Source of the DNA: Candidatus Harrisonbacteria bacterium
Lineage (GTDB): Bacteria > Patescibacteriota > Minisyncoccia > UBA6257 > 1-14-0-10-40-38
Assembly (NCBI GenBank): GCA_023245035.1
Contig: JAHFLD010000003.1
Span: 1 to 55,735 of the forward strand
Direction: 5' to 3'
DNA length: 55,735 nucleotides
In this document: positions 1 to 55,735 of the stretch, in pieces
How positions within the stretch are numbered: the stretch's first letter is position 1
Layout: the number at the start of each line of letters is the position of its first letter
Made by a program: the position numbers and the translations under genes
Notes under the pieces: model-generated
What the model was told of the DNA's origin: nothing
Seen by the model: only the letters and a program-made list of their open reading frames with translations
Database searches by the model: none

Positions 1-236
1 AGAACAATACCCTAGATTTTCACTTTCTGGATACGGAGGTGCACAGGGCAAATACTGATTGGTGGTGTAACCACAATCTGCGACGGCCAAGGCCGGCTCC
101 GGATCCTCCGGATCCGACTTGATATTTTTGTTGGTTATTTTATCTCTTTTGGAGGCAAGTGTTTTTTTCTAGTTATAAACTAAGATAATCGGATCTAGGT
201 TTTATTGGAATTTTCTTTGCGCTTTCAGTTATTATT
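1..236. other. No confident gene; window edge
   Basis: One forward frame is open from the window edge to a TGA at 120-122 (39 codons) and could be the tail of an upstream gene, but its translation is not recognisable. A minus-strand frame is also open over the same bases. A 9-bp unit containing GGATCC is directly repeated at about 98-115. From about 125 to 236 the DNA is T-rich and probably carries the promoter of the following gene. Confidence 0.3.
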
Positions 237-257
237 TTGATTGGTTATATTAGTGGC

Positions 258-887
258 ATGGATCTTGCTAAGAATGAGGCGTTGAGGATGCTAGCGAATC
301 GTTTGCAAGATGATCTTACTCTGCCTCTCCGCGAGTCAAATTTGGTTTTTGGCGAAGGTGACATTGATGCCCAGGTTTTGTTTATCGGCGAGGCGCCGGG
401 GATGAATGAGAATTTGCAAAAGCGCCCTTTTGTGGGGCGGGGAGGGCAGTTGCTTAATAAGATGCTGGAACATATTGGGTGGAGGCGAGAGCAGGTTTAT
501 ATTACCAACATTGTAAAGCGCCGACCGCCGGATAACCGCGACCCATTTCCGGAGGAGATCGCGGCCTATAAGCCCTATCTTACCGAGCAGATCCGGATCA
601 TCAATCCGAAAATAATCGTAACACTTGGGCGTTTTGCCATGAACTATTTTTTACCGATGGCAAAAATTACCCGAGATCAAGGCAAGGCTTTTCAATTGCA
701 GGGAAAATTATTGGTGCCGATATTGCATCCGGCGGCGGCTTTGCGTGGCAATGAGGCGATGGCGATGTTTAGGGCTAGCTTTGAGAAATTGCCGTTAATC
801 ATTAAGAAGCGGGAGTCTTTGATCGCGGAAGCGGCCTCGAAAAACCAAGCAAAAGACGAGACTTCAATACAGGAAAAATTATTTTAG
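258..887 (+). CDS. Family-4-like uracil-DNA glycosylase lacking Fe-S cysteines
   Basis: This enzyme should remove uracil from DNA as the first step of base excision repair. The product (209 aa) has the family-4 motif GEAPG at residues 44-48, PFVGRGG at about 57-63, NIVKRRPP at 84-91 and the HPAA motif at 157-160. Known family-4 enzymes carry four cysteines binding a 4Fe-4S cluster. This protein has no cysteine at all: the KCRPP cysteine is Arg88, the next ligand position falls in AYKPYL, and the N-terminal pair is absent. I chose ATG at 258 over an in-frame TTG at 237 because TATATT (246-251) lies 6 nt upstream, which suggests a leaderless transcript. The C-terminal 25 residues are charged and non-conserved. 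The fold assignment is firm; activity without the cluster is inferred. Confidence 0.85.
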   Translation: MDLAKNEALRMLANRLQDDLTLPLRESNLVFGEGDIDAQVLFIGEAPGMNENLQKRPFVGRGGQLLNKMLEHIGWRREQVYITNIVKRRPPDNRDPFPEEIAAYKPYLTEQIRIINPKIIVTLGRFAMNYFLPMAKITRDQGKAFQLQGKLLVPILHPAAALRGNEAMAMFRASFEKLPLIIKKRESLIAEAASKNQAKDETSIQEKLF

Positions 888-937
888 GTCTGTCTATAGG
901 CCGCAAAGTCAACTTGTCATATAATAATAGCTGATTT

Positions 938-1279
938 ATGCCTTCAGCTTTTGGCTACTTAGCGCAGAGATTTTTCCATTCGCTATGGTTATTTCTCTAT
1001 GATTGGTTTGCCGGCGGTTTTTTGACGATTTGGCATCTGGCGCGGCAGATCGTTTTTTGGTTTGATCGACGCTTGGCTCTTGGGATAACTTTGCGCCATT
1101 TTTTTGAGCCGATGTTCGGGGATTTCGCGTTTTTGGGCAGAATCTTGGGATTTGGCTTTCGGGTCGCGCGCGTCGGTCTGGCCATGATTCTTTATTCGGT
1201 CATCGCCATACTAGCTGTCGCGTTTTATTTTTCCTGGCTACTTTTTCCGTTTGCTTTATTTTATTTGGCACTGCGATGA
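938..1279 (+). CDS. Small multi-pass membrane protein upstream of Clp-like ATPase
   Basis: The product (113 aa) is strongly hydrophobic and aromatic, with probable membrane segments at about residues 10-40 and 75-112. I do not recognise a family. Its stop codon overlaps the next start in an ATGA arrangement (1276-1279), so translation is probably coupled to the membrane-anchored Clp-like ATPase, and the two may form one membrane complex. That functional link is inferred from position only. Confidence 0.7.
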   Translation: MPSAFGYLAQRFFHSLWLFLYDWFAGGFLTIWHLARQIVFWFDRRLALGITLRHFFEPMFGDFAFLGRILGFGFRVARVGLAMILYSVIAILAVAFYFSWLLFPFALFYLALR

Positions 1280-3744
1280 GCGATCAAGCAAAATTCTTTT
1301 ATCTTGAACAGCGGTTGGCGATGAGTTTTTTTGGGCGTTTTTTGGTTCGGCTGGTTTTGCTGGTTTTTTATTCGGTGCTTATCGCGGCAACTTTTATTTT
1401 TTTGCTGTCCGATGTCGCTGAACTTAGGCTTGCCGGCACCATTTTCTTTTTGTTTTTACTGCATCGAATTTTCCACATTGGGCGTCCAGATGCGCTAATT
1501 ACTTCTCGCGCGATTAAATATCCCGGCAATGTGGCTCGTTTCTTCGCGCCAGTTACTTATCGTTTTTTGGAACGCGCCCTGGATCGAGCTTTGACTCATG
1601 GCGGAGATGCTCGTTTGCACCTAATGTCTTTTTTGGTGGAGTTGCCCGCGGCTCACGATATTCTGGAGCGGCTTGAATGCGATGCCCACAGTTTTTCTCT
1701 TACGGTTCGCGAGACGCTTGCTCAAACGGCAACTCCGGTTGACGCTGTTGCCGTTTTGGCCCAACTCAATTCTTTAGCCGAGCTCTCTTTTCAATCTGCT
1801 TTGCGCCAGGGGGCAAGGGCGGTTTTGCCAGTGCATCTTTTTGCGGCTCTGGGCTCACTGGATGTTCAACCATTCGCCTCTCTTTTTCGTAAGTTTAATA
1901 TTGCCGAGGGCGATGTTTTTAGAGCCATGATGTTGCGGCGCGCGCTGGATTTGGTTCCTCGTCGCCCGATTTTGCGGGTAATGCCGAAGCATCGTTTTAT
2001 GAATCGGGCTTGGACGGCGCGGCCGACGCCGACTCTGGATCGTTTTTCCCAGGACTTTACCGATTTGGCGCGAATAGTGCCGGCTTCGCCCCTTTTCGGC
2101 CACGCGGTTGAGTACGAAAACATGCTGGGGATTCTTTCTAGGCCCGGCCGGGAAAATGTGCTTTTGGTCGGGGTGCCGGGAGTTGGAATGGATGATTTGG
2201 TAATGCATCTTGCTTATCTGATTACGCGAGATCAAGTGCCTTCCGGGTTGACTGATAAGCGCGTGGTCGTGCTGGATCTTGGCGCCCTTGCATCTGGCGC
2301 GCAACTTGGTGAGTTGCAGGAGCGCATTAAGACCGCGGTTCATGAAGCGATAGCGGCGGGCAACGTGATTTTATACGTTCCAAATCTTCATGTTGCCGTT
2401 CAGTCTGCCACTGGATACGGGTCTGTGATTGCCGAGACTCTCCTTTCGGCCGTGCGCAGCGATGCCTGTTCGGTTATTGGTTCAACTTATCCTTTGGAAT
2501 ACCGAACTATGGAAAGCGTTGGGATATTTCGCGATACTTTCCAAGTGGTGCGAGTTAAGGAGCTTGAGCAAGGGGAGGCGATGGAATTTTTGGTTTCGCG
2601 CGCCGCTGTTTTGGAGACCGGATCACGCGGAAAATTACGCGTCGGGTTCGTGGCAATTCGAGCCGCGGTTTTTTTGGGGCACGCTTATTTTCGAGAAAAG
2701 CCCTTGCCAGCTAGCGCCGAGGATTTATTAAATCAGGCTTTTGGCGAGGCTTTGCAACGTGGCGAGCGAATGCTCACGCGCGTTCATCTTGAGCGACTGG
2801 CCGAGCGGTTGAGCTCAATCCCAATTCACATTCCCGGATCAAAGGAGGCGGCCGACTTGCTGAACTTTGAAGCGCGAGTGCACGAAAAATTCGTAGATCA
2901 AGAGGAGGCGGTCGTATCTGTCGGGAAGGCGTTGCGCGAGTATCGGGCCGGACTTGCCCGTAAAGGCGTTCCGGTGGCGATATTTCTTTTTGTGGGTCCA
3001 ACCGGCGTTGGCAAGACCGAGCTCGCGAAACTGGTGGCGGAGTTTCAGTTTGGCAATCGGGAAGCGATGATTCGATTTGACATGACCGAGTATCAAGCAA
3101 CGGAAAGCATTAATGTTTTAATCGGTTCGCCGAATGGCGAGCGGCGCGGGACACTGACCGAAGCGGTACGCTTGCGGCCGTATAGCCTGCTTTTGTTGGA
3201 TGAATTTGAAAAAGCCCATCCCGATATTCTTAATCTTTTTTTGCAGGTGTTTGATGACGCGCGATTGACCGACTCAACCGGCGAGACGGTCGATTTTCAG
3301 AATACAATCATTATCGCCACCAGTAATGCTCATTCTGAATTTGTGAGATCTAAACTTGAGGCCGGACTTGCCATGGAAGCATTTACTCCAGAGCTTATAG
3401 CGAAGCTTGCCGATGTTTTTCGTCCCGAGTTACTGAATCGATTTTCCAGAATCGTCGTCTTCAAGGCGTTGTCTCCGGTGGATGTTGGTTTGGTGGCGAA
3501 ACTTAAACTTGATTCTTTGGCGAAGGCATTGCTTAACGAGCAGGGAATAACTCTTAGCTTTGACGAGGTGGTTGTAGAAAAAATAGCGACTATAGGTTTT
3601 GATCCGGCTTTTGGCGCGCGACCGCTTGATCGGGCGATTGCCGATTACATTAAAGATCCGTTGGCTCAAAAAATTTTGGCAGGAGGAGTTGCTCGCGGGG
3701 CGACGATTGTGGTTAAGGTTCACGAGGGAAAGATTGTTTTGTAG
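1276..3744 (+). CDS. Membrane-anchored ClpC/ClpB-type AAA+ protein with degenerate D1
   Basis: The product (822 aa) is a double-AAA+ unfoldase of the Clp/Hsp100 family. Residues 18-65 form two membrane segments. Residues 100-225 resemble a Clp N-domain repeat pair, with HDILERL at about 127. The first AAA domain has a broken P-loop (GVPGVGMDD near 299, Lys-Thr lost) and a broken Walker B (ILYVPNLH near 365). The second is intact: GPTGVGKTE at 574-582, LLLLDEFEKAH at 637-647 and RPELLNRF at 716-723. In the second domain the usual GYVG pore loop is missing: the segment reads GSPNGERRGTLTEA, about four residues shorter than in ClpB. I see no IGF/LGF-type ClpP docking tripeptide. Energy coupling therefore probably rests on D2, and the protein may remodel membrane substrates without ClpP. 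Confidence 0.88.
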   Translation: MSDQAKFFYLEQRLAMSFFGRFLVRLVLLVFYSVLIAATFIFLLSDVAELRLAGTIFFLFLLHRIFHIGRPDALITSRAIKYPGNVARFFAPVTYRFLERALDRALTHGGDARLHLMSFLVELPAAHDILERLECDAHSFSLTVRETLAQTATPVDAVAVLAQLNSLAELSFQSALRQGARAVLPVHLFAALGSLDVQPFASLFRKFNIAEGDVFRAMMLRRALDLVPRRPILRVMPKHRFMNRAWTARPTPTLDRFSQDFTDLARIVPASPLFGHAVEYENMLGILSRPGRENVLLVGVPGVGMDDLVMHLAYLITRDQVPSGLTDKRVVVLDLGALASGAQLGELQERIKTAVHEAIAAGNVILYVPNLHVAVQSATGYGSVIAETLLSAVRSDACSVIGSTYPLEYRTMESVGIFRDTFQVVRVKELEQGEAMEFLVSRAAVLETGSRGKLRVGFVAIRAAVFLGHAYFREKPLPASAEDLLNQAFGEALQRGERMLTRVHLERLAERLSSIPIHIPGSKEAADLLNFEARVHEKFVDQEEAVVSVGKALREYRAGLARKGVPVAIFLFVGPTGVGKTELAKLVAEFQFGNREAMIRFDMTEYQATESINVLIGSPNGERRGTLTEAVRLRPYSLLLLDEFEKAHPDILNLFLQVFDDARLTDSTGETVDFQNTIIIATSNAHSEFVRSKLEAGLAMEAFTPELIAKLADVFRPELLNRFSRIVVFKALSPVDVGLVAKLKLDSLAKALLNEQGITLSFDEVVVEKIATIGFDPAFGARPLDRAIADYIKDPLAQKILAGGVARGATIVVKVHEGKIVL

Positions 3745-3775
3745 AACGCAAACTGACGATCTCTTTGTGGAGATA

Positions 3776-3804
3776 ATAATAAAAACCGCCGGATGTTCCG
3801 GCGG
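3776..3804 (-). terminator. Intrinsic terminator for the repeat-protein gene
   Basis: CCGCCGGA (3786-3793) and TCCGGCGG (3797-3804) form an 8-bp stem with a 3-nt loop. On the minus strand it is followed by TTTTTATTATTAT, so it terminates the leftward gene. Confidence 0.8.
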
Positions 3805-3812
3805 ATCGCATT

Positions 3813-4574
3813 TCATTTCTGTAGCGGTAGGATGGCATACTTTTTTGGTACCCAATCCCAAGCATCGTTGGAATGAGCGAGGGCGAGATGGCAGAGCTCC
3901 AGAGTTCGCAATTCCCAGGGGACGTAGCGCAATGTTTCCGGTTTTTCTCGGATTACTCGCAGGCACAATTCCGGAGTTTTGAAGCTGTCGGGGATGGCCG
4001 CGAAGGCTTCAACTAAGTCAGATTCCAGAGCGAACTTCACCAGTTCGGGAGTGACCATCTCAAAAGGAATGAGGCGCAGGGCGCCGCCCCACTTGCCGAT
4101 TCCGGCTTTGGCGACTTCGGCGGTCATCAGTCGTTCGGGAATAAGGCTGAGCCGATGGGGATCTTTTTCCGCAAAAGCGATGGCAACTTCCTTGGTCCAC
4201 GACTTGTCGGGAATAATCGCGTCGTTGATTTCGATGTCTTGTTTTAAGGCCGCGAGACAAACTTCGGTGGTTCGCATCTTTTTCGGAATGGCTTCCAGGG
4301 ATTTTATCTCACCCTTTTTTACGCCGTTAAGGTACCAAACTTCATCGTGCGGTTCGGCAATTGCCGGTTCCAGGCCCTGCTTGGCTTCCGGTGGGGCATC
4401 GCCAGCTTCCTGCTCGATGTTCTCAACTGCTAACTGTGTTTTCGATGTATCGTGGCGCGGGACTTGGTCGTATTGGCGCAAGAAGCTGTTTTTCATACTT
4501 ACTGCGAGGACGACCAGCATTCCCCAAAGGCACATTCTTAAGCAGAGGAGGCCTATTTTTGGCCAGGTCTTCAT
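3813..4574 (-). CDS. Membrane-anchored protein with DUF4116-like helical repeats
   Basis: The product (253 aa) has an N-terminal membrane anchor (about residues 8-28), a charged linker and then a run of roughly 24-residue repeats. Each repeat has a core of the type IP..(M/F).T.ELC..A. Examples are IPKKMRTTEVCLAAL, IPERLMTAEVAKAG, IPDSFKTPELCLRVI and VPWELRTLELCHLAL. This resembles DUF4116 repeats, which are mostly of unknown role. It is a single-gene unit with its own TTGACT promoter, an SD (GGAGAG) about 9 nt before ATG and its own terminator. The repeat fold suggests a binding scaffold outside the membrane; no partner is visible. Confidence 0.75.
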   Translation of the reverse strand: MKTWPKIGLLCLRMCLWGMLVVLAVSMKNSFLRQYDQVPRHDTSKTQLAVENIEQEAGDAPPEAKQGLEPAIAEPHDEVWYLNGVKKGEIKSLEAIPKKMRTTEVCLAALKQDIEINDAIIPDKSWTKEVAIAFAEKDPHRLSLIPERLMTAEVAKAGIGKWGGALRLIPFEMVTPELVKFALESDLVEAFAAIPDSFKTPELCLRVIREKPETLRYVPWELRTLELCHLALAHSNDAWDWVPKKYAILPLQK

Positions 4575-4615
4575 GGCTTTCTCTCCGGTTGGTGTTAAAG
4601 AGCTGATTGCTTTTT

Positions 4616-4645
4616 TTAGTATCCGGCTTTTTTGGTTTTAGTCAA
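4616..4645 (-). promoter_or_regulatory. Sigma-70-type promoter
   Basis: On the minus strand TTGACT (4645-4640) and TACTAA (4621-4616) are separated by 18 nt. They lie about 42 nt upstream of the ATG of the repeat-protein gene. Confidence 0.55.
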
Positions 4646-4700
4646 TGTTTTAAATTTTGGTCCGTTTCAAAAGTATCGGCACTAGTGGTACACTTTTTGC

Positions 4701-5339
4701 ATGGCTTTTCAGGTTAAGACCAAGGTTAATTTTGTAATCAAACTTTTTGTTTTTGTGGATTTTTTGTATAACTTTGCTTTTGGCTCGTTCGGGCCGATTT
4801 TGGCGATTTTTGTGACGCAACAGATCAGCGGGGGCTCGGTGAAGGTGGCCGGTTTTGCCACGGCGGTGTATTGGGTGGTTAAGTCTTCGCTACAGTTGCC
4901 GATTGCTCGTTTTTTGGACAAGACCGACGGCGAGCGAGATGATTTTTGGGCGATGTTGCTTGGTTATTTTTTGAGCGGGGCGACTCCTTTTTTGTATTTA
5001 TTGGCGACTACTCCAACCGCCTTGTATTTGGCGCAGGCTTATCTGGGTTTTATGATGGCTTGGGCGGTGCCGGCGTGGTATGGCGTGTTTACCCGGCATC
5101 TAGACCGGCATGACGTGAGTTTTGAGTGGAGTCTGGAGAGTGTTTTCTCTTTGGGCATCGCGACGGCCGCGTCGGCTGCGTTAGGCGGTTTTTTGGTGGA
5201 TCGCTATGGTTTTCAGGTGGTGTTCATCGGCGCCGGAATTTTGAGCATGACTTCGTCACTTTGCTTGATTCCTTTGCGGAAGCACTTAATCCCAAAGATT
5301 CGTCACGGAAAGACCTTGCCCTTGGAGCATAAGTCATAG
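4701..5339 (+). CDS. Half-size MFS-like membrane protein
   Basis: The product (212 aa) has about six hydrophobic segments and the look of one six-helix half of a major facilitator transporter. A loop reading ARFLDKTDGERDD sits where MFS proteins have their A-motif-type loop between helices 2 and 3. Full MFS proteins have 12 helices (about 400 aa), so this would have to work as a dimer or be a domain-sized relative. No second half lies next to it. TACACT (4689-4694) lies 6 nt before ATG, so the message is probably leaderless. Substrate is unknown. Confidence 0.7.
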   Translation: MAFQVKTKVNFVIKLFVFVDFLYNFAFGSFGPILAIFVTQQISGGSVKVAGFATAVYWVVKSSLQLPIARFLDKTDGERDDFWAMLLGYFLSGATPFLYLLATTPTALYLAQAYLGFMMAWAVPAWYGVFTRHLDRHDVSFEWSLESVFSLGIATAASAALGGFLVDRYGFQVVFIGAGILSMTSSLCLIPLRKHLIPKIRHGKTLPLEHKS

Positions 5340-5358
5340 CAGATAATCGGTGATTAAA

Positions 5359-6231
5359 ATGCGAACCCTACTTTTAATTGACGTCCATGCGTTGGTGCAC
5401 CGTTTTTTCCACGCCTTACCGCCGCTTACAAGCCCCGCGGGTGAGCAGGTAAACGCGCTTTATGGTCTGACGGGGATTTTGCTTAAGATTCTAAAACCCG
5501 ATGACGGCTCTTCGGCGCCGGATTTTATTGCCGCCGCCGCCGATCGGCCCGAGCCGACTTTTCGCAAACTCAACTACGATGCTTACAAGGCGACTCGGCC
5601 GGCGACCGATAACGCTCTGATTTCCCAGTTCAGGCATTTGCCGGCGCTTTTTGAATCTTTTGGCGTGCCATTTTTGTCGGTAGCGGGGTTTGAGGCGGAT
5701 GATGTTATTGGTACTTTGGTTGATCGTTTTGCCTCCGAGAGGGACTTGAAGATAGTGATGCTTTCGGGAGATCGCGATTTATTCCAATTAGTGTCCGATG
5801 ATCGGGTGGTGATGAATATTCTGCAAAGCGGCGGTGGAGCCACCAAACTGGCCAATGAGGAGTATGTGGTTAGTGAATATGGTGTTCCGCCGCGCCATTT
5901 TGTGGACTATAAGGGTTTGGTTGGCGATCCGTCGGATAACATTCCCGGCGCGCGCGGCATCGGCCCCAAGGCGGCGAGCGAGCTTTTGCGCGAATTTGTT
6001 TCTTTGGAGGGCATTTATGAGAATTTGGGATTGATTAAAAACAATCTGGCGGAGCGGCTGGAAGCTTCGCGCAAACAGGCTTTTATGTCTCGGGAGCTGG
6101 CTACGATTCGGCGCGACGTTCCGCTTGATGTATTTGCTCTGGATTTCTTGGTGACTCAAATGCCGCGCCGCGAAAAACTGGCGCCATTTTTGACCGAGTT
6201 TGGTTTTCAGAGTTTTTTGGCGCGGATTTAG
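5359..6231 (+). CDS. Stand-alone 5'-3' exonuclease (PolA N-domain type)
   Basis: The product (290 aa) is the flap/5'-exonuclease domain that in most bacteria is fused to DNA polymerase I. It would remove RNA primers and flaps. Visible motifs are LLIDVHALVHRFFHALPP at the N-terminus, GFEADDVIGT near 112, SGDRDLFQLV near 136 and the helix-hairpin-helix DYKGLVGDPSDNIPGARGIG near 186. The metal-binding aspartates are all present. No polymerase domain follows. I prefer ATG at 5359 over GTG at 5350, since the conserved part begins immediately after it. Confidence 0.92.
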   Translation: MRTLLLIDVHALVHRFFHALPPLTSPAGEQVNALYGLTGILLKILKPDDGSSAPDFIAAAADRPEPTFRKLNYDAYKATRPATDNALISQFRHLPALFESFGVPFLSVAGFEADDVIGTLVDRFASERDLKIVMLSGDRDLFQLVSDDRVVMNILQSGGGATKLANEEYVVSEYGVPPRHFVDYKGLVGDPSDNIPGARGIGPKAASELLREFVSLEGIYENLGLIKNNLAERLEASRKQAFMSRELATIRRDVPLDVFALDFLVTQMPRREKLAPFLTEFGFQSFLARI

Positions 6232-6272
6232 TCGCTTTATATTTCTGCTGGAATTGTTTGTGTTATCCTTAA

Positions 6273-7601
6273 ATGAGTTCAATGTCTGATTTTAAGAAAT
6301 ATTTGAGTTATCCGGAGATGCGGATGTTTTGGTTTTTCGCGATTTTCGCTCTTCTGGTTTCCGTGGCCGGATTTTTTTTCCTGGATCCGCTGGCCCATGC
6401 TCTGGTTTTTGGCGTGTTGGTCGTAGTCGGCGCGATGATTTTTGGCACCAGTGTTCGAGTGGCGCGATCGGCGCTTGATTTGCAGTTAGAACAACGGCGA
6501 TTGCAAACTATTATTGCCGATTTGAATGACGGCGTAGTGGCATATGATAACAATTTCAAGATGCTGGTTTTCAACAAGGCCGCCGAGCAGATTTTCAACG
6601 TTAAAGCCGACCGGATTCTACAGCAATCCTTTACTCTGCAGGTTAAAGAGCGTTTGCCGGCCGAGTATCGCTTGTTGCTCGCGGTCTTGTTTCCGGCGTT
6701 GGCCCCGATTGTGGTGCGGCGTTCCGAACCGGGGATTTATCCGCAAGTTCTGGATTTTACTTTCACGGAACCGGCGGTTGAGTTAAGAGTATCAACCAGT
6801 CGGATTTTAGGCGATGCCGACGAATCTTTGGGATTTATTAAAATCGTGCGTGACCGAACGCGGGAGATTGGCTTGTTACGCTCCAAGAGTGAGTTTATTG
6901 AAATTGCTTCGCATCAATTGCGAACGCCGCTAACCGGAATCGTGTGGGCCTGGGAGAGTTTGGTTAACGAGGAGCTTAAACCGGAGACGCACACGCTTGT
7001 TGTATCCGGCTTGCAGGCCACCAAACATCTTGGAGACATAATTGACGACATGTTGGACGTGTCCCGAATTGAAGAGGGGCGATTTGGTTATGATTTTGTA
7101 TCGCAAGATATTGTGGCTTTTTTGCAAAAAATCGTAGACGAAGCCAGTTTGGCAGCCACTAAATACCAAGTTAAAGTTTATTTTGATCGTCCGCCGGAAA
7201 AAAACATCGCCATTACTTTTGATCCAAAAAAATTGGCGATTGCCGTTTCTAATTTGATTGATAACGCCTTGAAATACAATGTAAAAAACGGCGAGGTGGT
7301 GGTGAAGGTGGAGTCGATACCCCAAGAGCCTTATATCAAGGTCAGTGTTCGCGATACCGGCATCGGTATTCCGGAGAAAGATCTGCCTAAGCTATTTGCC
7401 AAATTTTTTCGGAGTGACAACGCCTCGCGTTTTGCGACCGAGGGCACCGGTTTGGGAATTTATATTACAAAAAATGTGGTGGAGCGGCATGGCGGTAAGA
7501 TCTGGGTGGAGTCCGAGCTTAATCGGGGAACGACTTTTGCTTTCACCTTGCCGATTGATCCGGCTTTGATTCCGGTCAAAGAGCGAGTTTATGGGGAATA
7601 G
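6273..7601 (+). CDS. PAS-containing sensor histidine kinase
   Basis: The product (442 aa) has two membrane helices (residues 18-37 and 41-62), a PAS-like domain (about 70-190), a HisKA domain with phospho-acceptor His214 in SHQLRTPL, and an HATPase domain. The latter shows NLIDNALKY (N box), DTGIGIP (G1), a FAKFFRS F-box and GTGLGIYI (G2). It autophosphorylates and passes phosphate to a response regulator, but no regulator gene is adjacent, so it is an orphan here. An alternative ATG at 6282 lies 12 nt after TATCCT (6264-6269) and may be the true start. Confidence 0.9.
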   Translation: MSSMSDFKKYLSYPEMRMFWFFAIFALLVSVAGFFFLDPLAHALVFGVLVVVGAMIFGTSVRVARSALDLQLEQRRLQTIIADLNDGVVAYDNNFKMLVFNKAAEQIFNVKADRILQQSFTLQVKERLPAEYRLLLAVLFPALAPIVVRRSEPGIYPQVLDFTFTEPAVELRVSTSRILGDADESLGFIKIVRDRTREIGLLRSKSEFIEIASHQLRTPLTGIVWAWESLVNEELKPETHTLVVSGLQATKHLGDIIDDMLDVSRIEEGRFGYDFVSQDIVAFLQKIVDEASLAATKYQVKVYFDRPPEKNIAITFDPKKLAIAVSNLIDNALKYNVKNGEVVVKVESIPQEPYIKVSVRDTGIGIPEKDLPKLFAKFFRSDNASRFATEGTGLGIYITKNVVERHGGKIWVESELNRGTTFAFTLPIDPALIPVKERVYGE

Positions 7602-7635
7602 GGTGGTGATGTTGCGAAGGGAGGATTGAATTAAA

Positions 7636-7662
7636 AAACCCGCGGAGTGTTTCCGCGGGTTT
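7636..7662. terminator. Bidirectional terminator between convergent genes
   Basis: AAACCCGCGGA (7636-7646) pairs with TCCGCGGGTTT (7652-7662). It separates the converging kinase gene and the small minus-strand gene. Confidence 0.8.
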
Positions 7663-7673
7663 GGGTTGCTGGT

Positions 7674-8003
7674 TCAGCGTTGCGTCGGCGAACTCGTGGT
7701 TCGCGACTCGGCCTTGTTCGGCTCGATCGCTTCGGCGACCTTGTTCAGTTCGGCGTTGAGCCGGTTGGTCTTCTCGGCGAGTCCTTCGAAGCTTCGGTTC
7801 ATCTTCGCGAGGGCCGCGACGATCTCTTCGTTCTCTCCGGTGATCGTTCGCGCCTTCTCGAGCGCCGCGGTGTCCGTCTTGCTCTGGCTAGCGAGAGTCG
7901 TGGGGTGGTGCTTGGCTTTGGTCTTTTCCACACCGGACTTCACCACAATGGCGAAGCAGAACAGAAGGGCGAGAGCGCCGACGATACCAATGTACTTGCG
8001 CAT
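7674..8003 (-). CDS. Small membrane-anchored coiled-coil protein
   Basis: The product (109 aa) has an N-terminal hydrophobic anchor (about residues 4-24) and a long charged helical part with heptad-like spacing (about 45-95), so it is probably a single-pass coiled coil facing outside. I do not recognise the family. ATG at 8003 was chosen because AAGGAG lies 6-7 nt upstream, and upstream codons are not protein-like. It is a one-gene unit with its own promoter (8067-8096) and terminator. Confidence 0.7.
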   Translation of the reverse strand: MRKYIGIVGALALLFCFAIVVKSGVEKTKAKHHPTTLASQSKTDTAALEKARTITGENEEIVAALAKMNRSFEGLAEKTNRLNAELNKVAEAIEPNKAESRTTSSPTQR

Positions 8004-8066
8004 GAAGTCTCCTTGAATTGAGAAAGAGCTGTTTTCTATCGCCAAGTCCTTAACTTGGTTGATTGT

Positions 8067-8096
8067 ATTGTAGCATACTATCTGGCTATTTGTCAA
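8067..8096 (-). promoter_or_regulatory. Strong sigma-70-type promoter, repeat copy 1
   Basis: TTGACA (8096-8091) and TACAAT (8072-8067) are 18 nt apart on the minus strand. They lie inside a sequence block that is repeated upstream of the next minus-strand gene. Confidence 0.75.
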
Positions 8097-8142
8097 TAGC
8101 GGTGAAAAGGGCTGTAGAATAGGGGTTTTTTGCTGGTGTGGA

Positions 8143-8170
8143 TAAAAAAGCCCCCGCTTTTTGGCGGGGG
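8143..8170 (-). terminator. Intrinsic terminator for small exported protein gene
   Basis: CCCCCGC (8151-8157) pairs with GCGGGGG (8164-8170). The minus strand continues with CTTTTTTATCC. Confidence 0.8.
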
Positions 8171-8212
8171 GATTGAGACGTGGTGGGTTGTGACGCGATG
8201 GGAGTTTGGCTT

Positions 8213-8590
8213 TCACTCAACCGGCGTTACGCTGATGAAGAGAATCGGCGGGAGGTCTTTTCGACAGGACATGTTGACTCTCATCAGTTTGACCTTGGTG
8301 CCGACCTTGAGCGAGCAAGGCATGGAGACCACAGCACCAACGAAGAACTCATCGCCGCCCTTCGCTACGTACTGGGAGTGTTTCACGATGAGACGTCCCA
8401 GGCCGGATGATCCGATTGCTTCGACTTCACGGGCAACCACGAAGTCAAATTCTTGGAGCATGGAAGCCGTGATGACTGGTTCCAGAACCGGGTTGCTTGA
8501 GTCGTAGGATTCGGTGCACAAGGTCGTCGAAGCGAGGAAGAGCATCAGAGCCAAGAACGCGAAGAGACAGAGCACCCAGAGTATTTTCAC
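8213..8590 (-). CDS. Small membrane-anchored protein, unknown
   Basis: The product (125 aa) begins with a long hydrophobic anchor (about residues 2-23, ending LASTTLC) followed by a compact beta-rich domain with two cysteines. I do not recognise it. I chose GTG at 8590 because GGAG lies 9 nt upstream; an in-frame TTG at 8605 has no SD. It is monocistronic between promoter 8667-8696 and terminator 8143-8170, the same architecture as its left neighbour, although the two proteins are not similar. Confidence 0.65.
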   Translation of the reverse strand: MKILWVLCLFAFLALMLFLASTTLCTESYDSSNPVLEPVITASMLQEFDFVVAREVEAIGSSGLGRLIVKHSQYVAKGGDEFFVGAVVSMPCSLKVGTKVKLMRVNMSCRKDLPPILFISVTPVE

Positions 8591-8666
8591 CTTGTCGTTC
8601 TCCAATTGGAAGGCGATTGAGGTTTGAGTTGTTGAGGTGCTGGATCCTGACTTTCAGGCTTTTGCC

Positions 8667-8696
8667 ATTCTAGCATACTATCTTGCTATTTGTCAA
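8667..8696 (-). promoter_or_regulatory. Strong sigma-70-type promoter, repeat copy 2
   Basis: TTGACA (8696-8691) and TAGAAT (8672-8667) are 18 nt apart on the minus strand, about 77 nt upstream of the GTG start at 8590. Confidence 0.75.
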
Positions 8697-8733
8697 TAGC
8701 GGTAAAAATGGCTGTAAAATAGGGGGTTTTTGC
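8671..8733. repeat. Promoter-bearing direct repeat (partner at 8071-8133)
   Basis: Bases 8071-8133 and 8671-8733 are the same roughly 63-bp sequence with only a handful of differences. Both copies lie upstream of a small minus-strand gene and include the -35 element plus some 35 bp further upstream. The genes they drive are unrelated in sequence, so the promoter was duplicated without its gene or the genes were swapped. Confidence 0.8.
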
Positions 8734-8773
8734 CTACTTTACCCTAAACCCTTTACCCTGTACCTTAATTCAT

Positions 8774-9649
8774 ATGCCCGAACTTCCGGAGGTGGAGACT
8801 GTGGTGCGAGATTTGCGGAGGAAGTTAATAGGCCAAGCCATAACCGACTTGTGGCAGGACCAAACGATGATTATTAAGGATTGGCGTAAACAGAGGAGGC
8901 GAGTTTTTGATCCAGTCCTTATTAAAAGATTTCGGCGGGATGTTTTGGGGAAGAGGGTTGTCGCGGTTCAGCGGCGAGGCAAGAACATTCTGATTTTTCT
9001 TGAAGGCGATATTTGTTTATTGGTTCATTTGAAAATGACGGGGCATTTTTTATTTGGCGATTGGAGCGATGGCCAGCGCCGCGCCGAAAATTATATCCAC
9101 GTGGTGTTTAATCTGGATTCCGGAACGGATTTGGCTTTTTCCGATGTGCGGAAGTTTGGCAAGATCTTGTGGGGGGCAGCTAGCGAAATTTTGAATTTGC
9201 CGGAGATTGTGAAGTTGGGTCCGGAGCCGATGGAGGATTCTTTTACGCGCGAGGTCTTGAGTTTGCGACTGATTGGAGTGCGGACGCCGTTGAAGCCGGT
9301 TTTGATGGATCCAAAAAGAATTGCCGGTATCGGCAACATCTATGCCGATGAGATCTTGTGGCGAGCGAGAATCAGCCCTTATCTTTCGGCGAGAGATCTT
9401 AAATCGTCGCAGATTAAATCTTTGCATGTGGCTATTCGCGCCGTCTTGTCTAGGGCGATAGATTTGCGGGGAACTTCCATGCGTGATTATCGCGACACCA
9501 GCGGGGAAAAGGGGAGTTATTACGATGTTGTCTCGGTTTATGGTCGGCATGGCAAGCCGTGCCGACGTTGTCGAACGCAAATCGTTCGCGAGGTTTTGCG
9601 GGGACGTTCAACTCATTTTTGTCCGCGGTGTCAGCCGAGATTGGCGTAG
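8774..9649 (+). CDS. mutM: Formamidopyrimidine-DNA glycosylase (Fpg)
   Basis: Fpg excises 8-oxoguanine and formamidopyrimidines and then cleaves the abasic site. The product (291 aa) begins with the catalytic MPELPEVETV; Pro2 is the nucleophile in this family. It carries the conserved loop HLKMTG near 95, DPKRIAGIGNIYADE near 179-193 and a C-terminal zinc finger (CRRC...CPRC). These zinc cysteines are intact, in contrast to the Fe-S cysteines of the UDG and Nth in this window. The gene is followed 20 nt later by holA. Confidence 0.95.
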   Translation: MPELPEVETVVRDLRRKLIGQAITDLWQDQTMIIKDWRKQRRRVFDPVLIKRFRRDVLGKRVVAVQRRGKNILIFLEGDICLLVHLKMTGHFLFGDWSDGQRRAENYIHVVFNLDSGTDLAFSDVRKFGKILWGAASEILNLPEIVKLGPEPMEDSFTREVLSLRLIGVRTPLKPVLMDPKRIAGIGNIYADEILWRARISPYLSARDLKSSQIKSLHVAIRAVLSRAIDLRGTSMRDYRDTSGEKGSYYDVVSVYGRHGKPCRRCRTQIVREVLRGRSTHFCPRCQPRLA

Positions 9650-9669
9650 GTGCGGTATACTTTAAACAG

Positions 9670-10479
9670 ATGCTTATTTATCTTTATGGTCCCGACGCGT
9701 ATCGTCGGAGCGCTAAGGCGAGCGAGCTTATGGCGCGTTTTTCTAAAAAAAATCCTCCGGTTTTGAACGAGGTTTTTGCTTTTGACGATAGTCTGACCAC
9801 GGATCAGTTGCGCCAAGAGGTTGGCCGATGCCTTGCTTTTCTTGGCAATCAATCGCTTTTTGGCGGTGGTGTTTTGGCGCACATTACGGAGCTTAAGCAA
9901 ACCACGAAGGAGTTGCTCGGTGCCTTAAAGCGAGAGGCTTTGAACGAGGATGCGAATCGGTTGATTTTGGTCAGCGTTATAAAAAAATTGCCAAAAGAGT
10001 TCGCATTTTTAGAAAAGCCGCCGGCGCGGATTTATGATTTTCCCTTGCTTAGCGGAAAAAAATTTGTTGATTTCTTGAGAGACGAGGCGAAGCGGCGCGG
10101 TCTTTCCGTTAAGCCGATATTTTTTGATCAAGTGGCCAGGCAGTACGAGGGGGATTTGTGGCTGGCCTTAACCGAGCTTGAGCGATTGTCTCTTGGAGGC
10201 GGCTTTCAAGCTGGTCATCAGGCTCCAGATTTTTTTGCACTCATTCAGCGTATTAAAGGTACTTCGGCGCTTTCTACGAGACTTTCAGCGCTTACGATGG
10301 CTTTGGAAAAAGAGGAACCAGCGGCTATTTTTAACGTGCTGGCTTCACTGGTTTCCGGCGAAACCAAGGTTTTGATGGCCGACTATGATTTGGCGGTTAA
10401 AGCGGGAAAACTGGAATACGATGACGCTCTCTTAGACTTTGTTTTGGGCGGTCAGCTTTTTAGCGAGGCGAGACTTTAA
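9670..10479 (+). CDS. holA: DNA polymerase III delta subunit-like (clamp loader)
   Basis: The product (269 aa) begins MLIYLYGPDAYRR, matching the start of delta subunits, which open the sliding clamp as part of the clamp loader. It keeps the overall length and domain order of HolA proteins but is divergent. I chose ATG at 9670 because TATACT (9656-9661) lies 8 nt upstream, suggesting a near-leaderless transcript. Its last 48 bp overlap the convergent rpsT gene. holA next to rpsT is a common bacterial arrangement, which supports the call. Confidence 0.8.
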   Translation: MLIYLYGPDAYRRSAKASELMARFSKKNPPVLNEVFAFDDSLTTDQLRQEVGRCLAFLGNQSLFGGGVLAHITELKQTTKELLGALKREALNEDANRLILVSVIKKLPKEFAFLEKPPARIYDFPLLSGKKFVDFLRDEAKRRGLSVKPIFFDQVARQYEGDLWLALTELERLSLGGGFQAGHQAPDFFALIQRIKGTSALSTRLSALTMALEKEEPAAIFNVLASLVSGETKVLMADYDLAVKAGKLEYDDALLDFVLGGQLFSEARL

Positions 10480-10698
10480 GCGGCTAGCGCGATTTTTTTT
10501 GATGAACTTGGTTTTGAGAACTTTATCAATAACTTGATAGATGGTGCTTAAATAGGTCGCGGCTTTTTTGGGATCGGTCACGAGCAGGTGCCGATACTCT
10601 TTGATGGCCGCTTTGATTTTGGCCTTGTTTTCCAGGTTGGCTTCGTGGCGCTTTTTGTTTTGGCGCAGGGCTTTTTTGGCGGAGGTTGTTTTGGGCAT
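10432..10698 (-). CDS. rpsT: 30S ribosomal protein S20
   Basis: The product (88 aa) is a small Lys-rich helical protein starting MPKTTSAKKALRQNKKR, the S20 pattern, and has the family's usual length. It binds 16S rRNA early in 30S assembly. The 3' end overlaps holA by 48 bp in the opposite orientation. A TATACT box lies about 16 nt upstream of the start on the minus strand. Confidence 0.95.
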   Translation of the reverse strand: MPKTTSAKKALRQNKKRHEANLENKAKIKAAIKEYRHLLVTDPKKAATYLSTIYQVIDKVLKTKFIKKNRASRLKSRLAKKLTAQNKV

Positions 10699-10780
10699 AC
10701 TTTTAAGTTATTGCAGTATAGTTAAGGAATGATTTTTTGGCAAGGGGTATTTACTTCTTTTTCCCCTAATTTGGAAGAGT

Positions 10781-10809
10781 AAAAAAAACCGACCCAAGGG
10801 TGAGTCGGT
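10781..10809 (-). terminator. Intrinsic terminator
   Basis: ACCGAC (10788-10793) pairs with GTCGGT (10804-10809). The minus strand continues into a run of eight T. It ends the zinc-ribbon gene. Confidence 0.75.
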
Positions 10810-10833
10810 GTGGCTTCGTTCTTGTCGCTTGGT

Positions 10834-11334
10834 CTATTTTTCTGTAAAGGAATCGTAAGGGCTATAAAAGGACTTATCCAAGAAGAGTGTCGCCGTAATG
10901 ATCTCGAAGTGAGTCTCACGTTCCAACTCTCCGGCGGTTTTACCTCCGCGATCGGGTGGAAGATATTTTCCCAAACCGAAGATGAGATATTGGAAAAATC
11001 GCGCCACAAACATTATCTTGCTTTTACTCTTTCGACGCGCTTGTTCTAAGGTAGCCGCGCGGCCACATTCCTTGAGTCTCATAAAGAGAAGGCCAATGCC
11101 TTCGTCGGAGGTCTTCTTTCGAGTCCCGCATCCTTCGCATATCAAGTGGCTATTCCGGGAAATCAGATCGAAGTGCCGGTCGTAACGATATGCTTTGCAG
11201 GTTCTGCAGAAGTGCAAAGCCATCAGGCTATCTTTGACGGCGTCTTTCATCCATTCTTTTGGCGGTCGCTCGATGATTGTGATCCGAAAAATCTTGACCA
11301 GCAGGCGCCGGAGGAAACTTGGACTGCATAGCAT
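10834..11334 (-). CDS. Zinc-ribbon protein, unknown function
   Basis: The product (166 aa) has a CxxC (Cys43/Cys46) and a second CxxC (Cys66/Cys69) about 20 residues later, typical of a zinc ribbon, within otherwise unrecognised sequence. Part of the C-terminal half (FVARFFQYLIFGLG, about 108-121) is hydrophobic and may touch the membrane. AAAGGAG lies 9 nt before ATG, a TTGACA promoter lies upstream and a terminator follows, so it is a monocistronic SD-type gene. Confidence 0.65.
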   Translation of the reverse strand: MLCSPSFLRRLLVKIFRITIIERPPKEWMKDAVKDSLMALHFCRTCKAYRYDRHFDLISRNSHLICEGCGTRKKTSDEGIGLLFMRLKECGRAATLEQARRKSKSKIMFVARFFQYLIFGLGKYLPPDRGGKTAGELERETHFEIITATLFLDKSFYSPYDSFTEK

Positions 11335-11366
11335 AGGCGGGATCTCCTTTTTGAGGAACTGTGACT

Positions 11367-11395
11367 ACATTAGGTTCCTCTATTTTTTCTGTCAA
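11367..11395 (-). promoter_or_regulatory. Sigma-70-type promoter
   Basis: TTGACA (11395-11390) and TAATGT (11372-11367) are separated by 17 nt on the minus strand, upstream of the zinc-ribbon gene. Confidence 0.65.
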
Positions 11396-11452
11396 TGCAG
11401 TCTTGGGAACTAAACTTCACTCTTAGCTTTCTTTTTGTTAATATAGTCGTAT

Positions 11453-11797
11453 ATGAACTTGTCTACTTCCGAGGTGCAGAAATTTAAAAAGCGACTTATG
11501 GGGATGAGTCAGGATTTAGAGAAGCAGGTCACGGAATTGGAATCAAAGCCGGCTGATTTTGGCGACGACGTTGACGCGATGGATGAGGAGAAGAACGAGG
11601 CCGAGGCTTTTGGATCCCAGCTTGGGGTCGCGCAGGCGCTTCGGGAGAGACTAGCCAATGTTTTGTCTGCTTTGCAAAAAATTGAAAAAGGCGTTTATGG
11701 CGTTTGTGAAAAGTGCCAGGGACAAATTGAGCCCAGTATTTTAGATGTTGATCCCGAGACGCGTTTTTGCAAGGCGTGCAAGCTGGCGCGCCGTTAG
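11453..11797 (+). CDS. DksA/TraR-family zinc-finger protein
   Basis: The product (114 aa) has an N-terminal helical hairpin (about residues 5-75) and a C-terminal C4 zinc finger, CEKC followed by CKAC, the DksA/TraR layout. Such proteins bind RNA polymerase through its secondary channel and modulate initiation. The helical tip carries acidic residues (DDVDAMDEEKNEAEA). TATAGT (11442-11447) lies 5 nt before ATG, suggesting leaderless expression. The gene ends 17 nt before comM. Confidence 0.88.
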   Translation: MNLSTSEVQKFKKRLMGMSQDLEKQVTELESKPADFGDDVDAMDEEKNEAEAFGSQLGVAQALRERLANVLSALQKIEKGVYGVCEKCQGQIEPSILDVDPETRFCKACKLARR

Positions 11798-11814
11798 ATG
11801 GCGGTTGGGTTCAC

Positions 11815-12438
11815 ATGGCCACACTGGCAAAAGTATTTTCAGCGGAACTGGATGGAATCGAAGCGCGTTTAATTGAGGTTGAAACCGACATCAATGTCGG
11901 TTTACATAGCTTTACGATTGTCGGCTTGGCGGATAAGGCGTTGTCTGAAGCCAAGGAGCGAGTCAATTCGGCGCTTAAGAATATTGGTGTTAAAGCTCCC
12001 AACCGCGAAAATCGCCGAATTGTGGTCAACTTGGCTCCGGCGGATTTTAAAAAAACCGGATCGCATTACGACTTGCCAATAGCGCTTGGCTACTTGCGGG
12101 CCAGCGGGCAAATAAAATCCGTTGACGTGTCGCGTTCAATTTTTGCCGGCGAGCTTTCGCTTGACGGCTTGTTGCGTCCGATGAACGGCGCCTTAAGTAT
12201 GGCGCGAATGGCGAGGGTGTTTGGTTTTAATCAAATTTTTTTGCCGGAAAAAAACGCGTCTGAAGCGGCGATGATTCCCAATGTTAAGGTTTTTCCGGTG
12301 CGCGGACTTTCGGAGTTAATCGCTCACCTTGAAGGGCGGGCGCTGATTGCGCCCCAAACGCAAACCGAGGTCGCGGAGCATACGGATTTTCCATTGGTGA
12401 ACATTGGAGAGATTAAGGGTCAGGCGACCGCCAAGTGA
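11815..12438 (+). CDS. comM: ComM/YifB family, N-terminal part, ended by in-frame UGA
   Basis: This is the N-terminal LonC/S5-like domain of a ComM-type magnesium-chelatase-related AAA+ protein, a helicase that promotes branch migration during natural transformation in other bacteria. Typical words are EVETDINVGLHSFTIVGL near 22 and ESVNSALKN-type sequence near 50. The frame ends at TGA (12436-12438), exactly where the family continues with RALEIAAAGGHN. The next domain resumes in the same frame without a gap, so one codon separates the two halves. A CGA-to-TGA change would explain it. Whether both parts are made is unknown. Confidence 0.8.
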   Translation: MATLAKVFSAELDGIEARLIEVETDINVGLHSFTIVGLADKALSEAKERVNSALKNIGVKAPNRENRRIVVNLAPADFKKTGSHYDLPIALGYLRASGQIKSVDVSRSIFAGELSLDGLLRPMNGALSMARMARVFGFNQIFLPEKNASEAAMIPNVKVFPVRGLSELIAHLEGRALIAPQTQTEVAEHTDFPLVNIGEIKGQATAK

Positions 12439-12441
12439 GTT

Positions 12442-13347
12442 TTGTTAATCGCGGCGGCCGGCGGACACAATGTTCTGTTTGTCGGTCCTCCGGGAACCGG
12501 CAAAACCATGCTCGCCCAGGCTTTAGCTTCTATCTTGCCGGCGCCAACGCTGGATGAGGTTATTGAGATGACTCAAATTTACAGCGCGGCCGGAGAACTT
12601 GGCGATCGGCCATACGTGAATTACCGACCGTTTCGCGCTCCTCATCAAACGGCGTCGCTGGCCGCGATTATGGGCGGTGGACAGACACCGCGTCCCGGTG
12701 AGATTAGCTTGGCTCATCGCGGAGTTTTGTTTCTGGACGAACTGCCGGAGTTTCGACGCGATCTTTTGGAGGGCTTGCGACAGCCACTTGAGTCGGGTCG
12801 CGCCACAGTTACCAGAGTGCGCAGTACCTTGTCTTTGCCGGCAAGGTTTATGCTGGTCGCGGCCATGAATCCATGCCCTTGCGGATTTTATGGAGATCCA
12901 GAGAAAGCTTGCACCTGCGCGGCTTATGAGGTGTTGAAGTATCAAAAGAAGATTTCCGGACCATTGTTGGATCGAATTGATTTACAGATTACCGTGCCCA
13001 GGATTACCATTGACGAGCTTCGCGGTGATACCGTTAACGCCACGCTTGCGTCTTCAATGCGAGAAAAGGTGCGGGCGGCTCGTTTGACCCAGCATGAGCG
13101 TTTAGGACAGGCGAAGCGCAAGTTTACCAATGCCGAACTAAGTTCCGCGGAATGTGACCGTTTGATTAAAATAGATCCCGGGGCGGAGAAATTTTTGCGG
13201 ACCATGCTTCAGCGATCCATGCTTTCGGCGAGGGGCTATTATCGAGTTTTGAAGACCGCGCAAACTATTGCCGATCTTGAGGGTTCAAGCATTGTGCTTG
13301 AAGGGCATCTGGCGGAGGCTTTTGGTTATCGCTTGCGCGAGGTTTAG
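12442..13347 (+). CDS. comM: ComM/YifB family, AAA+ ATPase part after UGA
   Basis: This part (301 aa) contains the AAA+ core: GPPGTGKTMLAQ (Walker A) near 16-27, FRAPHQTAS near 70, LFLDELPEF (Walker B) near 96, a CPCG...CTC cysteine cluster near 143-156 and a C-terminal Mg-chelatase helical domain. It starts in frame directly after the UGA and could restart at TTG 12442, but there is no SD. All catalytic motifs look intact, so the interruption is either recent, a sequencing error, or tolerated by readthrough or restart. Confidence 0.82.
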   Translation: MLIAAAGGHNVLFVGPPGTGKTMLAQALASILPAPTLDEVIEMTQIYSAAGELGDRPYVNYRPFRAPHQTASLAAIMGGGQTPRPGEISLAHRGVLFLDELPEFRRDLLEGLRQPLESGRATVTRVRSTLSLPARFMLVAAMNPCPCGFYGDPEKACTCAAYEVLKYQKKISGPLLDRIDLQITVPRITIDELRGDTVNATLASSMREKVRAARLTQHERLGQAKRKFTNAELSSAECDRLIKIDPGAEKFLRTMLQRSMLSARGYYRVLKTAQTIADLEGSSIVLEGHLAEAFGYRLREV

Positions 13348-13349
13348 CT

Positions 13350-13378
13350 TTGACTGTGTTCTGCCTTTCTGTTATTTT
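13350..13378 (+). promoter_or_regulatory. Putative sigma-70-type promoter
   Basis: TTGACT (13350-13355) and TATTTT (13373-13378) are 17 nt apart. They lie just after the comM stop and upstream of the SD TAGGAG (13396-13401) of the next gene. Confidence 0.45.
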
Positions 13379-13409
13379 TGTTTTTAGCACCTTTTTAGGA
13401 GATTGTCTT

Positions 13410-14132
13410 TTGGCAGTTCCACCTTCCGATGATCGGAGTCGTGCGCGGAAGAAGCCGACATTTGGCTATCCGCCTTCGTATCGGGGATTAATGCCGCTTG
13501 AACAGCAGATAGATTTTCTGGTGAAGCTTTTTAAGCTTGATCCAGCGCCAACTTTAGAGTGGATGGAAGAGGTTTTGCGGCCGCGACTCAAGTTGCCGGA
13601 GACGCTGGAGAATTGGATCGCCGTTCCTCGATATCAATTTATTTCGCCAATCTATGCCGAAGCGGTCGCCAAGGTTTTTAGCCTGCTTGTTCATGGAAGG
13701 CGATTCGCGCCGTGTCGCGATAAGTTTTTCGCGCCGGGAAGACTTCGAAGAAGTCATCGCACCATTTCAATGCGGCGAAGGTTGAGTGATTCACAAAGAG
13801 GGTGTTCGATTTCGGTAATGCCGATTCAGCTTGGGCGCTTACACCCCGGAGTGTCGCCGGAGATAATGGCGAAGAGTTTTTCCGAAGCAGAGTTCGGTCT
13901 AACCTTGTTTGATGTAATCTGTATCTTGTTGGCTCATCCGCAACTTTGTGATCATGAGACCAACTTTGGCATCTATTGCCCGGGGGACGAGGGAAGGGAC
14001 GCGAGGCAGGGTGTTGATTTTAATCTGACGCCTCAGTTTCTTTTCGCTCAAGGTCGGGGAGATCTTGAATTTGAGCTTCCGACTAGCAGGTTTCCTTATT
14101 GCGGTTTCGCGACCGCCTTCTTGGTTGTCTAG
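13410..14132 (+). CDS. Conserved-looking hypothetical protein
   Basis: The product (240 aa) is not recognised. It opens with a basic, proline-containing stretch (RSRARKKPTFGYPPSYRGL) and a segment with PLEQQIDFLVKLF, and has Cys residues late in the chain. I chose TTG at 13410 because TAGGAG lies 8 nt upstream. A longer version from TTG 13350 would add a hydrophobic leader, but those bases look like the promoter. The unit ends with a clear terminator. Confidence 0.55.
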   Translation: MAVPPSDDRSRARKKPTFGYPPSYRGLMPLEQQIDFLVKLFKLDPAPTLEWMEEVLRPRLKLPETLENWIAVPRYQFISPIYAEAVAKVFSLLVHGRRFAPCRDKFFAPGRLRRSHRTISMRRRLSDSQRGCSISVMPIQLGRLHPGVSPEIMAKSFSEAEFGLTLFDVICILLAHPQLCDHETNFGIYCPGDEGRDARQGVDFNLTPQFLFAQGRGDLEFELPTSRFPYCGFATAFLVV

Positions 14133-14171
14133 CAGTAAAAAGCCCTTGGTGTTGATTGCTCTCTAAGCAAA

Positions 14172-14196
14172 CCCCGCGTCTAGCGGGGATTTTTTT
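14172..14196 (+). terminator. Intrinsic terminator
   Basis: CCCCGC (14172-14177) pairs with GCGGGG (14183-14188), followed by ATTTTTTTAT. Confidence 0.85.
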
Positions 14197-14234
14197 ATAA
14201 TCGAAAAAAAACAACACCTTCTAATCCAAGAGTG

Positions 14235-15176
14235 TTATAATCCAAGCGAATTTATCGCTTCTAATAATCCTTTATAAGAAGTGCTGACGATGAAATACTT
14301 ATCGCCAAAGATGCCGTAGTTAAGAGCAACCCCAGGTTTGGCGCCGGTAGCGTAACGAGTGGCAAAAGTCTTGATCTTGCCGTCTTTGAAGCTTCCGAAG
14401 CTGCCGGTCGGGGCTAGATAAAATTTGCTGATATCGGCTGTTTCTATGGCTTTCATGTCGGTCATAACCGTGGTTGCGGCGGAGTTCGGTTTGAGCATCG
14501 CGATATAGCCGGGCCAACTGCCTTTGTCGTCTTTAAAAACAAAGCCGGTGAAGTCGCTCGTGAAAGCACCTAATTTTTCTTCGCTGATATCGGTTCCGAA
14601 GACTTTGAAGTAATTTTGCCAGCTGGCCGGAGTGCCGTCCTGGTCAACTATGGCGATTTCTTTGAGAGTGCTGGTTCCGGTTAGAGTGGCGGCGTAGGAT
14701 TGAAGAGCAGTCGTGACACTTGAAAGGAGGAGGTTGTTCAAACGGATTTGGTCTTTGGGAATTGGCGCCTTAAAAAATGAGGTGTGGATTGGAGTTGTTG
14801 GTTTTGGAGTAGTAATCGGTGTTGGGGCAGGGGAGACGGGCGCGGTTTTTGGACGGAGAAGCGTAAAGTAGGCAACACCACCGCCAGCCAGAATTAAAAC
14901 GGCGAGGCCGGTCCAGATCAGCCACTTGCTGTTGGGTGATTTTACCGCGCCGTTATCGGGTGTTGCGGTTTCCGGAGAAAATATCGGTTCGTTTTGAATT
15001 TCTTTCGGCAGAACGGTTTCGGGCAAGGGAGTGGCGTCACCACGCTCAACGGATTTAATATCCGAGGCCATGGTTCTAATGTTGACTTCGGGAATTGGTG
15101 GAGGACCCACACGAGGAGCTCCGGAATCATTAGGAGAGGTTTCACCGCTTACCATGGGAAGTTGATTGTCTGGCAT
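14235..15176 (-). CDS. Single-pass membrane protein with Pro/Thr-rich linker
   Basis: The product (313 aa) has a polar Pro-rich cytoplasmic region (residues 1-85), one membrane helix (WLIWTGLAVLILAGGGVAYF, about 87-106), a Pro/Thr linker (about 110-135) and an extracytoplasmic alpha/beta domain to the C-terminus. I do not recognise the outer domain. No SD is evident before ATG 15176. It lies alone, convergent with the preceding gene. Confidence 0.65.
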   Translation of the reverse strand: MPDNQLPMVSGETSPNDSGAPRVGPPPIPEVNIRTMASDIKSVERGDATPLPETVLPKEIQNEPIFSPETATPDNGAVKSPNSKWLIWTGLAVLILAGGGVAYFTLLRPKTAPVSPAPTPITTPKPTTPIHTSFFKAPIPKDQIRLNNLLLSSVTTALQSYAATLTGTSTLKEIAIVDQDGTPASWQNYFKVFGTDISEEKLGAFTSDFTGFVFKDDKGSWPGYIAMLKPNSAATTVMTDMKAIETADISKFYLAPTGSFGSFKDGKIKTFATRYATGAKPGVALNYGIFGDKYFIVSTSYKGLLEAINSLGL

Positions 15177-15290
15177 ATGGCATAAAGGTAACACGACCAC
15201 TCACAGAGTGGGTGTGGAGAAGTAAATTAAGACTTACGCTTTTGGCGCATTTTTCTGAACCCTTAACCCCATACCCTCGATTATTTTTTG

Positions 15291-17402
15291 CTAATTGACG
15301 TTTTTGAGCGAGAGGCCGATTTTTCCACTAACCGGATCAACTTTGACGATTTTGGCTTTGACGCGGTCGCCGACGCGAACGACGTCTTCCACGCGTTTTA
15401 CGAAACCCTCTTTGAGTTCAGAGACATGAATCATGCCGTCATGGTGCGGGCCTAATTCAACGATGGCGCCGAATTCCATGATTTTTACCACCGGACCTTC
15501 TATAATTTCGCCGATTTTGAACTCACGAACGATGGCTTTGACTTCGTTTAAAGCCGCCTCCGCCTTGGTTTTGTCGGAGCCGGCGACGAAGACATTGCCG
15601 TCTTCTTCGATGTCTATGGTGAGAGCGCCGGTTCGGGCGATGATGCCGTTGATGGTTTTACCTCCGGGGCCGATGACCTCGCCAATACGAGACGGATCAA
15701 TCTTGGTGCGGAGAATTACCGGGGCGTAGGGTGAGAGTTCGCGGCGCGCTTCAGGCAGGGTTTTGAGCATGGTCGCCAAAATGTGGAGGCGGGCTTTTTT
15801 GGCGTCGGCGAGCGCTTCGCCTAAGAGTTTTGGAGTGACGCCGTGGATTTTGACATCCATCTGAATGGCGGTGACGCCACTATCGGTACCGGCAACTTTC
15901 AAGTCCATATCGCCGTAGTGGTCTTCGGGGCCTTGAATGTCGGTTAAGATTTTGTATTTGCCGGTGGTATCATCGGTCATCAATCCCATGGCAATGCCAG
16001 CGGCCGGTTTTTTGAGGGGAACACCAGCGTCCATTAACGAGAGAGTACCGCCGCAGACCGTGGCCATTGAGGAGGAACCATTGGAGGAGAGAATCTCGGA
16101 AACTAGGCGGATAGTGTAGGGAAATTCCTCGGCGGATGGTATCAAGTTGCGCAGAGCTTTGGCAGCCAAGTTGCCATGTCCGATTTCGCGCCGGCCGGGG
16201 CCGCGGAAGGAGCTGATTTCGCCGACGGAATAGCCGGGAAAATTATAGTGCAAGAGGAAGCGCTTTTTTCCGGAAAACTCCATGGTTTCCACCAACTGCT
16301 CGGCGTTCGGCGGGGCGAGGGTGGTAATGACCAGGGCTTGGGTGTTGCCGCGAACAAAAATGGCCGAACCGTGAATGCGCGGAAAGAGTCCGACTTCGGC
16401 GTGCAGTTCGCGAACTTCGTCGAGGCGCCGCCCATCGGGGCGTTTTTCTTTTTCAATAATATTTCGGTGAACGGCTTCGTCGATGGATTCTTCGTAAAAA
16501 TACTCGGCGGCGGCAAGTTCTTTTTCCGAAAGCTTTTCTTCTTTGAGAGCGGACATGACTTCGCCTTTGAGGGATCCCAGGGCGGCGGCGCGCTCCATCT
16601 TGTCTTTGATGTAAATGGCGTTTTCCAACTTGCCCGCGGTCATCTTTTTAACCTTGGTTTCCAATGATTCGCTATATTCTTTGAAGCTGTAGGTTGTTTT
16701 TTTGGCGCCGATCTTGCTGATGATCTCTTTTTGCCAAGTTACGAGGCGCTTGATTTCATTCCCGGCGTGCTCCATGGCGCGAATGGCGTTTTTTTCGGAG
16801 ACTTCCTTGCCTTCGAGTTCAATCATGTTGATTTTCTCGTCGGTGCCGGAAACGAAAGTGATCATCTCCCAGGGCTTGGCTTTGAGCGCGCTTTCGGTCG
16901 GGTTGGTCACAAAATCTGGGGATTCAAAAAACTTGCCGATTTTAACGCCGGCGACCGGGCCGTTCCAGGGAATTCGAGAGATGCCCAGGGCAACGGAGGC
17001 GGCGAGCATGCTGATAAAATCCGGATCGTTTTCCTCGTCGAGCGAAAGAATGGTGATGACTACCTGGACCTGGTTGCGCATCCGGTGATCAAAAAGCGGG
17101 CGGATGGTTCGGTCAATGAGACGTCCGGAGAGAACGGCATCTTCGGAGGCGCGACCTTCGCGGCGCATAAAGCGGCTGCCGAGGATTTTGCCCACGGCAT
17201 AAAAACGTTCTTCATAATCCACCATTAGCGGAAAGTAGTCGCCCTTTTTTTCTTCATCGGTTATGACGACTGTGGCCAGGACCGAGGTTTCGCCGTAACG
17301 GCCCAAGACCGCGGCGGTGGCTTGTTCGGCCAGGCGGGAGATCTCTATTTCTAGCGGTCGACCAGCGAAATCGGTTTTAAATTTTTGTCTTTGTAGGTCC
17401 AT
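15291..17402 (-). CDS. pnp: Polyribonucleotide nucleotidyltransferase (PNPase)
   Basis: PNPase degrades RNA phosphorolytically from the 3' end. The 703-aa product has the family's usual length and order: first RNase PH domain (1-220), helical linker, second RNase PH domain (310-540) with GSSSMATVCGG and LTDIQGPEDHYGDMD, a KH domain with IGPGGKTI near 573, and an S1 domain (about 625-700). It follows S1-S15-NYN genes on the same strand, the common rpsO-pnp neighbourhood, but a strong terminator at 17464-17497 separates it from them. Confidence 0.97.
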   Translation of the reverse strand: MDLQRQKFKTDFAGRPLEIEISRLAEQATAAVLGRYGETSVLATVVITDEEKKGDYFPLMVDYEERFYAVGKILGSRFMRREGRASEDAVLSGRLIDRTIRPLFDHRMRNQVQVVITILSLDEENDPDFISMLAASVALGISRIPWNGPVAGVKIGKFFESPDFVTNPTESALKAKPWEMITFVSGTDEKINMIELEGKEVSEKNAIRAMEHAGNEIKRLVTWQKEIISKIGAKKTTYSFKEYSESLETKVKKMTAGKLENAIYIKDKMERAAALGSLKGEVMSALKEEKLSEKELAAAEYFYEESIDEAVHRNIIEKEKRPDGRRLDEVRELHAEVGLFPRIHGSAIFVRGNTQALVITTLAPPNAEQLVETMEFSGKKRFLLHYNFPGYSVGEISSFRGPGRREIGHGNLAAKALRNLIPSAEEFPYTIRLVSEILSSNGSSSMATVCGGTLSLMDAGVPLKKPAAGIAMGLMTDDTTGKYKILTDIQGPEDHYGDMDLKVAGTDSGVTAIQMDVKIHGVTPKLLGEALADAKKARLHILATMLKTLPEARRELSPYAPVILRTKIDPSRIGEVIGPGGKTINGIIARTGALTIDIEEDGNVFVAGSDKTKAEAALNEVKAIVREFKIGEIIEGPVVKIMEFGAIVELGPHHDGMIHVSELKEGFVKRVEDVVRVGDRVKAKIVKVDPVSGKIGLSLKNVN

Positions 17403-17463
17403 ACTTGTTTGATTGGTTTTTTGTTTAGATACAGCCTAGCGTACTTTATCGCTTTTAAGCAAT

Positions 17464-17497
17464 AAAAAGTCCCCGGCTACAAGCCCGGGGACTTTTT
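17464..17497. terminator. Strong bidirectional terminator before pnp
   Basis: AAAAAGTCCCCGG (17464-17476) pairs with CCGGGGACTTTTT (17485-17497), a 13-bp stem with U-tracts both ways. It ends the S1-S15-NYN unit. Confidence 0.85.
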
Positions 17498-17511
17498 ATT
17501 GACTGTCTGGT

Positions 17512-18075
17512 TTAGAGCTCCGCTGGTTTTTCTTCAACCGGTTCGGCGGGCGAGCGGCTTCCCGGGCGACGATTGCCGAGGAAGATGCGGGGCAGTTCTT
17601 CGATGCCGGTAAAGAGGTCGGCAACCTCTTTTAATTTACCGGAGGTGGTTTTGCTGAAGGCGGCGACCTCTACCTGGCGGCCAAGGCCCCATTTTAGATA
17701 TTCTACGAGGGGTACAAAGTCGCCGTCGCCGGTAACAAGCACGATCGCGTCCATAGAGCTCGCCATGCGGATAGCGTCCACGGCCATGCCAATGTCCCAA
17801 TCGGCTTTTTTGGTGCCGTCGGCGTTGATTTGAATATCTTTCATCCGGAGTTCGATGCCGGCTTGTTTTAAAGCGTCAAAAAATGAAGATTCGCCAAGGG
17901 TGGTTTCGGTTTTGACGACATAGGCGATGGCGCGAATCAGCTTGCGTCCGCCGACGATGGATTTGATGAGTTCCTTATAGTTTACGCGGGAGTGATAGAG
18001 ATTTTTGGAAGAGTGATAGAGGTTTTGGATGTCAAGAAAGATGCCGACCCGCTGTTCTTTGTGTTGGAGGTTCAT
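17512..18075 (-). CDS. NYN (PIN-like) domain ribonuclease, LabA/DUF88 type
   Basis: The product (187 aa) shows the NYN fold: FLDIQNLY near 13-20 (first Asp), KKADWDIGMAVD near 90-101, and VTGDGDFVPL near 114-123. These acidic residues form the metal site of PIN-like nucleases. The C-terminal 25 residues are a Pro/Glu-rich tail. It sits 5 nt after rpsO and just upstream of pnp, so a role in RNA turnover with PNPase is a fair inference. Confidence 0.87.
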   Translation of the reverse strand: MNLQHKEQRVGIFLDIQNLYHSSKNLYHSRVNYKELIKSIVGGRKLIRAIAYVVKTETTLGESSFFDALKQAGIELRMKDIQINADGTKKADWDIGMAVDAIRMASSMDAIVLVTGDGDFVPLVEYLKWGLGRQVEVAAFSKTTSGKLKEVADLFTGIEELPRIFLGNRRPGSRSPAEPVEEKPAEL

Positions 18076-18080
18076 GCGAG

Positions 18081-18347
18081 TTACTTGTTTAGACCCATTT
18101 TTTTAATCAAAGCGCTGTGGCCTTTGGGATCGGTTTCCGCCAAATAGCTCAAGAGGCGGCGTCGTTTGCCAACCATTTTAATCAATCCGCGGCGAGAGTG
18201 ATTGTCTTTGGGGTGCGATTTTAGATGCGCGGCTAGTTCGTTAATGCGCTTACTGACCAAGCCGACTTGAATCGGCGTGCTGCCGGTGTCTTTGTCGTGG
18301 ATGGCGTGTTCTTTGACTACTAATTTTTTTTGCCTTGGAGTTAACAT
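18081..18347 (-). CDS. rpsO: 30S ribosomal protein S15
   Basis: The product (88 aa) has the S15 pattern: an N-terminal helix, TGSTPIQVGLVSKRINELA near 21-39, HPKDNHSRRGL near 45-55 and KRRRLLSYL near 61-69. It binds the central domain of 16S rRNA. It lies 9 nt after the S1-domain gene and 5 nt before the NYN gene. Confidence 0.96.
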   Translation of the reverse strand: MLTPRQKKLVVKEHAIHDKDTGSTPIQVGLVSKRINELAAHLKSHPKDNHSRRGLIKMVGKRRRLLSYLAETDPKGHSALIKKMGLNK

Positions 18348-18356
18348 AGCGTTACT

Positions 18357-19445
18357 TTATTTTTTTAATTTAAGGATAATTCTTTTTTCGGCCGGTTTAA
18401 CCGATTCTATTTTGAAGGTATAAGACTCGCCGAGAGTGAGCTTCTTTTTCATCTCTTCAACACCGCCGAATTCGGAAATGTGGATTAATCCCTGGATTTC
18501 CGGGTCCAATCCGATAAAAGCGCCGAAAGGATTGAAGCGAGTTACGGTTCCTTTAACTTCGGTTGCTTCTTTATACTTGGCATCGACTTTTTCCCAGGGA
18601 TCCGGTTTTAGGGCTTTAAGCGAGAGCGAGGCCCGACCGGCTTTGAGATCCACGATTTTGGCCTTGACCGCGTCGCCGATTTTGACGATCTCTTTCGGGT
18701 TTTCAATCAGCTTGTGATCAAGTTCGGAGATGTGGATTAGGCCTTCAATATTCGGATTCTCGGCAAAGCGCATAAAGGCGCCGAAGTCCGCTACGCCGGA
18801 AATAATGCCGTCTACAACTTGTCCGACGCTGTATTTATTCAAAACTTCTTCGCTGTTTTTTTCGACCATCTCGCGCTCCGAGAGAATCAGCTTGTTGCTT
18901 CGGGGTTTCAGATCCATAACCTTAACTTTCATGGTCGTACCGACGAGCTTGCGCAATTCATCCAGAATGCGGTTGCGATCGCCGTCGTCAACCCGCGGAT
19001 AGTGATCGGTCGCGAGGTGAGAGACCGGAATAAAAGCTTTAATGCCGTTTAGTTCGGTGACGAGGCCGCCGGAGTTGGCGCCGTTAATCTTGACTTCAAT
19101 AATAGTGCCTTGGCCTTGCAGGTCTTTAAGCTCTTCCCAAGATTTTTGCCGATCGGCATCGGCGAGCGAGAGCTCGACGAAGCCATCGTGGTTGTCTAGT
19201 TCAACGACTTTAGCGGTAATTTTGGCCCCAATCTCCAGATTTTTGATGATATGGGCGGCGTTCATGAATTCCACGCCATAGACCGTGCCGATGCCGAAGC
19301 GGCCAAGGTCAAAAAGGGCTTTTTTACTGCCGCGTTCGGTGATAATTCCTTCTACCAAGTCTCCCGGTTTTAAGATAGCCGCCAGTCCGGCGTTGTTTTT
19401 GAAAAGCTGGGTGAGCAATGAGTTATTTTTTTTAGTGGCGTTCAT
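18357..19445 (-). CDS. rpsA: S1-domain protein, ribosomal protein S1-like
   Basis: The product (362 aa) has four S1 RNA-binding repeats (about residues 26-94, 108-190, 206-275 and 290-361). The third and fourth contain the typical FGAF and GLIHISEL/GLIHISEF words. Four repeats is the short form seen outside Proteobacteria, which have six. It heads the S1-S15-NYN operon and has a TTGACT-type promoter. Confidence 0.9.
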   Translation of the reverse strand: MNATKKNNSLLTQLFKNNAGLAAILKPGDLVEGIITERGSKKALFDLGRFGIGTVYGVEFMNAAHIIKNLEIGAKITAKVVELDNHDGFVELSLADADRQKSWEELKDLQGQGTIIEVKINGANSGGLVTELNGIKAFIPVSHLATDHYPRVDDGDRNRILDELRKLVGTTMKVKVMDLKPRSNKLILSEREMVEKNSEEVLNKYSVGQVVDGIISGVADFGAFMRFAENPNIEGLIHISELDHKLIENPKEIVKIGDAVKAKIVDLKAGRASLSLKALKPDPWEKVDAKYKEATEVKGTVTRFNPFGAFIGLDPEIQGLIHISEFGGVEEMKKKLTLGESYTFKIESVKPAEKRIILKLKK

Positions 19446-19471
19446 GCGCTTGTTTAAAATTGGATTATAGA

Positions 19472-19500
19472 AGTCTAGAAAAAAAGGCCTAAAAAGTCAA
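19472..19500 (-). promoter_or_regulatory. Promoter of the S1-S15-NYN operon
   Basis: TTGACT (19500-19495) and TAGACT (19477-19472) are 17 nt apart on the minus strand. A second possible -10, TATAAT, follows a few bases later. Confidence 0.6.
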
Positions 19501-19535
19501 CTCCTTTTGAAGCCGGTCGGGGCGATGTTTTTAGC

Positions 19536-19564
19536 TTGAACTCCGCGGCTTTTTTTGTTATACT
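19536..19564 (+). promoter_or_regulatory. Promoter of the MBL-gyrA unit
   Basis: TTGAAC (19536-19541) and TATACT (19559-19564) are separated by 17 nt, with ATG 16 nt later. It is divergent from the S1 operon promoter. Confidence 0.65.
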
Positions 19565-19580
19565 CAAGTCCAGACTTAAT

Positions 19581-20195
19581 ATGAACATCCAATGGTACGG
19601 CGAAGGCTGTTTTAAGATTCAGACTGGCGAGGCGGTTCTTTTGACCGATGTTTTTGAGGCTTCTTCGGGACTTACGCCGCCTAAGGTTAAGGCCGATATT
19701 TCACTGCGAACTTTGACGCCGATTCCATTTCCAGATTTTTTTGCTTCCGCGAAAACCGATATTACCGGAGGAGGAGAGTATGAGATAAAAGGCGTTGAGA
19801 TTCGCGCTTTTCAGCTGGTTAATGAGTCGACCGCGGAATTCGTTAAAACCATTTTTAAAGTCAAAGCCGATGATTTGTCGCTGGTTTTTTTGGGGCACAT
19901 TTCCGAAATGCCGGCGGCAGATGTGTTGGAGCAGCTTGGCGAGGTAGATATTCTTTTTATGCCGGTTCCCCAGGAGCATTTTTTACCAGCTGACAAGGCT
20001 TTGACCTTGGTGCGACAGCTTAATCCCAAAGTTCTCATTCTGTCTTTCTTTAAAGCGCCGGGTCTTAAGCGCAAGGCCGTTGATCCGCAAGAGTTTGCCA
20101 GCGAATTTGGCGGAGCGGTGCCGGCACCGGAAAAATTAGTTTTAAAAAAGAAGGAGTTGCCGGCCAAACTTCAAGTCTATGTTCCGAATCTCTAG
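19581..20195 (+). CDS. Metallo-beta-lactamase-fold protein without metal site
   Basis: The product (204 aa) follows the short UlaG/YycJ-like MBL pattern. It starts MNIQWYGEGCFKIQTG, has a glycine-rich GGGEYEIKGVEI strand near 55-66, and a late LGEVDILFMPVPQ strand. Metal-dependent members have HxHxDH after the second strand. Here that site reads ADISLRTLTP, with no histidine pair, so hydrolysis is unlikely. The gene overlaps the next one by 17 bp and lies two genes before gyrA. Confidence 0.75.
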   Translation: MNIQWYGEGCFKIQTGEAVLLTDVFEASSGLTPPKVKADISLRTLTPIPFPDFFASAKTDITGGGEYEIKGVEIRAFQLVNESTAEFVKTIFKVKADDLSLVFLGHISEMPAADVLEQLGEVDILFMPVPQEHFLPADKALTLVRQLNPKVLILSFFKAPGLKRKAVDPQEFASEFGGAVPAPEKLVLKKKELPAKLQVYVPNL

Positions 20196-20580
20196 CAATT
20201 TTATTTCCAGAGTTCGTGCCAGCGATGACGGCACCAAGCGGCGCTGGCTTTTTGTTTTTACCGTGCCTACAATGATCGTAGTTGTTTTTTTGTGGGTGAT
20301 GTATGTTCGGGCTTTTCTGCCGGAGAACGAGGGCGGAACGGAAGTCGCCCTGGCCGACGAGTCTTCGGGTACGTCGCTCACTTCATTTCGCGAGACCGCT
20401 TCGGTGTTGCGTACCGGGGCCGGAGTTGTTATCGGCGAGTTTTTGGCTCGAGCCGATCAGGCTTTTAAGCTGGTGGGCGCCAAATTGGCGGCGCGGAACG
20501 TGATTACCGTTCAGGTTCCGATTGAACCAAAATTTGTCGTGACTGATTTGCCGCCGATTCCGGTTACGCCGTTGCGCTAA
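20179..20580 (+). CDS. Single-pass membrane protein between MBL and gyrA
   Basis: The product (133 aa) has a basic N-terminus, one membrane helix (about residues 23-44) and a low-complexity outer part ending in a Pro-rich tail (PPIPVTPLR). I do not recognise it. It overlaps the preceding frame by 17 bp and ends 14 bp before gyrA, so the three are probably one operon. Confidence 0.7.
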
Positions 20581-20594
20581 AGTTATCTTTATTT

Positions 20595-23051
20595 ATGCAA
20601 GAAGACGATCAAAAATTTTCCAGAGTGGAAATTACCGCCGAGTTGCGGGAGTCTTATTTGGATTACGCGATGTCGGTTATCGTTTCCCGGGCGTTGCCCG
20701 ATGTTCGCGACGGTCTCAAGCCAGTGCAACGACGCATCTTGTGGGCGATGTGGGATAGCGGTCTTTCTTCGGACGCGAAGCTCAAAAAATCCGCCAATGT
20801 GGTTGGTGAGGTTATGGGTAAGTATCATCCGCACGGCGACGCGGCGATTTATGACACAATGGTGCGCTTGGCGCAGGATTTTTCCTTGCGCTATCCGCTA
20901 ATCATCGGCCAAGGAAATTGGGGGAGTGTCGACGGCGACGGGGCGGCGGCAATGCGCTATACCGAGGCGAAACTGGCTAAAATTTCCGGCGAGTTGCTGA
21001 CCGATATAGAAAAGGAGACCGTTGATTGGCAACCAAACTATGACAGTAGCCGCGAAGAGCCCAAGGTCTTGCCGGCCAAACTTCCGCACCTGCTGTTAAA
21101 CGGAGCGGTTGGTATCGCGGTTGGTATGGCGACCAATATTCCGCCGCACAACTTAAGAGAAATTATCGAGGCCACACTTCACTTGATTGATCATCCCAAG
21201 TCTACCGTTCCTGATTTGTTGCAATTTATTAAGGGGCCGGATTTTCCGACCGGGGGAGTGATTTACGACGCCAAGGGCATGGCCGATGTTTATGTTTCCG
21301 GTCGAGGGCCGATTACGATGCGCGCCTTGGCCGAGATCAAGGAGCGGCCGCAAGGACGGAACCAATTTGATATTGTGATTACCGAGATTCCATACCAGGT
21401 CAACAAATCGGAGCTAATTATTAAAATCGCCGAGTTGGTAACCGATAAAAGAATTCAGGGCATTCGCGATGTGCGCGATGAATCCGATAAGGATGGCTTG
21501 CGAATAGTGATTGAGCTTAAAAATGACGCGGCGCCCCAGAAGATTCTTAACCAGCTTTTTAAGTTCACCGATTTGCAAAAGGATTTTCACGTCAACATGA
21601 TCGCGCTTATAAACGGCTTGCAACCGCAAGTGCTTTCGTTGAAAGAGGTTCTACAGGCCTATGTGACTCATCGCGAGGAGGTGACTCGCCGGCGAGCGCA
21701 ATACGATTTGCGTAAGGCCGAGGAGCGAGCCCATATTTTAGAGGGTTTGCACAAGGCGTTGTCTTCTATTGATCGGGTAATCGCGACTATCAAGAAATCC
21801 AGCGATAAGGAGGCGGCGCACGAGAACTTGGTTAAGCAGTTTGATTTTAGCGACTTGCAGGCCAACGCCATTTTGGAGATGCGTTTGCAAACTTTGGCCG
21901 CGCTCGAACAGCAAAAAATCGAGGAGGAGCTCGCCATCAAGCGGACATTAATCGCCGAGCTAAAAGCGCTTTTGAAGAGTCCCGAAAAAATTAGAGGCGT
22001 TATTAAGACCGAGCTCAAGGAGATTTTGGCGGCTTACGGCGATGAACGCCGAACCAGAGTAATCGCTTCGCCACTCAAGGAATTCAGGGAGGAGGATTTA
22101 ATTCCGCAAGAGGAGACGGTCATCACTTTTTCCGAAAGCGGTTATATCAAACGTCTGCCGCCGGGAACCTTCCGCAGTCAAAATCGCGGCGGTAAGGGAC
22201 TGATCGGCTCAGAGGTAGGGGATGAGGATTTTTTGACCCAATTGATGACTGCCGGAACCCACGATAATATTCTATTTTTTACGACCCGTGGGCGGGTTTT
22301 TCAGACCAAGGTTTATGAAATTCCGCCGGCGAGCCGGACCGCCAAAGGCAAACCGATCCATAATTTTTTGGAGATTCCACTTGAGGAAAAAGTAAGCGCC
22401 ATTATTTCGTATCCCGTCTCCCAGAAAAAGGGCGTGGGCGAGGCTTATCTGGTGATGGCCACCCGACATGGATTGATTAAGAAAACGGCGCTGATGGAAT
22501 TTGCCAATGTTCGGCGGAGCGGCATTATCGCTCTATCACTCAAGAAGGACGATACCTTGAACTGGGTGAGTCTTTCTTCGGGGTCGGATGAGGTGATTAT
22601 CGCGACCGACCAAGGGCAGGCGATTCGTTTTAAGGAAACGACAATTCGAGCCATGGGGCGCACGGCATCAGGTGTTCACGCCATTCGTTTGCGTAAAAAT
22701 GATTTAGTCAGTTCAATGAACGTGATTACCGGCGGGCCAACTGTCAACAAGACGCACAAGCTTTTGGTTGTGATGGCTAACGGTTTTGGCAAGCAGACGC
22801 CACTTAGTGAATACAAGGTTCAGGGACGCGGCGGATCGGGTATCAAGACCGCCAATATTACCGCCAAGACCGGCATTCTAATGGCGGCACGATTGGTTTC
22901 GGATCAGAAGGAACTTTTGGCGCTGTCGGCGAAGGGGCAGGTTATTCGCACCCAGTTGACCGACGTTAGAACGGCCGGACGGGCAACGCAGGGAGTCAAG
23001 ATTATGTCGCTAAATTCGGGGGATAAGCTTATTGGGATTGTTTGCTTTTAG
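20595..23051 (+). CDS. gyrA: DNA gyrase subunit A
   Basis: The product (818 aa) is the breakage-reunion subunit of gyrase. It has the catalytic Arg121-Tyr122 in [11 protein letters not shown], the winged-helix region [16 protein letters not shown] and a C-terminal beta-pinwheel. The GyrA box is QNRGGKG (canonical QRRGGKG), which supports gyrase rather than topoisomerase IV. The residue equivalent to E. coli Ser83 is Ala83, while Asp87 is kept. Ala at this position is linked to low quinolone susceptibility in other bacteria. gyrB is not in the window. Confidence 0.96.
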
Positions 23052-23182
23052 TGGGAGCTTGGGTATGGCCTGAAGATGCTTCGTAAGAGTTTGAAGCGGT
23101 GCTCGCGAGTTTTATCCGAAAGGTGGGGTTCAATCTAGTTTTTTTGTTGGCTTGATTTGGTTTTTGCTATACTTAAAGCGAT

Positions 23183-24466
23183 ATGTCACTCACTAGAGTT
23201 CAAATCGCGATCGGGGGCGCGGTTTTAGCCGTAGTCTTATTTTTCGTCTTGCTGTTTTTGCGGGTGATTCCCGGACTTCGCGATTCGGGATCCAATACTC
23301 AACTGCCGACCATTGAAGTCTGGGGCGTCTTTGAGGATTCCCAGGTTTTGGGAGAGCTCAAGTCGCTCGTTCCTTTTAGATTTCGCAATTTTGATCCGGC
23401 GACTTATGAGGCTGATTTAGTGAACGCGCTCGCGGCCGGTACCGGGCCAGATGTGTTTATGATTCACAACACCTGGTTGCCCAAGCATTTTGACAAGTTG
23501 AGCCCGATTCCGGAAAAACTTCTGCCTTATGCCTCCTTCCAAAACATTTTTCCCGAGGTGGTGCGGCAGGATTTTGCCCCAAACGCCGCCGTCTATGCCT
23601 TGCCCCTTTATATTGATACGCTCGGAATGCTTTACAACAAGGATATTTTTGACGCTAAGGGAATCGCCTTGCCGCCCAAAACCTGGAGTGATTTTTCCGC
23701 GCTAATTCCCTCGCTCCGTGAGCTTGATAGGCAGGGAAGGGTGGTTAAGGCGGCGGCCGCCATTGGCGGTTCGGCGAAGAGTATTAATCGCGCAACCGAT
23801 TTGTTGAACGCGCTCATGCTTCAGTCGGGTGTGGCAATGGTCTCCGATGATTTTGGCCGGGCTACTTTTGCTGATCGCGGTAAGCAGGCATTTAGTTTTT
23901 ATCTTAGTTTCGCCAATCCGGCGAATACCGCTTTTACCTGGTCGGAGGACTTTCCCTATTCCATAGATAGTTTTGCCGACGAATCCACGGCGGTAATTTT
24001 TAATTATTCCTACCAGCGAGCGGCTCTAAAGCAGAAGAATCCGTTTTTGCGGGTTGGCGTGGCGCCGTTACCGCAACCAAGCGCGGCTTCCCGTCCGGTT
24101 ACCTTTGCCAATTATTGGGGTTTTGCCGTATCGGCGCGGAGTACGCATAAGGACGCGGCGGCGCGTTTTGTGGTGGATCTAGCGACCGACCAGGCGCGAG
24201 CTAAAAAATATTTTGACTTGACGGAGAGGCCTTCGGCTTTGCTGACTTTAATTGACACCGAACTCAACTTGCCGGATGTCGGCGTCTTCGCGCGACAGGC
24301 GCTCACGGCGCGTTCTTGGCCGCAAATCGACAATGCCTTGGTGGAGCGCGCCTTTTCCGAGGCCATTGCCTCGGTGCTTGCGGTACGGCTGACTCCAGAG
24401 GAGGCGCTCGCGAACGCCGAGAATCAGATTAGCGAGGCGATGGAGCGGCGGAAATCCAGTCAATAG
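23183..24466 (+). CDS. Membrane-anchored family-1-type extracellular solute-binding protein
   Basis: The product (427 aa) has an N-terminal membrane helix (about residues 7-27) and then the periplasmic-binding-protein fold of sugar-type ABC transporters. Signs are a VWGVFED start strand, AAGTGPDVFMIHNTW near 84-98, YALPLYIDTLGMLYNKDIF near 134-152 and NYWGFAVSA near 312. There is no lipobox, so the helix itself is the anchor. No ABC permease or ATPase gene is nearby; pilin-like genes follow 8 nt later. TATACT (23168-23173) as part of a TGCTATACT extended -10 lies 9 nt before ATG. The ligand is unknown. Confidence 0.88.
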   Translation: MSLTRVQIAIGGAVLAVVLFFVLLFLRVIPGLRDSGSNTQLPTIEVWGVFEDSQVLGELKSLVPFRFRNFDPATYEADLVNALAAGTGPDVFMIHNTWLPKHFDKLSPIPEKLLPYASFQNIFPEVVRQDFAPNAAVYALPLYIDTLGMLYNKDIFDAKGIALPPKTWSDFSALIPSLRELDRQGRVVKAAAAIGGSAKSINRATDLLNALMLQSGVAMVSDDFGRATFADRGKQAFSFYLSFANPANTAFTWSEDFPYSIDSFADESTAVIFNYSYQRAALKQKNPFLRVGVAPLPQPSAASRPVTFANYWGFAVSARSTHKDAAARFVVDLATDQARAKKYFDLTERPSALLTLIDTELNLPDVGVFARQALTARSWPQIDNALVERAFSEAIASVLAVRLTPEEALANAENQISEAMERRKSSQ

Positions 24467-24474
24467 TTCTTAAT

Positions 24475-24963
24475 ATGCGCAAAAATTACTTATTAATCTT
24501 TGGCCTGGTTTTGCTCTTATTTACTGTGGCACCTATGGTTTCCAGCGCCGCTTTTGGCAATCTATTGCCTAATTGCGACCCGGCCGGTCCGCTTAGCACT
24601 GGCGGGTGCGGGCTTAAATCGTTTTTGGAATTTATCAACAACATTATTGTTTTTTTGATGAAGGCGACCTTCTTTGTGGCTCCGCTCTTTATAGTTTACG
24701 GCGGGTTTGTTATGCTTACCTCCGGAGGTAATAGTGGCAAGTTTGATCAAGGAAAGGACATCATCAGAAGCGCGCTCGTGGGCATCGTAATCGCGCTCAT
24801 CTCCTATCTTTTGATAACGGTTCTTTTTAGGATTCTGCAGGTCACTTTTCCTTTTCAGCAAAAGGAGATTGATATTACAAATACTAATACTCCTTCAGCT
24901 AATCCTAATTCGAGTTTTGGGGGCGGGAGTGGGGGTGGCGGCGGTTTTGGCGGTGGATGGTGA
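24475..24963 (+). CDS. VirB2/TrbC-like pilin protein, paralogue 1
   Basis: The product (162 aa) has a signal peptide (about residues 1-26), two membrane helices flanking a GGNSGKFDQGKDIIRSAL loop, and a Gly-rich tail ending GGGFGGGW. This two-helix layout is that of VirB2/TrbC-type pilins of type IV secretion systems, though no VirB4, VirB6 or VirD4 gene is present here. It is the first of four tandem paralogues and the only one with the Cys-containing N-terminal segment and Gly-rich tail. It ends in TGA. Confidence 0.78.
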   Translation: MRKNYLLIFGLVLLLFTVAPMVSSAAFGNLLPNCDPAGPLSTGGCGLKSFLEFINNIIVFLMKATFFVAPLFIVYGGFVMLTSGGNSGKFDQGKDIIRSALVGIVIALISYLLITVLFRILQVTFPFQQKEIDITNTNTPSANPNSSFGGGSGGGGGFGGGW

Positions 24964-24978
24964 TATATTTATATTATC

Positions 24979-25305
24979 GTGATTACTTTTTTAAAAATTT
25001 TTGTTTTAAAGGCCTTGGCGGAAACTGGTTCTGTGGGCGGCAATTCCGCCATACAGTTACCCAATCCTTTGGGTATTAGTAGTTTGGAGGCGCTTTTGGA
25101 TCGGATTGTTACGGGACTCATCTATATAGCTATTCCGGTGGTTACGCTGATGATTTTGATTGGCGCTTTTAAGATGCTTTTTTCCGGCGGGAGTTCCGAT
25201 AAGTTTAGTGAAGGCAAGGACACTATTGTTTATGCTCTAATTGGTTTGGTGGCGGTTCTGCTGGCTCGGGGGGTCGCCGATATTATCGTCTTTATTTTCC
25301 GCTGA
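24979..25305 (+). CDS. VirB2/TrbC-like pilin protein, paralogue 2
   Basis: The product (108 aa), starting at GTG, has a hydrophobic leader (to about residue 15), then two membrane helices around a SGGSSDKFSEGKDTIVYALI loop that matches paralogue 1. It is the most compact pilin-like copy. It stops with TGA 3 nt before the next ATG, so the three genes are closely coupled. Confidence 0.75.
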   Translation: MITFLKIFVLKALAETGSVGGNSAIQLPNPLGISSLEALLDRIVTGLIYIAIPVVTLMILIGAFKMLFSGGSSDKFSEGKDTIVYALIGLVAVLLARGVADIIVFIFR

Positions 25306-25308
25306 TTT

Positions 25309-25710
25309 ATGCGTTTGATTCTTATTTCGATTTTGGGAGTGCTTGGTTTGGTTTTGTTCGTGCCCGCTCTTTCCCAGGCGGAGACTGGGATTGTATTGCC
25401 GACAGCTGTGGCAACTCAACTGGCACAGGATAATTTCGGTTTTTCGGTTCCAGCGGGTACCGGCGACATTCGTACCAAGGAAGATGTAGTGCGGGTGGTT
25501 AATCGGGCGATTAATATTCTGTTCGGTTTTTTGCTTTTGCTGGCGGTGGTTTTTTTGTTAATCGCGGCTTACTATTTTCTTTTTGCCGGCGATGATTCCG
25601 GCAAAATCGAAACCGCCAAGACTATGATTCGTTATACGGTTATCGCTATTTTAATAGGGGGGTTATCTCGCGCCATCGTTTCGCTAACGCTCTATCTGAT
25701 AGAACTTTAA
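25309..25710 (+). CDS. VirB2/TrbC-like pilin protein, paralogue 3
   Basis: The product (133 aa) has a cleavable signal (about residues 1-24, ending LSQAE), a short outer segment and two helices. The loop FAGDDSGKIETAKTMIRY occupies the same position as in its neighbours. The word FGFLLLLAVVFLL is shared with paralogue 4, so those two are the closer pair. Confidence 0.75.
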   Translation: MRLILISILGVLGLVLFVPALSQAETGIVLPTAVATQLAQDNFGFSVPAGTGDIRTKEDVVRVVNRAINILFGFLLLLAVVFLLIAAYYFLFAGDDSGKIETAKTMIRYTVIAILIGGLSRAIVSLTLYLIEL

Positions 25711-25797
25711 TTCTGGGGATACACTTTGGGTTGGCTATCGTTTATAATGGGACTAATTGTTTGTTAAAGGTCGTTTTGGCTGTAGGCATGTCTTTCA

Positions 25798-26160
25798 ATG
25801 AATATCTTCAAGAAAATTACTAGTTTCGCACTGCTTACTATATCCGGATTGGCTCCGCTTGTTGGTTTGGCCCAGAGTGTTGGCGGGGTTCCGAATGTAC
25901 CGCCGCTTTCCGGGGGCGTTAACGTTTTGGATATCATCACCAAGGTTATTAACTATGCCTTTGGTTTTCTTCTCCTGCTAGCAGTCGTCTTTATTATCTA
26001 TGCCGCCTATCTTTATTTGATTGGCGACGATAAGGAAAAGGCGAAGAAGCTTATTATTGACGCGGTGTGGGCGATTGTAATCGGCGCTTTAGCGCGGGGT
26101 ATTGTTTTTATCGTTTCCAATTTGATCGGCGTTAATTCAAGTTCGGTGACTGGCGGGTAA
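25798..26160 (+). CDS. VirB2/TrbC-like pilin protein, paralogue 4
   Basis: The product (120 aa) has a signal peptide (about 1-25), a Pro/Gly-rich segment and two helices around LIGDDKEKAKKLIIDAV. An 87-bp gap containing TATAAT (25743-25748) precedes it, so it may have its own promoter. A perfect 20-bp terminator stem follows, closing the pilin block. Confidence 0.75.
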   Translation: MNIFKKITSFALLTISGLAPLVGLAQSVGGVPNVPPLSGGVNVLDIITKVINYAFGFLLLLAVVFIIYAAYLYLIGDDKEKAKKLIIDAVWAIVIGALARGIVFIVSNLIGVNSSSVTGG

Positions 26161-26178
26161 GTCTGGGTTTCCTGGTTT

Positions 26179-26223
26179 TAATCATAAAAATCTCCGATGT
26201 TATATCGGAGATTTTTATGATTA
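26179..26223. terminator. Perfect 20-bp-stem terminator
   Basis: Bases 26179-26198 and 26204-26223 are exact reverse complements around a 5-nt loop. It ends the pilin operon. Read on the minus strand it also follows the truncated tRNA-Leu 3' copy. Confidence 0.9.
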
Positions 26224-26224
26224 G

Positions 26225-26415
26225 TGCCCTCGAGAGGATTTTCACTACTCGTCCTTCGCTATACCTCGGACTGCGCTTTAAAAACCCTCGGTTTTTAATA
26301 TTTTCCGACACGGAAGGGACGTGGTTACTTCCCTTCCGATCCATCCCTCGTTCAAATCCTCTCAAAAACAAAGATTACAAAGAAACCGGATGATACCGGA
26401 GATTTTTTTTAATTG
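26225..26415 (-). mobile_element. tRNA-Leu-associated structured mini-element
   Basis: Reading in tRNA direction (minus), the intact tRNA-Leu is followed by its terminator, then by an insert and then by a second copy of the last 17 nt of the tRNA (26241-26225) and a related terminator. The insert begins at 26364 with GAGAGGATTTGAAC, the reverse complement of the host tRNA T-arm, and ends with GAGTAGTGA just before the 17-nt copy. Inside are a 9-bp hairpin (26311-26319 with 26330-26338) and a TCGG/CCGA stem around AAAATATTAAAAA (26308-26288). The same order of parts is found at tRNA-Pro. No protein is encoded. The mechanism is unknown. Confidence 0.65.
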
Positions 26416-26497
26416 TGCCCTCGAGAGGATTTGAACCTCTAATCCTTTCGGAACGTGGTCCTAAGCCACGCGCGTATGCCAGTTCCGCCACGAGGGC
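26416..26497 (-). tRNA. tRNA-Leu (UAG)
   Basis: The minus strand folds as an 82-nt tRNA with a long variable arm, acceptor GCCCTCG/CGAGGGC and anticodon loop CTTAGGA, giving anticodon UAG. The 3' CCA is not encoded. Its T-arm and 3' end are the source of the copied pieces in the adjacent mini-element. Confidence 0.95.
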
Positions 26498-26573
26498 CTT
26501 AGTTTAGCGTAAATGGTTTGACGGTTGAGGTAAAGAGCTTTTCTTTTTTACTCAGTTTGAGTAGAAGCGGTAA

Positions 26574-27476
26574 TCATTTATTTTTTCCGTGGAATGCCTT
26601 GTGGATGTCTTTAAGTCCCTTGTTGGTTACGTGCGTATAGATTTGAGTGGTGCCGATGTTTCTGTGTCCGAGGAGCTCCTGTACGGAGCGCAAGTCGGCG
26701 CCGTTGATTAATAAGTCGGTGGCGAAGAGGTGTCTTAGTTGATGGGGAGTTACGTGCCTTGGGATTCCGCTTACTGTCGCGTAATGGCTAACCAGGCGTT
26801 CAACGGCGCGGGGTGTAATGCGCCCGATAACTTGAGGAATTTTGGATTTTTTGAGACTAATAAACAGGGCTTCTTCCACATCACCACGCAAGGCCTCGTA
26901 GTTTTTTAGAGCGTTGCGGGCGCTATCGGATAGGAAGACCAGGCGAATTTTTCCTCCCTTGCCGCGGACGCTGATCTCACCACGCTTGAAATCGAGATCG
27001 CGGTTGAGGCCGCAGAGTTCCGCGAGGCGGAGGCCGGTAGAAAAGAGCATTTCCAAAATGGCGCGATCGCGGGCGGCGCGCAGAGTGTTGCCGCGCGGGG
27101 CTTTGAGCAGGCGATCCAGATCGTGGTGTTCCATGATTTCAATTTGCCGCTGTTCAACCCTGGGAAGCTCTATCTTGTCCGGCGAAATTGCCGGGTATCC
27201 TTTTTTGATTAGGTATTTCAAAAAATTGCGGATGGCGATGACATAGTAGCTTTGAGTGTTTTTTTTAAGCTCAGCGCCATTTACGCGTTCGCGGGCGAGC
27301 GCGAGCCGAAAACGGCGAATGTTTTCTTCGGTTAGGTCTTTGATGGTGTTGATTTTTGTTTGGGCAATAAAGCGTTGCAGGTAGCGCTCGTAGTTGTCGC
27401 GAGTTTTAACCGAACGGTTTTTTTCGATCTCCAGATATTCGCAATATTCCTTGAGGGCTTTTTCGATCTCGTTCAT
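26574..27476 (-). CDS. Tyrosine recombinase, XerC/XerD-like
   Basis: The product (300 aa) has an N-terminal SAM-like core-binding domain (1-100) and a catalytic domain with Arg150 (TGLRLAEL), a lysine in GKGGKIR (173-176), His245-x-x-Arg248, His271 (LLGHRN) and the nucleophile Tyr280. The full catalytic set is present and the length is that of chromosomal Xer proteins, so it may be the single Xer that resolves chromosome dimers. Its position right beside the tRNA-Leu mini-element also makes it a candidate to act on that element; this is inference. Confidence 0.9.
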   Translation of the reverse strand: MNEIEKALKEYCEYLEIEKNRSVKTRDNYERYLQRFIAQTKINTIKDLTEENIRRFRLALARERVNGAELKKNTQSYYVIAIRNFLKYLIKKGYPAISPDKIELPRVEQRQIEIMEHHDLDRLLKAPRGNTLRAARDRAILEMLFSTGLRLAELCGLNRDLDFKRGEISVRGKGGKIRLVFLSDSARNALKNYEALRGDVEEALFISLKKSKIPQVIGRITPRAVERLVSHYATVSGIPRHVTPHQLRHLFATDLLINGADLRSVQELLGHRNIGTTQIYTHVTNKGLKDIHKAFHGKNK

Positions 27477-27548
27477 CTTTCTATGATACCTAATAATATC
27501 CCGATCGGATAATTGTTTTTATCGCCGTTAGCTGGTGATTGGGAAAAT

Positions 27549-27572
27549 AAAAAACCCCGCACGAGCGGGGTT
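27549..27572 (-). terminator. Terminator of SPFH cassette A
   Basis: AACCCCGC (27553-27560) pairs with GCGGGGTT (27565-27572), overlapping the stop codon of the small gene, with TTTTTTATTTT following on the minus strand. The same terminator is found at 29518-29539. Confidence 0.85.
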
Positions 27573-27993
27573 AGGGAAAGACCAAAAGTTTTGCTGGGCA
27601 GTTGATGCCATTCAAGCGAAACTTCCGATCTAGTAGCTTGATGTTTGGGTTGCCAACGGGTGATCTAATCGTTCTCCCATTGGAGAAATCAAAGTTCACC
27701 ATGTCAGGAGACTTGTAGTCGAATTGCAAACTAAAATCACTTGCCTCCGGCAAAATGAGCCACGGAGTCCATTCAGATTCACGAATCTGAAGTTGAATCT
27801 CCTCACCCCTGTGGAGCGTGATGTACGCTGGCGGGGGCGGGGATATCACTTCTCGGGATTCCGGCTGGGATCTTGGGAGGTCTTGGATGACCTTGAACCC
27901 CCAAATACCGATTGAAATAACCGAAATGAAGAGCAGGAGCTTGATGAGTTTTCCTGAAACCCTGAAGCCGACTGTTTGCGGGCCGTGGGGCAT
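27571..27993 (-). CDS. Small membrane-anchored partner of SPFH protein, copy A
   Basis: The product (140 aa) has one membrane helix (about residues 18-38), a Pro-rich stalk (SPPPPAYITL) and a beta-rich outer domain. Its SD AAAGGAG lies within the last codons of the upstream SPFH gene, and the start follows that stop by 2 nt, so translation is probably coupled. The stretch EIQLQIRESEWTPWLILPE is identical to copy B (29538-29960), while the C-terminal third is strongly diverged. I do not recognise the domain. Confidence 0.72.
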   Translation of the reverse strand: MPHGPQTVGFRVSGKLIKLLLFISVISIGIWGFKVIQDLPRSQPESREVISPPPPAYITLHRGEEIQLQIRESEWTPWLILPEASDFSLQFDYKSPDMVNFDFSNGRTIRSPVGNPNIKLLDRKFRLNGINCPAKLLVFP

Positions 27994-27995
27994 GG

Positions 27996-29348
27996 CTAAT
28001 CTCCTTTTTTGCTACTCTTGTCCGCGAGATACTTGGCGAGTGCGGCGGAGGTAAGGTCAGTACCCTTTGCCTCCACGATTGTGGTGCTTGGTTTTTCTTT
28101 CATTCCCAGCGTCACTTCAATACCAGTCAAGATTCCTTCTCGTATTCTGGGATCATCCCAGTCGGGTCCGGCTTTGATTTTTGCTTTCTCAACCAACTCG
28201 CCATATTTTTTGCTCAATTCTTCGGCGGCGTCGGCGGTGTTTTCCGCCAGGCGACGCTTTTCGATGGCTTCCCTGACTTCCTTGGAGAAGTTGATTTCGG
28301 TCAAGTCAAATTCCATCACTTCAATACCAAATTGGCGTTCAACTGCGGATGGCGATCCGCGTTCCACTGCCAGCAATTCAGTAACTAGATTTCTATATTC
28401 CGCGTATTTCCGGGGACAATCTTCTGGCTTCCAACCACACCTATTGTGCGGTGTCTCGCTCAAGCGCAGGACGCAGTTGATGAAGAGCTTTAGAGCTTCT
28501 CGATTCTCAATGAAGTCGTCTACCAGAGAGGCGCCAGCGATTTCTCCCAGAGCGCTCGCGATACTACCGCGCAATCCCTTGGTTGTGGTTTCCGGACTCA
28601 TCTCAACAAAAAGCACCTTGCCTTTTTTGTTGACGATATCCGGAGACGGCCGTTTGCGCAGATTGCCTTTGACGGTGATCGCCACCTGTCCAAATTTTTG
28701 TCCGTCCTTGCCCTTGCCGCCGGTCGTTACACTAACTTCGATTGGGTCGGTGTCTACTTGGTAGTCCAAATACTCTACCGCATCAATGAAGGGGATCAGG
28801 AAGTAGGGCCCGCCTTCGGACAAGTATCCTTTGAGACGCATTCCGAAGCGAGTAACCACCCCAAATTGCGCCGGTCGGATGATGACGAGGCCTTTGGCGA
28901 GGATGATGGTAAGGAAGAGTCCAATAAATCCAATCCATGAAAAGATTGCTCCAGGTTCTTCACCTTCTAGTAGACTTACTATCCAAAAAATCGCTGCTCC
29001 AGCGATCGCATAAACCAGTAAAACCGGAATGAAGTTGAAACCCGGCGCTCTTTGCGCTTGTCGAGCTTTCTTTTTCGCCTGGCCGATCAAGTCATTGAGT
29101 TGATCAATCTCGGTTTGGGGCGAAGCGGTTATAGCTATTGCCGGCTGATCGAATAGCGTTTTGAGTACTTTTAGACCTAATGCTAAGCAGAGACCAATGC
29201 CGATGACGGTGGATATTGCGATAACTTTGTCTTCCCAGAGCTTGTAGCCAGCAAAGATTATTGCCGTTATAGCGACGAGCCAGCAACAGAGGTACGAGGC
29301 GTGTTTGGCGGTTTCTCGGAAATCTTGCTTGAACTTTCTAGTGAACAT
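27996..29348 (-). CDS. Multi-pass SPFH/band-7 domain protein, copy A
   Basis: The product (450 aa) has two membrane helices (about 20-65), a short polar linker with QAKKKARQAQRAPG, two more helices (about 107-165) and then an SPFH domain beginning RPAQFGVVTRFG. The domain carries an insert with three cysteines around PHNRCGWKPEDC, conserved in copy B. A charged, coiled tail follows. SPFH proteins form membrane microdomain scaffolds; HflK/HflC-type members regulate FtsH. Copy B and ftsH lie just upstream. AAAGGTAGG precedes the ATG. A TTGACA (29444-29439) upstream may be the promoter, but its -10 is weak. Confidence 0.82.
   Translation of the reverse strand: MFTRKFKQDFRETAKHASYLCCWLVAITAIIFAGYKLWEDKVIAISTVIGIGLCLALGLKVLKTLFDQPAIAITASPQTEIDQLNDLIGQAKKKARQAQRAPGFNFIPVLLVYAIAGAAIFWIVSLLEGEEPGAIFSWIGFIGLFLTIILAKGLVIIRPAQFGVVTRFGMRLKGYLSEGGPYFLIPFIDAVEYLDYQVDTDPIEVSVTTGGKGKDGQKFGQVAITVKGNLRKRPSPDIVNKKGKVLFVEMSPETTTKGLRGSIASALGEIAGASLVDDFIENREALKLFINCVLRLSETPHNRCGWKPEDCPRKYAEYRNLVTELLAVERGSPSAVERQFGIEVMEFDLTEINFSKEVREAIEKRRLAENTADAAEELSKKYGELVEKAKIKAGPDWDDPRIREGILTGIEVTLGMKEKPSTTIVEAKGTDLTSAALAKYLADKSSKKGD
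28711..28909. repeat. 199-bp identical block shared with 30714-30912
   Basis: These 199 bases, inside SPFH copy A, are identical to 30714-30912 in copy B. Flanking parts of the two genes differ substantially. Similar near-identical blocks occur around 29019-29130 versus 31011-31122 and in the small partner genes (around 27750-27890 versus 29717-29860). The alternation of identical and diverged blocks points to gene conversion or to selection for divergence in only some regions. Confidence 0.9.
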
Positions 29349-29517
29349 GGCCTACCTTTCTTTGTATTTCTTTTTCAAAGAACTCGAATCCTTACAGGGG
29401 ACTCGCTGTTTATAGAATTCACCTAAATATATAGAGCTGTCAATATTTGATTCGTTTTTGGTTTTGCGGGCGAGCTTTTTGGCATCCTCATCTTTTTTTT
29501 GACTGTTGGCGTAATAA

Positions 29518-29539
29518 AAAACCCCGCACGAGCGGGGTT
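29518..29539 (-). terminator. Terminator of SPFH cassette B
   Basis: AACCCCGC (29520-29527) and GCGGGGTT (29532-29539) form the stem. The U-tract lies on the minus strand. It overlaps the stop codon exactly as in cassette A. Confidence 0.85.
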
Positions 29540-29960
29540 AGGGAAAGATCACGAACTTTGCGGGCGATTCAATTCCACGCAGACGAAATGTTCTGTCGGG
29601 AAATCTACCAAGAGCAGCTTCTCGATTGGATGACACGATAGTCATCCCATTCAAAAATCCAAAAGTTATCGTGCCATTCTTGCTTGTTCGTAGATCGAAC
29701 TTGCCCGATTCCGGCAAAATGAGCCACGGAGTCCATTCAGATTCACGAATCTGAAGTTGAATCTCCTCACCCCTGTGGAGCGTGATGTACGCTGGCGGCG
29801 GGGGCGGGGATATCACTTCTCGGGATTCCGGCTGGGATCTTGGGAGGTCTTGGATTTGCAGAAATCCACATATTCCAACGATGAAGATTCCACAAAATAA
29901 CATAAGTTTGGTGAGTTTTCCAGAAATCTGAAATCCAGTGGATTGCGGATTGTGTGGCAT
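29538..29960 (-). CDS. Small membrane-anchored partner of SPFH protein, copy B
   Basis: The product (140 aa) is the paralogue of 27571-27993: membrane helix at about 18-36, a five-proline stalk, an identical central segment and a diverged C-terminal region. The same SD inside the SPFH stop region precedes it. The small gene and the SPFH gene were evidently duplicated together, which argues that the two products work as a pair. Confidence 0.72.
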   Translation of the reverse strand: MPHNPQSTGFQISGKLTKLMLFCGIFIVGICGFLQIQDLPRSQPESREVISPPPPPAYITLHRGEEIQLQIRESEWTPWLILPESGKFDLRTSKNGTITFGFLNGMTIVSSNREAALGRFPDRTFRLRGIESPAKFVIFP

Positions 29961-29962
29961 GG

Positions 29963-31372
29963 CTAATCTCCTTTTTTGCCACTCTTGTCGGTGACGTACT
30001 TGGCAAGCGCGGCGGATAGCAAATCACCACCTCTGACGTCAACACTGGTTGCGTTGCTGGTTGCGATGGTTGTTGCTGTTGGCTTTTCTCGGAGTCCCAA
30101 CATCACGCCAATTTCGAGTAGTGCCGTCTTTCGTACTTCCGGATCATCCCAGTCTTTGCCAGCTTTTATCTTTGCCGCTTCAATTAGGTTGTTGCGTCTA
30201 GTGCTCAATTCCTCGGCGGCGTCAGCAGTACTTTCCGCCAGGCGGCGCTTTTCGATGGCTTCCATGACTTGCTTGGAGAAGTTGATTTCGGTCAGGTCAA
30301 ACTCAATCACTTCAATACCAAATTGGCGTTCAACCGCTGAGGTCGATCCACGTTCCAGTTTAAGGAGTTCAGTGATTAGTTGGCTGTGTTCCACGTACTT
30401 TGACAAGCAAATTTCTGGTTTCCAACCACAGGTGCCGTGCGGGGTCTCGCTCAATCTTAAGACGCAGTTGATGAAAAGCTTCAAGGCCTCGCTATTTTCA
30501 ATGAAATCATCTACCGACGAGGCGCCGGCGACTTCCCTGATAGCGCTGGAAATTTTACCTTCCAACCCATCGGTGATGGTCTTAAGATTGATCTCAATAA
30601 AGAGGACCTTGCCGTTGTCGTTGGGGACGTTGGGAGACGGCCGTTTACGCAGATTGCCTTTGATGGTGACCGTTGCTTGACCAATCTTCTTTCCAGCCGT
30701 TGCTGCCGCAGTGCCCTTGCCGCCGGTCGTTACACTAACTTCGATTGGGTCGGTGTCTACTTGGTAGTCCAAATACTCTACCGCATCAATGAAGGGGATC
30801 AGGAAGTAGGGCCCGCCTTCGGACAAGTATCCTTTGAGACGCATTCCGAAGCGAGTAACCACCCCAAATTGCGCCGGTCGGATGATGACGAGGCCTTTGG
30901 CGAGGATGATGGCAAGGATTATAATTCCGATACCGATTTGGCCCAAAAACTTGGGCTTTAGGTATTGATTGGCCAGCCAGAGACTCCCCAAAATCACGAT
31001 GGCGTAAACCAGCAAAACCGGAATGAAGTTGAAACCAGGCGCTCTTTGCGCTTGTCGAGCTTTCTTTTTCGCCTGGCCGATCAAGTCATTGAGTTGATCA
31101 ATCTCGGTTTGAGGCGAAGCGGTTGATGTTGTCTGTGAAGTTGAAGCCGGACTTCCGGTTGGCAACTTCTTCTTGAGCAGTGTGTTGAGCAGAGTAGCTA
31201 CGAAGACAAAGCAGGCGCTAAGAACAGTAACCGCGGCGATCGCGATTGGGATGTTGTCCCAGAACCTTCGGCCCAGGTAGAGCAGAGTCGCGACGGCGAG
31301 GATGGCATAGGCCACCCAGGCGAGGCGTCTCGTGACCACCTTGAGATCTTTCTTGAATTGAGCACCGAACAT
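29963..31372 (-). CDS. Multi-pass SPFH/band-7 domain protein, copy B
   Basis: The product (469 aa) has the same layout as copy A: two helices, polar linker, two helices, then SPFH domain. Membrane segments 1-2 and the linker start differ strongly from copy A, while the SPFH core start is identical. The cysteine insert reads PHGTCGWKPEIC. The tail ends in the same KKGD. It is transcribed away from ftsH, whose ATG lies about 240 bp from its own start, so the two may share a regulatory region. Confidence 0.82.
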   Translation of the reverse strand: MFGAQFKKDLKVVTRRLAWVAYAILAVATLLYLGRRFWDNIPIAIAAVTVLSACFVFVATLLNTLLKKKLPTGSPASTSQTTSTASPQTEIDQLNDLIGQAKKKARQAQRAPGFNFIPVLLVYAIVILGSLWLANQYLKPKFLGQIGIGIIILAIILAKGLVIIRPAQFGVVTRFGMRLKGYLSEGGPYFLIPFIDAVEYLDYQVDTDPIEVSVTTGGKGTAAATAGKKIGQATVTIKGNLRKRPSPNVPNDNGKVLFIEINLKTITDGLEGKISSAIREVAGASSVDDFIENSEALKLFINCVLRLSETPHGTCGWKPEICLSKYVEHSQLITELLKLERGSTSAVERQFGIEVIEFDLTEINFSKQVMEAIEKRRLAESTADAAEELSTRRNNLIEAAKIKAGKDWDDPEVRKTALLEIGVMLGLREKPTATTIATSNATSVDVRGGDLLSAALAKYVTDKSGKKGD

Positions 31373-31449
31373 CGGCCACCTCTCTTTCTATTTTTGATTT
31401 TGGCTGATTTTCAAAGGGCGTGGATCCCAACAAGGGACTCACTGGCTGT

Positions 31450-31479
31450 ATGATATACATATATCTGTATGTCTGTCAA
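31450..31479 (-). promoter_or_regulatory. Promoter of SPFH cassette B
   Basis: TTGACA (31479-31474) and TATCAT (31455-31450) are 18 nt apart on the minus strand. The region up to the ftsH start is the shared divergent intergenic region. Confidence 0.65.
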
Positions 31480-31614
31480 GGGCGCTGGGTGGCGTGCTAT
31501 CTAAAATAGCGAAAGGCAGACTTGGGAAGATTGTCGCTTTTGCTTAAGACTTTTAGCTGTCGAGACGTATTGGATGGACTTTCCAGCTTTTTTCCTTTAT
31601 CATATTCACTACCT

Positions 31615-33453
31615 ATGAAACTACTTTCCAAGAATATCGTGTGGGCGATTGGGGCATTGCTGGTGGCGACTTTGCTTTTTTCGGCTGTTTTTGAAACGAG
31701 CAATAGTCCTACTCCGCTGACCATTGATGGATTGGCCAAAAAAATTATTGCCGGAGAGGTCCAAAAAATTGTTGTGCGGGGCAATGAGTTGCTGGTGGAT
31801 TTGAAGGACGGAGGCAAGGGCTTGGCGCGGAAGGAGAACGAAGCGGGATTTACCGAGACCTTAAAAAATTATGGAGTCTCCGGCGAAGCTTTGCAGGGAG
31901 TGGCGTTTGAAATTAAAGACGAGTCCGGTTTTCGTTTTTGGCTGGGAGTTTTGGTGCCGACAATTTTGCCACTGATTGTTATTATCGCGGTTTTTTGGTT
32001 TGTGTTTCGGCAGGCAAAGGCCGGTTCCTCGCAGGCTTTTAATTTTGGGCGTTCCAACTTGCGCCTTTTTGGATCGTTCAAGGAAAAAATCTCATTTAAG
32101 GATGTGGCGGGACTTCACGAGGCTAAGCAGGAATTGGAAGAAGTGGTGGATTTTTTGAAGCATCCGAAGAAGTTTTCCGACATGGGAGCCCGAATTCCCC
32201 GAGGCGTTTTGTTAATGGGTAGTCCGGGAACGGGAAAAACTCTTTTGGCCCGCGCGGTGGCGGGGGAGAGCGGTGTGCCGTTTTTTCATATTTCCGCTTC
32301 GGAATTCGTGGAGATGTTTGTGGGGGTTGGCGCCGCGCGAACTCGAGACGCCTTTGCCACGGCCAAGAAGGCGGCTCCGGCCATTTTATTCGTTGATGAG
32401 ATCGACGCGGTTGGTCGCGAGCGGGGGACCGGACTTGGTGGCGGGCATGACGAACGAGAACAGACTCTTAACCAGATTTTGGTGGAAATGGACGGTTTTG
32501 ATCGCGAGACGCAGGTAATAGTGCTCGCGGCCACCAATCGCCCCGATGTTTTGGATCCGGCCTTATTGCGTCCGGGCAGATTTGATCGAAGGGTTTTTTT
32601 GGATTTGCCGGATATTAAGGATCGCAAGGATATTTTGGCGATTCATGCCAAAAACAAGCCGATGGCCGAAGATGTTAATTTGGAGAGAATTGCCGTGCGG
32701 ACACCGGGTTTTTCCGGCGCGGATTTGGCGAACATCGTTAACGAGGCTGCTATCTTTGCGGCTCGTCACGATCGAAAAAAGATTCTTCAAGCCGATTTAT
32801 ATGAGTCAATAGAAAAAGTTTTGCTGGGACCGGAGCGGCGCAATAGAGTAATTGTTGAACAGGAGAAAAAAATTACCGCTTTTCACGAGGCCGGTCACGC
32901 GCTAGTGGCTTCCAGTCTTAAAGACGCCGATCCGGTTCACAAGGTTTCCATTATCGCGCGCGGGCGAGCCGGCGGGTATACTTTGAAATTGCCCATTGAA
33001 GAAAATCGACTCAAGACCAAGTCGCAGTTTTTGGCGGACTTGGCGGTAATGCTAGGCGGTTATGTTGCCGAGCAAGAGGTGTTCAACGAGCTGACGACCG
33101 GCGCCTCTAGTGATTTGAAACAAGCCTCGGAGCTTTCGCGGAGGTTGGTGACGCATTATGGCATGAGCGAGCTGGGGCCGATTGTTTTTGGTACGGGCGA
33201 GGATGCGGTTTTTTTGGGGCGAGAGCTTGGTTCGCATCGAAACTACTCCGAAGAAATGGCGGCTAAGATTGATCAGGCGGTTTCGGCATTTATTCAAGCC
33301 GCCCAACAGAACGCGAAAAAAATTATTTCTTCCCGTCGGAAGATTTTGGACGCGATTGCCAAAACTTTGCTAGAGAAGGAGACTCTGGAACAGGATGAGT
33401 TCAAAACGCTGGTTGATTCCTTTAAGGTGAAGCCGGTGGCCTTTCAGATGTAG
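31615..33453 (+). CDS. ftsH: ATP-dependent zinc metalloprotease FtsH
   Basis: FtsH extracts and degrades membrane and misfolded proteins. The product (612 aa) has two membrane helices (about 8-26 and 108-130) flanking a small outer domain, then an AAA+ domain with GSPGTGKT (202-209), the aromatic pore motif FVGVGA (235-240), Walker B LFVDEID (258-264) and the second region of homology. The zinc protease motif HEAGH is at 424-428, with a later Asp ligand in [12 protein letters not shown] 31615 begins the first helix. Two SPFH genes lie divergently next to it, echoing the HflKC-FtsH partnership. Confidence 0.96.
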
Positions 33454-33515
33454 ATTGCTTGAGGGGGCGGCCTTTTTTGTGGATACTATAGTAGTCTTCG
33501 CTGGCTATAGTATTC

Positions 33516-33588
33516 GCGCCTGTAGCTCAATTGGTAGAGCAACCGTCTTATACACGGTAGGTTCCTGGTTCGATTCCAGGCGGGCGCA
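33516..33588 (+). tRNA. tRNA-Ile (UAU)
   Basis: The 73-nt sequence folds perfectly: acceptor GCGCCTG/CGGGCGC, D-stem GCTC/GAGC, anticodon stem ACCGT/ACGGT, T-stem CCTGG/CCAGG. The loop CTTATAC gives anticodon UAU, which reads AUA. Most bacteria read AUA with a CAU tRNA modified to lysidine by TilS. CCA is not encoded. Confidence 0.9.
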
Positions 33589-33671
33589 CAAAATTTTTGT
33601 TGCTACTATCTAGTTTGAAAAGGATTTTTCGTGTGTTAGACTGAACTAAAGTTTAAAAAAAGACTAAAAAT

Positions 33672-34142
33672 ATGTCATTGCCAAATATTCAGCAAGAGTC
33701 GGAAGTCGCGGTTGGGTCATTGCCCAAAAAAGGAAGGAGCAAGCTGTGGAAAGTTCTTGGTGGCGTCGCGGTTTTTGTTGTTGTATTGATTTTGGTGGTT
33801 AACTGGGCCAGTCAAGGAGCTCTTAAGGCTAGTGACCAATTTATAGCCGATTTGCAAGACCTTAATGCCGATTCGTCATATGATTTATTTAGTATTAAGG
33901 CTAAAAGCGCAGTTTCTCCGGTTCAATGGAATACAGCTGTTAAACAAGCCGGGCCAATTTTAAGCGGTAAGCCTAAAGTTACCCATAAAGAAGTAAGTAC
34001 CTCAACCGAGAAGGGTTCGGAAGCGACCATCTCTTATGAGATTATTGGTAGTGATAATATCGTCTACAGCATCGCTGTTAGTTTGGTTAAAGAAAATGAT
34101 ACTTGGAAAGTTCTAGATTTTGGAAGTAAGAGAAAGCAATAA
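33672..34142 (+). CDS. Single-pass protein with NTF2-like/DUF4878-like outer domain
   Basis: The product (156 aa) has a cytoplasmic N-terminus, one membrane helix (about residues 27-45) and an outer domain that ends with a strand like TWKVLDFG, as in NTF2-like DUF4878 proteins. The family match is tentative. It sits alone downstream of tRNA-Ile in AT-richer DNA. Confidence 0.6.
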   Translation: MSLPNIQQESEVAVGSLPKKGRSKLWKVLGGVAVFVVVLILVVNWASQGALKASDQFIADLQDLNADSSYDLFSIKAKSAVSPVQWNTAVKQAGPILSGKPKVTHKEVSTSTEKGSEATISYEIIGSDNIVYSIAVSLVKENDTWKVLDFGSKRKQ

Positions 34143-34190
34143 AGAGAATTGATCTTGAGCAATTAAGGGGTGAGTTAAATTTTAAAACTT

Positions 34191-34589
34191 ATGGACAAAG
34201 TTCAACATTTTGAGATTCCGGTTGACGATATTGCGCGGGCGATGAAGTTTTATGAAGCGTCGTTTGATTGGAAGACGATGGAGTTTCCAATGCCGAGCGG
34301 CCGGTATGTTGGCTTGCATACCGGGCCGGTAGATGAGAAGAATATGTGGAAGGAGCCAGGGTTTATCAACGGCGGGATGTTTGAGAGAAGCGCTAAATTT
34401 CCGGTTACTGGCCCAACGGTTGCGATGACGGTGGCGGATATTGAAGCGACGCTTAAAAAAGTTCAGGTGGCCGGCGGTACGGTCATGATGCCAACGCAAA
34501 AGATTGCCGATATGGGGCTTTATGCGTATGTTAAAGACACCGAGGGAAATGTGATTGGTGTTTGGCAGAATCTAAAGGAGATGAAGTAA
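34191..34589 (+). CDS. VOC/glyoxalase-like protein
   Basis: The product (132 aa) has the two beta-alpha-beta-beta-beta repeats of the vicinal-oxygen-chelate superfamily, starting VQHFEIPVDDIARAMKFY. The second repeat has VAMTVADIEATLKKV and ends GNVIGVWQN. Such small VOC proteins act on diverse small molecules and the substrate cannot be told. The His near residue 6 and Glu near 127 are plausible metal ligands. Confidence 0.85.
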   Translation: MDKVQHFEIPVDDIARAMKFYEASFDWKTMEFPMPSGRYVGLHTGPVDEKNMWKEPGFINGGMFERSAKFPVTGPTVAMTVADIEATLKKVQVAGGTVMMPTQKIADMGLYAYVKDTEGNVIGVWQNLKEMK

Positions 34590-34624
34590 GAATCTTCCGG
34601 CGATTTTTCCTCTATTGCCGAAAT

Positions 34625-34681
34625 GGCGCGCTTAGCTCAGTGGCACCCGCCCGAATGACTGAAGTCATTCAGTCGGGCGGG
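34625..34681 (+). repeat. tRNA 5' fragment abutting a palindromic hairpin
   Basis: Bases 34625-34644 read like the first 20 nt of a tRNA (GGCGCGCTTAGCTCAGTGGC), closely resembling the intact tRNA-Val 120 bp downstream. The rest of the tRNA is missing. Instead CCCGCCCGA (34646-34654) and TCGGGCGGG (34673-34681) form a 9-bp stem with an inner ATGACT/AGTCAT stem. It looks like a tRNA remnant interrupted by a hairpin element. Confidence 0.6.
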
Positions 34682-34763
34682 GAGCGACTTGTTTACTTTG
34701 GATTTGTCAGAAAGTTCAAGCTTGCGTAGAATTTCAAATAGAAATCGTAGTCCTGCTTAAAGT

Positions 34764-34835
34764 GGGCGTTTAGCTCAGTGGTAGAGCACTTCATTTACAC
34801 TGAAGGGGTCACAGGTTCAAATCCTGTAGCGCCCA
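34764..34835 (+). tRNA. tRNA-Val (UAC)
   Basis: The 72-nt sequence has acceptor GGGCGTT/AGCGCCC, anticodon stem CTTCA/TGAAG with loop TTTACAC (anticodon UAC) and T-stem ACAGG/CCTGT. CCA is not encoded. Confidence 0.96.
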
Positions 34836-34857
34836 CTTTGTGCGGGAAATTTCCAGT

Positions 34858-35607
34858 CTAGATGTTAGCGGTTATAACACTCCCGATAATCAAAAGCGAG
34901 GCAAGGACCAGGAGAACTTTATCCAACCAAAAAACGCCCATCGAGAAGGCCGCTGTCCAACCGTTGCGGTTGGTCATGCTTACAATCGGGTTCAAAATAC
35001 TATTACTGTTGTAGGTTAGATTTTTGACGATAATTTTTGGCTTGCCGTTCACTATTTCAAACGAAGGGACGATTGTGGTTTCGTATTCCATCGGTATGCC
35101 CTGGTAAAAGCGAAGATTGAAAGCAAAGCCGTCAATGCCCGCGGACCAGTTAATATTTTTTTCCGTAGTTACTATTTTGAGAGTTTTATTTTCTGGGTTG
35201 AAATAAAGTTTGAAAACGGATTTTTTGCTGATATTGCCGATTGAAACGACTTGATTGTATTTAAGCTCTCCGGACCAGGTTACGGTTGAGTAATTTTTTC
35301 CGGCGTGGTTTTCGAATACTTTGCCGCCGCTATTTGCCGAATCAAAATATCCAAAAATCTCTTGACGGAGCTCTTCCTCGCTCTGAATCGGCATTCCTTT
35401 TTTTGGTGGGAAGCGAAAGAGGTGATCTGAAAGCTTGATAAACATTACTCCAACCAGGGCGCAGTAGGCCAAGAGACTCAATGTGGCTGGCAGCGGTTTG
35501 AGGCCGAGAACGGTGTCTTGATCGTGGGGCAGAAGCCACATGGCGGCGAAGGCGATACCAGTGGCCGCGATCATGGCGCTGAATAATTTAAAAAATTTTA
35601 AAATCAT
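34858..35607 (-). CDS. Membrane protein, unknown
   Basis: The product (249 aa) has two N-terminal helices (about 8-25 and 40-58), a soluble beta-rich domain (about 75-220) and a C-terminal helix (about 226-247). I do not recognise it. The middle domain is probably cytoplasmic by the positive-inside rule. A strong terminator lies in the following intergenic region. Confidence 0.65.
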   Translation of the reverse strand: MILKFFKLFSAMIAATGIAFAAMWLLPHDQDTVLGLKPLPATLSLLAYCALVGVMFIKLSDHLFRFPPKKGMPIQSEEELRQEIFGYFDSANSGGKVFENHAGKNYSTVTWSGELKYNQVVSIGNISKKSVFKLYFNPENKTLKIVTTEKNINWSAGIDGFAFNLRFYQGIPMEYETTIVPSFEIVNGKPKIIVKNLTYNSNSILNPIVSMTNRNGWTAAFSMGVFWLDKVLLVLASLLIIGSVITANI

Positions 35608-35666
35608 TTTTTTGGCTGTATTTATTTATCTTGCTATTTATTTGAGTATATCCTTTCGCTCAAAAC

Positions 35667-35702
35667 AACCAAAACCCCCGCTTATCGGCGGGGGTTTTGG
35701 TT
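35667..35702. terminator. Bidirectional terminator
   Basis: AACCAAAACCCCCGC (35667-35681) pairs with GCGGGGGTTTTGGTT (35688-35702). It follows the 3D-domain gene on the minus strand. Confidence 0.85.
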
Positions 35703-35720
35703 TGCTAGAACGCGCTTAAT

Positions 35721-36167
35721 CTACAGGACCACAATTTCGGCGTATTTTTTGCCGAACTTGGTGGCGGTTGTCCGATCGGCGAACCAAATGTCCATACGGG
35801 TTTGGTAGCGGCGATTCATCCGGTCTTCCACGACGAATACTTTTTCACCGAAGAGGGCCGGAATCTTGATCTTGGTATGCAGGGGCAAGATGTTGGTAGC
35901 CACGACGCCGTCGCGAACAGTGGTATTGGCGGCTGTGGTGAATGGAGTGTCGTCGGTCTGGTCCGGCGTTGAAGAATAGGCGGTAATTGTCAGTTTCATC
36001 TTTTTGACTCCGGTTTCCAGCTGAGTTTTGGCGGTAACCGCGGTTTCTTTGATTGTTGGCGTTTTTACCGCGGCGAGGGCCACGGTGGCTACTGGAGCAG
36101 TGGCGCCAAAAAGCATATTCAACGCCACGGCAAGAGCGATTATTTTCAAGCCTTTTTCTTGGTTCAT
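35721..36167 (-). CDS. Exported 3D-domain protein
   Basis: The product (148 aa) has a signal peptide (about residues 6-32) and a C-terminal 3D (MltA-like double-psi barrel) domain. It starts LTITAYSSTPDQTDD and has the signature aspartates in VVEDRMNRRYQTRMDIWF. 3D domains act on peptidoglycan or share the fold of lytic transglycosylases. I chose ATG 36167, before the signal peptide; no SD is obvious. A TTGACA promoter and a hairpin with U-run lie in the leader, so attenuation is possible. Confidence 0.8.
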   Translation of the reverse strand: MNQEKGLKIIALAVALNMLFGATAPVATVALAAVKTPTIKETAVTAKTQLETGVKKMKLTITAYSSTPDQTDDTPFTTAANTTVRDGVVATNILPLHTKIKIPALFGEKVFVVEDRMNRRYQTRMDIWFADRTTATKFGKKYAEIVVL

Positions 36168-36204
36168 ATGGTTGTAGGTGTTTTTTGGGCGACTGCTTTT
36201 AACC

Positions 36205-36228
36205 AACAAAAAACCGCCTTTTCAGGCG
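36205..36228 (-). terminator. Hairpin with U-run upstream of the 3D-domain gene
   Basis: On the minus strand CGCCT-GAAA-AGGCG is followed by GTTTTTTG. It lies downstream of promoter 36249-36277 and upstream of the 3D gene. It may be the hsp20 terminator or a leader attenuator. Confidence 0.6.
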
Positions 36229-36248
36229 ATCTTTAGGTTGTGGCGTCT

Positions 36249-36277
36249 AGTCTAGCAGGTAAGGGTCTACTTGTCAA
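36249..36277 (-). promoter_or_regulatory. Sigma-70-type promoter
   Basis: TTGACA (36277-36272) and TAGACT (36254-36249) are 17 nt apart on the minus strand, about 80 bp upstream of the 3D-domain gene start. Confidence 0.65.
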
Positions 36278-36306
36278 GTAGTGGCAAATATGTCTTTGTA
36301 TAAGGC

Positions 36307-36780
36307 TTATCCGGCGCGAACTTTGAGTTTTTTTGATTTTTCCTTCTTGAGTTTGGGCAGGTGAACCACAAGAACGCCTTTTTCCATGGCGGCGGAGGCG
36401 TTTTCGGCGTCAATTTCTTGGGGAAGGGTTATTTGGCGTTCAAACTTGCCCCAAAAGCATTCTTCCAGATAAAAGTCGGAACCTTTGACCTTATTTTTTC
36501 TCTCGCGAGCTCCTTTGATGGTTACGGTATCGTTGCCGATGGCAACGTCAATGTCGTCGTCGGAGACGCCGGCGATTGGCGCCTCGATTATGATCTCGTC
36601 GGGTGTTTGATAAATGTCGATCGTGAGTTCGCCGATATCGTCTACAACATCGCTGCCGACTTGTTCCTTCCGGCGTGCTGTCACCGGGCTGGATTTAACA
36701 AATTCAGCTTCCACCTCTTTGTTGATTTCCTGGGCCGAGCTGGAGAGTTCGGTAAAGAATTTTTTAGTTTCTTCGTCCAT
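36307..36780 (-). CDS. Small heat-shock protein Hsp20
   Basis: The product (157 aa) has an alpha-crystallin domain (about residues 50-145) starting LTIDIYQTPDEIIIEAPIAG, with the GVLVVHLPK strand near 134. The N-terminal arm is charged and helical. Hsp20 proteins hold unfolded proteins for refolding. It is followed by the PrsW-like gene upstream on the same strand, with a 32-bp gap. Confidence 0.92.
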   Translation of the reverse strand: MDEETKKFFTELSSSAQEINKEVEAEFVKSSPVTARRKEQVGSDVVDDIGELTIDIYQTPDEIIIEAPIAGVSDDDIDVAIGNDTVTIKGARERKNKVKGSDFYLEECFWGKFERQITLPQEIDAENASAAMEKGVLVVHLPKLKKEKSKKLKVRAG

Positions 36781-36812
36781 GTTTATTGGTCTTATTATAG
36801 CACAGAGGCTTT

Positions 36813-37493
36813 TTATCGGCGTTCAAATTTTTTCAAGAGTTCGAAATCGTGGAGTACGAAAAGCGAGATAAAGATAAGAAAAGCGATGGGGTAGGTGATC
36901 GGTCCGGTTTGAATCACGAGGTAGTTAAAAATCGCGTGGACGACGGTGGCGACCGCTATGCCGAAGATGATAAAAGTGGCGTAGTGCCCGTGTTCGGAAA
37001 AAGCCTTGCCCCAATAGTAGCCGACAATACCCGAGGCCAGAGTGTGGAGAAGAGTGGCGCCAACAAAGCGCAGAATCGTGGATTCAAAAAAGACACGGGT
37101 GATTTCGCTGTGGGTATTGTAGAGCGAGGCGATGTTTTCCAGCGCGGCAAAACCAAGGGCCGAGACGATCATGTAGATCATCGGATGAATGGGTTCAAAG
37201 GTGAAGGCGTTGGCTTTGCGAATAAATAGGAAGACGACGAAAAACTTGGAGATTTCTTCCAAGGCGGCGAGTGCTAAAAAGGTGCGCAGGTCAAATTGAC
37301 CAATGGCCAGTTTTTGAATCCACTGGTTAAAGACGATTTGAAAGGGAAGAACGAGTATGGCGCTTATGGCGCCGACAAAAAAGGTGAGCGCCACCAAGGA
37401 GCGCGGTTCGGGGTGGCGAAAATCTTCGTGGAGATAAAAAATGAGCCAAGCGAAGCTGGGAATCAGGCCGACCAAGATGGCAATCAGAAGCAT
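36813..37493 (-). CDS. PrsW-family intramembrane metalloprotease
   Basis: The product (226 aa) has about seven to eight membrane helices and the PrsW motifs: LEEISKFF (EExxK) near 74, ALGFAALENIA near 111-121, LLHTLASGIVGYY near 148 and HAIFN near 188. The glutamates and histidines form the predicted zinc site. PrsW cleaves an anti-sigma factor in Bacillus; the target here is unknown. Confidence 0.87.
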   Translation of the reverse strand: MLLIAILVGLIPSFAWLIFYLHEDFRHPEPRSLVALTFFVGAISAILVLPFQIVFNQWIQKLAIGQFDLRTFLALAALEEISKFFVVFLFIRKANAFTFEPIHPMIYMIVSALGFAALENIASLYNTHSEITRVFFESTILRFVGATLLHTLASGIVGYYWGKAFSEHGHYATFIIFGIAVATVVHAIFNYLVIQTGPITYPIAFLIFISLFVLHDFELLKKFERR

Positions 37494-37546
37494 TTGTTTT
37501 TAGTATAGCAGTTTGTGCGACCCGCAGATGAGGATAATTTTGCTAG

Positions 37547-38632
37547 TTATAAATTCAAGGTTGAATCTGCTTTAAGGGCAAGGTTTTTGTTTTGCAAGAA
37601 ACTAATGTAGCCGGCTATGCCAATCATGGCGGCGTTGTCGGTGTTAAAGGCGAAGTCGGGGACGTAGAGTTGAATTTCTAAGCTCTCGCTCGCAGTGGAG
37701 AGTGCTTGGCGCAGAGTTTTACTCGCGGCAACACCGCCAGAGAGCAAGATGCTTCTGGCGCTAAATTCTTGCGTGGCGCGGATAGTTTTTTTGGCCAAAA
37801 CCTCGAAGGCGGCGGCTTGGAAGCTCGAGGCGATGTCGGATTTTTGATTAGGGTTTAGAGTGGACGGCGAAGGGCTAAGGGTTTGATCTTGAATATGGTA
37901 GAGGACGGCGGTTTTTAATCCGGAAAAGCTAAACTCGTAATTTTTTTCGGCGAGCATCGGGCGAGGAAAATTAATTGCTTTTGGATTGCCCTCTTTGGCA
38001 AGTTTTTCTATTTCCGGTCCGCCCGGGTAGGGGAGGCCGAGCATTCTTGCTACCTTGTCAAAGGCTTCGCCGACGGCGTCGTCTCTGGTTTCGCCCAACT
38101 TTTTCCATTCGGTGAGCGAATCCATTTTAATCAGAATAGTGTGACCACCGCTGACTAGTAGCGCTATTGCTGGAAAACTTGGATAAGCGTTAAGCGCAGA
38201 CTGACCAGTCTTTGTGTTAGAAGTTGCAGTTTTTTGCGTTAGCAAAAAACTGTAGAGGTGTCCTTCCAGATGATTTACTCCGATTATCGGTTTTTTTAGT
38301 TTTTCACCAAGCGACTTGGCAAATTCAATTCCGGCCCAGAGCGCCGGCTCCAGTCCGGGACCGACAGTGACGGCGATTAAATCTAGAGTTAAGTCTGTGC
38401 CTTTTTCTTTGCGCCATTCCGCCGTGATTTGCTGGTAGAGCTCCGGCAGATTTTTAATGTGTTCGCGCTTGGCGATATTCGGAACCACGCCACCGAAGGG
38501 GGCGTGAAGCGCGATTTGCGAGGAGATTATATTGGTTTCAACTTTGACTAATGGTTGTTCGGCTGGGCCATTCGCTTCAAGAATGGCTAGAGAAGTTTCA
38601 TCACAACTGGTTTCAATGGCGAGGATTTGCAT
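37547..38632 (-). CDS. tsaD: tRNA threonylcarbamoyltransferase TsaD
   Basis: TsaD transfers threonylcarbamoyl to A37 of ANN-reading tRNAs. The product (361 aa) starts MQILAIETSCDETS and carries the metal-site HLEGHLYS, VSGGHT, VGEAFDKVARMLGLPYPGGP and the late FAFNTDNAAMIG. A small insertion rich in Thr/Ser (near residue 134-146) distinguishes it from the usual length. TsaB and TsaE are not in the window. Confidence 0.96.
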   Translation of the reverse strand: MQILAIETSCDETSLAILEANGPAEQPLVKVETNIISSQIALHAPFGGVVPNIAKREHIKNLPELYQQITAEWRKEKGTDLTLDLIAVTVGPGLEPALWAGIEFAKSLGEKLKKPIIGVNHLEGHLYSFLLTQKTATSNTKTGQSALNAYPSFPAIALLVSGGHTILIKMDSLTEWKKLGETRDDAVGEAFDKVARMLGLPYPGGPEIEKLAKEGNPKAINFPRPMLAEKNYEFSFSGLKTAVLYHIQDQTLSPSPSTLNPNQKSDIASSFQAAAFEVLAKKTIRATQEFSARSILLSGGVAASKTLRQALSTASESLEIQLYVPDFAFNTDNAAMIGIAGYISFLQNKNLALKADSTLNL

Positions 38633-38694
38633 GGTTCATAGCAAGGCTTTTTTATTTTTTCAAGACCTTTAAGAATCCTTGATTTAGGAAAATT

Positions 38695-39498
38695 TCAGAG
38701 CAGACTTTCACTCGCCTTTAACCGATATCCAAAAATGAAGTCATTAAGGGCGATATTTAAGATCTCCTCTTTGCTGGTTGGGATCCCAAAATCTTTTTCC
38801 CAATTCTTGTCTTTGATAACCTCATAGACTCCGGGGTATATTTTTTTCAGTGTTTCTAGGGTGGTTTTGTATGTATCTTCTGCAAATTGAGCTATGATTA
38901 CGTTCATTGTCTCTATTATTTCTTTTGATGGAAGTAAGAATATCTCCGAATCCCTGAGTGATTTGCAAAAAATATATATTTTTCTCTCTGTTTCTGACAA
39001 ATTCATTCCTTTGAGCTCTGTGTTGCTAATCTTTTTCCGGTTTACAATTTTTTCTATCTCTTCACTCTTCAATTTTTTTGATTTCTTTCCCGTGTATAGT
39101 TCTTCTGCGCACCGTAGTGCGTAACCACTCATCTTGTCTGAATTATAATGTTGGAATAGTTGTCTTACATCAGCATCCCAAATATTTTCATCTTCTATCT
39201 TTAAACTAGTTTTTAGTTCCATTATCCGAAAATGAATGTGTTCCAGGTCATCGAGATATTCTTTTTTATTTAATTGCGATAAGATTTCTTCACTATTTTT
39301 TATTATATATTTTTCTCTTTTGGGATTTGTTTTATCTATGAGAAGATTGTATAGGGCATTGAAAATATGCAGAAAATCGTATTCCTTGATCGCGTTTGAT
39401 TCTAAATCTATGTACATTGCCGTTCCACACTTTCCACAAAATCTATCAATCAGCCGAACGCTATTTCCGCATTTTCCACAATCTCTTATATGATCCAT
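38695..39498 (-). CDS. Double zinc-knuckle protein, AT-rich, unknown
   Basis: The product (267 aa) begins with a zinc ribbon: CGKCG at residues 7-11 and FCGKCG at about 20-25. It continues as a helical, Lys/Glu-rich protein that I do not recognise. The DNA is visibly more AT-rich than its neighbours, with Lys and Ile codons typical of foreign DNA. It starts 3 bp after the stop of the PD-(D/E)XK gene, so the two probably form one operon. Together with the flanking tRNA genes this suggests an acquired two-gene cassette. Confidence 0.65.
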   Translation of the reverse strand: MDHIRDCGKCGNSVRLIDRFCGKCGTAMYIDLESNAIKEYDFLHIFNALYNLLIDKTNPKREKYIIKNSEEILSQLNKKEYLDDLEHIHFRIMELKTSLKIEDENIWDADVRQLFQHYNSDKMSGYALRCAEELYTGKKSKKLKSEEIEKIVNRKKISNTELKGMNLSETERKIYIFCKSLRDSEIFLLPSKEIIETMNVIIAQFAEDTYKTTLETLKKIYPGVYEVIKDKNWEKDFGIPTSKEEILNIALNDFIFGYRLKASESLL

Positions 39499-39501
39499 GA
39501 A

Positions 39502-39864
39502 TTATGATTTACCGTTTTTCCATATTTTATCGACGAGTTCTTGTGTCAGTTCTCTATAGTTCTTTCTTTCGTCATTTTTATGCCCGATTGAAATTTTTGA
39601 TTCATTGTTAAGGACGGAACCATTTTTTTCTTTAAGTTTGACGATTGCCATTAAGTCGTAGATTTTTTGCGGTTTTGGTTTTTTTGGATCATTTCCTGTT
39701 TTAACCTGAATGCATTTTATAACTTTGCCGCGAATTGCGATTAAATCATTGCCGGTATCTCTTAAAGGTCGAGCTGCCTGTACCCCGTATTCTAGTAAGC
39801 GTATTTGTACAAATAGTTCTCCAAGAGTACCTTTAAACATATTTTTTGGTAATGGGTTTCCCAT
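39502..39864 (-). CDS. Small PD-(D/E)XK nuclease-like protein
   Basis: The product (120 aa) has the core of the restriction-endonuclease-like fold: KGTLGELFVQIRLLEYGV (helix with Glu near 16), RDTGNDLIAIRGK (Asp near 39) and IKCIQVKTG (Q-x-K near 53-55). The order E...D...QxK matches PD-(D/E)XK nucleases, and the size matches single-domain members. It is adjacent to tRNA-Glu and coupled to the zinc-ribbon gene. A role in defence or mobile DNA is inferred, not shown. Confidence 0.65.
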   Translation of the reverse strand: MGNPLPKNMFKGTLGELFVQIRLLEYGVQAARPLRDTGNDLIAIRGKVIKCIQVKTGNDPKKPKPQKIYDLMAIVKLKEKNGSVLNNESKISIGHKNDERKNYRELTQELVDKIWKNGKS

Positions 39865-39917
39865 AACTTTTTTTACTGGATCTGCTACGGTTTTTTTGAG
39901 TGTTAAATAGGAAAATC

Positions 39918-39995
39918 TGGTAGTCCCGACGGGATTTGAACCCGTGTTTCCGCCGTGAAAGGGCGATGTCCTAGACCAGGCTAGACGACAGGACC
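39918..39995 (-). tRNA. tRNA-Glu (UUC), CCA encoded
   Basis: The minus strand folds with acceptor GGTCCTG/CGGGACT, anticodon loop CTTTCAC (UUC) and T-stem ACGGG/CCCGT. The terminal CCA is encoded (39920-39918). Confidence 0.95.
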
Positions 39996-40037
39996 AATGA
40001 GGGAATTGTAATTAAATAAACCGGAAAAAGCCACTTT

Positions 40038-40112
40038 TGGTGTCCTCGCCCCGATTCGAACGGGGAATAACGGGTTCGAAGCCCGTTGTGATATCCATTT
40101 CACCACGAGGAC
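40038..40112 (-). tRNA. tRNA-Arg (UCG), CCA encoded
   Basis: The minus strand has acceptor GTCCTCG/CGAGGAC, anticodon stem ACGGG/CCCGT with loop CTTCGAA (UCG), and T-stem CCCCG/CGGGG. CCA is encoded (40040-40038). Confidence 0.95.
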
Positions 40113-40231
40113 TTGTTACTAATCGTACGGGCAAATAGGGCTAATATCAAATGCGATAAGATGCGTCAGAAGTTGCTTTATGATCCGGCTATTGGCTTCA
40201 ATTGGCGGCGAAATAAAGCTAGAATGTAGAG

Positions 40232-41728
40232 ATGAAGTTATTGGTACCCAAAGAGGTTGAGCAGATTGCCGCGATTTTAGAAGGCGCGAGTTATAAGGCT
40301 TATATTGTAGGCGGGTGTCTGCGCGATCTTTTGCTTGGCGTGGAGCCCAAGGATTGGGATCTGACGACTAACGCGCGACCCGAAAAAATTCAAGAGCTTT
40401 TTAGGACTTTTAACGGAGCGAATTTGGAAAAGCCGGCCACGGTTTATGAAAATACTTTTGGGACGGTAGGAATTAAGACCGGCTCCGCAAATCCAACATT
40501 AGCCATTGTGGAGGTGACGACTTTTCGGCTGGAGGTTGGCTATACCGACAAGCGGCATCCGGACGAGGTGAAATTTACTGATGACATTACGGAAGACTTG
40601 GCACGGCGTGATTTTACGGTCAACGCTATGGCTCTGCCGGCGCACGCGGGAACTCCGGCGGCAATTATTGATCCTTTTGACGGCAGAAAAGATCTCAAGG
40701 ATGGAATTATCCGTACCGTTCACAAGCCGGAGGATCGTTTTAACGAGGATGCTTTGCGTTTATTACGGGCGATTCGTTTTGCCGCTCAACTGGGTTTTGC
40801 GATTGAGGCCAAAACTTTAACCGCGATTCAAGCGCTGGCCGGACTTTTGGAGTTTGTCTCCAAGGAGAGAATTCGCGACGAGTTTGAAAAATTGCTGATG
40901 ACTTCGCACGCGACCGAGGGCGTGGAGCTTTTATTGCGTCTGGGATTGCTTAAGCACATCCTGCCGGAACTTTTGGAGGGCGTGGGAGTGGGACAGAACA
41001 AGCATCATATCTATACCGTGTTTGAGCATAATCTTCGCTCATTGGAATACGCGGTCAAAAAGAATTTTCCGCTGCATTTGCGCTTGGCATCCCTATTGCA
41101 CGATGTCGGCAAGCCGCGCAGTAAAAAAGGCGACGGGCCGGATTCAACTTTTTACGGACACCAAGTGGTCGGGGAGCGACTTGCCTTGCGAATGTTGGAT
41201 CGTTTGCATTTTCCTAAAAAGCTTACCGAGGCGGTGGCGCTTTTAGTGCGTGAGCATATGTTCGTTTATGATCCGGAGGTGGTGACTTTGGCCGGGGTGC
41301 GGCGGCTTTTGCGCCGGATTGGTCCCGAGAATGCCGATGATTTGATCAAGCTTCGCGAGGCGGATCGGATTGGCTCGGGAGTGCCCAAAGCCCAACCCTA
41401 TCGCTTGCGTCATCTACAGGCGATGATGGAAAAGGTTCAGCGGGATCCGGTTAGCGCCAAAATGCTGACCTTGCGAGGTGACGATGTGATGCGTTTGGCC
41501 GGTATTGCCCCCGGACCCCGAGTAGGTCATATTTTAGCGGTGTTGCTGGAAGAGGTTCTGGACTTGCCGGATTTAAACAACGCGGATCAACTTAGGGCGA
41601 GAATCTTGGAGCTTGCTAATTTGTCTGATGCTGATTTGCTTCAATTGGCGAAGCAGGCCAAGAAAAAAGCGACCGAGGCGCAGGAGCGAATTGATTCGGA
41701 AATCAAAGACAAGTATTCGGTGCAATAA
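40232..41728 (+). CDS. cca: CCA-adding tRNA nucleotidyltransferase with HD domain
   Basis: This enzyme builds or repairs the 3' CCA of tRNAs. The product (498 aa) has the class II nucleotidyltransferase head (GGCLRDLLLG, DWDLTT, RRDFTVNAMA), the EDALRLLRAIRFAAQL region, and an HD phosphohydrolase domain with LLHDVGKP near 290, then a Lys-rich tail. It is needed because four of the six tRNAs here lack encoded CCA. TAGAAT (40220-40225) lies 6 nt before ATG, which suggests a leaderless message. Confidence 0.94.
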   Translation: MKLLVPKEVEQIAAILEGASYKAYIVGGCLRDLLLGVEPKDWDLTTNARPEKIQELFRTFNGANLEKPATVYENTFGTVGIKTGSANPTLAIVEVTTFRLEVGYTDKRHPDEVKFTDDITEDLARRDFTVNAMALPAHAGTPAAIIDPFDGRKDLKDGIIRTVHKPEDRFNEDALRLLRAIRFAAQLGFAIEAKTLTAIQALAGLLEFVSKERIRDEFEKLLMTSHATEGVELLLRLGLLKHILPELLEGVGVGQNKHHIYTVFEHNLRSLEYAVKKNFPLHLRLASLLHDVGKPRSKKGDGPDSTFYGHQVVGERLALRMLDRLHFPKKLTEAVALLVREHMFVYDPEVVTLAGVRRLLRRIGPENADDLIKLREADRIGSGVPKAQPYRLRHLQAMMEKVQRDPVSAKMLTLRGDDVMRLAGIAPGPRVGHILAVLLEEVLDLPDLNNADQLRARILELANLSDADLLQLAKQAKKKATEAQERIDSEIKDKYSVQ

Positions 41729-41735
41729 ATAATTT

Positions 41736-42155
41736 ATGTTTAAAAAAATTGTGAACTTTTTTGATAAGCTGGAGGATCAGGTGCGAGCAAGGTTGAGCCG
41801 ACATCCGGTGATATACACGCTGATTGGCGGTTTCGCGATTGTTCTTTTTTGGCGGGGCGTGTGGATGATCGCCGACTGGTTTGAATTTTTGAATGGACCG
41901 GTCTCGCTGGTTATTTCAATTGTCGTTTTGCTTATGACCGGGCTTTTTGTTTCCTTCTTTATCGGGGATTCAATTATTATTTCCGGTTTGCGAGGGGACA
42001 AGAAACGGGTAGAGCGAGTTAAGACTCAATTGGAGAGCGAGATTAAGACCGAGACGATTACCTTGCGTCAGGTCAAAAACCAATTGGATCATATCGAAAA
42101 AGATTTGCATGATTTGAAGGTGGATGATGAAGCCAAACCGCCAGAAAAGCTGTAG
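41736..42155 (+). CDS. Two-helix membrane protein with coiled-coil tail
   Basis: The product (139 aa) has two membrane helices (about residues 24-48 and 56-79) and a charged, heptad-like C-terminal part (about 90-130). Not recognised. It follows cca by 7 bp, so co-transcription is likely. Confidence 0.65.
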   Translation: MFKKIVNFFDKLEDQVRARLSRHPVIYTLIGGFAIVLFWRGVWMIADWFEFLNGPVSLVISIVVLLMTGLFVSFFIGDSIIISGLRGDKKRVERVKTQLESEIKTETITLRQVKNQLDHIEKDLHDLKVDDEAKPPEKL

Positions 42156-42184
42156 TATGAGTTGGGCGCTTGATTAAATTTTTT

Positions 42185-42598
42185 ATGGCAAGACTTGCTT
42201 CGTGGCTGGAAGGAGAGGGGATTTGGCGGGCGCTTGGTCATATTTGGACCTGGAGCTATTTGATTTTTATCGTTATAAATTTCGCGATTCAAGATCAGTA
42301 TCGTTTTATTATCGCGCCGTTTAGCGTGCTTTATGTCGGGATTTTGACGCTTTACGTTGGCACCAAGGAGTTTGATCGCTGGTACGAAACACATGAAAGT
42401 CATCGGCATCCCGGAGAGCTTTATGTAATCGCCTGGACGGCGGTGATGATCTCATTGGTTATCGCTAATGTTGTTTTGGGACCGAATTATACGATTCATT
42501 CCGACATTGTGGCGACATATATCGCGGTCTTGTCTATTTTCGCGGTGACTCAAAAAGCCAAGCAGTTGCATCGGTGCAAGCAGGAACTTCTAAAATAG
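42185..42598 (+). CDS. Four-helix membrane protein, unknown
   Basis: The product (137 aa) has about four hydrophobic segments and a polar loop with DRWYETHESHRHPGELYV. I do not recognise it. I chose ATG 42185; an in-frame TTG at 42170 is possible. It is the third gene of the cca run. Confidence 0.6.
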   Translation: MARLASWLEGEGIWRALGHIWTWSYLIFIVINFAIQDQYRFIIAPFSVLYVGILTLYVGTKEFDRWYETHESHRHPGELYVIAWTAVMISLVIANVVLGPNYTIHSDIVATYIAVLSIFAVTQKAKQLHRCKQELLK

Positions 42599-42675
42599 CT
42601 TTCTTTACCTTTTGGCGGATTTCTAATAGGCTGGTAGCAAAGTTTGAAGAATGCAAACTTGTTGTGGGTGATTAG

Positions 42676-42747
42676 ACGGGCTGTAGTATACCGGTAGTAC
42701 GTACGCTTCGGGTGCGTATAGACTGGGTTCGATTCCCAGCAGCCCGA
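42676..42747 (+). tRNA. tRNA-Pro (CGG)
   Basis: The 72-nt sequence has acceptor CGGGCTG/CAGCCCG, anticodon stem TACGC/GCGTA with loop TTCGGGT (CGG) and T-stem CTGGG/CCCAG. CCA is not encoded. Its last 17 nt plus 49 nt downstream are duplicated 180 bp further on. Confidence 0.95.
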
Positions 42748-42796
42748 CAAAAATAAAAATAGCTAGCTTGTCTAGTTGTTTTTATTTTTATGGATT
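42731..42796 (+). repeat. 66-bp direct repeat: tRNA-Pro 3' end plus terminator (copy at 42911-42976)
   Basis: Bases 42731-42796 and 42911-42976 are identical over 66 bp. The repeat starts at tRNA nucleotide 57, just after TTC of the T-loop, and includes an A/T-rich hairpin (AAAAATAAAAA versus TTTTTATTTTT) that serves as terminator. The exact identity implies a recent event. Confidence 0.95.
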
Positions 42797-42927
42797 ATTT
42801 GGCTGGTAATCGAACGGGAAAGGGGTCGGGAAAACGGAAGTTTTACCGAGGCGGAAATATTAAAACCGCTGGGTTTTAAAACGGAGCGAGCGATAGCGAG
42901 TGAGTAGTGAGATTCCCAGCAGCCCGA
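42797..42927 (+). mobile_element. tRNA-Pro-associated structured mini-element
   Basis: The 114-bp insert (42797-42910) plus the 17-nt tRNA copy (42911-42927) is homologous to the element at tRNA-Leu. It begins with CTGGTAATCGAAC (42803-42815), 12 of 13 bases matching the reverse complement of the tRNA-Pro T-arm, and ends with GAGTAGTGA. Inside are an AAAAC/GTTTT hairpin (42831-42844) and a GCGG/CCGC stem around AAATATTAAAA (42851-42869). The corresponding stem in the Leu element is TCGG/CCGA, so its outer pair co-varies. No protein is encoded. Confidence 0.7.
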
Positions 42928-43017
42928 CAAAAATAAAAATAGCTAGCTTGTCTAGTTGTTTTTATTTTTATGGATTGTGCTGGGGTTATTTCTTATCTAG
43001 GGCTTAGATCTTTGATG

Positions 43018-43047
43018 TTGACGATTTTTTGTTCAGCGTGTTATTTT
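43018..43047 (+). promoter_or_regulatory. Putative promoter of structured RNA
   Basis: TTGACG (43018-43023) and TATTTT (43042-43047) are 18 nt apart, about 34 bp before the first base of the closing helix of the RNA. Confidence 0.5.
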
Positions 43048-43054
43048 ATGAGTA

Positions 43055-43373
43055 GCTCTTATTTTTACGCGGGGCGCCGTGGCGGGTGGAGCCGAACCCG
43101 TCTATATCATTTGTTTTAACACGGCAGATGATATCTGCTTTCGGGTATCGCTAACGTATTCAACCTCCGAAGTGCGGTTCGGGGTTGAGAAAAATCCGTG
43201 GCGTGTGCCATGCGCGGGTTTTTGGTCCGGAGACCAAATGCCACTCCCAGGGTGTTTAGGTCTGATCTACAGTTGGTGAATCCGTTAGTAGAGGAGTGCC
43301 GGTTCGGGGCGACTTTGCTCCGGCGTTCCGCCTTTTCTTTTTCGCCCCGACCTAAAGTTGGGGCGATTTTTTT
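43055..43373 (+). ncRNA. Unrecognised structured RNA with terminator
   Basis: Three helices close the RNA: GGCGG (43081-43085) with CCGCC (43328-43332), GGAGC (43088-43092) with GCTCC (43317-43321), and CGAACC (43093-43098) with GGTTCG (43301-43306). Inside are hairpins GCAGAT/ATCTGC (43124-43138), CAACC-CCGAA/TTCGG-GGTTG (43161-43187) and TTTGGTC/GACCAAA (43221-43238). A terminator follows (43343-43351 with 43357-43365, then seven T). The frames in it are not protein-like. I see no tmRNA ends, no SRP core and no RNase P core words. Length (about 320 nt) is in the range of housekeeping RNAs, so a divergent known RNA remains possible. Confidence 0.6.
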
Positions 43374-43401
43374 GCTAATTACTTACCGCTATACTTTATT
43401 T

Positions 43402-44157
43402 ATGCCGAATAATTCAACGTCTTGGGGCAAGGTTGCCGCCTGGTATGACGATCTATTGGATGGTGATGATACCTATCAAAAGAAGGTTATTTTGCCGAAC
43501 CTAAAGCGATTGGCAGGTATTCAAAAAGGTGATCAAGTGCTGGATCTTGGTTGCGGTCAGGGATTTTTCGCGCGGGAGTTTGCGAAGGCGGGGGGGCGGG
43601 TTACGGGCGTTGACCTGGCTTCTGATCTAATTGATTTGGCGAAAAAAAATTCCGGAGCGGCGATTGAGTATCGGGTGGCTCCGGCAGACCAGTTGAACTT
43701 TTTAAAAAACGGAGGCGCGGATAAGATTTTTATTATTCTGGCTTTGCAAAACATGGAGAACGCGGGGGCGGTCATCAAAGAATGCCGACGGGTGATTAAG
43801 CCGTCCGGTAAAATTCATTTAGTTTTGAATCATCCAGCTTTTCGGATTCCCAAGGCGAGCGGCTGGGGCTGGGACGAGCGGCGGGGGATTCAATACCGGC
43901 GAATAGATGGATACTTGAGCGAGTCTAAAGAAAAAATCCAGATGCATCCAGGAAATGCCCCAAAGGATCATACTTTTTCTTTTCATCGCCCGTTGCAGTT
44001 TTATGCCAAAGTTTTGGGTAATAATGGTTTTGCCGTCACGCGACTTGAAGAATGGGAGTCGCATCGCAGGAGTCAGCCGGGGGCGCGAGCGGCGAGTGAA
44101 AATCGGGCGCGGCGCGAAATACCGCTTTTCCTGTATATTGAAGCGGTGGCGCTATAA
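43402..44157 (+). CDS. Class I SAM-dependent methyltransferase
   Basis: The product (251 aa) has the SAM-binding motif VLDLGCGQGFFAREFA near 46-61, the acidic GVDLA near 68 and a late NHPAFRIP segment. The substrate is unknown; the region SGWGWDERRGIQYRRIDGY is an unusual insert after the core. TATACT (43390-43395) lies 6 nt before ATG 43402, so the message is probably leaderless. It starts right after the terminator of the structured RNA. Confidence 0.85.
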   Translation: MPNNSTSWGKVAAWYDDLLDGDDTYQKKVILPNLKRLAGIQKGDQVLDLGCGQGFFAREFAKAGGRVTGVDLASDLIDLAKKNSGAAIEYRVAPADQLNFLKNGGADKIFIILALQNMENAGAVIKECRRVIKPSGKIHLVLNHPAFRIPKASGWGWDERRGIQYRRIDGYLSESKEKIQMHPGNAPKDHTFSFHRPLQFYAKVLGNNGFAVTRLEEWESHRRSQPGARAASENRARREIPLFLYIEAVAL

Positions 44158-44183
44158 AAAATATTCAGGCATTGTATCTATAC

Positions 44184-44558
44184 ATGGTTACTATTGATGA
44201 TTTGGCGAAATTGGAGCTGGTTGTGGGGACGGTGCGCGAGGTTTTTCCAGTCGCCGGCTCAACGAAGCTTTTACGTTTGTTGATTGATTTGGGGGAGACG
44301 CGACAAGCGGAGGTCTCTCAACCTGATGAACAACCGATCGTGCCTCAACCAATGTTGCGCCAGATACTTTCCGGTATCGCCAAAAATTATACGCCGGAGA
44401 ATTTGCTCGGCAAACAAGTTTTGGTGATTGCCAACCTTGAGTCGCGGATGATGATGGGGTTTGAAAGCCGGGGCATGGTGCTCGCGGCGCATGGCGAGCT
44501 GGGGCCGGTGCTTTTGGGGCCGAATGGCCCGGTGCCACCAGGAGCGAAGATAAGTTGA
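44184..44558 (+). CDS. tRNA-binding OB-fold (EMAP-II/MetRS-beta-like) protein
   Basis: The product (124 aa) is a stand-alone tRNA-binding domain like the MetRS C-terminal domain. Visible words are DLAKLELVVGTV, ILSGIAKNYTPENLLGKQVLVIANL and ESRGMVLAA. It has a short insert (QAEVSQPDEQPIVPQP) between strands. Such proteins may deliver or hold tRNA. It ends in TGA, showing UGA is a stop here. Confidence 0.88.
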   Translation: MVTIDDLAKLELVVGTVREVFPVAGSTKLLRLLIDLGETRQAEVSQPDEQPIVPQPMLRQILSGIAKNYTPENLLGKQVLVIANLESRMMMGFESRGMVLAAHGELGPVLLGPNGPVPPGAKIS

Positions 44559-44574
44559 AAGCCTGAAATCAAGC

Positions 44575-44682
44575 ATGAAAAAAATTACCAGAATCATCTT
44601 GATGGCAATACTTGGTTCGCTCTTGGCTTTTTTGTTTACCACCGGTTTGGAAATTCTTTATTATCACTTCTTTTTGCGTTAG
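44575..44682 (+). CDS. 35-residue single-helix membrane peptide
   Basis: ATG at 44575 opens a 35-codon frame ending TAG at 44680. It encodes a basic start (MKKITR), one hydrophobic helix and an aromatic end (YYHFFLR). It fits exactly between the tRNA-binding gene (16 bp) and truB (7 bp) in the same direction, the packing expected of a real gene. Function is unknown. Confidence 0.55.
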   Translation: MKKITRIILMAILGSLLAFLFTTGLEILYYHFFLR

Positions 44683-44689
44683 CATTTTT

Positions 44690-45346
44690 ATGCCCGATGT
44701 TTTTGCTGTTTGGAAGCCGAAGGGGCCGAGTTCTAACCAATTTCTTAACCGAATTCGGGCGGCTACCGGCGTGCGGAGTATTGGGCATGCCGGAACATTA
44801 GATCCTTTGGCCGAGGGTATTTTAGTTGTTGGGATTGGCAGTCAAGGAACTAAGGCGTTGGCCAGTCTGGTGGCTAATGAAAAGGAGTATCAGGCGCTGG
44901 TTCGCTTGGGTGTTTCGAGTACGACTGATGATGGCGAGGGACAAAAAACCGAGATGCCAATGGCCAAGCAGCCGACTAAACTTGAAATTGTCACGATATT
45001 GCCCAAGTTTATTGGTATCATCAATCAGGTGCCGCCGATTTTTAGCGCGATTAAGGTTTCGGGGAAGCGGGCTTATGAGTTGGCTCGAGCCGGAAAAGCA
45101 CCGGAACTCCAGTCTCGCCCGATACTAATCAAGGAATTGGAAATTATAGACTACACTTGGCCGAGACTAAAAATTCGAGTAGTGACCGGCCCGGGTGCCT
45201 ATATTCGAGCTTTGGCTCGTGATCTGGGGGTGGCTTTGGGCGGCGGCGCTTACCTGGAAGGATTGGTCAGAACTCGCGTGGGTTCATTTGCCAAAAGCGA
45301 GGCAGTTTCACTCGATGAGCTTGCGGAGCGTTTCCGAGTCGGCTAA
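44690..45346 (+). CDS. truB: tRNA pseudouridine(55) synthase
   Basis: TruB makes pseudouridine 55 in the T-loop of tRNAs, the very position copied by the mini-elements. The product (218 aa) has the catalytic Asp in GHAGTLDPLAEG near 31-42, KEYQALVRLGVSS near 66, IFSAIKVSGKRAYELAR near 119 and GAYIRALARDLG near 170. It lacks the C-terminal PUA domain of longer TruB proteins. ATG 44690 is the first residue of the conserved part. Confidence 0.94.
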   Translation: MPDVFAVWKPKGPSSNQFLNRIRAATGVRSIGHAGTLDPLAEGILVVGIGSQGTKALASLVANEKEYQALVRLGVSSTTDDGEGQKTEMPMAKQPTKLEIVTILPKFIGIINQVPPIFSAIKVSGKRAYELARAGKAPELQSRPILIKELEIIDYTWPRLKIRVVTGPGAYIRALARDLGVALGGGAYLEGLVRTRVGSFAKSEAVSLDELAERFRVG

Positions 45347-45359
45347 TTTTAAGAATCTT

Positions 45360-46256
45360 ATGCTTTTTCGTATTTGCTTTGTTTCACTTCTAATTTTTTC
45401 TCTGGCAGGGGCGGTTTATTTTTTTACCCATCAACCGCCGAATTATTTGATTACTTCTTTTGCGGACTGTGTGGCCCACGGTTTTCCGGTTACCGGTTCG
45501 GCTCCGCGTCTTTGCGCCGCGCGAGGCGCGATTTTTGCCGAATCTCACTCTTCGGCGACCGCGGAGATCTATTTAACTTCTCCGATATCTCATGAGGCGA
45601 TTGCTTCGCCGGTTATTTTGCGTGGCGCCTTTCTGGCTTCAACGCCACGCGTGGCTTACCGAATCAGGGACAGCGCTAATACAATTTTAGCCGAAGGACC
45701 GATTGTAGCTGGTGCTTTGGACGGGCGCGGATTTGCCTCTTTTGAAACAACTATCGGATTTGCCGATCCGCGACTGCCCGAGGGATTTGTTGAGGTTTTG
45801 ACCTATACCAGTGACAATGTGTTATTGCGCGCCGCTTCAGTTCCGGTAAATTTTTCCGCGGTGGAACGCCGGGCGCTCAGTGTGTTTTTTTCCAATCGAG
45901 TTCAAGATCCTCAATCTTTGGATTGCGCCAGGGTTTATCCGGTAAGCAGAGAAATTACGATTTCTAAGGATGTCCAGCAAGTGGCGCTTGCGGCTTTGCT
46001 TTCGGGTCCAACTTCGGAGGAGGCGGCAAGGGGTTATTTTACTCATCTCAACGATAAAATTACCTTGTTGTCGCTTAAAATTCGGGGTTCGGTGGCTTAC
46101 GCGGATTTTGATGAGCGTTTGGAGTACCACGTTGGCGGTTCCTGTCGGGTTGGCGCTATTCGGGCGCAGATTACCGAGACCTTGCTTCAATTTCCCGAGG
46201 TGAAAGAGGTGGTAATTTCAGTTCGCGGGCGGTCGCGGGATATTCTTCAGCCCTAG
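45360..46256 (+). CDS. Membrane-anchored Gmad2 and GerMN domain protein
   Basis: The product (298 aa) has an N-terminal membrane helix (about 5-22), a Cys-containing segment (DCVAHGFPVTG) near 37-47, a Gmad2-like immunoglobulin fold (about 68-160, starting IYLTSPISHEAIASPVILRG) and a GerMN domain (about 175-298) with VQQVALAALLSGPT and GAIRAQITETLLQFP. These domains occur together in sporulation and envelope lipoproteins; in a non-sporulating lineage the role is probably envelope-related. It starts 13 bp after truB. Confidence 0.85.
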   Translation: MLFRICFVSLLIFSLAGAVYFFTHQPPNYLITSFADCVAHGFPVTGSAPRLCAARGAIFAESHSSATAEIYLTSPISHEAIASPVILRGAFLASTPRVAYRIRDSANTILAEGPIVAGALDGRGFASFETTIGFADPRLPEGFVEVLTYTSDNVLLRAASVPVNFSAVERRALSVFFSNRVQDPQSLDCARVYPVSREITISKDVQQVALAALLSGPTSEEAARGYFTHLNDKITLLSLKIRGSVAYADFDERLEYHVGGSCRVGAIRAQITETLLQFPEVKEVVISVRGRSRDILQP

Positions 46257-46334
46257 TTGCCAAAAATATTCTTTTTTGTTATTTTTTTGGCGTGAGGCGT
46301 TTTCCCGCACTTTGACCTTTAAGGAGGACACTTG

Positions 46335-46544
46335 ATGCCGGAACTGATTCGATTCCTTGGCTACACGACTGTGCGCGGTGAGCGACTGGCGATCTTTGCC
46401 GATCCGGAGCGGAGGTATGCCCTTAATGGAGGGGGGCGTATCTTGCTGACGAAGGAGCATTGTGCTCAACGTCTTAAGGTGCTCAAGGCCCGAGGAGAAA
46501 GCCATGAAGAGACGGAGCGCGCTCTCAGCGAATGGCCGGAGTAA
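46335..46544 (+). CDS. Small protein, unknown, with strong SD
   Basis: The product (69 aa) is basic-acidic mixed with no membrane helix and no recognised domain. A near-perfect SD (AAGGAGGA) lies 6-7 nt before ATG 46335, and a clear terminator follows. An in-frame TTG immediately precedes the ATG. It is a soluble member of the SD-led monocistronic gene class in this window. Confidence 0.6.
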   Translation: MPELIRFLGYTTVRGERLAIFADPERRYALNGGGRILLTKEHCAQRLKVLKARGESHEETERALSEWPE

Positions 46545-46558
46545 CCGGTCTTCCCATG

Positions 46559-46592
46559 AGGCCGGAAGCGTACAACGCATCCGGCCTTTTTA
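46559..46592 (+). terminator. Intrinsic terminator
   Basis: AGGCCGGA (46559-46566) pairs with TCCGGCCT (46580-46587), followed by TTTTTAA. Confidence 0.85.
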
Positions 46593-46603
46593 ATTAAGCT
46601 ATA

Positions 46604-46888
46604 ATGATTAATATGAAAGAGGATCTTTCCAGGAGAAAAATTTGGTTTAAGGCGAAAAGTTATGGTTGGGGCTGGTATCCAGCGAGTTGGGAGGGGTGGC
46701 TCGTGGTGTTGGGATATCTAGGTCTCCTGCTGGCGCTGTTTTTAAGAATTGACGCCCGATCCCACTCTGGTAGCGATACCCTGATTGCCTTCGCGCCATT
46801 TTTTATTTTGGCCACGGTAACTTTGGTAGCGGTCTGTAGCGCGAGAGGTGAACCGGCCAGGTGGCGATGGGGGAGGCGAAGGCGTTAA
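46604..46888 (+). CDS. Two-helix membrane protein
   Basis: The product (94 aa) has a basic N-terminus with GWGWYPASWEGW near 21-32, two membrane helices (about 32-50 and 60-80) and a basic Arg-rich C-terminus. Function unknown. TATAAT (46599-46604) overlaps the first ATG, so an ATG at 46613 with a leaderless start is also possible. Confidence 0.65.
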   Translation: MINMKEDLSRRKIWFKAKSYGWGWYPASWEGWLVVLGYLGLLLALFLRIDARSHSGSDTLIAFAPFFILATVTLVAVCSARGEPARWRWGRRRR

Positions 46889-46958
46889 GGCGTTCTAGAT
46901 GTTGCGACGGCGAAAATTTTTTTAGCGAAGGTGCTATTAGCGGGGATTTTTCAAAATT

Positions 46959-47558
46959 ATGATAATCAGCAAAGGGTTTCAACCAAAGCGGGCGCGCAAT
47001 GACCGCTTGCCGCCGGGTCAGTACGAGACCCGGGATTTTCCGGTTTTGTCTTTAGGGCCGACGCCAGAGGTTGATTTGAGTACCTGGAAATTGGAGGTTC
47101 GTGGTTTGGTTGAGAAGCCGTGTGCTTGGAGTTGGCAAGAGTTTAATGATTTGCCGCAAGAAAATATTGTACGCGATATTCATTGCGTGACTAAGTGGTC
47201 AAAGTTTGATACTCGCTGGCGCGGGGTTTCTTTGGACTATTTAATGGAAGTAGTCGGCGTGTCGCCAGAGGCAACGCATTTAATCGCGCACTCTTACGAT
47301 GGGTACACGACGAATTTGCCACTAGAAGATGTTGTAAGCGGAAAGGCGATGGTGGCGCTTACATATGACGATGCGCCAATTGCGGCCGAGCATGGCGGAC
47401 CGGCAAGGCTTTTGGTGCCACACTTATATTTTTGGAAGAGCGCCAAGTGGGTGAAGGCGCTGGAGTTTGTAGACGCGGATGAGCCGGGTTTTTGGGAGGT
47501 GCGGGGGTATCACAACTATGGAGATCCGTGGAAAGAGCAGAGGTATACGAATGATTAG
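46959..47558 (+). CDS. Molybdopterin-dependent oxidoreductase, sulfite-oxidase family
   Basis: The product (199 aa) is a single Oxidored_molyb domain. It has the molybdenum-ligand Cys76 in DIHCVTKWSKFDTRWRGV and the C-terminal HGGPARLLVPHLYFWK pocket. It has no signal peptide and no Tat motif, so it appears cytoplasmic. Such genes often pair with a flavin reductase, as here (47870-48589). Molybdenum cofactor genes are not in the window, so cofactor supply is uncertain in a reduced genome. Confidence 0.88.
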   Translation: MIISKGFQPKRARNDRLPPGQYETRDFPVLSLGPTPEVDLSTWKLEVRGLVEKPCAWSWQEFNDLPQENIVRDIHCVTKWSKFDTRWRGVSLDYLMEVVGVSPEATHLIAHSYDGYTTNLPLEDVVSGKAMVALTYDDAPIAAEHGGPARLLVPHLYFWKSAKWVKALEFVDADEPGFWEVRGYHNYGDPWKEQRYTND

Positions 47559-47682
47559 GCTTAGCTTTTTCTCGCATTTAGTTGTCGCAAACTTGCGTTT
47601 CTCGCTCACTGTACATCTGTCGAAGAAGTACAGCTCGCTCGCTACTCGTTTACTCCTAGAACTGCGAGAAAAATCTTAAGCC
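47558..47682. repeat. Palindromic element between the oxidoreductase genes
   Basis: The arms GGCTTAGCTTTTTCTCGCA (47558-47576) and TGCGAGAAAAATCTTAAGCC (47663-47682) are reverse complements with one gap and one mismatch. The left arm overlaps the stop codon of the molybdopterin gene. The 86-bp interior holds smaller inverted repeats. From 47683 to 47869 I see no gene, only AT-rich DNA leading to TATGAT (47858-47863), 6 nt before the next ATG. Confidence 0.65.
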
Positions 47683-47869
47683 TTCAGCTCCTTAACTTGC
47701 TCGCGCCTAGCATTTCGTAAAAGGAGAAAAGTGTTTTTTTGGCGCTTTTTTCTTATTCGTATATTCGTAATAGATTCCTAACCCAAATGTACTCATTTGG
47801 CCGGACGAACAATGAGTGCATTGTTTTAGTCGTTATTCGTTGATGAAAATCATGTGCTATGATTTTCCT

Positions 47870-48589
47870 ATGCAGGACTGGCAGGTCGGGAAACTTATCA
47901 AAAAAGAAATGGCGGCGAGCGACGTGACGGGTTTAATTTTTTCCTTGCCTCGTTTTCAGAAGGCCATGGCTGGGCAACATTACGATATCCGGCTGACCGC
48001 CGAAGGGGGATATGTTGCCGAGCGCAGTTATTCCTTGGCCTCGCCCCCGGAGGAGGTTGGGGTGGCGGAGTTTGGGGTTCAGTTTGTGGAGAATGGCGAG
48101 GTCTCTGGCTATTTGCGAGAACTTTCTTTGGGCGCGGAGGTGGAAATGCGCGGGCCGTTGGGCGGACACTTTGTTTGGTGTCATACCATGCCGGGGCCGC
48201 TGGTTTTAATCGGCGGGGGAAGCGGAATGGTGCCTTTGATGAGTATGCTTCGGCATCACGTGCGGAATTTTGTGCCGCGGGAAGTTATTTTTTTGGTCAG
48301 CGCCAAAACGGTTGATCGGATTTTATATCGCGAAGAGCTTTTAAAATATGCGCGAGAGGTCGCGGGATTTCGTTTCGTGGAGGCGATTACGGATATGGCG
48401 CCGGAGGGTTTTGGCGGATATACCAGGCGAGTGGATTTGCCGATGCTCAAAGAAGTCTTTGGAGGCTTGGCCTACAAGATGCCAATGGCCTATATTTGCG
48501 GACGCACCGGTTTTGTGGAGGCGGTGACGCCGGGTTTGATTCAGTTGGGATTCAATTCGCACGAAATCAAAACCGAGCGTTTTGGTTAG
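47870..48589 (+). CDS. FAD/NAD(P)-binding ferredoxin-reductase-type oxidoreductase
   Basis: The product (239 aa) has the FAD motif RSYSLASPP near 52-60 and the pyridine-nucleotide motifs GGGSGMVPLMSML near 113-125 and CGRTGFVEA near 212-220. It lacks a 2Fe-2S domain. It probably passes electrons from NAD(P)H to the neighbouring molybdopterin enzyme; that pairing is known for related operons, but here it is inferred from order. TATGAT lies 6 nt before ATG 47870. Confidence 0.88.
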   Translation: MQDWQVGKLIKKEMAASDVTGLIFSLPRFQKAMAGQHYDIRLTAEGGYVAERSYSLASPPEEVGVAEFGVQFVENGEVSGYLRELSLGAEVEMRGPLGGHFVWCHTMPGPLVLIGGGSGMVPLMSMLRHHVRNFVPREVIFLVSAKTVDRILYREELLKYAREVAGFRFVEAITDMAPEGFGGYTRRVDLPMLKEVFGGLAYKMPMAYICGRTGFVEAVTPGLIQLGFNSHEIKTERFG

Positions 48590-48678
48590 TTGCCGACTTG
48601 ATTTTTAGATTGAGTCGCTTAAGACTATCTGTAGAACCTTGTAGTTTTTTTAAACACGGTTTTTTTGCGGAGGATTAT

Positions 48679-49176
48679 ATGTCGGAGGAGGAGCAGAGAG
48701 TCAGGATTCCCGAAGTTTTGCCGGCGCGCGACTTGCTGATTGCCCGTACTTTCCAGCCGGAATTGCACGATTTGTTGCGAGTGATCGTGGGGCGGCTTGA
48801 GATTATACAGTCGTGTGTTGAGGCCTCGGTTCGAGTGGTGAAGCTAATGGGGCTAATCTTGCTGGTGGTCGTTCTGATTGCTTTGGATAAAACTTTGGGT
48901 TTGGCGGAATTCTTTAGGCAGTTTGGATGGTTTGCTCTGCTCTTGTTTCCGACCGCGATTTTCTTTTGCCAGGACCTGTTTTGGCTTTTGGTGAAGCTGG
49001 TTTGCCTTAAGCTTTATAGAGACGATGCCACGCAGGCGGCCAACGAGATTATGGCAATGATTGATGGCTTTCCCCCGATTCGGAAGCCGTTTGTCGCTCT
49101 TTATGATATTGGTTTTGGGTTCAAGCGAGCTACCTGGGAGATGATTGATGTTGCCTATCGCATCCATGGGCAATAA
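48679..49176 (+). CDS. Two-helix membrane protein, unknown
   Basis: The product (165 aa) has an N-terminal soluble part (1-55), two membrane helices (about 57-75 and 85-110) and a soluble C-terminal part. Not recognised. GGAGGA lies 4 nt before ATG 48679, and a terminator follows directly, so it is one of the SD-led single-gene units. Confidence 0.65.
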   Translation: MSEEEQRVRIPEVLPARDLLIARTFQPELHDLLRVIVGRLEIIQSCVEASVRVVKLMGLILLVVVLIALDKTLGLAEFFRQFGWFALLLFPTAIFFCQDLFWLLVKLVCLKLYRDDATQAANEIMAMIDGFPPIRKPFVALYDIGFGFKRATWEMIDVAYRIHGQ

Positions 49177-49178
49177 GT

Positions 49179-49206
49179 CCGGCCCTTTTCAAGGGCCGGT
49201 TTTTTT
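49179..49206 (+). terminator. Intrinsic terminator
   Basis: CCGGCCCTT (49179-49187) pairs with AAGGGCCGG (49191-49199), followed by seven T. Confidence 0.9.
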
Positions 49207-49248
49207 ATCTGGTGATTTTGCGTGATGGCGCTATACTGTAAGTGTTGT

Positions 49249-50001
49249 ATGAAACGTTTTTTAGCAATTCCATTTTTGCTTTTTGTGGCTATTGTAGCTG
49301 GTTTTACCGTTAGTGATTCAAAAAATAATCAGATTTCTCCGGCGCAGAATGTTTCGCTTGTAACTGGCGACAAGGTGAAGTTAGCCGGAGATTATTATCC
49401 GGGTACTTCGCGTAACGGCGTGGTTTTGTTGCATATGATGTCGGAGACGAGACGTTCTTGGGTTGATTTTTCTCGTGCTCTCCAGGCGAGGGGGTTTTCG
49501 GTTTTAGCTATTGATTTGCGAGGACATGGGGAATCAGAGGGCGGGCCGTCGGGTTATCGTTCTTTTTCCGATCTGGAGCACCAGAAGAGTATTAACGATG
49601 TCGCCGCCGCGGTTGATTTTTTGAAAGATAGGGGCATAGTCGCGGGGAATATTACCTTGGTTGGAGCTTCGATTGGCGCCAATCTGGTTTTGCAATACGT
49701 CGCCGAACACCACGAAATTTTTTCGGCGGTGATGCTTTCTCCGGGACTTGATTATCGAGGCGTCAAGTCGTTGCCGGCTGTCTCTGTTTTAATCGGAGGC
49801 CAGCGGATTTTTATCGCCGCTTCCGACGATGATGATCTTGGCAATGTATCCGCGACCACCGTGGCTCGCGCCATAATGGGTCAACTTCCGAGGGGGGTGG
49901 AGGGCAAGCTTTTAACTTTTGCCGAGGCGGGGCATGGCACTCGTTTATTTAGCGCGACTGAGCCGAATCTTACCGTGGAACTTCTTGATTGGATTCATTA
50001 A
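49249..50001 (+). CDS. Secreted or membrane-anchored alpha/beta hydrolase
   Basis: The product (250 aa) has an N-terminal signal-anchor (about residues 3-20) and an alpha/beta-hydrolase fold: VVLLHMMSETRRSW near 58-71, AIDLRGHGES near 87-96, the nucleophile Ser141 in GASIG and a catalytic His229 in EAGHGTRLF. The acidic residue is probably within ASDDDD (191-196). Substrate unknown. TATACT (49232-49237) lies 11 nt before ATG; a longer reading from an upstream ATG is less likely because the signal begins at 49249. Confidence 0.85.
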   Translation: MKRFLAIPFLLFVAIVAGFTVSDSKNNQISPAQNVSLVTGDKVKLAGDYYPGTSRNGVVLLHMMSETRRSWVDFSRALQARGFSVLAIDLRGHGESEGGPSGYRSFSDLEHQKSINDVAAAVDFLKDRGIVAGNITLVGASIGANLVLQYVAEHHEIFSAVMLSPGLDYRGVKSLPAVSVLIGGQRIFIAASDDDDLGNVSATTVARAIMGQLPRGVEGKLLTFAEAGHGTRLFSATEPNLTVELLDWIH

Positions 50002-50019
50002 GTCAGCCCATCATCTTTT

Positions 50020-50682
50020 ATGAGTGTTTTAGCCAAGCCGGTTTTGGGAACTTTGGCTGTTAGGCGAGCAAGGGTTCGTCGCGCCATTTCCGTGCTCAAA
50101 AAAATTTTTCCTTTGGCGGGGATGCAATTGCGCTATCGAATGCAGTGGGAGCTTTTGGTGGCGGTGATACTGTCGGCGCAGTGCACCGATAAGAAGGTGA
50201 ACGAGGTGACGGCGAAGCTTTTTAAAAAGTATCCCAGACTGGAAGATTATGTTTTCGCCAAACCGCGTGAGTTTGAAAAAGATATTTATCAAACCGGTTT
50301 TTATAGATCAAAAACAAAAAGTATTTTAGCGGCGGCGAGGTTGGTTAAGCAGAGGTTTAAGGGAAAGTTGCCACGCACTATGTCCGAAATGTTGACTATT
50401 CCCGGGGTTGGGCGTAAAACGGCCAATGTGGTTTTGGGCAATGCTTATGGCGTGGTGGAGGGGATCGCGGTGGATACGCATGTGCGGAGGCTGGCGCGCC
50501 TGTTAGGGTTAACAGGTGAAAGCGACCCCAACAAAATCGAGCGAGATTTGATGGAGATTGTTCCGAAAGAGAATTGGTTTCAATTTACTTATCTAATGAT
50601 TGAGTATGGGCGGAAATATTGTTCGGCCAGGAGGCACAATCACGCCAGTTGTCCGCTGGCAAAAGTTGGCGCTTCCCAATAA
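50020..50682 (+). CDS. nth: Endonuclease III-like glycosylase lacking two Fe-S cysteines
   Basis: Endonuclease III removes oxidised pyrimidines and cleaves the abasic site. The product (220 aa) has the helix-hairpin-helix and catalytic Lys133 in LTIPGVGRKTANVVLG and the catalytic Asp152 in IAVDTHVRR. The family's C-terminal Cys-x6-Cys-x2-Cys-x5-Cys binds 4Fe-4S. Here it reads Cys201, His208, Cys211, Gly217, so two of four ligands are gone. A cluster is unlikely. Activity may persist because the catalytic residues are kept. Confidence 0.92.
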   Translation: MSVLAKPVLGTLAVRRARVRRAISVLKKIFPLAGMQLRYRMQWELLVAVILSAQCTDKKVNEVTAKLFKKYPRLEDYVFAKPREFEKDIYQTGFYRSKTKSILAAARLVKQRFKGKLPRTMSEMLTIPGVGRKTANVVLGNAYGVVEGIAVDTHVRRLARLLGLTGESDPNKIERDLMEIVPKENWFQFTYLMIEYGRKYCSARRHNHASCPLAKVGASQ

Positions 50683-50683
50683 G

Positions 50684-51676
50684 TTAATTTTCGCAGGATA
50701 GCTCCGCGATTTTTTTGCCGTTGGAGTTGTCGCTTATAGTTACGTTGAGCAGTTTAGGATCGCTGCCGGTTGTGATATTTAACTTGTCGTTGCTTTTTGC
50801 AACGGTGATGATTTGCACCGGCTCGCTAACGGTTGCTCCAAAAACGGCGAGTGATGAGGTGAATTGGGCTTTGAGAGCGAGTGGACTTGAAGCGAAGAAC
50901 TGGCTGACCGGCGCCGAAATAGTTTTGCCGGAGCATTTGGCATTGCCCAGAACTATCGGGGGCAGGTTGTTTACGGCCTGCGCCGCGCCATCGGTTATTT
51001 CGGTTGCTGATTTTAATTCCAGCGTGCCTTTGGGCGTGGCCACGAGCGCAAGAATCGTACGACCGTGGAACTTTTCCACGCAAACCGTGATGTTACCGTC
51101 TCGAGTCCCGGTGTAGCAGGTCGCGGTAGCGCCGGCGATTTCTTTAATGCCGCTTCGACTCCAGTCTTTGGTCTCATCACTTAGGGCGTTGCCTTTGTCG
51201 GTAGTGTCGATGGGGCGAATGATTTTGAAGTAAGGCATTTTGGCGCCTTCGTTTTTAAGGGAGGCGCAGGAGATCTGGTTTTTTCCGGAACAGAAAACGG
51301 CTTCGTTTTCTGCGGTTTTGGCGTAGACTTCGTTTATTCTCTCTACGGTTTCCGTAAGCAGACGGCTCGGACTTGTGGCGCTAAGAACGCGACCGACAAC
51401 CGCGCCTGAGGAATCGGTTTGGATTTTGGCGTTGATAATGATTTTAAGGTCTTTGTTTTTGGCGTCAGCGGAATTAACGGTAATCTCGTAGACGTTCTCT
51501 AGATTTTTTGGCGAGCGTGCTTCGCGCAAATCGTTTTCGATATTGCTTTGGAAGAAGGTTAGGGCTAGGTATTTGGCGCCATCGGTGAAGGTATAAACAA
51601 TAGTCGCGCCGATAACCAAGGTGGCGATTAGAATGGCGGTCAGGGTGCGTGGGGCAATAGCCGTATTTATATTCAT
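50684..51676 (-). CDS. Single-pass membrane protein, unknown
   Basis: The product (330 aa) has one N-terminal membrane helix (about residues 14-32) and a long outer region with scattered cysteines (for example VFCSGKNQISCASL), suggesting disulfides. I do not recognise a domain. It starts 4 bp after the stop of the large secreted protein gene on the same strand, so the two are probably an operon. Its 3' end abuts nth in opposite orientation with 1 bp between. Confidence 0.65.
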   Translation of the reverse strand: MNINTAIAPRTLTAILIATLVIGATIVYTFTDGAKYLALTFFQSNIENDLREARSPKNLENVYEITVNSADAKNKDLKIIINAKIQTDSSGAVVGRVLSATSPSRLLTETVERINEVYAKTAENEAVFCSGKNQISCASLKNEGAKMPYFKIIRPIDTTDKGNALSDETKDWSRSGIKEIAGATATCYTGTRDGNITVCVEKFHGRTILALVATPKGTLELKSATEITDGAAQAVNNLPPIVLGNAKCSGKTISAPVSQFFASSPLALKAQFTSSLAVFGATVSEPVQIITVAKSNDKLNITTGSDPKLLNVTISDNSNGKKIAELSCEN

Positions 51677-51680
51677 TTTT

Positions 51681-54077
51681 TTAGCGGTTGATGTTGTTGG
51701 TGTCCGACATTTTCCAGCCGAAGCGGTTGCCGTTTTCACCGACCCAAGATCCAAGGTGCTGATTTTGGTTAGTTGGATCGGAAATCACATCAACGCGGTA
51801 AAGTTGGTTTCGGTTAATGGCTAGAATATTAAGACTGCTGTCGGTACTTGGGTTGCCGTCGAGATTGGTGGCCTCCAGAGCGAAATCGGTTGGTGACTCC
51901 GGCCAAATGGCACCGCTTATGGGATATGGAGGAAGAGCGAGCGGGATCACTGTTTCTACCACGGTTTGATTGCCTGTTTGGTTAGCTCTAATAAACTTGA
52001 TTTCCGATTGTTGTGCCGCTCCGCCATATTGACTCCGCAAAACGACTAATCCTTCGTAGCCGGATTTATTGTAATCAAGAGTGATGAGCTTGCGAATCGC
52101 GGAGATACTGCCCCCGCCAACTCCGGGTTCGATGTTATAGCTTTGGATTGGTTGCAGGGTATTTTCGTTCAGCGTTTTGAAGAGAGTGTTGCCCATATAT
52201 CCGATTTGGCGCGCGGGCGAGTTTTGGAATTTGCCAAGCTTGAGGCCGTCGATATTGGAATTGTAGGCATAACCGGAAAATGTGTCACTCGCGCCAACAG
52301 ATCCGGTTGAAGTGAATCCGGCGAAGCCGCTTTGGATGTTGGTTGGCGCGGTGGATTGTGCCAGAAAAATGGCGAACTTTTCGATGGATCCGTTAGCGGT
52401 GAGCGCGGTGGTAATTTCTTGATCGCCAATATAATTATTGGCCACAGCGGGAAAGCCGGCGGGCATTGGCAGGGGATTGGCGACGCCGACAAATCCGGCT
52501 GGGTTGGCTTCCGGTTTAAAAGTTCGGAGGTGAGCTCCGGTGCCAAGAGTCGGGTTGGCGACGTTTGCCAGGAGTTTGAATTTTTCTAGACAGGCAATTT
52601 CGCCGTCGGCTGGAGTTGCTCCGGGCGCGTAAGCTAATCGGCACTTGCCCCGAAAGCTGGAGAACGGCCCAGTTTGGTTAAAGGGAACGACAACCGGGAA
52701 ACCACTTGAGGTTCCGATGGTTGGATTTCCGCTGGCGTTGGTGCTGACATCCAGTCTAGTTAATTGATAGGCGACTCCGGGCGTAAAGGCCGTACCCCAA
52801 GTTGTTGGTGGATTGGGTGGAACGGTATAATAGGTGCCCATGTAATTAACGCAGCCGATAACGAGGTCTTTTTTGTTTGGCGTCGGGCTTTCAACGGCCA
52901 TAATTTCGAGACATTCCTGATTGGCCGGAGAGGTGTTAAAAGAGCCGGCGGGAAAGGTCGCGTTTTGGACAAAGGTAAGAATTGAGACGCTGGTTAAGGC
53001 CACGCCGGTGAGCGGAATATCGTAGGTGGTATGGGCGCCGTTATTTTTGATAACGGTTACCGACTTGCGGTTGTGCAATAAAATTATTTCTTCGTTCACA
53101 TCGGCATCAATGTTGGCGACGATGATTTTGGTGTCTTGGAGTCCAAGCCCGGGAGCGCCTCCAAGATTGTCCGGCGGTGAGTCAATTTCTATCGGGAAAC
53201 CATTAAGGGTTTTGCCGGTAGCGGTATAGGCGGTTACTCGAATCTTATAGTTTTGCCCGTTGGTATTATTGATATAGGAGAAATATGGGGTTACCACGAT
53301 TATGTGATTTTCCGAACCACTGTTTAAGTGGCCGGAGCGAACAATGGAAGCTTTGACCACCGGCACGTTGAGCGGCGATGGCAAGTTGATGGTGGCGCTT
53401 GGTGTGGGCGGCGCGATATCGATTGAGGGGAATCCTTGGTTGACCAGAACGCCGCTAAGATAAGCAAAGCCGTTCGTGGTGGTCTGGGTTGATGGAGTTC
53501 CAATAAGTTGAATGCCGCTTGGTCCGACAACGGGGAGAAGGTAGTCCTGAGGATCTATTTTGAGAACTAACGAGAGATTGGCAATCGGATAGGGGATGAG
53601 CGCCGGATTCGCATTAAAAAAAGCAAAGAGTTCAGATTTGGTAAAACTACTGGTCGCGCCAGTGGCCGAAACCAAGACTTTGATTTTGGTTGATTCGGGA
53701 AGGGAGTTTAGGACTACCGGCAGAAGAATTTTGCTAACACCGGATTCGGTAATCGCCGTTGATTTATATTCATTTGGCGCTCCGACCTGCGGATCATTCA
53801 AGGGGCTGGCTTTGCCGCCGGTATAGACGCTAGGCGCTGTTCCGCTTCCGTTGGGATTAGTAAAAATCGCGGGGCCGGCTGTGCTGTAGCTTGAGGCGGC
53901 CAGGAGGCCTTCGATTTTTTCGCCGTCGGGCTTGATGATGGTGAGGCGCGGGGTTTGCGGGTCCGCGGTATTAAAAATAGTGAAGGCTTGAGCCGGAGCG
54001 AGTGGAATGAACCCGACGGCAACCCAAATAGCGATAATGGCTATAAAACGATAGCTGTTTTTTTGTTTGGAGGACAT
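51681..54077 (-). CDS. Large secreted protein, FG-GAP/VCBS-like repeats
   Basis: The product (798 aa) has a signal peptide (about residues 8-32, ending PAQAF) and a long beta-rich, Asn/Thr/Gly-rich region. Segments such as TKIIVANIDADVNEEIILL (near 330) and LITLDYNKSGYEGLVVL recall FG-GAP/VCBS propeller blades, in which D-x-D-x-D loops bind calcium. It is most likely a cell-surface or secreted adhesin-like protein. I chose ATG 54077, directly before the signal peptide. TACAAT on the minus strand (54090-54085) lies about 7 nt upstream, so it may be leaderless. Confidence 0.7.
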   Translation of the reverse strand: MSSKQKNSYRFIAIIAIWVAVGFIPLAPAQAFTIFNTADPQTPRLTIIKPDGEKIEGLLAASSYSTAGPAIFTNPNGSGTAPSVYTGGKASPLNDPQVGAPNEYKSTAITESGVSKILLPVVLNSLPESTKIKVLVSATGATSSFTKSELFAFFNANPALIPYPIANLSLVLKIDPQDYLLPVVGPSGIQLIGTPSTQTTTNGFAYLSGVLVNQGFPSIDIAPPTPSATINLPSPLNVPVVKASIVRSGHLNSGSENHIIVVTPYFSYINNTNGQNYKIRVTAYTATGKTLNGFPIEIDSPPDNLGGAPGLGLQDTKIIVANIDADVNEEIILLHNRKSVTVIKNNGAHTTYDIPLTGVALTSVSILTFVQNATFPAGSFNTSPANQECLEIMAVESPTPNKKDLVIGCVNYMGTYYTVPPNPPTTWGTAFTPGVAYQLTRLDVSTNASGNPTIGTSSGFPVVVPFNQTGPFSSFRGKCRLAYAPGATPADGEIACLEKFKLLANVANPTLGTGAHLRTFKPEANPAGFVGVANPLPMPAGFPAVANNYIGDQEITTALTANGSIEKFAIFLAQSTAPTNIQSGFAGFTSTGSVGASDTFSGYAYNSNIDGLKLGKFQNSPARQIGYMGNTLFKTLNENTLQPIQSYNIEPGVGGGSISAIRKLITLDYNKSGYEGLVVLRSQYGGAAQQSEIKFIRANQTGNQTVVETVIPLALPPYPISGAIWPESPTDFALEATNLDGNPSTDSSLNILAINRNQLYRVDVISDPTNQNQHLGSWVGENGNRFGWKMSDTNNINR

Positions 54078-54140
54078 AGAGTTATTGTACCAAATTAGCG
54101 GTTTTTTACACCGTCTTTTTTTATTGATATACTCACGCAT

Positions 54141-54746
54141 ATGTTTATTATTGATCAAAAGTTTCCGGATTTTTTGCTAGAAGCATTTTTTCCCGCGACA
54201 AGCGAGACCGGTGTCGTGAGCTCTAAGCGGTTGCTGGGGGAGTGGTTGATCCTGTTTTTTTATCCGGCGGATTTTACCTTTGTTTGTCCGACGGAGCTTG
54301 CCGATCTGAACCGGAGATATGCAGAGTTCAAGAAATATAAGGCCGAAGTGGTGGCGGTCAGTACCGATACTGTTTACACGCACAAGGCCTGGCTGGAAAC
54401 AGAAAAATTACTTGAGGGTATTGCGTATCCTCTGGCATCCGATCACAACGGCAAGTTGTCGCGAGAGCTTGGCATTTATGACGAGACCAAGGGGTTGGCG
54501 CAAAGAGCCGTTTTTGTGATTGATCCCAAGGGTTTTTTGCGGGCGGTGGAGATTGTGGGTGACAAAATCGGCCGAAGCGCCGGGGAGGTTTTGCGCAAAC
54601 TAAAGGCGCTTTATTTTGTAGAGAACAATCCAGGATTGGTTTGTCCGGCGAGTTGGGACGAAGGAGAGAAGACTCTTTCCCCGTCGGTTAAAATTTCCGG
54701 CAAGGTTTATCAAGAAATTCATGGAACGCCGAAGCGGAAAAAATAA
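54141..54746 (+). CDS. Typical 2-Cys peroxiredoxin (AhpC/Prx1)
   Basis: Peroxiredoxins reduce peroxides. The product (201 aa) has the peroxidatic Cys49 in PADFTFVCPTEL and the resolving Cys168 in GLVCPASW, the typical 2-Cys pattern with an extended C-terminus. TATACT (54128-54133) lies 7 nt before ATG. It overlaps the next gene by 26 bp in a different frame. Confidence 0.94.
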   Translation: MFIIDQKFPDFLLEAFFPATSETGVVSSKRLLGEWLILFFYPADFTFVCPTELADLNRRYAEFKKYKAEVVAVSTDTVYTHKAWLETEKLLEGIAYPLASDHNGKLSRELGIYDETKGLAQRAVFVIDPKGFLRAVEIVGDKIGRSAGEVLRKLKALYFVENNPGLVCPASWDEGEKTLSPSVKISGKVYQEIHGTPKRKK

Positions 54747-55735
54747 ATTTTTACGCTTATGGCTCCCGATGGCAATTTTTGCCGGTTCGGTTTTTGCTTT
54801 GCTGATCTATATTGTTTTAGCCAGAGCTTCATTGAGAAGCCGTTTGATAGCCGTGGCGCCACCGATTGATTTTTTAATCAGCGACATGCTGGCCAAGGAT
54901 CGTCCGCTACCGGAGCGGGAATTGCGTTTGCCGCCAAAAGTTGCGGAGGGCGATGTTGCTTCGCAAAAAGTTGATTCGGAAAAAAAGTTGGCAACCGCAC
55001 TACCGGCGCCATGTGTTGGTTCCTTGGCCAACGATTTTGATTGCTATGGCGATTATGTTAAAAAAATCGTTCGTGATCAGGGTATTCAACCGGCGTTTGC
55101 CTATTTGCGCTCGGCTTATGCCACTAATCCGTATGTGCGTTCCCAATGTCATCCGCTGACGCATTCTATCGGACAAGCGGCGGTGGAGAAATTTCCCACT
55201 ATTGCCGAGGCTTACCAGCATGCTGACAGTTTTTGTTGGTCGGGATATCACCATGGCGCTTTGGAGGGATTTGTGGGAATTGTCGGACGCGAGAAATTTT
55301 TGGCCGGGATTGACACTATTTGCGATGGCATTCCCGGAAAGGAGCGCTACTCTTTTGATTATTACAATTGCTTGCATGGCTTGGGGCATGGCGTGATGGC
55401 GCTCACGCAGACCGAGCTTTTTGAATCGCTCGAAATTTGCAATCGTTTGACCGGCAGTTGGCAAAGGCAATCTTGTTTTAGCGGAGTGTTTATGGAAAAC
55501 GTGATTGTGGACAATAAAAATCATTTCACTAAGTATCTCAAGCCCGCCGAGCCGCTGTTTCCCTGCACGGCGGTTGAAAGTCCATACAAACAAACCTGCT
55601 ATCTGATGCAGACTTCCTATATGCTCAAGGTGACGGGGCAGAATTTTGCCAAGGTCTTTGAGTGGTGTCAGATGGCGGACCCGGAATATATCAACACTTG
55701 CTATGAAAGTTTGGGGCGCGATGCTTCGGGTAAGA
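54721..55735 (+). CDS. Membrane-anchored Cys/His-rich protein, cut by window end
   Basis: The frame opens with ATG 54721, inside the peroxiredoxin gene, and runs without a stop to the last base (338 codons). It has a membrane helix (about residues 15-35), a Pro/Lys-rich linker and a domain rich in paired Cys and His motifs. Examples are SQCHPLTHSIGQAA near 141, FCWSGYHHGALEG near 171 and YNCLHGLGHGVMAL near 218, with further C..C pairs. The repeated C-x-H..(G)H spacing suggests a metal or cofactor-binding surface domain. I do not recognise the family. The overlap with the peroxiredoxin suggests co-expression and a redox link. Confidence 0.75.
   Translation, partial: MERRSGKNKFLRLWLPMAIFAGSVFALLIYIVLARASLRSRLIAVAPPIDFLISDMLAKDRPLPERELRLPPKVAEGDVASQKVDSEKKLATALPAPCVGSLANDFDCYGDYVKKIVRDQGIQPAFAYLRSAYATNPYVRSQCHPLTHSIGQAAVEKFPTIAEAYQHADSFCWSGYHHGALEGFVGIVGREKFLAGIDTICDGIPGKERYSFDYYNCLHGLGHGVMALTQTELFESLEICNRLTGSWQRQSCFSGVFMENVIVDNKNHFTKYLKPAEPLFPCTAVESPYKQTCYLMQTSYMLKVTGQNFAKVFEWCQMADPEYINTCYESLGRDASGK

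What the first reader, a model, noticed from the sequence alone, without database searches (positions are those of the whole stretch)
26225..26497. Structured mini-element with a copied tRNA 3' end at tRNA-Leu
Seen: downstream of tRNA-Leu (minus) a roughly 140-nt insert starts with GAGAGGATTTGAAC, an exact reverse complement of the host tRNA T-arm. It ends GAGTAGTGA, followed by a direct copy of the last 17 nt of the same tRNA, starting after TTC of the T-loop, and a second terminator. The first and last 10 bases (GAGAGGATTT...AAATCCTCTC) can pair and close the element. A 9-bp hairpin and a TCGG/CCGA stem lie inside. Known: tyrosine recombinases often use tRNA T-arms as attachment sites. Inference: this is a non-autonomous element that copies its target tRNA's T-arm into its own ends, perhaps recognised as folded single-stranded DNA like integron attC sites. 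A Xer-type recombinase gene starts 77 bp away from the tRNA end.
Basis: partly seen in the sequence, partly recalled or inferred. Interest (0 to 1): 0.9.

Follow-up and report, generated by a model that had tools for sequence, protein, structure and literature searches.

The report
Mini-elements matched to host tRNAs
Tiny non-coding DNA elements, about 100 to 140 letters long, sit just after many tRNA genes in ultra-small Patescibacteria; each carries an inverted copy of the very tRNA it invaded, which suggests an unknown kind of mobile element that carries or acquires a matching address for each target.

Summary
In the window, tRNA-Leu (26415-26497, -) and tRNA-Pro (42677-42748, +) each carry the element, and the host genome holds 10-12 copies. 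A covariance model finds it in 23 of 61 genomes of the same order and in 30 of 381 genomes drawn from the phylum. All named hits are Patescibacteria. Nothing matched in Rfam, the viral contigs, the phage or plasmid collections, or the papers searched. Most copies lie just downstream of tRNAs of nearly all isotypes, or of tmRNA. A few lie at the ends of rpsI, rpmG, lepA or fusA. Anatomy: a 5' arm of about 9-14 nt, antisense to the target across the insertion point; two or three hairpins with strong covariation; a 3' end (GTGAGAT) that mimics the left half of the T-loop; and a target duplication of about 20-100 nt that restores the gene end. Where host tRNA and duplicated copy differ, the arm agrees with the intact host (338 positions against 7). 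Nearly identical cores sit at different tRNAs of one genome, each with a different arm. The attC/Xer idea is not supported. No reverse transcriptase, integrase or HUH transposase tracks the element. I favour RNA-guided, copy-type insertion helped by an unknown enzyme in trans; that mechanism is inferred.

The parts
26415..26497 (-). tRNA-Leu (tag), target gene 1; insertion point is in the T-loop between nt 59 and 60
   Evidence: ARAGORN; Rfam tRNA
26364..26414 (-). terminator-like spacer between the tRNA end and the element (first copy of the duplicated target segment)
   Evidence: sequence; duplicated stretch 40 nt at 0.88 identity
26350..26363 (-). 5' antisense arm GAGAGGATTTGAAC, exact reverse complement of host T-arm GTTCAAATCCTCTC
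   Evidence: match 14/14
26311..26338 (-). hairpin hp1 (9-bp outer stem) after the conserved linker GGGATGGATCGG
   Evidence: covariation in the family
26278..26298 (-). hairpin hp2 TTAAAAACC-GAG-GGTTTTTAA
26251..26271 (-). hairpin hp3 GTCC...GGAC (variable)
   Evidence: hp3 differs in paired fashion between two related copies L053/L065
26242..26250 (-). 3' end GAGTAGTGA of the element (family consensus ...GTGARAT)
26224..26241 (-). second copy of the tRNA-Leu 3' end (start of the target duplication)
26175..26220 (-). second terminator-like hairpin
   Evidence: sequence
42677..42748 (+). tRNA-Pro (cgg), target gene 2
42731..42796 (+). first copy of the 66-bp direct repeat (from the T-loop through the terminator)
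   Evidence: 66 nt, identity 1.00
42802..42815 (+). 5' antisense arm GCTGGTAATCGAAC, near-exact reverse complement of host T-arm GTTCGATTCCCAGC (13/14)
42827..42848 (+). hp1 with GGAA loop
42860..42879 (+). hp2
42902..42910 (+). 3' end GAGTAGTGA of the Pro element
42911..42976 (+). second copy of the 66-bp direct repeat
26574..27476 (-). Xer-type tyrosine recombinase, 300 aa, the only tyrosine recombinase found in the genome; not judged part of the element
   Evidence: Pfam PF00589 E 7e-40; one hit in G000

Best explanation
These are members of a so far undescribed family of non-coding, structured, copy-making mobile mini-elements of Patescibacteria. The element proper is a 5' arm of about 9-14 nt, two or three hairpins with conserved linkers, and a 3' end GTGARAT. 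It inserts into T-loops, mostly between tRNA nt 59 and 60, leaving a target duplication of about 20-100 nt that runs past the end of the gene, so the gene stays intact. Proposed mechanism (inferred): the sense strand, probably as RNA, folds into the core and its arm pairs with the top strand of the target across the insertion point; the element's 3' end mimics the left half of the target and is joined to its right half; the other end is joined at a nearby microhomology, which makes the target duplication. During or after this the arm is renewed from the new target. The enzyme is supplied in trans and was not found. Shown: anatomy, family, target specificity of the arm, target duplication, spread between tRNAs of one genome. 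Inferred: RNA state, guide role of the arm, order of steps.
For: Family and mobility: 10-12 copies in the own genome, 23/61 genomes of the order, 30/381 of the phylum. A pattern scan that used neither tRNAs nor T-arm pairing still gives 58 of 90 copies with a same-strand tRNA within 450 bp upstream, against roughly 1.5% expected from tRNA density (my estimate). Cores resemble copies in the same genome (22/54; shuffles mean 4.3, max 14) rather than copies at the same isotype (5/64; chance 3.7); Asp and Lys copies in G009 are 99% identical with different arms; G102 has near-identical cores at His, Arg and Glu tRNAs, in tandem at two of them. Arm specificity: 12.1/15 for own host against 9.2 for other hosts, better in 68/69, and 55/58 in a largely separate set; agrees with the intact host at 338 positions against 7 for the own 3' copy, and 208 against 115 even when aligned to favour the copy. 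Same rule at non-tRNA targets. Target duplications reach the arm in recent copies: Pro 66 nt 100%, L150 83 nt 99%, L085 73 nt 99%; microhomology at some 5' junctions. Structure: 421 double-changed cells against 130 in shuffles, 93% paired; 54 of 111 hp1 four-base loops are GNRA; two permuted cores.
Against: No enzyme tracks the element: reverse transcriptase 13/23 element genomes against 20/38 others, Y1 transposase 7/23 against 9/38. A reverse-transcriptase route is therefore not supported, unless the enzyme is lost later or comes from a mobile partner. The wobble test for the folded strand is inconclusive: GT 19 against AC 4 in one set, 10 against 10 in the other. No clean empty site was found; only a tRNA-Ile occupied in one species and unoccupied in a sister species with different downstream DNA. 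How the arm is renewed is not explained. The covariance model itself contains the closing stem, which inflates P0 pairing counts.
Confidence: 0.55

Rival explanations
1. Integron-cassette-like units: a circular unit made of tRNA 3' end, terminator, arm and folded core is integrated at the T-loop by a structure-reading tyrosine recombinase (Xer) acting on folded single-stranded DNA, as attC sites are.
For: Unit topology matches a cassette array; identical tandem units (L091; G102); tRNA-Glu(TTC) and (CTC) in G102 share the whole downstream unit; a Xer gene is nearly universal.
Against: Near-identical cores sit beside different tRNA ends and terminators, which a unit carrying its own tRNA end does not explain. 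The junction is not at a G|TT-like step. The arm matches the intact target, not the element's own R'-like box. Three element genomes gave no tyrosine recombinase. Targets also include rpsI, lepA and fusA.
Confidence: 0.15
2. Target-primed reverse transcription of the element RNA by a reverse transcriptase, as in SINE/LINE or group II intron movement.
For: Fixed 3' junction, variable target duplication, 5' microhomology, RNA-like fold with GNRA loops.
Against: 10 of 23 element genomes have no RVT_1 protein, some of them 99-100% complete, including G009 with a 99% identical pair of cores; no association with reverse transcriptase.
Confidence: 0.2
3. Template switching or tandem duplication during DNA replication at inverted repeats, with no dedicated movement machinery; the arm is a snap-back copy of the target.
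For: The arm spans the junction and can be read as a snap-back copy (L156); microhomologies at 5' junctions; tandem tRNA 3'-end duplications without a complete element also occur in this genome (L012, L021).
Against: A conserved core with constant ends arrives at dozens of unrelated targets; covariation shows selection on the folded core. Accidents do not explain one conserved cargo.
Confidence: 0.12
4. An ordinary conserved RNA gene or regulatory element that accompanies tRNAs by descent and acts on them, for example as antisense to the T-arm.
For: The arm is antisense to the intact host tRNA. Some copies are shared between related species with paired changes in hp3 (L053/L065).
Against: Patchy presence, different tRNAs occupied in species of one genus (G132 against G145), target duplications, tandem units, non-tRNA targets.
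Confidence: 0.05

Closest known systems
Integron gene cassettes and attC sites
   Same: Unit ends at a folded site whose 5' strand can pair with the 3' flank; insertion regenerates flanking sequence; tandem arrays occur.
   Different: Junction position, long target duplication, arm complementary to the intact target, no integrase tracking it, no open reading frame in the element.
Small elements integrated in tRNA T-arms by tyrosine recombinases (tRNA-borne islands)
   Same: Same sublocation in the tRNA gene and restored gene end with direct repeat.
   Different: Those carry their own integrase and a fixed target; here one core lineage sits at many tRNAs and coding genes, about 100-140 nt, no protein.
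Group II introns (EBS-IBS pairing) and IS110 elements (bridge RNA)
   Same: Element-encoded sequence pairs with the target around the insertion point (from general knowledge, not tested here).
   Different: Those encode a reverse transcriptase or recombinase and their guides are not known to follow each new site within a lineage; no Rfam match here.
SINEs and MITEs
   Same: Short, non-coding, multi-copy, target duplications, dependent on a partner enzyme.
   Different: SINE/MITE ends are not known to contain an antisense copy of the target; here the fold covaries strongly and the partner is unknown.

Membership tests
Integron attC site | Crossover in the conserved G|TTRRRY box | tested here: not met
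   Direct copy starts after T-loop nt 59; the element's own GTGARAT precedes it
Integron attC site | R'' box complementary to the element's own R' box | tested here: not met
   Arm agrees with intact host at 338 positions, with own 3' copy at 7; 208 against 115 with the opposite alignment bias
Integron attC site | Integrase of the IntI type in the genome | tested here: inconclusive
   Only one tyrosine recombinase was found, a Xer-like protein with PF00589 and SAM domains; no IntI-specific model was run
tRNA-borne integrative element | Integrase gene inside the element | tested here: not met
   Element of about 100-140 nt without reading frame; no recombinase family enriched near some 170 copies
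tRNA-borne integrative element | Insertion in the tRNA with restored 3' end and direct repeat | tested here: met
Retroposon moved by reverse transcriptase | Reverse transcriptase present where recent copies occur | tested here: not met
   Absent in G009, G017, G018, G002, G029; supply in trans by a partner cannot be excluded
Retroposon moved by reverse transcriptase | Variable target duplications with fixed 3' junction | tested here: met
REP or IS200/IS605-type element moved by Y1 transposase | Y1 transposase in the genome | tested here: not met
   None in G000, G019, G021 despite 10-14 copies
Known RNA family | Match to an Rfam 15 model | tested here: not met
   Only tRNA matches over gathering score in the window; no relevant match up to E = 1 on loci holding six elements

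The most novel reading that the evidence does not exclude
A self-addressing RNA mobile element: a small, possibly catalytic RNA whose 5' arm guides insertion into T-loops and whose arm is rewritten from each new target, so that every copy carries the address of the gene it sits in.
Probability: 0.3. Interest if true: 0.95.

Novelty: categorically new. Interest (0 to 1): 0.86.

Why it matters
An element that carries or acquires a new target-complementary arm at each insertion would be a form of nucleic-acid-guided movement that I cannot match to a known system. It would show how non-coding mobile elements persist in the smallest bacterial genomes without harming tRNA genes, and a compact programmable inserter could follow from the enzyme. 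It also adds an undescribed structured family, absent from Rfam, that is common in Patescibacteria and confounds annotation of tRNA ends in these genomes.

Tried and rejected
Rfam, strict and permissive, for known ribozymes or introns: none. Reverse transcriptase, tyrosine recombinase and Y1 transposase presence: no association. Enrichment of a protein family next to some 170 copies: only ordinary conserved genes, plus GIY-YIG and LAGLIDADG-like genes, 6 loci each, not inside elements where looked at. Viral contigs, phages and plasmids: nothing. CCA at the second tRNA end as a sign of mature tRNA copying: no clear excess (9 against 5). Gradual improvement of the arm after insertion: no correlation of arm match with age (rho 0.03). 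Clean empty sites in the sister species G015/G055: flanks too rearranged. GT/AC mismatch asymmetry as a strand test: inconclusive. GAGTAGTGA alone as a marker in the genome: three of five matches lie inside apparent genes and are chance. Literature searches found no description; the library lacks most subscription papers and preprints.

Full report
What was checked. The stretch folds significantly (z = -3.0). A second copy follows tRNA-Pro at 42802-42910 inside a perfect 66-bp direct repeat.

It is a family. Scanning the tRNAs of the own genome showed complete copies after tRNA-Met, Asp, Gly and Arg and broken ones after others. A covariance model from six copies found 10-12 copies in the genome, 99 hits in 23 of 61 genomes of the order, up to 15 per genome, and, after rebuilding, hits in 30 of 381 genomes drawn across the phylum (a lower bound, since only ten candidates per genome were scored). 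Viral contigs, phages and plasmids gave none. Rfam gave no relevant match.

Where it sits. In the model-based set 69 of 82 copies have a tRNA on the same strand within 400 bp upstream. Several of the rest are explained by apparent group I introns in the tRNA (L050, L099), a tmRNA (L093) or contig ends. In the pattern-based set, which did not use the T-arm pairing, 58 of 90 do; random expectation from tRNA density is about 1.5% (my estimate). Nearly all isotypes are hit. Non-tRNA targets recur: the 3' end of rpsI (L106, L189, L168, L227), rpmG (L167), and the 5' ends of lepA (L117, L214) and fusA (L087, L200) in antisense, plus the antisense D-arm of tRNA-Leu (L055). Gene names are my reading of the translations and DNA. 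In these cases the duplicated segment restores the end of the gene.

The antisense arm. The arm matches its own host's T-arm at 12.1 of 15 positions against 9.2 for other hosts (68 of 69 better), repeated in the second set (55 of 58; a few loci are shared between sets). The match is about 0.9 per position over T-loop nt 54-62 and falls to about 0.6 at 64-66. It follows unusual T-loops such as GTCC and GTGCA. At non-tRNA sites it covers about 7 nt on either side of the junction, for example CTGCAAA|TGGTGCA in rpmG, GACCCAA|CCCCATC in L194 and TGGTCGA|TATGAGC in lepA. The key test is whether it fits the intact target or the element's own 3' copy. Where these differ, the arm agrees with the intact host at 338 positions, with the copy at 7 and with neither at 15. 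With the alignment biased towards the copy the counts are 208, 115 and 62. The arm is therefore an antisense copy of the intact target, not a partner evolved for the element's own stem.

Junctions and duplication. The element's 3' end is GTGARAT (variants GTTCGAT, GTAAAAT) in place of T-loop nt 53-59, and host sequence follows from nt 60. In the least diverged copies the direct repeat runs from there through the terminator to the arm or just into it: L062 66 nt 100%, L085 73 nt 99%, L150 83 nt 99%, L164 101 nt 98%. Some 5' junctions share a few bases between the arm and the far end of the repeat (L062 GCTGG, L150 GGATT, L156 AAT). Tandem units occur in L091, and in G102 units at tRNA-Arg and tRNA-Glu are repeated, the Arg array ending in a truncated unit.

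Movement. Nearest relatives of cores are in the same genome far more than shuffling allows and are not at the same isotype. G009 has 99% identical cores at Asp and Lys; G102 near-identical cores at His, Arg and Glu. Two species of one genus occupy different tRNAs, and a 96% identical tRNA-Ile is occupied in one and free in the other, though the flanks there are too different for a clean empty site.

Structure. On 84 copies 93.4% of pairs are standard; 25 of 26 pairs show double changes; 421 double-changed cells against 130 in shuffles. The closing stem is part of the model, so its counts lean that way; hp1 and hp2 alone are above 98%. Of 111 four-base hp1 loops, 54 are GNRA. A different loop type (GCAAC) occurs only with a different linker type (TGGRT), which may reflect a tertiary contact or shared descent. 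Two copies have a circularly permuted core (L048, L115). These features favour RNA, but the wobble test did not settle strand or molecule.

Machinery. Reverse transcriptase, tyrosine recombinase and Y1 transposase do not track the element. The Xer gene beside the window's tRNA-Leu is the genome's only tyrosine recombinase found, so its proximity is probably accidental. No protein family is enriched next to copies in a way that suggests a partner.

Conclusion. I favour a copy-type mobile element whose sense strand carries a target-antisense arm that works as guide or splint and is renewed at each new site, moved by an enzyme not yet identified. Subjective confidence: family of mobile elements 0.9; arm used as guide or splint 0.5; RNA intermediate 0.5; the combined statement 0.55 as a working account.

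Noticed in passing
L048 around 1354 and L115 around 1339 (minus strand): A second, circularly permuted version of the core (CCCCCGTGTTGGAAAATA...GTGGGGGTCGGGGG) sits in tandem upstream of a normal copy at tRNA-Pro genes.
   Followed up: partly
L157, L161, L195 (one genome), also L220, L225, L171, L177: The core is embedded in larger multi-copy units with GGGATGAATG near the 5' side, or hairpins such as CGCCTAATAYC...RTAGGACGA at the 3' side, at sites unrelated to tRNAs; possibly a wider family.
   Followed up: no
L223, L192, L206: Three copies on different contigs hit the same repeat, ACTTTGGAGCTCGCACCCGTCCTCCGC, itself probably a dispersed element.
   Followed up: no
L012 and L021 (own genome): Tandem duplications of tRNA 3' ends without a complete element downstream of the gene.
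   Followed up: no
L050, L099: tRNA genes that appear to contain group I introns (AAGATACAGTC / GATATAGTC motifs upstream of a tRNA 3' half) also carry the element.
   Followed up: no
L089 555-1332; L144 upstream of tRNA-Asp: LAGLIDADG-like genes directly adjoining tRNA genes; similar reading frames in several Patescibacteria loci.
   Followed up: partly
window 27571-31372 (-): Tandem duplication of a two-gene module (a 140-aa protein next to a 450-469-aa membrane protein).
   Followed up: no
window 24475-26160 (+): Row of four small hydrophobic proteins (108-162 aa) resembling pilin-like secretion subunits.
   Followed up: no
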